A stretch of DNA of 29,085 nt, taken from IMG/VR virus record IMGVR_UViG_3300027770_000199, positions 1-29,085 of that record; one strand, 5' to 3'. This DNA comes from a virus. The notes below the pieces were generated by a model that was not told where the DNA came from, made no database searches, and saw nothing but the letters and a program-made list of their open reading frames with translations. A program made the translations under genes and the position numbers. Below, one piece after another: positions 1-29,085 of the stretch (its first letter is position 1; each line of letters opens with the position of its first letter).

Positions 1-500
1 CCGAATATATCGGAAGGAACGTTCTTTCCTTGTTGGATTTGTTCTTTAACAAATGCCTTCAAGGTCATTGGTTCTACCTTTTCGGTCTGGTTCACATTAT
101 GCCCTTTTTTTCGTAAATCTTCAACTAGATTCTTTGCTTCTGAATCTTCATTACGACCAAAAGTTAATGTTACGTTGTTCTTAATTAAATCCCCAAAACC
201 ATTTTGACGAAGCCAATCAAATGCTTCTTCAGTTTTAGTTGAAGGAATTCTTGCAGAATAAAATGGCTTAACTTCAACTGATGATCCGTCAGAAAGTTTA
301 AGCAATGATATGCCTGCCTGTTGCATTAAGTTTGGAATTGTCTGCTCAGAAAGTAACGATTCAGCTTCTTGTAACTTTTTTAGTTGTTCTTCAGTCGCCG
401 ATATTTGTTTCTGAACGTCCAATAACTTATTACAAGATTTAGCAATATCCGAAGACATTGCGGTGTCAACGCGTAGCGTTGATTCTGCTTCTAAGTCCAT
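1..500 (-). CDS. Conserved-looking phage protein, unknown function (3' end outside window)
   Basis: The open frame starts with ATG at 500 and runs off the left edge after 166 codons. An excellent Shine-Dalgarno, AGGAGGT, lies at 504-510 with short spacing, which fixes the start. The visible part begins MDLEAESTLRVDTAMSS. A probable helical/coiled-coil stretch follows at residues ~25-60 (ISATEEQLKKLQEAESLLSE). A mixed alpha/beta region comes next, with FDWLRQNGFGDLIKN and a late motif MTLKAFVKEQIQQGKNVP. No enzyme motif is visible. I have the impression that proteins with this C-terminal pattern recur in marine podovirus replication regions, but cannot name a family. It is divergent from the helicase at 599 and would share its control region. 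Confidence 0.8.
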   Translation of the reverse strand, partial: MDLEAESTLRVDTAMSSDIAKSCNKLLDVQKQISATEEQLKKLQEAESLLSEQTIPNLMQQAGISLLKLSDGSSVEVKPFYSARIPSTKTEEAFDWLRQNGFGDLIKNNVTLTFGRNEDSEAKNLVEDLRKKGHNVNQTEKVEPMTLKAFVKEQIQQGKNVPSDIF

Positions 501-533
501 AAGACCTCCTGGACGAAGCGTTTAGATTATTCG

Positions 534-548
534 TTTGACATTGTCAAA
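534..548. promoter_or_regulatory. Palindrome with TTGACA on both strands, candidate operator/-35
   Basis: A perfect inverted repeat TTTGACA-T-TGTCAAA (7-bp arms, 1-nt centre) lies in the short gap between divergent genes. Each arm contains the consensus -35 hexamer TTGACA: rightward at 535-540, leftward at 542-547. Rightward, a weak -10-like TAAAAA follows at 17-bp spacing (558-563). Leftward, no good -10 is seen at 16-18 bp. The geometry suggests a repressor or activator site overlapping a divergent promoter. The palindrome is directly visible; the regulatory role is inferred. Confidence 0.45.
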
Positions 549-570
549 TGAATAAATTAAAAAAGTTTAA

Positions 571-585
571 ATACTTTTAAAGTAT
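571..585. promoter_or_regulatory. Second 15-bp palindrome upstream of the helicase, candidate operator
   Basis: A perfect inverted repeat ATACTTT-T-AAAGTAT, with the same 7-1-7 geometry as the palindrome at 534-548, is centred 37 bases further right. It ends 13 bases before the helicase ATG, and the sequence following it is TATAGAAT. A bound protein here would block helicase transcription or initiation. The sequence is AT-rich, so chance is possible, but two identical-geometry palindromes in a gap of about 90 bases are notable. Confidence 0.4.
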
Positions 586-598
586 AGAATGACGAAAC

Positions 599-2020
599 AT
601 GGATAAGAAAAAATATACATATAAAACAATACCTTACGAGCATCAACGTAATGCTCTTATTAAAGGTGCAAAAGAATTAAATTTTGCATATTTCATGGAA
701 ATGGGTACAGGAAAGACAAAAGTTGCAATAGATAATGTCGCTTTTCTTTACCAAGAAAAAGAAATTAATGTTGCAATAGTTATTGCACCTAACTCCGTTT
801 ATAAAAACTGGATAAATGAAATTAAAGTACACTCCCCAGTAGAAGATTATACTTTATTTGTTTGGAAAGATGACAAAGAAGTAAACTATCAAGCAGATAA
901 ATTAAATTATGTTTTAATGAATGTTGAAGCATTATCTCATAAAAAAGGATTTGATTTTTTAACAAAACTTGTACTTAATGTAGGTAAACATACTATGATA
1001 GTAGTTGACGAAAGTACTACTATTAAAACACCTACTGCGCAAAGATCTAAAAATATTTGTAAACTATCTTCTCTTATTAAATATAAAAGAATATTAACGG
1101 GCTCACCAGTGACCAAATCACCATTAGACTTATATCAACAATGTGCGTTCTTGTCTAAGGACTTATTAGGATATCCTTCTTTTGTAGCATTTAGAGCAAG
1201 ATACGCAGTAATGAAACAAATTAATATGGGACCCAATAGAGTAATTCTTATTCCACAATATTATACAAACTTAGATGAACTAGAAGCAAAACTTAAAAAG
1301 TTTTCTTATAGAGTTAGAAAAATAGATTGTTTAGATTTACCAGAAAAAGTTTATCAACAAAGATACGTTCAATTTAATGAAATACAAAAAAAAGCTTATG
1401 AATCTTTAAAGAAAAACGCTAGAGCCATTATTGAAGATAAAGAAGTTAGCTTTGCAAATAAACTTACAGAGATACTAAAGCTACACCAAGTATGTAATGG
1501 ATATATAAAGACAGATGATCAACAAATAGTTCCATTTGAAAATGATCCTAAGTTAGATGAATTATTAAACATCATAGAAGAGTCAGATGGAAAATTTATT
1601 ATTTGGGCTAACTATATTCATAATATAAAAACAATAGTTAAAACTTTAATTAAATTATATGGAGAAGAAAGTGTAGTAGCTATCTATGGAGAAATAACTA
1701 CAGAGAATAGAAAAAAAGCAGTTGAAGATTTCCAAAATAATGAAAAGGTAAGATTTTTTGTTGGTAACCCAAGTACAGGTGGATATGGATTAACTTTAAC
1801 TGAAGCAAGTTATGTTGTTTATTATTCTAATAATTATAATTTAGAAATTAGAGAACAATCAGAAGATAGAGCACACCGTATTGGTCAAACTAAAAATGTA
1901 ACTTATATAGATTTAATTATAGATAAAACAATTGATAGTCATATTATATCAGCATTAAAAAGTAAGATTAAAATCTCAGCTGAGACTATGGGTGAAGAAA
2001 TTAAAAAGTGGCTTAATTAA
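599..2020 (+). CDS. SNF2-family (superfamily 2) DNA helicase/translocase
   Basis: 473 residues with a full set of SF2/SNF2 motifs: YEHQRNA (Q-like, 13-19), Walker A MGTGKT (35-40), motif Ia VIAPNSVYKNW (61-71), motif II VVDEST (135-140), motif III TGSP (167-170). In the second RecA domain are NPSTGGYGLTLTEAS and RAHRIGQ (424-430), the Arg-finger motif VI typical of SNF2 ATPases. Motif II is DEST instead of the common DEAH/DEGH. Such phage enzymes translocate on dsDNA with ATP and probably act in replication, recombination or transcription. It is a minimal two-domain version without accessory domains. It is the only rightward gene here, and no clear Shine-Dalgarno precedes the ATG (GACGAAAC only). 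Its stop codon abuts the stop of the next, convergent gene with no spacer and no terminator. Confidence 0.93.
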   Translation: MDKKKYTYKTIPYEHQRNALIKGAKELNFAYFMEMGTGKTKVAIDNVAFLYQEKEINVAIVIAPNSVYKNWINEIKVHSPVEDYTLFVWKDDKEVNYQADKLNYVLMNVEALSHKKGFDFLTKLVLNVGKHTMIVVDESTTIKTPTAQRSKNICKLSSLIKYKRILTGSPVTKSPLDLYQQCAFLSKDLLGYPSFVAFRARYAVMKQINMGPNRVILIPQYYTNLDELEAKLKKFSYRVRKIDCLDLPEKVYQQRYVQFNEIQKKAYESLKKNARAIIEDKEVSFANKLTEILKLHQVCNGYIKTDDQQIVPFENDPKLDELLNIIEESDGKFIIWANYIHNIKTIVKTLIKLYGEESVVAIYGEITTENRKKAVEDFQNNEKVRFFVGNPSTGGYGLTLTEASYVVYYSNNYNLEIREQSEDRAHRIGQTKNVTYIDLIIDKTIDSHIISALKSKIKISAETMGEEIKKWLN

Positions 2021-2776
2021 TTATTGTTCTAATAAAAGCATATCCTCTTGGTTTCCTGCAAAATGAAAAAAATAAACTTTGTTTAATATTTTTTTTATTA
2101 ACTCTTTATTTAATTCTTTAGAAGAATTTTCAAGGTAAAAACCACATTTATATTCATACCATACGGCATTAAATTTATCATCTATAAAATAGGTAAGGTT
2201 ATTAGAATATAATTCATATGCTAAATATACTTGTTCTTGATGTTGAGGATGATTTACTGAAGCATATTTATAATAAGTAGATTCCAAGACATGAACTAAA
2301 TTTTGAGGTATTACTAAGACACCAGAATTAATAAGACAACTTGTACTTGCTTTTAATCTATGAGCCTCTAATATCTCTAACTTAAATTCTTCTGATGACC
2401 TTCTTTCTTTTCTATTAACATAAATTTTTGAAAATAAAGGTTGTGAAAGTAACGAATGATATCTTACTGCTCCAACACGATCTTTAGGAACACCATCAAG
2501 AATATTAAGTGCAAAGTCTACATTTATAATAATATCGGCATCAATCCAAATTAAAGTTTCATATTTTTTTAATTCAGGAATAGTTCCTATTAATAATTTT
2601 TGCCAAGCTAAACTTTTATTCTTTGCTTGTGCGCTACTATCAATTTCACTTTCAATTAAAACAAGATCAAAATTATGTTTTTTAGCATAATCTTCAAATG
2701 ATTTTTTAGAAAATTTTTCCCAATTTGATTTATATTTATCGCCAACTACTAATGTGACTAGTGCAGTTTTATTCAC
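2021..2776 (-). CDS. Glycosyltransferase, GT-A fold (GT8/GT34-like)
   Basis: 251 residues. The N-terminus ALVTLVVGDKY is a nucleotide-binding beta strand. A conserved DxD metal/nucleotide-sugar site is present as LIWIDADIIIN (D79, D81). The later segment HPQHQEQVYL and the C-terminal FFHFAGNQED resemble the His/Gly region closing the active site in GT8/GT34-type galactosyl- or mannosyltransferases. It probably transfers a sugar from a nucleotide-sugar donor; acceptor and sugar cannot be told. The start is GTG at 2776, and no in-frame ATG is available near the N-terminus. It lies 21 bases downstream of the SpeD-like gene and is the last gene of the leftward run, abutting the helicase stop. Confidence 0.8.
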   Translation of the reverse strand: MNKTALVTLVVGDKYKSNWEKFSKKSFEDYAKKHNFDLVLIESEIDSSAQAKNKSLAWQKLLIGTIPELKKYETLIWIDADIIINVDFALNILDGVPKDRVGAVRYHSLLSQPLFSKIYVNRKERRSSEEFKLEILEAHRLKASTSCLINSGVLVIPQNLVHVLESTYYKYASVNHPQHQEQVYLAYELYSNNLTYFIDDKFNAVWYEYKCGFYLENSSKELNKELIKKILNKVYFFHFAGNQEDMLLLEQ

Positions 2777-2797
2777 GTGTATATAATTTTAAAATGT

Positions 2798-3208
2798 TTA
2801 GTTATCTGATTTAATAAAACCAGTACTATACACCTCTGTTAAATCGTGTTCTCTATCTAAAAATTTATATTCTATTTTTGTTGTAACAAAATCTTTTTTT
2901 ATTTTATTACAAATAGTTTCCTGATTAAATTCTCCACAAGAATAAACATCAAATTGCATTAATGCTGGACTTACCTCATCCCAAACGTGCATTACGATAT
3001 GTGATGTTTCAATAATTGCTGCTCCTGTAATTCCCCTATTGCCTACTATGTTAGAATATTTGACGTATGGCCCCATCATTACTTTCATTCCAATTTCTGA
3101 AATGAATTCTTCTAACCAACGCCTAAGAAACTCCTCGTCCATAGGAGGGCTGATAGCCTCTGCACGGACTATTAGATGTTTATGAACTAATAATTTATTT
3201 TCATTCAT
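2798..3208 (-). CDS. speD: SpeD-like pyruvoyl-dependent decarboxylase (AdoMet decarboxylase family)
   Basis: The open frame extends to 3307, but ATG 3208 is preferred. It gives 136 residues, the usual size of class 1b SpeD, and overlaps the nuclease gene by only 8 bases (ATGAATGA) instead of 107. Family landmarks are GITGAAIIETSHIVMHVW followed by DVYSCGEF. The self-cleaving Ser is S69 (Thr-Ser cleavage), the processing His is H74 and the proton-donor Cys is C91. T61 occupies the position of the processing Ser55 of Thermotoga SpeD. All residues needed for pyruvoyl formation are therefore present or conservatively replaced. Family knowledge: SpeD makes decarboxylated AdoMet for spermidine synthesis, but some SpeD homologues are neofunctionalised arginine or ornithine decarboxylases, so the substrate is open. 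No SpeE-like aminopropyltransferase is in the window. Confidence 0.85.
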   Translation of the reverse strand: MNENKLLVHKHLIVRAEAISPPMDEEFLRRWLEEFISEIGMKVMMGPYVKYSNIVGNRGITGAAIIETSHIVMHVWDEVSPALMQFDVYSCGEFNQETICNKIKKDFVTTKIEYKFLDREHDLTEVYSTGFIKSDN

Positions 3209-3920
3209 TAACCGACATTGTATAAAATTTTTCAACTCTGTCAAACCACTTTGACTCATATTCTGATAATTTATCTTTGTCCATTTTAAACTCTTGATAC
3301 TGTCCATCCTTAGTACAAATTGCTATCAATCCTTGTTCTATAGGTCCATAGTTCTTCTTATGAGCAAGAGAGTAAGCAGCAACTTGATAGAAGTAATCTT
3401 CTATCCAATCTTCTCTTTTTAATTTATTAGACTGTTTAAAGTCTATAATAGTTTCTTTACCATCAAAGTTACCAACAAGGTCAGTTGAACCTGCCCATCT
3501 GGCTTCGTATTGTAAATTTATTTCATTCCCATAGACTTCTTTAAGTGGACCCAAGTTATCTATAATCTTATGAGCCATGAGCCGTGATTGTGCCCCATCA
3601 GAGCTTAAATTAAGGTACCCTATGCCATTAATGTAGTTCTCCAAGACATAGTGCATCTCCGTACCCCTAGAGGCCGCTTTGGCGGTTATAGCCTGTGCTT
3701 CTTGATATCCAACACGCTCTCTCCAAGCATCTAATGCAGCTTGTTTCTCTTTTGATGCAGTTTTAGCTAGTATGGTTGTAACTGATGGAACTTTCTTTTC
3801 TCCTACTTGATAGGTCCGTGGGCCGTGGTCATCGTCCCTTGTATAACGGACATAAGGGTACTTATCTATTTTTTTAAAATCTGTAACAGTGAAGCTAGTA
3901 TCTTGCCTAATAAGTTTCAT
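3201..3920 (-). CDS. PD-(D/E)XK nuclease, RecB/Cas4-like exonuclease
   Basis: 239 residues. RecB-family motifs occur in order: RGTEMHYVLE with the motif I His (H90), GSTDLVG (D147), IIDFKQS giving the D-x-K catalytic pair (D160, K162), and YFYQVAAYS, the Q-xxx-Y motif (Q179, Y183). This is the classic metal-dependent nuclease core used by phage recombination or host-DNA-degrading exonucleases. The N-terminal ~50 residues (YTRDDDHGPRTYQVG, PSVTTIL) match the usual lead-in to this family in phages. ATG at 3920 is preceded only by a weak purine stretch (AAGAGAT). It overlaps the SpeD-like gene by 8 bases and is separated from the small membrane protein by 37 bases. Confidence 0.85.
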   Translation of the reverse strand: MKLIRQDTSFTVTDFKKIDKYPYVRYTRDDDHGPRTYQVGEKKVPSVTTILAKTASKEKQAALDAWRERVGYQEAQAITAKAASRGTEMHYVLENYINGIGYLNLSSDGAQSRLMAHKIIDNLGPLKEVYGNEINLQYEARWAGSTDLVGNFDGKETIIDFKQSNKLKREDWIEDYFYQVAAYSLAHKKNYGPIEQGLIAICTKDGQYQEFKMDKDKLSEYESKWFDRVEKFYTMSVNE

Positions 3921-3957
3921 ATCTCTTATTAGATTAACTGAGGATAATAATCAATAA

Positions 3958-4188
3958 TTATTTAGTGAATTTAAACGCTATAACAATAAGAGTAAGGATC
4001 AAGGCTCCCATACCACCAATCATGGACCAAAGGATCTTGTCTACTTTCTTTTCAATCTTATAAATAGCACAACTCATATGCTTAAGATGATTGTTTTTAA
4101 TTATGGATATATCTTTTTTTAAATTGTCTACTCTATTATATAAGTCTATCATATGTTCATCTAATCTAGATTTTACAATTCTTCTCAT
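3958..4188 (-). CDS. Small coiled-coil plus C-terminal membrane protein, XhlA/holin-like candidate
   Basis: 76 residues. Residues 1-50 are charged and helical, with heptad-like hydrophobics (IVKSRLDEHMIDLYNRVDNL, then IEKKVDKILW). Residues ~52-72 (LWSMIGGMGALILTLIVIAF) form one transmembrane segment, followed by a basic end KFTK. This N-terminal coiled coil plus C-terminal membrane anchor is the layout of XhlA-type holin-associated proteins and of some phage accessory lysis proteins. ATGA overlap with the large internal protein gene upstream (4185-4188) implies translational coupling. No endolysin or second holin is nearby, so the lysis role is a hypothesis. Confidence 0.6.
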   Translation of the reverse strand: MRRIVKSRLDEHMIDLYNRVDNLKKDISIIKNNHLKHMSCAIYKIEKKVDKILWSMIGGMGALILTLIVIAFKFTK

Positions 4189-6611
4189 ACTAATGGTCCA
4201 AATAATGTACTATATTTATTTAATTGTTCTTGAGGTATGTTTGTAAGGTTATTAGTAGGAGACATTAGTTGCCCAGACGGTGTTTGTGCCTGTGTATTAG
4301 CTGCAAACATATTTACTTGTGGTTGTGTAGCTGATGATGGAATAGGAGCCATACTAACAGGAGATTTGTTTAATTTTCTTTTTTCTCTTTCTGTATTAAA
4401 TATTTTATCAGCAGCACTTCCTAAAACTCCCAAAGTACTTTTCATTAATGTTCTTGATTCAGGATCTGAGTTAGCCATAATACCACCTATCTTACCAAGA
4501 TTTTCAATATAACCATTTATTCCTTTATTACCGGCAAGTTTCACACCATTAGATAACCATTTTAAAAAAGCAGGGTTAGAAAATAATTTAGCAGCTTGTC
4601 CTCCGCCCCAACCTACAATTGGAATAGCAGCAAGAAGACCTAAAGTTCCTCCCGTGACTCCTCCTGTAAAAGCAGCGGCGGCAGCTCCTCCGGCAGCCCC
4701 AACTAATAAACCTTGTCCAGCATATCTTGAAGATTCTCCATGTAGACCTGCTCCAAATGGATTTGCTTTTTCAATATCATTTGCAACCAATGCAATATTA
4801 TCAATTTCTTTATTTAAACCTTTTAAAGTTTTACTTGAGTTAAATAATAATTGTTTAGATGTATCCGGAAGTTTATTCCAATTATTTAAAAATGTATTAG
4901 TATTAAAATAGTTAGTTCTTTGAGAAGTTGTTATTAAATCACCCGATTTTGACAAAACATCTGTAGTTGTCTGTTTACCTAAATTATCAATTATATTAGA
5001 TACTAAAACATCATATTCTTTATCATCTAATGCTGAACGCAAAGCTCTTATTTCAGTAGGACCATTTTTTGCATTTTTCAATATTGAACTAGTTATAGCA
5101 TCTGGATTTGCTTTACTTGAAAGTTTTTCTAAAAAATTATCAATCAAATCTATATTTGAATTATAATACCTATCTGCTTTTTGTAATGTTTGAAAAGCAT
5201 CATCGCTAACTTGTTTTGCACCTATTTGAATATCATCTACTAAAGATTTATATAAACCTTTATAAAAAGATCTGCTTGTAGGTTCATTTAAATTATAGTT
5301 TGCAATTTTTTCTCCTATAGCTGTTCTTAATGCTTTAAATTGTGCATAAGGTAAAGTTCCTCTACTTTCAAATTGTCCAGGAGCAGTTTCTGCTAATTGA
5401 CCCATGTTTTTTTGTAAAGCTGTTAACATTGATTCTATTTTAGGATCACCTAATAGTTTTTTAAAAGCAGCAGTGTCATTTATTTTATCTACTGCATTTT
5501 TTAAATAACTATATGTAAATTCAGGTTTCATAAAAACGTTATTAGGAAGTAAGTTGTCTACATCTGAATAATTAGCGGCAGCATTTCCTCTAAATCTAGA
5601 AATAAAACCATCCGCTCCATAAAGACCCGTCTTAGGATCTGGCGTGCCTAATATACCTTTTTGTAATGCTAGTCCCGCTTCTTCTCCAGTTGCACCTTCT
5701 GCTTTACCAATTAATCTTCCACTTAACTTAGTTATTGTTGCACCTAATTGATTTTGTTGTTTTAAAGCTGTTTCTTGTAGCATACCCGCAGCTATTGGGA
5801 ATTTACTAAATAAGTTTCCGACAGCATCCGTAAGTCTATTTTCTGTTACTTGTGTTAATTTTGGAGAAACTCCAGCGCTAGCATAATTTTCTAATCTTTG
5901 CTCCATACTTGTTATTGTTTTAACACCACCTTCAGCTGTTTCTTTTTCTATTAATTGAGCCGGTCCCCTTATTAATCGTTGGGCACCTTTTATAATAAGC
6001 GGCCCCATTGCTTGAGATATAGATCCAATTGCTACATCACCTAATCTTTCTGTTAAATATTCTCCAGGAGTTCTATCAATTTCTGTTCCTGCTAATTTAC
6101 CTAATTTTTCAATTATTTCCGTTCCAGCTGCTTGCCCTAATCCAGCGCCAACTAATGTACCAACTCCAAGGCTAGCTCCTCCAGCTGCAGTAGCTCCGGC
6201 AATAGATCCACCTATTTGAGCAATAGGTCTAGATAAATCTACTACATCTCCTAAATTAGTAGTTGATGTTTTATTTAAAACAAATTTTTTACCGCTATTA
6301 TCTGTTACAACAAAATTATCTGGATTAAATTCATCTTGTTTAACATCTCTATAAAATTTTTTTAATGTTGCAAATTTAGATTCTAAATTAGGTGCAGCAC
6401 TTACTGCAAATCTTATTTTAGTTGGAACTTCTTCATATTTAGAATATTGATCTCCCATATCCAAGATTTGACTTGGAGTAGCCCTTTCCATTTGTGCTTG
6501 TTTAGATTGCTGTTCTCTACCAATATATTCTTTTATTATTTGTGATTCTGCTTCTGTTGGTTTATCACCCGATATATCAAAGGTATATTCGCCAATATTT
6601 ATTGTACCCAT
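4185..6611 (-). CDS. Large internal virion / DNA-ejection protein candidate
   Basis: 808 residues, no enzyme motif recognised. Two long Gly/Ala-rich hydrophobic segments with GxxxG-like spacing lie at ~130-163 and ~634-671 (the latter including LGLLAAIPIVGWGGG). They are flanked by long polar, predominantly helical regions. The C-terminal ~60 residues are Pro/Gln/Asn-rich and look disordered. Large helical proteins with amphipathic or membrane-insertable Gly/Ala segments, encoded at the end of the virion operon, are typical of podovirus ejection proteins that form a channel through the host envelope (functional parallel to T7 gp15/gp16; no sequence homology claimed). It starts 3 bases after the stop of the 442-residue gene and overlaps the holin candidate by ATGA. 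Confidence 0.6.
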   Translation of the reverse strand: MGTINIGEYTFDISGDKPTEAESQIIKEYIGREQQSKQAQMERATPSQILDMGDQYSKYEEVPTKIRFAVSAAPNLESKFATLKKFYRDVKQDEFNPDNFVVTDNSGKKFVLNKTSTTNLGDVVDLSRPIAQIGGSIAGATAAGGASLGVGTLVGAGLGQAAGTEIIEKLGKLAGTEIDRTPGEYLTERLGDVAIGSISQAMGPLIIKGAQRLIRGPAQLIEKETAEGGVKTITSMEQRLENYASAGVSPKLTQVTENRLTDAVGNLFSKFPIAAGMLQETALKQQNQLGATITKLSGRLIGKAEGATGEEAGLALQKGILGTPDPKTGLYGADGFISRFRGNAAANYSDVDNLLPNNVFMKPEFTYSYLKNAVDKINDTAAFKKLLGDPKIESMLTALQKNMGQLAETAPGQFESRGTLPYAQFKALRTAIGEKIANYNLNEPTSRSFYKGLYKSLVDDIQIGAKQVSDDAFQTLQKADRYYNSNIDLIDNFLEKLSSKANPDAITSSILKNAKNGPTEIRALRSALDDKEYDVLVSNIIDNLGKQTTTDVLSKSGDLITTSQRTNYFNTNTFLNNWNKLPDTSKQLLFNSSKTLKGLNKEIDNIALVANDIEKANPFGAGLHGESSRYAGQGLLVGAAGGAAAAAFTGGVTGGTLGLLAAIPIVGWGGGQAAKLFSNPAFLKWLSNGVKLAGNKGINGYIENLGKIGGIMANSDPESRTLMKSTLGVLGSAADKIFNTEREKRKLNKSPVSMAPIPSSATQPQVNMFAANTQAQTPSGQLMSPTNNLTNIPQEQLNKYSTLFGPLV

Positions 6612-6614
6612 GAT

Positions 6615-7943
6615 TTACCCTAAATTGTTAGCTCTTATTTTTATAACTCCGCTAGGAAGTTTTTCAGCCGATCCAGCTCCATATATATTTGTTTTTAATT
6701 GATTAATGTCTTTTGAAAATTCTTCATTTGGTAAATATTTATTTTCTTTTAGATTACCTTTATAGCTATTAACTCTTTCATTTAAACTACCTAAATATTT
6801 ATCATGGACTTTTATTTTAGCAGCCAAAACATCTGGACTGTCTTTTACCGATAAAAGAACAGGTCCTAATTCTTCAACTTCTTTTGGTCCTACTTGTGCG
6901 CCCCTAGTAGCTTTAATAAAGTTTTTATTGTAAAGTTCTACATCAGTTTCAAATCCAGCAAATTCTTTTGCTCCCAATCCTGTTTGCTTCCAATAACTTT
7001 GAAAAGTTCCAACTATTGGTCCTGTAGGTTTTCCTAATTTGTTAAACGTTACACTAATACCTTTTAATTGATCTAAAGCTTGGTCTCTATCTGCTTGTTT
7101 TTGTATCTCTTCCGCTGTAGGTTTTTCTTTAATAGATATATCATTAGTTCTAACAACTTTACCATCACCTAATACTTTAATTTTTTCTTGAGCAAAAGTT
7201 CCTTTAGGTAATCCTTTATTAGCTAATTCTGCATCAGTTAATGTATGAAAGTATTCATAGGCGTTTTCATTTACTGCTTTTTGTAATTTAGCTAATTCAG
7301 ATAATCTTTCATTTTCTATTTTTTTAATTTGCAATGATGTTTCTGCAACTTTAGGTAAAGCTGCTCCTATATTAGAACCAACCGCTCCTAATTGAGATTG
7401 TCCTGGCATTCTTGTTCCAGTTAATAAAGCAGAAGCTATTGGAGCAAGTAACATAGCTTTTCTTTCTCCTTCTGAATATACACTTCCTAATTCAGGTGAT
7501 TCTTTAATAGCTGTTTTTACTGGATTAGTTGGAGCTGGAATAATAGATGGACTAGTTTTTGTTACTGGAGGTGTAATTACATTAGGCTCTCTTGTAACAG
7601 TTGCTCCTGTTGTTTGTCCTGACCCAACACCTAAAGCTAAAGTATCTTTTGTATAATCTTCTTTTGAAACATAACTTGGAGAAGATTTAGTAGATGGTGA
7701 AGATTTTTCTACTAAAGGCCCTTCATTTACGTCTCTAGTATCTCTAGATATAGTAGGGGAAGGTAATGAATTTAAACCTGAATCATTTTCAGAATAAGAA
7801 TCTTCAACAGTAACATTTCCTCCTATTTTAAAATGATTAATTTTTAAAGAAGCTAGTCCTCCTTTATTAAAATTAGAAATTTGTTTACCTAGCGTTTTAA
7901 GGTAAGTATCTTTAAATAATTTTCTTGTTAATACTTTGTCCAT
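6615..7943 (-). CDS. Putative internal virion protein with GGLASL-HFK motif
   Basis: 442 residues. Near the N-terminus lies FNKGGLASLKINHFKIGG (residues ~25-42), related to RQGGLASLAHFKDGG in the 406-residue protein at 9434-10654. Residues ~45-150 are low-complexity, rich in Ser, Pro and Thr (SPSTKSSPSYVS, APTNPVKTA). The remainder is helical, charged and repeat-free (ENERLSELAKLQKAVNENAYEY). No catalytic motif is seen. The shared motif and the location between two other Gln/Gly/Ala-rich proteins suggest a virion-internal or ejection component. TAATG overlap (1 base) with the gene upstream shows tight coupling. Confidence 0.55.
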   Translation of the reverse strand: MDKVLTRKLFKDTYLKTLGKQISNFNKGGLASLKINHFKIGGNVTVEDSYSENDSGLNSLPSPTISRDTRDVNEGPLVEKSSPSTKSSPSYVSKEDYTKDTLALGVGSGQTTGATVTREPNVITPPVTKTSPSIIPAPTNPVKTAIKESPELGSVYSEGERKAMLLAPIASALLTGTRMPGQSQLGAVGSNIGAALPKVAETSLQIKKIENERLSELAKLQKAVNENAYEYFHTLTDAELANKGLPKGTFAQEKIKVLGDGKVVRTNDISIKEKPTAEEIQKQADRDQALDQLKGISVTFNKLGKPTGPIVGTFQSYWKQTGLGAKEFAGFETDVELYNKNFIKATRGAQVGPKEVEELGPVLLSVKDSPDVLAAKIKVHDKYLGSLNERVNSYKGNLKENKYLPNEEFSKDINQLKTNIYGAGSAEKLPSGVIKIRANNLG

Positions 7944-8974
7944 TATGCAGTAGCCTTAGGTTGTAATGCTTGATACGTAGCATACGCTCCTAAACCACTA
8001 CCTAAAGATTGAGCTAAAGGACTCGTTGAAGGAGCTGTTGCTGCTGTAATTCCTGAAGTTGATTTAGGACCTGCAGCATATACGTTTGATAAAAATTCTA
8101 ATCTTTGTAAAGGTTCTGTAGATTTTTGCAAAGCAGATTGCCTTTCAGCATCTAAAGTTTGTTGAGCTAATTGTCTTTGTAATCCACCAGCAGCCATCAA
8201 TTGATTAATATCAGATTGTGCCATTCCTTGTTGTTGCATTCCAAGTTGCCCTAATTGTTGTCCAGCCTGTAATCCAATTTGTTGTTGTTGAGTAGCTGCA
8301 TTTAATGCAGTATTAAAACCTTGATATTGAGATTGTCCAATTTGTGCAAGTCTTGCTCTTTCTTGTTCTGCAGCTTGAATGCCTTGTCTTCCTCCACCAA
8401 ATGCACCAGCACTTACAGATTGACCAGCTAATTGATTTTGAGTCATTTGAGACTGTCTGTTAATTTCATCTAATACATATGATTGATATGGATTATAAAA
8501 TTGAGAAATATTTGGACCTTGTTGTGCTTGTAATATAGAACCAATACCTGCTGATGTAGTTCCTTGTCCTACTCCAGTAGTTCCTGCTTGGCCAACCCCA
8601 CGTTGTTCTAAACTTGAAAGACCAGAAACTCTCATATCTGGTACATTTCCATACAATGGAGTTTGTGCAGCGCTACGTGCTAAATCCATTAATTCAATTT
8701 TACGTTCTTCAATACCGGGAGCTTCTCTAACAAATTGAGTAGTTGTATCAGGAGTAGGTTGTCCACCTCCGCCACCACCACCAAAATATTGTGTTAAACC
8801 TGTTTCTTCATTAATAGTTCCGGATCCACCATACATTTTAAGAATTCTAGATTCAAATTCATTAATATGAGCAAGTTCAGTATCACCTTTAATACCTTTA
8901 CCAGAAATTTCTGTATAAAGTTTTTTAAATATTTCTACTTTTTGTTTTAGCGTAAGTTCTTTTAAATCAATCAT
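7943..8974 (-). CDS. Putative internal virion protein, Gln-rich, with Gly7 linker
   Basis: 343 residues. A conserved-looking N-terminal block carries GDTELAHINEFESRILKMYG and a TGLTQYF segment; it ends in a run of seven glycines (residues ~65-71) encoded by a GGN repeat. A middle block contains FYNPYQSYVLDEINRQSQ. The region after that is very rich in Gln and Ala (for example LGMQQQGMAQSDINQLMAAG) and probably long helical. Proteins beginning with this 'DTELAHIN...GGSGTIN..TGL' pattern are, to my knowledge, common among marine tailed phages next to ejection genes, without assigned function. It starts inside the acetyltransferase gene end (ATGA overlap at 8971-8974). Confidence 0.6.
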   Translation of the reverse strand: MIDLKELTLKQKVEIFKKLYTEISGKGIKGDTELAHINEFESRILKMYGGSGTINEETGLTQYFGGGGGGGQPTPDTTTQFVREAPGIEERKIELMDLARSAAQTPLYGNVPDMRVSGLSSLEQRGVGQAGTTGVGQGTTSAGIGSILQAQQGPNISQFYNPYQSYVLDEINRQSQMTQNQLAGQSVSAGAFGGGRQGIQAAEQERARLAQIGQSQYQGFNTALNAATQQQQIGLQAGQQLGQLGMQQQGMAQSDINQLMAAGGLQRQLAQQTLDAERQSALQKSTEPLQRLEFLSNVYAAGPKSTSGITAATAPSTSPLAQSLGSGLGAYATYQALQPKATA

Positions 8975-9462
8975 AATGGTTTCTCTAGTTGTACGTGTGT
9001 TTTTACAAATCCTTTACGTTTAAGAATTTTTTCCCAACCTGGTCTTGTAAATATTTCCATTTTTTTACATCCCATTGCTCTTGCCCAGTTAACTACATTG
9101 TCCATAAAATCTACCCAACTTTTATAATCTGTTCCTGTAGTAATTCTACAATCACAAACTTTGTATTTAGGATACTGTCTTAATTCAGTAACCGTAACAC
9201 ATTTAATTTTTTTGTCTTGATTATCAAAAGCAACCCATAATTGCATGGTTCCTTTTTCTAACCAACGTTTAACATCTTCTGCATCTGCAAAAGCACCTGA
9301 TCTATCACAGGCTTTTTGTATCAAATCCTTAACAAGAATCCAAACACTAGATACTTCGTAAGGTTGAAAAACTACTAAGTCTAATGAACTCTTACCATTT
9401 TTAGTATTTATCGGAAATAACGATATATTACTATCAATGTGCTGTAGCTTTTCTGCTTGCAT
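8971..9462 (-). CDS. GNAT-like acetyltransferase
   Basis: 163 residues. The N-terminal half has a helix-rich segment (SSVWILVKDLIQKACDRSGA, DVKRWLEKG). A beta strand with LWVAFDNQDKKIKCVTVTEL then matches the central GNAT sheet. The C-terminal DFMDNVVNWARAMGCKKMEIFTRPGWEKILKRKGFVKTH is the typical GNAT end, where the Lys/Arg-rich GxxxxxxxxGF element closes the fold. The acetyl-CoA pyrophosphate loop (Q/RxxGxG/A) is not clearly seen, so catalysis is uncertain. ATG at 9462 overlaps the upstream structural gene by 29 bases, and no nearer in-frame start exists. Placement inside the virion operon suggests it acetylates a virion or host protein (inference). Confidence 0.6.
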   Translation of the reverse strand: MQAEKLQHIDSNISLFPINTKNGKSSLDLVVFQPYEVSSVWILVKDLIQKACDRSGAFADAEDVKRWLEKGTMQLWVAFDNQDKKIKCVTVTELRQYPKYKVCDCRITTGTDYKSWVDFMDNVVNWARAMGCKKMEIFTRPGWEKILKRKGFVKTHVQLEKPL

Positions 9463-10654
9463 CTAATAAATCAAATATTCTTTTAAAACGTTTTTGTTGT
9501 TCATAAAAGAAATCTGCTCCCATTTTTCTCATTTGTTTTGGATCACTAGGATTAGCACCCGCTAAGATACCTGCTCCTAATACACCATCTGTTCTTGTTA
9601 CAAATTCTCCATCAGCTAATTGTGCTAACATTGTATCTTCATCTTTATTACCAGATCCAGTAGAATCTTCTACATAACCATTAGCTCTCATATAGCTGTC
9701 TTCATCAGTCTCATCAGCATAAGCTTTAGAAGGTAAATAAGTTACTCCTCCATCTTTAAAATGAGCTAATGAAGCAAGTCCACCTTGTCTTAAAGTTAGT
9801 ACTTCTCTTCTATATGGACCAAATTGTTGATCAGGTGTTATACCTTCTCTTGCTTTTTCTTCTGGTATATAATCTTGTTGTGGTAATTCTTTTACTTCCC
9901 CTGATTCAGGATCTTGTGTATAAAATTTTCTATTTCTGTATAAATCCGGATAGTTTACATTATATGTAAACATATTTCTTTGGTAAGGTTCTCTTTCAAA
10001 AGCCCCGGAAGCATATAATGCTGCAGGTACTCCAACTAAAGCTGCGTTACCTACTTTAACTCCACCTTTGTCATCAAAGAAAGTATTATAAGCTATGTCT
10101 CCTGCTTTTTTCATGAAAGAAGGTTCACCTTCTCCTGCTCCTCCTGAAGTTCCCGCATTTACTGCGTAAGGAGAATATTTATTTCTATCCATTGAAAAAG
10201 TAGTTCCAGCATAAGGATCTGTTAATGATGTACCACCTGTTATAGGTTGTATTTGTTGAAACTGTCCAGCAACTGCATCTCTACCCATGGATGCTAATTC
10301 TGGATTGTAATTCATTATGCCACCAAGTGGAACTTGATTAGCTGCTGCTGATGCAGCTTGATTAGAAGCAATGTCTGCTGCTGTAGAAGAACCAAAAGTA
10401 TCTAGTGCTGCAATACCTGCACTATTAGCTGCAGCAGATGCCCCAGCATTTGTTCCAGCAGTTAGCGCTGTGTTCGCAGCAGTCTCTGCTCCAGCATTTG
10501 CTAAATTTCCAATTCCTGATCCTAAATTGTATCCACCGTAAGCACCTGCAGCTGTAGCAAATAACGTACCTAAAGTATTTGCGTGAGCTCTTTTAGCGCT
10601 TCTATATCCTTGGTAACCCCCATAAATCGCTAGGGCAATTGTTAATGGATCCAT
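9434..10654 (-). CDS. Putative internal virion protein with C-terminal LADGEFV...GADFFYEQQKRF motif
   Basis: 406 residues. The N-terminal ~100 residues are Ala/Gly-rich (TLGTLFATAAGAYGGYNLGS, then an Ala/Thr/Asn run). A middle domain contains YNVNYPDLYRNRKFY. At 290-303 is RQGGLASLAHFKDGG, shared with the 442-residue protein. At ~343-390 is AQLADGEFVTRTDGVLGAG followed by KQMRKMGADFFYEQQKRF. The last motif has the form seen near the ends of many phage tape-measure or ejection-related proteins ('DGEFVxxxxAVxGAG'). No catalytic residues are recognised. An AT-rich hairpin (10661-10684) lies immediately before the ATG. Confidence 0.6.
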   Translation of the reverse strand: MDPLTIALAIYGGYQGYRSAKRAHANTLGTLFATAAGAYGGYNLGSGIGNLANAGAETAANTALTAGTNAGASAAANSAGIAALDTFGSSTAADIASNQAASAAANQVPLGGIMNYNPELASMGRDAVAGQFQQIQPITGGTSLTDPYAGTTFSMDRNKYSPYAVNAGTSGGAGEGEPSFMKKAGDIAYNTFFDDKGGVKVGNAALVGVPAALYASGAFEREPYQRNMFTYNVNYPDLYRNRKFYTQDPESGEVKELPQQDYIPEEKAREGITPDQQFGPYRREVLTLRQGGLASLAHFKDGGVTYLPSKAYADETDEDSYMRANGYVEDSTGSGNKDEDTMLAQLADGEFVTRTDGVLGAGILAGANPSDPKQMRKMGADFFYEQQKRFKRIFDLLDASRKATAH

Positions 10655-10660
10655 ATTAAT

Positions 10661-10684
10661 AAATAGTTAACTAATTAACTATTT
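10661..10684. promoter_or_regulatory. 10-bp inverted repeat between glycosyltransferase and structural gene
   Basis: Perfect arms AAATAGTTAA / TTAACTATTT with a 4-nt loop (CTAA) fill most of the 38-base gap between the glycosyltransferase stop (10693) and the ATG at 10654. No U-run follows on the minus strand, so it is not a standard terminator. It could be an mRNA-processing or stabilising hairpin, or a protein site. The stem is AT-rich and hence weak. Confidence 0.4.
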
Positions 10685-10692
10685 TAACGAAT

Positions 10693-11523
10693 TTATTGCT
10701 TTAAAGCAACCTCAGTACTACTAACTTCTATATTACTGTTAATAGTTTCACCTTTAACTTCGGCTACATTTTCAGCCATTTTAAACTCGTCTAAAAGCCT
10801 TCCTGTATAGGTAAATTCACCATGGTGTGAGATATATTCATCTATTAGTCCGTACATTTTAATACCGGCATGTTTAGCTAGTTTACAGAAATAAAAATCT
10901 TCACCAGTATATGTCTTATCTTTAGGATCCCAATAAGTATCAAAGAAGTTGTACATATGAGGTCGTTTAACTAATTTACCATCAATTAATGTATGTTGGT
11001 CTATTGTAAATTCTGGATACTCTTTTATTAGTTTATCAAACGTTGCTCTTTTAATTAACATACATCCTGATGGGCCTCTGTCTAATTCTATAAATCCATT
11101 ATCTACATCTATTTTTTTAGGATCTTTTAATGATAAGGTATATTGGTTTCCTAAAAGTTTTGGGTCTAATTCACTACCATCTTTTAATCTTGCTTTCATT
11201 TTTTCAGAATCCATTGATTTAATTGGATATGGAATTAATGTAATGTCTTTATCATAAGCTATTAAACGTTCTATAGATTTATAACTAAATGAAATATCTG
11301 AATCTATAAATAATAAATGTGTACAATCTGATTGTAAAAAAGCAGCTACACATAATTGTCTTCCTTGTGTAACTAAACTACTTTTCATTACTTGAAACAT
11401 AATAGGTATTTTTCTTACAAAACATTCTTTTTGAAATTCAAGACATGCTTTGAAGAAATGGATTGATACATCACTATGTACTGGTGTACCTACAAATATA
11501 CGAACAGGTGAATTAGATGCCAT
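10693..11523 (-). CDS. Glycosyltransferase, GT-A fold with DSD motif
   Basis: 276 residues. The start RIFVGTPVHSDVSIHF is the first Rossmann-like strand. The metal/nucleotide-sugar site is HLLFIDSDISFS (D74, D76). Downstream RGPSGCMLIKRATF and TGEDFYFCKLAKHAG supply acceptor-side residues (E-D pair), and a late HHG follows. This order is typical of phage GT-A glycosyltransferases related to GT2/Anp1-like enzymes. The last ~25 residues are a polar tail. It overlaps the GT-B enzyme at 11513-12427 by 11 bases, so the two are made together and may act in sequence on one glycan. Target is unknown; virion protein, phage DNA or host surface polysaccharide are all possible. Confidence 0.82.
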   Translation of the reverse strand: MASNSPVRIFVGTPVHSDVSIHFFKACLEFQKECFVRKIPIMFQVMKSSLVTQGRQLCVAAFLQSDCTHLLFIDSDISFSYKSIERLIAYDKDITLIPYPIKSMDSEKMKARLKDGSELDPKLLGNQYTLSLKDPKKIDVDNGFIELDRGPSGCMLIKRATFDKLIKEYPEFTIDQHTLIDGKLVKRPHMYNFFDTYWDPKDKTYTGEDFYFCKLAKHAGIKMYGLIDEYISHHGEFTYTGRLLDEFKMAENVAEVKGETINSNIEVSSTEVALKQ

Positions 11524-12427
11524 TTAAAAATCTCTCCCAATATTGTTTAATTACATTCCAATGATAAAACTGATTATAATATTTCATTTGAAATTTAATC
11601 TTATCGTCTTCTACACTTTTTACGATCTCAGGTAAAGCATCTATAGCATAAGCGAACTGATCCGCTAGTTGTTTTTTATCAGTTAAATATGGAATATATA
11701 TTGGAAAATCTGCACAAGTTTCATATAAAGCTCCGTTGTTAGTAACAACCCCTAATAGTCCACAAGCTAAAGCTTCAATAGCAGCTATACAAGAAGTTTC
11801 TTCCCAATGATTAGGATAAACAAATGCATCATAAGTATGTAATATTTTTACTAATTCATTGTGGTGTAAAAAACCTTTGTAATTAACATTTTTTAATGAC
11901 TTAGCTTTTTCATATAAATTTATAAAGCCTTTATCATTAGCTTCTTTAAATTGGTCTCCATATATTTGAGTGCTTGAATAAACATCTAGTTCTACTTTAT
12001 CAGATTTAACTAATTCCATAGCATCTAATAAAACATCTAAACCGCGCCAAGGAGTTGATGTATAAACTAATCTTATTTTATCTTTTGGTTTAAATTCTTG
12101 TTTTAATATAAGGTCGCTATCAAAACCATTCTTAATAACTAAACATCTTTCTGTCGGTATTTTAAAAAAATATCTATACTTCTCAAAACACCAATGTGAA
12201 TTAAATACATACCAATCATACTTTCCATGATTAAATGAATTTTTAAACCAAGGATGAAGATTGGCTTGGTCATAACTATTTTGAATCCAAAGTACATTAG
12301 TCTTATCTACTACAACTGGAGTCTTTTCTGGAATAGATGTTGTAAGGTTTATTTTATTTAATAAATCACTAGATACATGTTTCTTAAGGTACTCTAACTG
12401 AATCTCAGTTCCGCCGAATGGTTGCAT
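11513..12427 (-). CDS. Glycosyltransferase, GT-B fold (GT4-like)
   Basis: 304 residues. It is short for a GT4 because the N-terminal acceptor domain is reduced. The N-terminus MQPFGGTEIQLEYLKKH resembles the 'GGxE' acceptor-loop element usually found early in GT4 enzymes. VFNSHWCFEKYRYF and VIKNGFDSDLI mark the domain linker. The donor domain has LVYTSTPWRGLDVLLDAM, YKGFLHHNELVKILHTYDAFVYP and finally EETSCIAAIEALACGLLGVV, equivalent to the E-x7-E sugar-nucleotide motif. A TAATG junction with the 73-residue gene upstream (1-base overlap) supports the start. It is likely paired with the adjacent GT-A enzyme. Confidence 0.85.
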   Translation of the reverse strand: MQPFGGTEIQLEYLKKHVSSDLLNKINLTTSIPEKTPVVVDKTNVLWIQNSYDQANLHPWFKNSFNHGKYDWYVFNSHWCFEKYRYFFKIPTERCLVIKNGFDSDLILKQEFKPKDKIRLVYTSTPWRGLDVLLDAMELVKSDKVELDVYSSTQIYGDQFKEANDKGFINLYEKAKSLKNVNYKGFLHHNELVKILHTYDAFVYPNHWEETSCIAAIEALACGLLGVVTNNGALYETCADFPIYIPYLTDKKQLADQFAYAIDALPEIVKSVEDDKIKFQMKYYNQFYHWNVIKQYWERFLNGI

Positions 12428-12648
12428 TACTTAGTCTTACCAAATACCTGTAAAGATGCAACTGTTATTTTTAAATCTTGTTGTAAATCTTCTGCTTTTG
12501 TAGGAGTATTAGGATTTGCAACATCAGCATGAAACTCAGCTATAGTTGAATAAGTTTGTCCTGTAACTTTGTTTTTAATAATTTCTTCTGCTTTAGCAGG
12601 AATAATTGGAACTTCTACTCCGTCTATAATTGTTGTTTTGTATGCCAT
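12427..12648 (-). CDS. Small conserved-looking phage protein, unknown function
   Basis: 73 residues, MAYKTTIIDGVEVPIIPAK at the start, then KNKVTGQTYSTIAEFHADV, ending in a beta-type stretch LKITVASLQVFGKTK. No membrane segment and no catalytic motif. The 'YxTxxEaxADV..P.T......Q.D..I.V..L' type pattern recurs, to my impression, in small proteins located in tail modules of marine phages, but I cannot assign a role. It sits 18 bases after the 43-residue basic protein gene and overlaps the GT-B start by one base. Confidence 0.75.
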   Translation of the reverse strand: MAYKTTIIDGVEVPIIPAKAEEIIKNKVTGQTYSTIAEFHADVANPNTPTKAEDLQQDLKITVASLQVFGKTK

Positions 12649-12666
12649 AAATTTTAATATATACTA

Positions 12667-12798
12667 TTATCGTCTTCCTTGTCCACGATATTCTTTTTTA
12701 CTACCTCGTTTATTTGGTCTTTTTGAATGTCTACCTGGTCTTTTTTTATTAGTTCTTTTAATAAAAGATCCCGAACCATTACTTACTTTTCTAGCCAT
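12667..12798 (-). CDS. 43-residue highly basic protein, possible DNA-binding/packaging peptide
   Basis: The short open frame reads MARKVSNGSGSFIKRT, then NKKRPGRHSKRPNKRGSKK and YRGQGRR, ending TAA. More than a third of the residues are Lys or Arg and there are no Asp residues. Its ATG shares one base with the stop of the 112-residue gene (TAATG at 12796-12800), exactly like other real junctions in this operon. It fills an otherwise unexplained 149-base gap. No structure motif is seen; composition resembles protamine-like or RNA/DNA-condensing peptides. A role inside the virion or in nucleic-acid binding is inference. Confidence 0.8.
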   Translation of the reverse strand: MARKVSNGSGSFIKRTNKKRPGRHSKRPNKRGSKKEYRGQGRR

Positions 12799-13136
12799 TA
12801 TCCGTTTTGATCGTCTCTATTCATTTCTAGTATTGAAAGAGTTCCAGTTATATACGAAATGTTAGAAGATGCAATACCTATGGTGTCGCTTTCTTGTAGA
12901 ATAATAGGACCTTCTGCCAAATTACAAGTTGTAGGACCCGTGATACTTGCATAAGCTATTCTAAAATTAGTACTAGTAGAAGCTTGGTTAATATATACCT
13001 GAGTTACAGTAGAACCCGCTGTATTTGCAATTTGAATGTTTTGAATAACTGCTCTTGAATTAGCTGGACAACTAAACACCGTGACAGTGTTAGTAGTTGT
13101 TGGAGCGTAAAATGCGTTTCTATAATAATTTGCCAT
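12798..13136 (-). CDS. Small beta-rich virion protein
   Basis: 112 residues, MANYYRNAFYAPTTTNTVTV, followed by alternating hydrophobic/polar strands (RAVIQNIQIANTAGSTVTQVYI, split by turns) and ending LSILEMNRDDQNG. The composition (Thr, Ser, Asn, Ile, Val) and strand pattern match small beta-sandwich proteins that decorate tails or heads of tailed phages. There is no signal peptide. It lies 4 bases after the stop of the 414-residue structural gene and overlaps the 43-residue basic protein gene by one base. Function beyond 'structural' cannot be specified. Confidence 0.65.
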   Translation of the reverse strand: MANYYRNAFYAPTTTNTVTVFSCPANSRAVIQNIQIANTAGSTVTQVYINQASTSTNFRIAYASITGPTTCNLAEGPIILQESDTIGIASSNISYITGTLSILEMNRDDQNG

Positions 13137-13140
13137 TGTA

Positions 13141-14385
13141 TTATTGTGTTAAATCATAAAAAGTTAAAAGTCCAATTCCACCACCTGTAGCACTAACTGT
13201 TCTAGCACAAAGTGAGTAAACATCACTAGCTCCTGCAAGAGAAGCACCTAATTGTAAATCAAAATTAAAAGAAGCATTAGCTCCAGATAAAGCAGATCTT
13301 CCAGATTTAGAAGTTAAAAATTCACTATATACTAAGGTACCACCAGTTATAGCTGATGCTGTAATATCAAATTCTACATTTGCATCTGATACAACAGCTG
13401 AATAAGAAGCACTTGTTAATGTACCATTTTTAAATAAGGCTATTTGATAGTTGTCAGTAGTTGTTGGTAAAAAGTTTACGTTGTAAGGAATAACAACAGC
13501 ACCTAATGCAGTTGATGCAAGTCTAATAGAAACTAAAGGTTTATAAGTTGTTGTTAAATAATTTCCAGCTGTTGCACTTGTCATCGTTGCAACATGTTCA
13601 ATAGATGTTTGTTCATAACCACCTTCAGACACTACCGATGAACAAATTTGTTTTAAATAAGAAACTGATCCCGTTGCCGCAGTATTTGTTATTTCATATC
13701 TTACAGGTAATATTGCAGTTGTCATATAAACAGAAGTTCCATAAAAGTTTGCATTTTGATAAGTATGACATACAATATATTGGCCATTAATAATAAATCC
13801 ACATCTAACATTACCAACACCTAACCATTCAAAATCCATCCATAAAATTTGAGGCTTTGTTAAATCTAAAGTTAAACCACTTGCACCTGTTCCATCTAGT
13901 TTATCTCCATTCCAAGAAGATTGATCTACTTTTCTTGTTGTATCATCAACGGAACCACCGATATAAGTTCTTAATATAAATGATTTAGTAGTATTATTTA
14001 ATTGAAAGAAGACTCCATTTTGAGTTCCAAAGTAACCAACACGTTGTCTTAAATTTGTTTTAGCTTCATTCATTACAAAAGTTGCAAGAACTAATAAACC
14101 CTTACCTGGTTGATAAGGAAAAGATCTAAATGTTTGTCTAACAACTTCAGAACCAGATGCAGTTGTTACATTCATTCTAACAGATGATTCATTTGGTAAA
14201 TAAGTAGTAGATCCACTAGATGCAGTAGATGTATCAAATTGATTATCTATTGCGTATCTATTTTGTGAATCAAATAATGTATATGGTTGAGATACTCTTA
14301 ATCTTCCAAATGCATCTATATTAGTACCTGCAAATGAAACATAAGTTGGATTGCTTGAACCTGAATTTACATTAGAACAACTCAT
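13141..14385 (-). CDS. Virion structural protein with FGRLRVSQPYTLFDSQ motif
   Basis: An upstream TTG at 14391 is also in frame, but ATG 14385 is preferred. It overlaps the preceding stop by one base (TAATG) and gives 414 residues. The N-terminal block carries IDAFGRLRVSQPYTLFDSQ (~residues 25-43), a signature I associate with tail/virion structural proteins of marine tailed phages. A jelly-roll-like, concanavalin-like region follows (FVMNEAKTNLRQRVGYFG, PQILWMDFEWLGVGNVRCGF), and then Ser/Thr-rich beta strands to the end. No catalytic motif. Position among neck, tail and fibre genes suggests a tail or baseplate-like component. Confidence 0.75.
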   Translation of the reverse strand: MSCSNVNSGSSNPTYVSFAGTNIDAFGRLRVSQPYTLFDSQNRYAIDNQFDTSTASSGSTTYLPNESSVRMNVTTASGSEVVRQTFRSFPYQPGKGLLVLATFVMNEAKTNLRQRVGYFGTQNGVFFQLNNTTKSFILRTYIGGSVDDTTRKVDQSSWNGDKLDGTGASGLTLDLTKPQILWMDFEWLGVGNVRCGFIINGQYIVCHTYQNANFYGTSVYMTTAILPVRYEITNTAATGSVSYLKQICSSVVSEGGYEQTSIEHVATMTSATAGNYLTTTYKPLVSIRLASTALGAVVIPYNVNFLPTTTDNYQIALFKNGTLTSASYSAVVSDANVEFDITASAITGGTLVYSEFLTSKSGRSALSGANASFNFDLQLGASLAGASDVYSLCARTVSATGGGIGLLTFYDLTQ

Positions 14386-14567
14386 TAACAACCATTCCCT
14401 GATCTCATACTAAACCAAATATTTCTGTCTATTTCTTGTTTAATTTCTTCTTGAAAAGAAGTATTTAATTGATTTTGTAAAGTTTCTAACACTTGATTAA
14501 TCTGTCTAAAGTTATCAACAGTATAAGGCTCTCTGGGTTCTGGTATGTATAAATTAATCTTTGCCAT
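14385..14567 (-). CDS. Small phage protein, EPREPYTVDNFRQINQVLETL motif
   Basis: 60 residues. A short beta lead-in, INLYIPEPREPYTVDNFRQ, is followed by an amphipathic helix (INQVLETLQNQLNTSFQEEI) and a Cys-terminated tail. The helix has heptad-like hydrophobic spacing and may form a short coiled coil. Start at 14567 lies 2 bases after the stop of the 649-residue tail gene, and its stop shares a base with the next ATG. It is likely a small assembly, chaperone or connector peptide of the tail; the exact role is unknown. Confidence 0.75.
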   Translation of the reverse strand: MAKINLYIPEPREPYTVDNFRQINQVLETLQNQLNTSFQEEIKQEIDRNIWFSMRSGNGC

Positions 14568-14569
14568 AA

Positions 14570-16519
14570 TTATACTGAACCTCCGCTTAATCCATCTGGT
14601 TGTACATCTACTCTAAATATACCATATCTCCAGTTATCATTTATTGCATCACTTTCTATTTCAATACTAGCTAATCGTGCTCTGGCTCTTGTATCTACTT
14701 TATTAGTAGTGGAAGTTATAGTAAAAGGTCCTATAAAAGTTTCTCCAGAAGCAAGATCTATTTCATCCGGATAGTATTTTAAATATATAGTCACATCTAC
14801 TGTACCTACTAAATTTTTAAAATCTGGTACAAACCTTCTTACAGCAAGGAAGTATTGTCCATCTCCGTCTACATCTAAATCAAAATCTCCAGATCTAATG
14901 TAAGATGGAATTGCAACTGTAGTTGTATTAACAGAAGTTAAATTAAATATTTCGTCTTTTCCTACCTCTTGTCTAAAAAGGTAAGAACCTCCTGGAGTTA
15001 CTCCATTAATTATAGGAACTGTAGGTACTAAAGATGCTAAATATTTAGTTGCCTGTGGATTTTTAAATACACCAGTATCTTCCCAAACTGTTCTAGCTAA
15101 TGTTCCTGTTGTCCAAATATTTTCACTATAATTGTAAGTTACAGATCTATTTATATCTGATGAATCCGCTGTTGGATAAAACCAAGTTATTTCACTATAT
15201 AAAGAATTTAATCCAGCATAAACTATAGAACCTTGAGTAAAATTAATACCAAGATTATCTGCTCCTATAGTTGTAAAAACAAAGTCTTGTACTAAAGATG
15301 GAACAATACTTACCGTACCATCAAATTTAAAAAAGCTTCCTGTATTTCCCATCCACCACACAGCACCATTTGTAAAACATAGAGCATGCTGCCCAATAAG
15401 TCCGCAATTAGAACCTACTTTCCTAATACTGAATGTATAAGGTGTTCCTACAAATTGTATAGTATAAGCCGCAGTATCTGTTAAAACTAAAATATAATCT
15501 TTTGCTCTAATGGCTCCAACAATTGTAGTTCCATCATCTAATCTAAATGTACCTGCTGTATTTGTAGAAGTAGGTTCATATATTTCAATATCTTCTTGAT
15601 CTGAAAATCTTATAAACATTGAATCTTGAGTAGCTGAGTTTCCAATTACTGTTTCAGTTCCAAGTTGTAATAAATGTCTATCTCTATCAGATACAATTGA
15701 TAATACAGAAGCAGTTGGGTTATTAGGAAGAACTATAGCTCTAGTAATTAATCCAGCTCCTCCGTTTGGATACCAAATAAAAGTTTGTCCATTTCTAATG
15801 GTAGCTATTAAATTTTCTCCATAATTATCTAAAGACCAGTTGGCCGAAGCAATAATAGCACTTGCAGTTGTTCTTTCTGTTCCCCAAGTTAATTCTCCCC
15901 ACAATCCAGATCCCCATCCATATCCTAAAGTTGCAACGAGCGGACCTACAACATAATAAGGAAGTTCATGAGCGGAACCTTGGGCCGCCATTCCTGTTCC
16001 AGTTTCAACGGTTGCCATTGTAATAGTAAATGTATTTACAGTAGGTGTGGATATTACTTCAAAAGTATTTGTTTCAAAATCAGCAACTGTATATCCGGTT
16101 ACTCCACCCCCCGGTAATATTACTGTATTAAATGTTATTAATTGTCCAATAGCTAAATTGTGTGAAGGTATATTACAAGTTACTGTAGAAGAACCTGTTG
16201 TTGATGTAAATGTTACACCTATTAATTCATTATTAAAGTCTAAAGGACTTATATCATAAATAACATTACCATCATAAACATATAAACACTTATTTGTTGC
16301 AAAAGAAGAATATCTTCTTCCTGTTAAATCCGTCCATGACCATATTGCTCTTGGTGCACCTACTAATTTAGAATCTGTAATTTGTGTCCATCCTCCAATT
16401 TTTTCAGGAGAACCATACCTAAATCTTACATTATCCCCATCAATCCATTGTCCTTCTGCTTGGGAGGCTGTGGCCTGTTTATTAAAACCAGGTTGTATGG
16501 GTATTTTTTTTAAAGCCAT
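14570..16519 (-). CDS. Large tail/neck structural protein, possibly P22 gp10-like tail hub
   Basis: 649 residues. The opening ALKKIPIQPGFNKQ... plus WIDGDNVRFRYGSPEKIGGW (~25-44) is a strong phage signature. Repeated beta-hairpin segments such as RYSSFATNKCLYVYDGNVIYDIS, DRDRHLLQLG and NGAVWWMGNTGSFFKFDG read like propeller blades. A Thr/Val-rich insertion (~100-185) looks like an Ig-like domain. The C-terminus is all beta (RARARLASIEIESDA). Family knowledge: propeller-type 'DNA stabilisation' tail hubs (P22 gp10) close the podovirus neck. The structural similarity here is inferred from pattern, and I cannot exclude another tail-tube or nozzle protein. It is followed by the 60-residue protein after 2 bases. 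Confidence 0.6.
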   Translation of the reverse strand: MALKKIPIQPGFNKQATASQAEGQWIDGDNVRFRYGSPEKIGGWTQITDSKLVGAPRAIWSWTDLTGRRYSSFATNKCLYVYDGNVIYDISPLDFNNELIGVTFTSTTGSSTVTCNIPSHNLAIGQLITFNTVILPGGGVTGYTVADFETNTFEVISTPTVNTFTITMATVETGTGMAAQGSAHELPYYVVGPLVATLGYGWGSGLWGELTWGTERTTASAIIASANWSLDNYGENLIATIRNGQTFIWYPNGGAGLITRAIVLPNNPTASVLSIVSDRDRHLLQLGTETVIGNSATQDSMFIRFSDQEDIEIYEPTSTNTAGTFRLDDGTTIVGAIRAKDYILVLTDTAAYTIQFVGTPYTFSIRKVGSNCGLIGQHALCFTNGAVWWMGNTGSFFKFDGTVSIVPSLVQDFVFTTIGADNLGINFTQGSIVYAGLNSLYSEITWFYPTADSSDINRSVTYNYSENIWTTGTLARTVWEDTGVFKNPQATKYLASLVPTVPIINGVTPGGSYLFRQEVGKDEIFNLTSVNTTTVAIPSYIRSGDFDLDVDGDGQYFLAVRRFVPDFKNLVGTVDVTIYLKYYPDEIDLASGETFIGPFTITSTTNKVDTRARARLASIEIESDAINDNWRYGIFRVDVQPDGLSGGSV

Positions 16520-16555
16520 AACAGGTATTTTATACTAAACTAAGCAATTAGTAAA

Positions 16556-17236
16556 TTAAGCGTATAGTTTTTTCCACGTTATAGGACTTGGTATATTATG
16601 CTCTGATTTAATATTAGGTTTCATTGTAAGCATAATATCGCCTGAAATTGATATTCTAGGCTTATCTGTAGTGTTTAATTGGGTTTCATGAAATATCATA
16701 CTTGGAAATACAATTAAGTTTCCTGTTTTAGCTGGATATATAGCGCTTGAATAGTTTACTTCTGTAAATTGTTTAAAGTATTCTTTTCTTACTGGAATAT
16801 TTAAACCTGTTTTAGATATATCATCATCTTGGAATACTAAATCACCTTGTCCTTCAGCATATGGATAATAAACAAAACTATAATGAGAAGCCATATGTCT
16901 ATGTGAATGAATATACTGTTCTTTAATAGTATAAGTTGCCCAAGCTTTAGTTATATAAACTTCAAGTAAATCTAAATTTAGATGTTGTGCTTCTAATGCT
17001 TCTATTATTTTTGGTTGAATAGCATCAAATAACTTTTTAAATCTTTTATCATTATGAACACTATCATCTATAGATTTAAGTTCATTTGGTTTAATGTCCG
17101 TGGTCCGTGAGTACTGGCTATTGGTAGGTGTTACTTCGGCATTGATTAACGGAACAATGTCCTTGTTTATATCTTCAAAATTGTCTAATGCTGTAATATA
17201 AATAGCTTTACCAAACCACTTTGATACATCGCCCAT
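16556..17236 (-). CDS. 2-oxoglutarate/Fe(II)-dependent oxygenase (phage type)
   Basis: 226 residues. The double-stranded beta-helix core is recognisable: YIHSHRHMASHYSFVYYPY gives the first metal ligands (H110/H112/H114 are candidates). Then GNLIVFPSMIFHETQLN supplies the distal His (H183), and RISISGD supplies R194, expected to bind 2-oxoglutarate. The order matches phage members of the putative 2OG-Fe(II) oxygenase group (PF13759-like). The first half (residues 1-90) is family-specific and unassigned. It lies between the tail hub gene and a glycine-rich fibre gene, behind an 18-bp palindrome. It probably hydroxylates a protein, nucleic acid or sugar; the substrate is not deducible. It is a distant relative of the oxygenase at 19998-20591. 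Confidence 0.8.
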   Translation of the reverse strand: MGDVSKWFGKAIYITALDNFEDINKDIVPLINAEVTPTNSQYSRTTDIKPNELKSIDDSVHNDKRFKKLFDAIQPKIIEALEAQHLNLDLLEVYITKAWATYTIKEQYIHSHRHMASHYSFVYYPYAEGQGDLVFQDDDISKTGLNIPVRKEYFKQFTEVNYSSAIYPAKTGNLIVFPSMIFHETQLNTTDKPRISISGDIMLTMKPNIKSEHNIPSPITWKKLYA

Positions 17237-17249
17237 TATTAATTGATAT

Positions 17250-17267
17250 ACTTTATTTAAATAAAGT
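17250..17267. promoter_or_regulatory. 18-bp perfect palindrome before the first oxygenase gene
   Basis: ACTTTATTTAAATAAAGT reads identically on both strands and sits in the 35-base gap between the glycine-rich fibre stop and the oxygenase ATG. On the minus strand a -35-like TTGACT overlaps its upstream edge, with only a weak -10 (TATCAA) at 16 bp. No U-run follows. Candidate protein site, processing hairpin or weak promoter. Confidence 0.4.
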
Positions 17268-17271
17268 CAAA

Positions 17272-18138
17272 TTATTGTTTAACTTGTAAGAATCTGTAGA
17301 TAATTTCACCGTTTCCACCGTTATTACCAAGAGAAGATCCTCCCGACACCTGCGCTCCACCTCCACCCCCTCCAGAGCCTCTAGTTCCTGCTTGTGCTTG
17401 TGCTGTTGATCCTTGCGGTGAACCTGTTCCTCCTGCAATAACTCCTGCATAAGAAGGAGCTCCGTTTGATCCAGCTATTTGACAGTTGTCTCCTCCGCAA
17501 TTACCATTAACATTTCCAACCGCTCCGCTTCCAGATTGATTAAAAGATCCAACAGGTCCTGATGTATTTGTTGTAACGCTTACAACAATTCCAGATTGAT
17601 TAAAAGATCCAGACGTAATTGCTGTTCCAGGTATAGTTGGAGTACCAGCAGTTCCTCCAATGTTAGTTCTTAAAGGTCCTTTAACTCCTCCATTTATTCC
17701 TTGTGAACCACCACCCCCTCCTAGTGTAAATATACTTCCTGTTGTTGATCCTGATAAAGTTGTATCACCTCCTGGTGGAGTTGATACAGTATTAAATTTA
17801 GAAGCAAGATTGTTATTAGAAGGTCCACCTGTTCCTGCAACTAATGTTAATGTTTCACCAGAAGCAACTGAAAATATTTTATCTGATATATAGGCACCCG
17901 ATCCTCCTCCAGATCCTGATGATTCTCCTCCAGCTTTATCGTAATCACAACCTGTAATAGATCCTCCTCCACCTCCGACAGCTGCTTGAATATGAATAGC
18001 GTTATAACCTACTGGAACTGTATTTGTTGTTGATCCTCCAGTAAGAGTTATAAAAGAAGTTGCTGGTAAAAGAGCGCCACCAGAAAGTAAACCAAAACCT
18101 CTTGCGGACATTCCTCCAAAAGTAGTAATTACAGGCAT
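17272..18138 (-). CDS. Glycine-rich tail fibre / adhesin-like protein
   Basis: 288 residues. A short N-terminal virion-attachment-like block (PVITTFGGMSARGFGLLSGG) is followed by FITLTGGSTTNTVPVGYNAI. The rest is dominated by glycine loops: AAVGGGGGS, GESSGSGGGSGAYIS, GSGGGGGGAQVSGG. The strand KIFSVASGETLTLVAGTGG is typical of glycine-rich domains at phage fibre tips. Two GSFNQSG segments are encoded by a 23-bp exact direct repeat. Family knowledge: Gly-rich sandwich domains at fibre tips (as in T4-type gp38 adhesins) present variable loops to receptors; by analogy this is a receptor-binding candidate. Another frame is open across part of this gene (17253-17450) but is a composition artefact. 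Confidence 0.7.
   Translation of the reverse strand: MPVITTFGGMSARGFGLLSGGALLPATSFITLTGGSTTNTVPVGYNAIHIQAAVGGGGGSITGCDYDKAGGESSGSGGGSGAYISDKIFSVASGETLTLVAGTGGPSNNNLASKFNTVSTPPGGDTTLSGSTTGSIFTLGGGGGSQGINGGVKGPLRTNIGGTAGTPTIPGTAITSGSFNQSGIVVSVTTNTSGPVGSFNQSGSGAVGNVNGNCGGDNCQIAGSNGAPSYAGVIAGGTGSPQGSTAQAQAGTRGSGGGGGGAQVSGGSSLGNNGGNGEIIYRFLQVKQ
17529..17611. repeat. 23-bp exact direct repeat inside glycine-rich fibre gene
   Basis: The 23-bp sequence starting TTCCAGATTGATTAAAAG occurs at 17529-17551 and 17589-17611, exactly 60 bases apart, encoding GSFNQSG twice. Being in frame, recombination between copies would delete or add 20 residues without frameshift. Confidence 0.75.
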
Positions 18139-18144
18139 GATGAA

Positions 18145-19245
18145 TTACTTAAATTGTGATTGAGCTGCTAATACTGTGTAAGTTGATGCTGCTGTTTTAA
18201 TAATTGTAAAAGCATAAGAATCAATTGATAGTGCGTTACCAGAAGAAGGTACTGAACCTCCTTGCCATTTTGTTACAACATTAGTTGAAGTTCCATCAAT
18301 TGTTACAAAAGTTGTATAGTAAGCTGTAGTTGAATTTGTATTTAAAAACGCAGCTGTTGTAGATTCACCCACTGCTAATACTGCATTTAATGTATTAGAA
18401 TTATTTCCTCTAAAATTAACTGTAAACTGTCCAGAAGCATTTCCTGTATAATATAAAACTGCTTGATCTAAAAGATCATAATTTATTGTTCCTGTAGCTA
18501 CAGCGTTAGTTACTGTTACTTTTTCTAAAACCTGTTGTATTTTACCTGTACCATTAAATGTAACTTGGCCTAAACCTTTAGGTGTTAAATTAATACCTAA
18601 ATTTGTATCAGTTCCAGATGCAGCTATATTTGGATTACTTCCAGATGCAGCATTTGCAATTGTTAATTGATTAACTGCAGATCCTGTTGCAGTAAATATA
18701 ATTTCTGCATTAGCATTAGTATCAGTAATAGTGTTAATACGAGGTGAAGTTAATACTATTGTATTTGCTGTACCACTGTTTATTGTAGGTGTAGTTAATG
18801 TTTTATTTACTAAAGTTTGAGTTCCTTGTAAATTAGCTATTCCTAACTCTACAGCGTCTGTACCATTTAAATAAACTATTTTTGATGATTTATCTGTTCC
18901 GTCAAAAACAACAGAAGCTCCGCCTGTTTGGGCTAAAGCAACAGTAAAATTTCCTGATGTATTATTTTCTAAAAGATAAGTTTTTTCAATTCCTGTTGCA
19001 ACATATACTGTGCTATTTGCAGTAATATTTCCTGATAATTTTAAAACTGCATTTCTAGCATTAGAAATGGTTGCATTAGTCATTACTAATGTAGTGTTCG
19101 TAGATGTTAGTATAATATTTTGATAACCTGCAACTGCTTGTTGTATTAAATTCCAGTTAGAATTAGTTTTATCTCCCCAGGTATTGGCGTTTTCGCCAGT
19201 TACCATTAACTCTAGTTTAAGGTCTGCTGAATATGATGATGGCAT
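18145..19245 (-). CDS. Tail fibre protein with ADLKLELMVTGENANTWGDKTN N-terminus
   Basis: 366 residues. The N-terminal block YSADLKLELMVTGENANTWG is, from memory, a recurrent start of marine-phage tail fibres and probably the virion attachment part. The body is Thr/Asn/Ala-rich beta structure with TLVNKTLTTPTINSGTANTI, the 'nKTLTtPtI' repeat motif known from many phage fibres, and LTPKGLGQVTFNGTGKI. The C-terminal third (NFRGNNSNTLNAVLAVGEST, WQGGSVPSSGNALSIDSYAF) is the likely conserved tip or trimerisation region. A near-consensus promoter overlaps the end of the upstream gene. Six bases separate it from the glycine-rich fibre gene. Confidence 0.78.
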   Translation of the reverse strand: MPSSYSADLKLELMVTGENANTWGDKTNSNWNLIQQAVAGYQNIILTSTNTTLVMTNATISNARNAVLKLSGNITANSTVYVATGIEKTYLLENNTSGNFTVALAQTGGASVVFDGTDKSSKIVYLNGTDAVELGIANLQGTQTLVNKTLTTPTINSGTANTIVLTSPRINTITDTNANAEIIFTATGSAVNQLTIANAASGSNPNIAASGTDTNLGINLTPKGLGQVTFNGTGKIQQVLEKVTVTNAVATGTINYDLLDQAVLYYTGNASGQFTVNFRGNNSNTLNAVLAVGESTTAAFLNTNSTTAYYTTFVTIDGTSTNVVTKWQGGSVPSSGNALSIDSYAFTIIKTAASTYTVLAAQSQFK

Positions 19246-19254
19246 AATTAAGCT

Positions 19255-19283
19255 ATTATATAAGTTTTAGGCTGCTATATCAA
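19255..19283 (-). promoter_or_regulatory. Sigma70-like promoter driving fibre gene at 18145-19245
   Basis: On the minus strand TTGATA (19278-19283) is followed at exactly 17 bp by TATAAT (19255-19260): 5/6 and 6/6 matches to the consensus. The predicted start lies a few bases before the ATG at 19245, giving an almost leaderless or very short leader. The -35 sits inside the last codons of the upstream gene. Confidence 0.55.
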
Positions 19284-19920
19284 CCACTGTCCAAGTACCA
19301 GTTGTATTAGTATTAACCACCTGCCAAGCATAAATATAAGGTCTTCTTGTAGATGCTGTCATATTTACTCCAGTAACTAAAACATTACTATTAATTACAA
19401 AATTTACTGTTCCTGTAGTTGTATTTAAAATATTTCCAATAACATCTACGTCTATTCCAACAGTAGATTGAGCTTGTCCTATTGCAGTTTGCAATAAGTT
19501 AGTTGATAAATTTACATTAGCATCAGCTTGAACTTGTTCATTGCCTAAAGCTGTTACTAATAAGTTAGTACTTACAAATACAAGAGTATTTACATCAATG
19601 CTTTCATTTCCTAAAGCTGTTACTAATAAGTTGGTACTTAAAAATACCTCTGTATTAAGATCTATAGATACAGTGTTAACTGTAGATTGAATTAAATTTG
19701 TATTTAATAATGTGTTAGCATCAGCTGTTACAGAAATTGTATTTACAGTAGAAATAAGTTCTACTTCAGCTCCTGCAGCAACAAAAATGTTACCTCCTGC
19801 TGCAATAGATACACTAGAAACTGCAGTAGTAGCCTCTACGCCTGTAACTTGTACTTGTGCATTAATTAGACCTTCAGCTGAGAAAGGTGCTTCTGCAAAT
19901 GCTGTTGCTCCAAAAAACAT
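19267..19920 (-). CDS. Repeat-containing fibre protein (22-residue repeats)
   Basis: 217 residues. N-terminus MFFGATAFAEAPFSAEG is a short, recognisable phage-structural start. Residues 58-167 consist of five consecutive 22-residue repeats with consensus [A/T]xxNxxxxxNxxVxLSTNLLxT (for example units at 80-101, 102-123 and 124-145). The two central units are nearly identical at DNA level (exact match starting at 19544 and 19610, 66 bases apart). The strand-turn regularity suggests a beta-solenoid or elongated fibre. The C-terminus INSNVLVTGVNMTAS... ending GTWTVVDIAA may be a capping domain. TAGGA Shine-Dalgarno and an extended -10 promoter precede it. Confidence 0.72.
   Translation of the reverse strand: MFFGATAFAEAPFSAEGLINAQVQVTGVEATTAVSSVSIAAGGNIFVAAGAEVELISTVNTISVTADANTLLNTNLIQSTVNTVSIDLNTEVFLSTNLLVTALGNESIDVNTLVFVSTNLLVTALGNEQVQADANVNLSTNLLQTAIGQAQSTVGIDVDVIGNILNTTTGTVNFVINSNVLVTGVNMTASTRRPYIYAWQVVNTNTTGTWTVVDIAA
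19420..19749 (-). repeat. Five tandem 66-bp units (22-residue protein repeat)
   Basis: Units at residues 58-79, 80-101, 102-123, 124-145 and 146-167 of the 217-residue protein keep perfect 22-residue phase with no indel. Units 2-4 share STNLL; units 3 and 4 share ALGNE. DNA identity is highest between units 3 and 4 across CCTAAAGCTGTTACTAATAA. Confidence 0.85.
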
Positions 19921-19957
19921 ATACTAATCCTAAAAGATGAAAGTCAGTTCAAATCGG

Positions 19958-19966
19958 ATTATACCA
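19958..19966 (-). promoter_or_regulatory. Extended -10 promoter (TGGTATAAT) before repeat fibre gene
   Basis: In the 77-base gap after the oxygenase gene the minus strand reads TGGTATAAT, a perfect TGn extended -10 plus TATAAT. No good -35 is present at 16-18 bp (TTTTTG at 17), which extended -10 promoters tolerate. The start would be about 30 bases before the ATG at 19920, leaving room for the TAGGA ribosome site. Confidence 0.5.
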
Positions 19967-19997
19967 TATTCTCAAAGGTACAAAAAGATTGACTTAT

Positions 19998-20591
19998 TTA
20001 ATTAACGAAGCTTTTTTGTAAGAAATTAAAGGAAACTGATATCCTTATATCATTACTTTCATTAGGATCTACCCAATGATTTAACCAAGAGGGGAACATT
20101 ATAAGTCTTCCTGCAAGTGGTTTATAGTTTAAAATTCTATGTGTATGAAGCGGTAATTGAACGTTTTGTTTTCTTCTTGGCATTACCATTAATGAAACAG
20201 ACTTTGGATCTTCTAAAAATAAGTTACCACATTTTTCAGGAGCTTTAATATAATATACACCAGACCATAATGAATTAGGATGTATATGAGGTTTATTAGC
20301 TCCTCCTGGTGGATTAATATTTGCCCACATATTACCTAAAAAAGGTTCTGAATCTAAACCTTCACTATTATAAATATTAAGTTGTGCTTGAAATAATATA
20401 TTAACTAATTCTTTGTACTCTTCTTTTTGATGCATATCTGTAGGGGAATGCCAACCTTTAGAATTAGTCTTTGTTATACCTTTGTCTTTTTCAGACCATC
20501 TTATTACATTTTTTTCTAAATGTTCATTTAATTTTTCATTACCAATATCTACTACGTAAACAGGTGTTGCAAAAAGTAAATCTAAATTCAT
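19998..20591 (-). CDS. 2-oxoglutarate/Fe(II)-dependent oxygenase (PF13759/TIGR02466-like)
   Basis: 197 residues. The start MNLDLLFATPVYVVDI is the usual beginning of this family ('LFaTPvy'). Core motifs: MWANINPPGGANKPHIHPNS, with H102 and H104 the first metal ligands, then WSGVYYIKAPEKCGNLFLED. The distal end is GRLIMFPSWLNHWVDPNESN with H172, and DIRISVSFNF with R183 for 2-oxoglutarate. All expected active-site positions are present and the length is normal. Family knowledge: found widely in marine phages; substrates unproven. It is the last gene of the coupled five-gene cassette (ATGA overlap with the nucleotidyltransferase at 20588-20591). Confidence 0.88.
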   Translation of the reverse strand: MNLDLLFATPVYVVDIGNEKLNEHLEKNVIRWSEKDKGITKTNSKGWHSPTDMHQKEEYKELVNILFQAQLNIYNSEGLDSEPFLGNMWANINPPGGANKPHIHPNSLWSGVYYIKAPEKCGNLFLEDPKSVSLMVMPRRKQNVQLPLHTHRILNYKPLAGRLIMFPSWLNHWVDPNESNDIRISVSFNFLQKSFVN

Positions 20592-20941
20592 TTATTTTCC
20601 TTCATTTGTTGTCTAATTTTAGTAGCAGATATTTCTTGTATTTCTTTTGGAAGAACAATCTCTTCTATTTTATATCCAACATCTCTACCGTAACAAATAT
20701 TTGTAATGTTTGGAACTTTTACAACGTCAAATTGACCAACGTAGTCTTTAAGCTTTTCTTCAATTCTTTTTTTTATATCTTCAAATACAAATGGATTATT
20801 GTCTGTTTGAGGCATGGTTCTTACCATTATACAAACTTGTCCTGTCTTTTTTAGAATCTCTTTAAATAAAGCTAAGTGACCATCATGAAATGGTTGCCAT
20901 CTACCTAACATCTGTGCAGTTGGTTTAGAGTAATCTATCAT
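20588..20941 (-). CDS. HxGH-superfamily nucleotidyltransferase (cytidylyl/adenylyltransferase-like)
   Basis: 117 residues. The nucleotide-binding GRWQPFHDGHL contains the HxGH signature (H19, H22), and ISATKIRQQ (104-112) is the ISxTxxR motif that closes the ATP/CTP site. Both are diagnostic of the superfamily that includes NMN and pantetheine-phosphate adenylyltransferases, glycerol-3-P cytidylyltransferase and ATP sulfurylase. It is minimal in size, far shorter than classical ATP sulfurylase. ATG 20941 has an excellent Shine-Dalgarno (AAAGGAGATAC) lying within the end of the kinase gene, so the 17-base overlap is real. Pairing with the CysC-like kinase is, to my knowledge, recurrent in marine phages; the joint substrate is unknown. 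Confidence 0.85.
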   Translation of the reverse strand: MIDYSKPTAQMLGRWQPFHDGHLALFKEILKKTGQVCIMVRTMPQTDNNPFVFEDIKKRIEEKLKDYVGQFDVVKVPNITNICYGRDVGYKIEEIVLPKEIQEISATKIRQQMKENK

Positions 20942-21314
20942 GTATCTCCTTTATAATATTATCGTAATTAAAATCTTTTATTTCAAAATCTACTTTTTTA
21001 GGTTTTTCAAATACTTTATTAGTATCCTCAAATCTTCCTTTATCAATTGTATTCATCCAAATTTTCATATCATAGAAAGATCTATAAGATTCAAATGGAC
21101 AAACAAAATCTACAACTACATGATTAACTGCAAGATCACACATTGTCATCATACGATTAGCCTGTCTTTTACGACCATCTTCTGTGAAGTCCCAGTCTTC
21201 AAATAGTTTTCTAATATCATCAGCATTAAAATGAGGTATTTTTTTACCTTCAATTAATTTCTTTGCGAAAGTTGTTTTACCAGATCCTGGTAATCCAAAT
21301 ACTAAGATTTTCAT
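20925..21314 (-). CDS. CysC-like P-loop kinase (APS-kinase family)
   Basis: 129 residues against ~180-200 for typical CysC. Walker A is GLPGSGKTT (7-15). NADDIRKLFEDWDFTEDGRKRQANRM (30-54; two motifs joined) aligns with the GDNVR...LGFSxxDRxENIRR region of APS kinases. VVVDFVCPFESYR aligns with the following Walker-B-like strand. FEKPKKVDFEIK matches the YExPxxPDLxI end. The invariant first Gly-Asp is Ala-Asp here. The shortening removes part of the lid. It may phosphorylate adenylylsulfate to PAPS, but a different nucleotide or metabolite substrate is quite possible given the altered motif. It is coupled to the upstream coiled-coil gene by an ATGA overlap (21311-21314). Confidence 0.78.
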   Translation of the reverse strand: MKILVFGLPGSGKTTFAKKLIEGKKIPHFNADDIRKLFEDWDFTEDGRKRQANRMMTMCDLAVNHVVVDFVCPFESYRSFYDMKIWMNTIDKGRFEDTNKVFEKPKKVDFEIKDFNYDNIIKEIHDRLL

Positions 21315-21982
21315 TTTAACTTTTTCATAGCTTCCGCAGGAGGTAATAAAACACCTTCTTTTGAAAGTCTATTAATAGTTTGTAATGGGCCAAGTACATT
21401 TATAACTTCAGCTTGTGAAGAAGATGTACCTAATGTTTTTGCTCTATTTTCTAATGCTAATTTTAATGATTCTGTTTGATGTGTATTAACATTTTTTGTA
21501 TCAAAAGTTTGATCATCTAATTCTTTCTTTAAAGTAGACCATTGTTCTATTTCTCTAATACGATCTTTAGCAACTAATTCCATATTAGCTTTGCCATATA
21601 CTTTTTGTTCTAATTCTATTTCTAATAATTCTTTTTCTAGATCATCAGTTTCTGTTAATAATTTTCTTTCTATCTTTTTAATCTCAACATCATTTTTACG
21701 ATAATCAAAAGATAGTGTCATTAAGTTTTCAAAAAATACATTCTGTTCTCTTACACACTGCCAGTACTTGGCAGCTTTAGTTGGAAACTTTCCATCATTT
21801 AAAACAGATACTCTCATCTCAGTTTCTGTTCTAAATATTTGTTTTTTAGACCAAGTGTCTTTTAATTCTGTTGTTAAATCTTTAAATTTTTTAAAATCTT
21901 CTATATCTAATATTTGATTTAGATATTCTCCAGACTCTTGTAATAAAGGTTTTATACTTCTTTTTTCTATTTGATCTGACAT
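21311..21982 (-). CDS. Coiled-coil phage protein of unknown function
   Basis: 223 residues, almost entirely helical and charged. Residues 30-60 (DFKKFKDLTTELKDTWSKKQ) and ~95-165 (KNDVEIKKIERKLLTETDDL, LEKELLEIELEQKVYGKANM) have coiled-coil heptads. Between them a conserved-looking block FRTETEMRVSVLNDGKFPT, then AAKYWQCVREQNVFF, stands out; I believe it recurs in marine phage genomes, with no function known to me. No membrane segment. ATG 21982 follows the sulfotransferase stop by one base. It could be a scaffold or adaptor for the surrounding enzymes or an assembly factor; this is speculative. Confidence 0.7.
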   Translation of the reverse strand: MSDQIEKRSIKPLLQESGEYLNQILDIEDFKKFKDLTTELKDTWSKKQIFRTETEMRVSVLNDGKFPTKAAKYWQCVREQNVFFENLMTLSFDYRKNDVEIKKIERKLLTETDDLEKELLEIELEQKVYGKANMELVAKDRIREIEQWSTLKKELDDQTFDTKNVNTHQTESLKLALENRAKTLGTSSSQAEVINVLGPLQTINRLSKEGVLLPPAEAMKKLK

Positions 21983-21983
21983 A

Positions 21984-22754
21984 TTAAAATACTATGTGTT
22001 TATACTTATCAATAAAGCGCTGTGGAATCAAGTGATAATATGGATTATCTTCTTTTTTTATACCGTCTGTTCTTAGGGTATGTAAGTTATTAACATACAT
22101 AGAATCGTTATATTTAATGCCGTTTAATTCAAATTGTGAAAGGTTATTAAAGTCGTGTTTACTAAAATAGGGTATTTTTAAAAAATCATAAACCTTAGTT
22201 ATTTCGGTTTTTGGGTCATTTATAAGATCATCATATTTTACAAAACAAGCCATATGTTTATTTTCTTCTTTTAATAGCTCTTGAACAGCCATTGCTTCTT
22301 TAGCTAAACCTCCTTTAGCGTCTACTAATAAAGATATTTTTTGTTCCATAGTTAAATGAGGTAAATAATTTTCTTTTACATATAGTTTTACAAAAGAAGC
22401 TATAACATCTAAAAAGTTTCTTAATAAAACAACACATTTTAAAGGTTGTCCTAAATGCTTTTTCATTAACATCATGTTTCCATAAGTTGAAACTGGACCT
22501 CTATCAATAATATACTTTTGTTTCCAATTTTTATAATAAGAACTATAAACATTATCTAAAACATTATCTAATGATTTGTGATCTGGATAATTTTTAAATC
22601 CTAAATCTTCTTTAATTAAAAAAATAACTTTCATTATTTCTAATGTCATACTGTTTGCAGTAACTGCAATGTTTGGATTTTGATTCATTAAAGATGCAAA
22701 TATAGTATTGCCTGAACGTGGCATTCCTACAAGGAAAAAGATTTTTTTAGACAT
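21984..22754 (-). CDS. Sulfotransferase (PAPS-dependent, P-loop)
   Basis: 256 residues. The 5'-phosphosulfate-binding loop is FFLVGMPRSGNTIFASLM (residues 7-23), the standard sulfotransferase variant of the P-loop ('PRSGTT/S'). The 3'-phosphate-binding motif is VVLLRNFLDVIASFVKLY, with Arg112 and Ser120 in the expected RxxxDxxxS spacing. Length and spacing between the two motifs are normal. The family transfers sulfate from PAPS to hydroxyl or amino groups of sugars, lipids or Tyr residues. The next genes encode a CysC-like kinase and a nucleotidyltransferase, so donor supply could be encoded locally. The ATG is enclosed in a 20-bp palindrome. Acceptor unknown. Confidence 0.85.
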   Translation of the reverse strand: MSKKIFFLVGMPRSGNTIFASLMNQNPNIAVTANSMTLEIMKVIFLIKEDLGFKNYPDHKSLDNVLDNVYSSYYKNWKQKYIIDRGPVSTYGNMMLMKKHLGQPLKCVVLLRNFLDVIASFVKLYVKENYLPHLTMEQKISLLVDAKGGLAKEAMAVQELLKEENKHMACFVKYDDLINDPKTEITKVYDFLKIPYFSKHDFNNLSQFELNGIKYNDSMYVNNLHTLRTDGIKKEDNPYYHLIPQRFIDKYKHIVF

Positions 22755-22772
22755 AGCTTATATATAAGCTAT
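22753..22772. promoter_or_regulatory. 20-bp palindrome overlapping the sulfotransferase start codon
   Basis: ATAGCTTATATATAAGCTAT is a perfect palindrome (or 8-bp stem with 4-nt loop in RNA) whose end includes the first two bases of the ATG at 22754. If folded in mRNA it would hide the start. On the minus strand TTGATA (22783-22788) lies 16 bp upstream of TATATA, a weak promoter candidate. No U-run for termination. Confidence 0.45.
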
Positions 22773-22788
22773 TTTATAAATATATCAA

Positions 22789-25700
22789 CTAAATCCAGGA
22801 TGGAATTAGTACTGTACCTTGGATATATTCTTCTGCTGGGTTTGCATAACCTGATCCATCATTTCCACCAAAAGCTAAAGCTGCTGATTGTATTCCAGCT
22901 CCTGCTAATCGATCTTTTGCATTAGTTAAATTTCCGTCATTAGTCCAAGTTGAACCATCATATGCTTCTGTTGAATTTGAAGGACCTCCTCCAGTTTGTC
23001 CACCAAAAGCTAAACCTGCATTTTGAGTTCCACAACCTGCTAATAGATATCTAGCTGTATTTAAATTTCCACCTGCAGTCCAAGTTGAACCATCATATGC
23101 TTCTGTTAAAGCTGGGTAGAATGAGCCACCAATAGCTAAAGCTGCTGATTGAGTTCCAATTCCTGCTAAATTTGGTCTTGCATTAATTAAATTTCCACCT
23201 GCAGACCAAGTTGATCCATCATATTCTTCTGTTAAATTTGAAGGACTTCCTCCTACAGTTTGTCCACCAAAAGCTAAACCTGCTGATTGAGTTCCACAAC
23301 CTGCTAATGCTTGTCTAGCTGTGCCTAAATTTCCACCTGCAGTCCAAGTTGAACCATCATATTCTTCTGTTGCATCTGAATAACTACCAGTAGTTCCACC
23401 AAAAGCTAAAGCTGCTGATTGAGTTCCAGCTCCTGCTAAAACATATCTAGCTGTACCTAAATTTCCACCTGCAGTCCAAGTTGAACCATCATATTCTTCT
23501 GTTGCATCTGAATAACTACCAGTATATCCACCAAACCCTAAACCTGCTGATTGTGTTCCACAACCACCTAAACCCTGTCTACCTGTATTTAAATTTCCAC
23601 CTGCAGACCATGTTCCGGGCCCTGCTACTGAACTTACTGTTAAAACTTGTCCTGATGTTCCAATTGCTAATTTAGTTAAAGTTGTAGAATTAGTAGCATA
23701 GAATAAATCACCAGTTGAATAAGGTGCTAATGGAGTAATAGGGTCTACTGTAGGTGTTGTATATTCTAAAGCTGTTCCACCTGAGTTTACTGTTAATACT
23801 TGTCCAGAACTTCCTAAAGAACTTAAACCTGTTCCGCCGTTTGCTGTTTCTAATACTCCAGTAACGTTTGTAGTTAAATTTGTTGTTAGTGTAGAATATT
23901 CTAAAGCTGTTCCACCAGAGTTTACTGTTAAAACTTGTCCAGAAGTTCCTAAAGAACTTAATCCTGTTCCGCCGTTTGCTGTTTCTAATACTCCAGTAAC
24001 GTTTGTTGTTAAATTTATTGTTGGTGTTGTTGGAGTATCCCAAGCTAAAGATGTTGAAGCACCTCCACCAATATATTCTTCTGTTGATGCTAATGAAGGC
24101 CCATTGGCTCCACCAAAAGCTAAAGCTGCTGATTGTATTCCAGCTCCACTTAAATTATATCTTGCTGTATTTAAATTTGCACTTGCAGTCCAAGTTGATC
24201 CATCAAACGCTTCTGTTACATTTGAATAACTACCAACAAAACCACCAAAAGCTAAAGCTGCTGATTGAATTCCAGCTCCTGCTAAATTAGCTCTACCTGT
24301 ATTTAAAAATCCAACTACAGTCCAAGTTGAACCATCATATGCTTCTGTTGTAGTTGCAGAACCTGACCCACCAAAAGCTAAACCTGCTGTTTGTGTTCCA
24401 CAACCAGCTAAATAATTTCTTGGTACATTTAAAGTTCCACCTGTAGTCCAAGTTGAACCATCATATGCTTCTGTTCTATCTGATCCTCCTCCTCCTGGTC
24501 CTCCACCAAATTTTAAAGCTGCAGATTGAGTTCCAGCTCCAGCCATACCATATCCCGCAGTACCTAAATTTCCACCTGCAGTCCAAGTTGAACCATCATA
24601 AGATTGTGTTGTATTTAATATTGTTGCTCCATCATACCCACCAAAAGCTAAACCCGCAGTTTGTGTTCCGCAACCAGCTAAATATTTAGGGGATGTGCCT
24701 AAGTTTCCACCTGCAGTCCAAGTTGAACCATCATATTCTTCTGTTTCATTTGTATATACACTACCAGTATATCCAGCAACACCTAAAGCTGCTGATTGAG
24801 TTCCAGCTCCAGCCATACCATAGCGTGCTGTACCTAAATTTCCACCTACGGACCATGCTGCAGATGTTACTGTTGTATTAATTGATAAAACTTGTCCTGA
24901 TGTTCCAACTGATAATGTAGAAACACCATTACTTGTATTTCCTACTAAAAGATCGTTAACATTAATTGTATTTGGTAAACCGCTTGCTGGAGTAGTATAT
25001 TCTAAATCTGTTCCAGCTGAGTTTACTGTTAAAACTTGTCCAGAAGTTCCTAAAGAACTTAAACCTGTTCCACCGTTTGCTGTTTGTAATGTTCCAGTAA
25101 CGTTTGTAGATAAATCTATTGTTGGTATAGGGACAGCAGCATATTCTAAAGCTGTTCCGCTTGAGTTTACTGTTAATACTTGTCCAGAAGTTCCTAAAGA
25201 ACTTAATCCTGTTCCGCCGTTTCCTGTTTGTAATACTCCTGTAACGTTTGTAGATAAATTTATTGTTGGTGTTGAAGGAGTAACCCAATTTATAGAAGTA
25301 TAAGGTCCATTATATTCTTCTGTTGCGGTTGTTAATCCACTAGCAGTTCCACCAAAAGCTAAAGCTGCTGATTGTGTTCCAGCTCCTGCCAATAATTGTC
25401 TAGCAGGATTTAAAGGAGTAACGTTAGTCCAAGATGTTCCATCATATTCTTCTGTTGCGTCTAATGGTATTCCACCCCCTGCAGTTCCACCAAAAGCTAA
25501 ACTTGAATTTTGAATTCCAGCTCCAGCTAAACTTTGTCTAGCTGTATTTAAATTTCCACCTGCAGTCCAAGTTGAACCATCATATTCTTCTGTTGCTGAT
25601 GTGAAACTAGTTCCACCAAAAGCTAAAGCTGCTGATTGTATTCCAGATCCTGCTAATAAATATCTAGCTGTACCTAAATTTCCACCTGCAGTCCAAGTTG

Positions 25701-26799
25701 AACCATCATATTCTTCTGTTGCTGATGGTGATGCTCTTCCACCAATAGCTAAACCTGCTGATTGTGTTCCAGCTCCCGCTAGATAGTCTCTTGCCGTATT
25801 TAAATTTCCACCTGCAGTCCAAGTTGAACCATCATATTCTTCTGTTGCATTAGTGACAGCAACTCCAGGTATTATTCCACCAAAAGCTAAAGCTGCTGAT
25901 TGAGTTCCAGCACCACCTAATCTATATCTAGCTGTGCCTAAATTTCCACCTACTGACCAAGAAGATCCATCATATTCTTCTGTTGCTGATGGTGATGCAT
26001 TTCCACCAAATGCTAAAGATGCTAATTGTGTTCCAGTTCCAGCTAATTGATTTCTTGCCGTATTTAAATTTCCACCTGCGGTCCAAGCTCCTATTAAACT
26101 TCCATCTACTGATAAAGTTTGTCCAACACTTCCAACTGATAGTTTTGTTACTGTAGTTGATGAGTTTGCGTAAAATAAATCATTATCAGAATAAGGTTGT
26201 AATGCTGTAATAGGATCACCAGAAGAAGGTGTTGTATATTCTAAAGCTGTTCCACCTGAGTTTACTGTTAAAACTTGTCCAGAAGTTCCTAAAGAACTTA
26301 ATCCTGTTCCGCCGTTTCCTGTTTGTAATGTTCCAGTAACGTTTGTAGTTAAATTTACTGTTTGAGTAGGTATAGCAATATATTCTAAAGCTGTTGCTCC
26401 AGAGTTTACAGCTAATACTTGTCCAGAAGTTCCTAAAGAACTTAAACCTGTTCCACCATTTCCTGTTTGTAATGTTCCAGTAACGTTTGTAGTTAAATTT
26501 ACTGTTTGAGTAGGTATAGCAATATATTCTAAAGCACTTCCACCAGAATTTACAGCTAGTACTTGTCCAGAAGTTCCTAAACTATTTAAACCTGTTCCGC
26601 CATTTCCTGTTTGTAATGTGTTAGTAACTTGAGATGAGTTTAAATTTATAGTTATATCTTCAACGCTAAATGATGCTCCTGCAGCGATGTCAATTGTTTG
26701 ACCAGTGGTACCAATAGTTATTGTTGTAGCGTTTGTTTGTGAAATAATATTTGATGTATTTGAATTCTGTAATGTATCTACTCTTAAAATACCAGTCAT
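22789..26799 (-). CDS. Giant tail fibre with three six-bladed kelch-like propellers
   Basis: 1336 residues that parse completely. N-terminal attachment block (1-60) starts MTGILRVDTLQNSNTSNI. Three NGGTGLSSLGTSGQVLTVNS linker repeats (61-194) and hinge 1 (195-237, DPITALQPYS...DLFYA) follow. Then come six kelch-like blades (238-505), two linkers (506-607), hinge 2 (608-647), six blades (648-920), two linkers (921-1018), hinge 3 (1019-1062) and six blades (1063-1336). Each blade is 42-53 residues with W-xxGGNLxTAR...LAGxGTQxAxLAFGG...TEEYDGS, i.e. the kelch GG, Tyr and Trp landmarks. Every propeller ends EEY-(8-11 residues)-W, fitting ring closure. A consensus promoter precedes it. Probable receptor- or glycan-binding fibre; no chaperone or cleavage domain seen. 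Confidence 0.85.
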   Translation of the reverse strand: MTGILRVDTLQNSNTSNIISQTNATTITIGTTGQTIDIAAGASFSVEDITINLNSSQVTNTLQTGNGGTGLNSLGTSGQVLAVNSGGSALEYIAIPTQTVNLTTNVTGTLQTGNGGTGLSSLGTSGQVLAVNSGATALEYIAIPTQTVNLTTNVTGTLQTGNGGTGLSSLGTSGQVLTVNSGGTALEYTTPSSGDPITALQPYSDNDLFYANSSTTVTKLSVGSVGQTLSVDGSLIGAWTAGGNLNTARNQLAGTGTQLASLAFGGNASPSATEEYDGSSWSVGGNLGTARYRLGGAGTQSAALAFGGIIPGVAVTNATEEYDGSTWTAGGNLNTARDYLAGAGTQSAGLAIGGRASPSATEEYDGSTWTAGGNLGTARYLLAGSGIQSAALAFGGTSFTSATEEYDGSTWTAGGNLNTARQSLAGAGIQNSSLAFGGTAGGGIPLDATEEYDGTSWTNVTPLNPARQLLAGAGTQSAALAFGGTASGLTTATEEYNGPYTSINWVTPSTPTINLSTNVTGVLQTGNGGTGLSSLGTSGQVLTVNSSGTALEYAAVPIPTIDLSTNVTGTLQTANGGTGLSSLGTSGQVLTVNSAGTDLEYTTPASGLPNTINVNDLLVGNTSNGVSTLSVGTSGQVLSINTTVTSAAWSVGGNLGTARYGMAGAGTQSAALGVAGYTGSVYTNETEEYDGSTWTAGGNLGTSPKYLAGCGTQTAGLAFGGYDGATILNTTQSYDGSTWTAGGNLGTAGYGMAGAGTQSAALKFGGGPGGGGSDRTEAYDGSTWTTGGTLNVPRNYLAGCGTQTAGLAFGGSGSATTTEAYDGSTWTVVGFLNTGRANLAGAGIQSAALAFGGFVGSYSNVTEAFDGSTWTASANLNTARYNLSGAGIQSAALAFGGANGPSLASTEEYIGGGASTSLAWDTPTTPTINLTTNVTGVLETANGGTGLSSLGTSGQVLTVNSGGTALEYSTLTTNLTTNVTGVLETANGGTGLSSLGSSGQVLTVNSGGTALEYTTPTVDPITPLAPYSTGDLFYATNSTTLTKLAIGTSGQVLTVSSVAGPGTWSAGGNLNTGRQGLGGCGTQSAGLGFGGYTGSYSDATEEYDGSTWTAGGNLGTARYVLAGAGTQSAALAFGGTTGSYSDATEEYDGSTWTAGGNLGTARQALAGCGTQSAGLAFGGQTVGGSPSNLTEEYDGSTWSAGGNLINARPNLAGIGTQSAALAIGGSFYPALTEAYDGSTWTAGGNLNTARYLLAGCGTQNAGLAFGGQTGGGPSNSTEAYDGSTWTNDGNLTNAKDRLAGAGIQSAALAFGGNDGSGYANPAEEYIQGTVLIPSWI
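22792..23613 (-). repeat. Kelch-like propeller C (six blades, residues 1063-1336)
   Basis: Blades at residues 1063, 1107, 1151, 1197, 1239 and 1284 (starts). Blades 1, 3 and 5 carry GCGTQ with AGL(A/G)FGG; blades 2, 4 and 6 carry GAG/GIG with SAALA. The final blade ends EEYIQGTVLIPSWI, the protein C-terminus. Confidence 0.85.
23746..24039 (-). repeat. Linker repeat pair before propeller C (residues 921-1018)
   Basis: A lead-in followed by two NGGTGLSSLG(T/S)SGQVLTVNS units, of the variant VLETANGGTG. The units are near-identical at DNA level to the other five linkers at 24979-25284 and 26218-26619. Confidence 0.85.
24040..24858 (-). repeat. Kelch-like propeller B (six blades, residues 648-920)
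   Basis: Blades start at residues 648, 693, 738, 783, 825 and 869. It is the most diverged propeller: GVAGYTG replaces AFGG in blade 1, SPKY and VPRN replace TAR in blades 2 and 4. GCGTQTAGLAFGG occurs in blades 2 and 4. It closes with EEYIGGGASTSLAW. Confidence 0.85.
24979..25284 (-). repeat. Linker repeat pair before propeller B (residues 506-607)
   Basis: A 16-residue lead-in (VTPSTPTINLSTNVTG) followed by a 48- and a 38-residue NGGTGL unit, the second beginning TLQTANGGTG. Hinge 2, which follows, differs from hinges 1 and 3. Confidence 0.85.
25285..26088 (-). repeat. Kelch-like propeller A (six blades, residues 238-505)
   Basis: Blades start at residues 238, 280, 326, 368, 410 and 456. 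Odd blades have ASL, AGL or SSL before the FGG/IGG; even blades have AAL. No Cys in the LAGxG position. It closes with EEYNGPYTSINW. Confidence 0.85.
26218..26619 (-). repeat. Three NGGTGL linker repeats (residues 61-194)
   Basis: Two full 48-residue units (61-108, 109-156), nearly identical at the DNA level over 144 bases, and a 38-residue third unit (157-194). Each contains TLQTGNGGTGLxSLGTSGQV and SGxxALEY. This motif is widespread in phage fibres as an extended shaft or trimerisation unit. Confidence 0.85.
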
Positions 26800-26828
26800 T
26801 ATATTACTGTAAATTTGTTTATTTTATA

Positions 26829-26857
26829 ATTATATATTTAATAAGCACCTGTTTCAA
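26829..26857 (-). promoter_or_regulatory. Consensus sigma70-like promoter for the giant fibre gene
   Basis: Minus strand TTGAAA (26852-26857) and TATAAT (26829-26834) with exactly 17 bp between; 5/6 and 6/6 consensus matches. Predicted start near 26822, about 22 bases before the ATG at 26799. It lies in the 66-base gap after the 147-residue gene, the largest non-coding gap in the right half of the window apart from 19921-19997. Confidence 0.6.
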
Positions 26858-26865
26858 TACTGCCC

Positions 26866-27309
26866 CTATACTATAACTAAATTACCTGTTGCCGTTAAAG
26901 TTCCTGTAATATTTACAGGTCCTGCCAATACCCCTGAATCTAGAGTCTGATCATCACTAATCGTTGAATTATGTGTATTAACAAACTGTTGAGGAGTCAT
27001 AACTGGAGAAGGTGTCCTTGTTGCTGGTAATGTACAAAAAACGTCTTTTTCCCCTGCTGAAAATGTTACTAAAGTACTTCCATTAGAACTAGAAATAATT
27101 GAATCTCTAGTAAGAGTAGTTGCATTTGATAATGAACCAATACCAACTTCCCATTGATTCTGTGAAGCAATGCTATAATAAGTTGAGTTACCCGATCCTA
27201 TACCACTGTCAAAACTTTGAAAACCAGTAACAGCGCCATCTAAAGTGATAGCGCCTGTTCCTGCTGTAGTAGTAGTTTCTTTGACTCTGTCATTAATAAC
27301 AAATGTCAT
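26866..27309 (-). CDS. Tail fibre-associated protein (FQSFDSGIGSGNSTYY motif)
   Basis: 147 residues. MTFVINDRVKETTTTAGTGA opens with the pattern 'DRVkEtT.T.GTG'. Next comes GFQSFDSGIGSGNSTYYSI and then QWEVGIGSLSNATTLTRDS, FSAGEKDVFCTLPATRT. This series is a well-known short-fibre or fibre-base layout in marine phages: small beta-sandwich, then a collagen-free shaft start (VNITGTLTATGNLVIV). The C-terminal NITGTLTATGNL resembles fibre-shaft repeats. It probably links the giant fibre, encoded next, to the tail (inference). Upstream GAAAGAAG is a weak ribosome site. Confidence 0.75.
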   Translation of the reverse strand: MTFVINDRVKETTTTAGTGAITLDGAVTGFQSFDSGIGSGNSTYYSIASQNQWEVGIGSLSNATTLTRDSIISSSNGSTLVTFSAGEKDVFCTLPATRTPSPVMTPQQFVNTHNSTISDDQTLDSGVLAGPVNITGTLTATGNLVIV

Positions 27310-27320
27310 AAAACTTCTTT

Positions 27321-27752
27321 CTAACTAATTCTTAATATTGCACTTGCTGAAGTAAATGCCGGGAATATAATTGTAAATGTTCCCGCTGTTGCTGATTTAT
27401 CTCCACCGAAATTTAAAACGCAAACTGCTTTGTTTGCTGCCGATGTATTATAAATTAAAGCTCCAGCTGCTGTTAATGTTACTCCTGTAAATGATAAATC
27501 TGCAAAATCAACGATTGCTATACCTGTATCAAGTGAAGTTTGTTGTCCTGTTAAAATACCACCTCCAGATGTGTACGTACCAGTTGGGTTTGCTACTTCA
27601 TTAGTAGAAGTATAAACAGTTGTTGAAGCTGATAAGTTTGCTGCTGATGTATAAAGTGCTAATTTAAAAACGTTTCCGCCACTTTGTAGTTGTTGTATAC
27701 CTTCTAAAATTTCTTGTTTAAAAGAATTACATACTGCTTGTACTATTCCCAT
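27321..27752 (-). CDS. Conserved-looking tail structural protein
   Basis: 143 residues. An N-terminal helix FKQEILEGIQQLQ is followed by FKLALYTSAANLSAST, TNEVANPTGTYTSGGGILTG and LSFTGVTLTAAGALIYN, ending TFTIIFPAFTSASAILRIS. This 'K.aLYTs.a.l..sTt.Y..tnEv...G.Y..GG..Lt' pattern is common in phage tail modules and is thought to be structural; no enzymatic motif. ATG 27752 has a good Shine-Dalgarno, AAGGAG at 8-base spacing, one of few strong ones here, suggesting high expression. Confidence 0.75.
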   Translation of the reverse strand: MGIVQAVCNSFKQEILEGIQQLQSGGNVFKLALYTSAANLSASTTVYTSTNEVANPTGTYTSGGGILTGQQTSLDTGIAIVDFADLSFTGVTLTAAGALIYNTSAANKAVCVLNFGGDKSATAGTFTIIFPAFTSASAILRIS

Positions 27753-27771
27753 ATATTTTACTCCTTATATT

Positions 27772-28455
27772 TTATGGTGATGGTGAATTAATTTTAATTC
27801 TTAGTGAACCATCGAAATACTCGTCTCTGCGTCTTCTACCTGTTTGTTCTAACGCAAATCCTTGTAATGCTGTATTATACTTATCTTCATATAGTTTGTA
27901 CATATCCATAGGTCCTTTTAAATATGCAAAAGCTTCTACTAAACAAGCATATAATAATAATTGTGGTGCATTTTCACTAATATAAGTAGTCGTATTAGTG
28001 GAACTTAGATTATCAGGGGTATAAACATAGTCCAAAGTAACCGGATAATTTTGATCTGGTGTTGGTGCTACTTGAATAGCATCCTCTCTAAATGAGGAAT
28101 AATATTTAGGAAACCCTGTACTATTATTTGCATTATATTCTGTAATAAAAGTGTCATCTCTTGGTTCTAATGATACTTGAATGTTTGATGAATTAGTTAC
28201 AACAACGGATCTAGCTATTAAAGCTCTTCTAATAGAAACAGCTCCTTCATCTTCATTATTATTAGGTAATATTAAAAATCTATTGTTAGCCATAAAACTA
28301 GACGTTGCATATTCTCTAGAATAATCTGCGTCTGTTTCTCTAAAAATTCTATATTCAGAACTTTTAATAAAAGTATCACAAAGAGTGTTAGTTAAAACTG
28401 TTGAATCTACTTCTGTATAAGATCTTATATTTGATAATAATTCTGCGTATGTCAT
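27772..28455 (-). CDS. Head-tail adaptor-like protein
   Basis: 227 residues. The N-terminus MTYAELLSNIRSYTEVDSTVL is a helical bundle start. SEYRIFRETDADYSREYATSS, a short strand LILPNNNEDEGAVSI and RRALI follow. The second half has YPVTLDYVYTPDNLS and a helical hairpin APQLLLYACLVEAFAYLKGP...MYKLYEDKYNTALQ, ending with an RRRRDEYFDG stretch. The helix-strand-helix-hairpin order is that of phage adaptor proteins (P22 gp4/SU10-type), and the hairpin resembles that in the partial protein at 28820-29085. ATGA overlap with the upstream gene. Confidence 0.6.
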   Translation of the reverse strand: MTYAELLSNIRSYTEVDSTVLTNTLCDTFIKSSEYRIFRETDADYSREYATSSFMANNRFLILPNNNEDEGAVSIRRALIARSVVVTNSSNIQVSLEPRDDTFITEYNANNSTGFPKYYSSFREDAIQVAPTPDQNYPVTLDYVYTPDNLSSTNTTTYISENAPQLLLYACLVEAFAYLKGPMDMYKLYEDKYNTALQGFALEQTGRRRRDEYFDGSLRIKINSPSP

Positions 28456-28820
28456 GATATTATTATAGTTACATCTCCAACTGTTGTTGCAGCAGATCTT
28501 CTAGTATTAATTATATCTCCACTAATTCCTGGTTGCATGCTTCCTGAACCGTTTGGAGGATTAGTTAAAAATTGACCACCCCAATAAAATAAATCTAATT
28601 GTACCTCTACGCTAGTACCACGTCTCACGTCTGCTCTAGCATTTCTTAATCCTTGAGCATCTGCTTTATGGTGCCTTGGATCTAGTTGAGGATGCTTTGC
28701 TTCATATTCTGTAAAATGAACAAATGAACCATTCCACTCTGTTCTCATTTCTCTATATGGAAATTGTTGTCCAGATCTGTCTGATATAGCTAAAGCTCTT
28801 TTACCTGTTGAAAATGGCAT
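28452..28820 (-). CDS. Conserved-looking phage neck/tail protein (GKRALAISDRSGQQFPY motif)
   Basis: 122 residues, MPFSTGKRALAISDRSGQQ, then EMRTEWNGSFVHFTEYEAKHPQ and a basic helix RHHKADAQGLRNARADVRRG, then a hydrophobic C-terminus ending VGDVTIIIS. The opening, with Arg-Ser-Gly and Glu-Trp-Asn-Gly, reads like a zinc-free small domain of a phage head-tail completion protein. I recall such sequences between adaptor genes in marine phages but cannot name the function. It overlaps neighbours by 1 base (28820) and 4 bases (28452-28455). Confidence 0.7.
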   Translation of the reverse strand: MPFSTGKRALAISDRSGQQFPYREMRTEWNGSFVHFTEYEAKHPQLDPRHHKADAQGLRNARADVRRGTSVEVQLDLFYWGGQFLTNPPNGSGSMQPGISGDIINTRRSAATTVGDVTIIIS

Positions 28821-29085
28821 TATACACTTCTCCCAAAGTATGTGTATGGAGAAATATATACGGAAGTTCTTTGAGAATCTTCTTCTAATGCTCTTAATAA
28901 TTCTTCTTCATACAATGGTTTTAATAATGCAACTCTATCAGGTGCTATTTTTTGTGATAAATAGTAAGCAAGTCCTGAAACCATGCATGGAAAAAATCTA
29001 TAAGGAAGCTCAGCTTGATTTGTATACGCGCCCGCATCTTGTATTCTAGCTATGTAATAATATTTTACATACATATAAGTAATAT
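28820..29085 (-). CDS. Head-tail adaptor-like protein, C-terminal fragment (5' end outside window)
   Basis: An internal Met at 29074 could be taken as a start, but the frame stays open to the window edge (…ITYMYVKYYYIARIQDAG), so this is the C-terminal part of a longer gene. Visible: a strand YYYIARIQDAGAYTNQ, then PYRFFPCMVSGLAYYLSQKIAP, then the helix RVALLKPLYEEELLRALEEDSQ, ending with SVYISPYTYFGRSV. 'LPYRF.PC.VaGLAYYLs.K.AP' followed by an acidic helix is a very common C-terminus of phage head-tail adaptors. It is therefore presumably the first connector protein after portal and capsid. Confidence 0.75.
   Translation of the reverse strand, partial: ITYMYVKYYYIARIQDAGAYTNQAELPYRFFPCMVSGLAYYLSQKIAPDRVALLKPLYEEELLRALEEDSQRTSVYISPYTYFGRSV

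Follow-up and report, generated by a model that had tools for sequence, protein, structure and literature searches.

The question raised by this locus is whether five tightly packed minus-strand ORFs of a virus of water bacteria, in the order ST, CC, KIN, NT and OX, encode a small route that activates sulfate and transfers it to an acceptor. The window, i.e., the whole stretch of DNA analysed, is a 29-kb linear viral record (IMG/VR). The ORF coordinates (Table 1) and the junctions agree with a preliminary description of overlapping or abutting genes at this place: ST and CC are separated by a 1-nt gap, CC and KIN overlap by 4 nt, KIN and NT by 17 nt, and NT and OX by 4 nt. NT has its own start with GGAG upstream in the window sequence, and a KIN-NT frameshift fusion, which was considered, is thus unnecessary. 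On one side the cassette is flanked by a kelch-repeat fibre-like gene, 34 bp upstream of ST and the same neighbour in many relatives, and on the other by small repeat-rich virion-like genes; no PHROG match was found for the protein encoded at 19267..19920.

Table 1. Features of the cassette and its flanks in the window.
Feature	Coordinates	Strand	Length (aa)	Basis
Sulfotransferase (ST), PAPS-type	21984..22754	-	256	Sulfotransfer_1, motifs, 31 viral relatives, tree
Coiled-coil protein (CC)	21311..21982	-	223	phrog_1409 match only
APS-kinase-like P-loop kinase (KIN)	20925..21314	-	129	Pfam APS_kinase, AF2 fold, invariant residues
Minimal HxGH adenylyltransferase (NT), proposed ATP sulfurylase	20588..20941	-	117	CTP_transf_like, NadM-like fold, motifs
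2OG-Fe(II) oxygenase, TIGR02466 type (OX)	19998..20591	-	197	TIGR02466 profile
Kelch-repeat fibre-like protein	22789..26799	-	1336	ORF and repeats
Repeat-rich virion-like protein, downstream of OX	19267..19920	-		ORF only

The cassette ORFs are not chance ORFs, because IMG/VR holds 192 relatives of NT and 31 of ST, and dN/dS of KIN and NT against their relatives is 0.01-0.09 at dS 0.7-1.6, indicating strong purifying selection. No DNA-level relatives were found among GenBank phages. The sequence motifs quoted earlier for the cassette are all present, GMPRSGNT and R112/S120 in ST, and HxGH (within GRWQPFHDGH) and ISxTxxR (as ISATKIR) in NT. In ST, which belongs to Sulfotransfer_1 (7.3e-15, 55.5 bits against a Pfam cut-off of 22) and also matches Sulfotransfer_3 (3e-11), the first of these is the 5′-phosphosulfate loop, starting at residue 10, and the second the 3′-phosphate motif, so that both parts of a PAPS site are found. 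By Pfam family and motifs ST is a predicted PAPS-dependent sulfotransferase.

KIN passes the Pfam APS_kinase cut-off weakly and narrowly (23.8 bits, cut-off 21.1) and scores far below the NCBIfam apsK equivalog (22.3 against 138.7 bits); it is divergent from that equivalog and is therefore named APS-kinase-like. An AlphaFold2 model with 71 relatives as input has a pLDDT of 93.7, and its best PDB fold matches are all APS kinases (Z between 16.2 and 13.2, with up to 129 residues aligned); for the top match the rmsd is 2.1 over 129 residues. Kti12 (Z 13.1) and gluconate kinase (Z 12.7) follow as the next families. APS kinases are likewise the best single-domain matches of the KIN profile to PDB sequences (4.8e-11). 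Residues D32, R35, F43, R48, Q51 and P73 are invariant in 71 KIN sequences. Known APS kinases bind APS through the Arg in DGDNxR, the Phe in GFS and the Arg in DR; these positions are occupied in KIN by the invariant R35, F43 and R48, with the Asn there replaced by the invariant Gln51. The loop reads NAD-x-x-R where known enzymes have DGDN. The ADD in place of GDN, listed in the preliminary description as a weak point, belongs to this NAD-x-x-R motif, in which the catalytic Asp (D32) and the Arg (R35) are kept throughout the 71 sequences. The label of CysC-like kinase is borne out by the model, for which APS kinases score higher than any other family, and by the conserved residues; together they support KIN as an APS kinase, which presumably uses APS.

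NT matches CTP_transf_like (28.9 bits, Pfam cut-off 21) and is closest to NadM by sequence and fold, with a score well below that required by the NCBIfam NadM family (34.9 against 127 bits). Its AF2 model (pLDDT 89.8) has a nucleotidyltransferase fold; its nearest solved relatives, the NMN adenylyltransferases and the phosphopantetheine adenylyltransferases, score alike at close to Z 11. NT shares with NadM-type NMN adenylyltransferases the core fold, GRxQPxHxGH and ISxTxxR, whereas about 22 middle residues and the C-terminal part of NadM are missing from it. The invariant motifs of NT are GR-QP-H-GH, YGR-VGY and ISAT-IR; the second, YGR(D/G)VGY, is unique to NT in the comparison with NadM. 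By family NT is thus a cut-down NadM-type adenylyltransferase and belongs to neither Sat nor CysD/CysN. No PF01747 (Sat) match was obtained at E up to 1, and in hhalign the probability against Sat was 12.5%, with only the HxxH stretch aligned. CysD has the PAPS_reduct fold; NT has a different fold and no match to such a profile. NT is, as had been noted, very short for an ATP sulfurylase, its 117 aa being about a third of the length of Sat. HxGH, GR(D/G) and ISATxIR in NT follow the order of the Sat motifs HxxH, GRD and IS(A/G)TxxR, but the profile comparison does not align them. Sat is absent among the NT fold matches listed, which is not counted as evidence against a link to Sat. Crov588 (6nyr) was rejected as an NT relative, the similarity being a short-repeat artefact. 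NT lies outside the known ATP sulfurylase families, and its function is therefore argued from context.

Bacterial cys operons provide one such context. NT was found in 12 of 385 sampled genomes of the alphaproteobacterial class, four of which belong to a single small order, and in 1 of 397 genomes from an even sample of Pseudomonadota other than SAR11. In the four genomes of the small order the genes stand in a row consisting of a siroheme/SUMT gene, an NIR_SIR reductase, CysH, DUF2061, KIN and NT (Pfam was run on one of them). In a fifth genome DUF2061 and CysH, the neighbours checked, stand beside NT in the same place, and in a sixth the contig stops right after CysH. CysH is present in all six. 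A second PF01507 protein over the cut-off was found in none of them, and CysD is thus not found in these six. Sat is present in one of the six, inside a capsule-type cluster away from the operon, and absent from five; in five genomes of the order nothing but KIN matches APS_kinase. In ordinary bacteria, canonical Sat can occupy the place beside CysH. The genomes appear to be incomplete drafts of 0.6-1.1 Mb, in which single absences mean little, but agreement across the order means more. KIN-NT thus occupies a cys-operon slot from which the usual sulfate-activating enzyme is absent, which supports sulfate activation by NT and the kinase, and does so better than the sequence alone had done. In addition, a fused KIN-NT occurs in a larger genome (G561), which also carries genes resembling CysD and CysH; a Sulfotransfer_3 gene lies about 2.7 kb away from the fusion.

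KIN could be a true APS kinase and NT an enzyme of some other adenylyl or cytidylyl transfer, in which case the phage would encode no more than the KIN-ST step and APS would be supplied by the host. That the closest relatives of NT are NadM/PPAT enzymes, and that KIN and NT are sometimes separated by other genes, speaks for such an arrangement. However, we regard it as rather unlikely, given that NT follows KIN next to CysH where the operon has no standard ATP sulfurylase, that within the same loci the conservation of NT equals or exceeds that of ST and OX, and that KIN-NT fusions exist. Such fusions make up 33 of 275 loci. They are represented by PHROG family 10255, and phages of Stenotrophomonas and of Clavibacter carry natural examples. 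Among cultured phages KIN-NT is found only in distant, fused form, and no annotated sulfotransferase was seen in the regions examined around these fusions.

It is unlikely that the pair makes another cofactor, for instance by a NadR-like conversion of nicotinamide riboside to NMN and NAD, or an ADP/CDP-activated alcohol. NadR is made up of a kinase and an NMN adenylyltransferase, and GRxQPxHxGH is common to NT and the NMN adenylyltransferases; against this, KIN has an APS-kinase fold with the APS-binding positions kept, NT is without the segments of NadM named above, and the pair is found in cys-operon and sulfotransferase contexts. NT is a strong candidate for a minimal, unrecognised ATP sulfurylase, as predicted from context.

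The second context is found in phages. The usual order in relatives of the window is kelch fibre, CC, ST, KIN, NT and oxygenases, and ST lies directly upstream of KIN in 93 of the 112 loci that have both. Relatives were also chosen by a structural (virion) gene, independently of the cassette genes, which gave an anchored sample of 80 loci, 33 of them with at least 5 kb upstream. Among these 33, ST and KIN-NT are both present in four, KIN-NT only in one, ST only in one, and neither in 27 (Fisher p 6e-4, uncorrected for kinship). Several ST clusters of less than 45% identity occur with the KIN-NT pair. In a tree of 72 STs the window ST groups among phages having KIN-NT, and not, as would speak against the cassette, with phages that lack the pair. 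The STs without KIN-NT nearby are a single nested clade with 10 members, most plausibly explained by loss of the pair, and one whose row is ended by the contig end. Adjacency, anchored sample and tree thus tie the sulfotransferase to the kinase/nucleotidyltransferase pair. It should be noted that many sampled KIN-NT phage families have no recognised sulfotransferase nearby, although the ST model is narrow, and this counts against the link, as does the ST clade without the pair. In other phage groups KIN-NT without a recognised ST lies beside replication genes, glycosyltransferases and carbamoyltransferase-like genes (identities assigned by eye).

The pair had been called recurrent in marine phages, which is right but too narrow, since it is also common in SAR11 cells and in phages of other habitats. 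NT relatives about 70% identical are common in SAR11 genomes, and most of the loci fetched also have KIN. The SAR11 pair lies among DMSP/betaine-type catabolic genes, as read from their sequences, without a sulfotransferase, which counts against an activation-and-transfer route. In the SAR11 strain HTCC1062, cysDN and sat are reported absent and aprBA, cysQ and a cysC present, and cysC and aprA are identically distributed over the seven strains of Table 3 in the same paper (PMC5069961). We infer that the published SAR11 cysC is KIN, because two of the three SAR11 genomes searched contain no APS_kinase match besides KIN. AprA was over the cut-off in two of the three; the third, without it, likewise counts against the route. 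It is moderately likely that NT founds a third ATP sulfurylase family, not recognisably related in sequence to Sat/CysDN and far smaller (~117 aa); streamlined alphaproteobacteria would assimilate sulfate with it, SAR11 would use it probably together with AprBA, and many phages would supply their own sulfotransferases by means of it. If true, this would close a gap in sulfur metabolism among bacteria that are very abundant in water, sat and cysDN being described as absent from SAR11 (PMC5069961).

The arrangement of the genes, their families, folds and conservation, their co-occurrence and the position of KIN-NT in cys operons lead us to propose that KIN and NT are quite probably a two-protein PAPS synthase feeding ST. 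NT would join the AMP part of ATP to sulfate to give APS (the ATP sulfurylase reaction), and KIN would phosphorylate the 3′-OH of APS to give PAPS, the universal "active sulfate" of the cell. ST would then move sulfate from the PAPS so made to an acceptor produced late in infection, for which a tail-fibre residue or a surface glycan is a guess; the kelch fibre-like protein as target is likewise a guess. Of the activation-and-transfer route of three activities suggested in the preliminary description, the core of KIN, NT and ST is supported by fold, cys-operon context and co-occurrence, but the additional oxygenase step is not. That the genes instead boost host sulfate assimilation, as KIN-NT occurs with CysH in cells and phage cysC and cysH are interpreted as assimilatory auxiliary genes in the relevant parts of PMC10914622 and PMC9529941, is very unlikely: sulfation fits the window better because PAPS would be made beside a sulfotransferase in a fibre region, and the window ORFs tested yielded neither a recognisable CysH nor a sulfite reductase.

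OX is a member of TIGR02466 (156.7 bits against 62.5, 7e-46, NCBIfam) and matches 2OG-FeII_Oxy_5 at 2e-29. It is translationally coupled in the window, but a specific link to KIN-NT is unsupported, and was rejected on the anchored sample, where a TIGR02466-type oxygenase is present in 41 of 80 loci, mostly without KIN-NT. The proposal that the oxygenase creates a hydroxyl acceptor is thus unsupported, OX being widespread in related phages irrespective of the pair. Relatives have one to three different 2OG oxygenases, and several unrelated ones lie around, and sometimes between, KIN and NT. CC has a single, weak PHROG match (phrog_1409, 1e-5) and goes with the kelch fibre and ST even in loci that lack KIN-NT; it is probably not part of sulfation. 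Co-occurrence across phages, proposed as a check on all five genes, therefore holds for ST with KIN-NT, but OX and CC are not specific to the pair.

The cassette is probably a variant of the known sulfate activation-and-transfer set, in which the first enzyme is unusually tiny. PAPS synthase (PAPSS) and the bifunctional Sat/CysC enzymes also combine an HxxH/HxGH nucleotidyltransferase with an APS kinase, sometimes fused; however, KIN comes first in the KIN-NT fusions, and NT differs from Sat in length and profile as described above. The phage cysC auxiliary metabolic genes likewise encode short viral APS kinases, with models of 109-135 residues in the relevant part of PMC9529941, whereas an NT partner or a link to a sulfotransferase is not mentioned where these genes are described in that paper and in PMC10914622. 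Phage cysC is thus already known, and the NT partner and the link to sulfation were found nowhere in the literature; a search for a new ATP sulfurylase also found nothing. If the proposal holds, the phage "cysC" genes, so far seen as assimilation helpers, would become components of a sulfation machinery that is self-sufficient and modifies virions or the surface of the host.

The NodP-NodQ-NodH cassette of rhizobia (CysD, CysN(C) and sulfotransferase) is similar in that activation genes adjoin a sulfotransferase, but the phage cassette would activate sulfate by KIN and the 117-aa HxGH protein and not by CysD/CysN, and the window cassette is phage-borne and lies in a fibre region. A further likeness is the partner DUF2061, a small membrane protein whose gene abuts KIN-NT in at least 10 phage loci and in cys operons, and which is fused to KIN in one locus (L336). 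As a general marker of sulfation DUF2061 serves only partly: five other plasmid contexts of DUF2061 contain no sulfur genes, against two that do, the nod clusters of two Mesorhizobium, where DUF2061 lies between the sulfotransferase and cysD-cysN.

Alignment of the window with locus L005 shows 94-98% identity for the sulfotransferase, the coiled-coil protein, the minimal adenylyltransferase (NT) and the 2OG-Fe(II) oxygenase (OX), but only 64% identity for the APS-kinase-like kinase (KIN). Two types of KIN are exchanged inside a cassette that is otherwise constant. In L336 a single open reading frame has matches to KIN and to the small membrane domain DUF2061, and is a natural fusion of the two.

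Coordinates of the features described in the text
Locus	Position	Strand	Feature
Window	20925-21314	minus	KIN
Window	11513-12427		glycosyltransferase (phrog_2170)
L336	2189-2827		KIN/DUF2061 reading frame
L021	1199-1771		homing-endonuclease-like gene
L027	6992-7567		homing-endonuclease-like gene
G664, contig C1	283943-284289		NT in two pieces

Up to three different consecutive 2OG oxygenases are present downstream of NT, between it and OX, in L006, L012, L038, L010 and others. L007, L014, L033, L049, L060 and L070 have further 2OG-like genes in the interval from KIN to NT. The homing-endonuclease-like genes (GIY-YIG/NUMOD, by eye) are each flanked by two oxygenase genes.

In the SAR11 loci L118, L120 and L146, KIN is not adjacent to NT: two genes of ~590-760 codons each, with signal-peptide-like starts and repeat-like sequence, intervene. 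The divided NT of the SAR11-like genome G664 is a frameshift or sequencing error. Phage locus L350 has two NT copies and one KIN, with a NodU-like carbamoyltransferase gene (by eye) between KIN and the second NT.

The glycosyltransferase of the window is situated in another part of the structural region. A Sat-type ATP sulfurylase gene is found in cellular genome G419 (L226, contig C19), within a capsule-type cluster that also has a NeuB-like gene.
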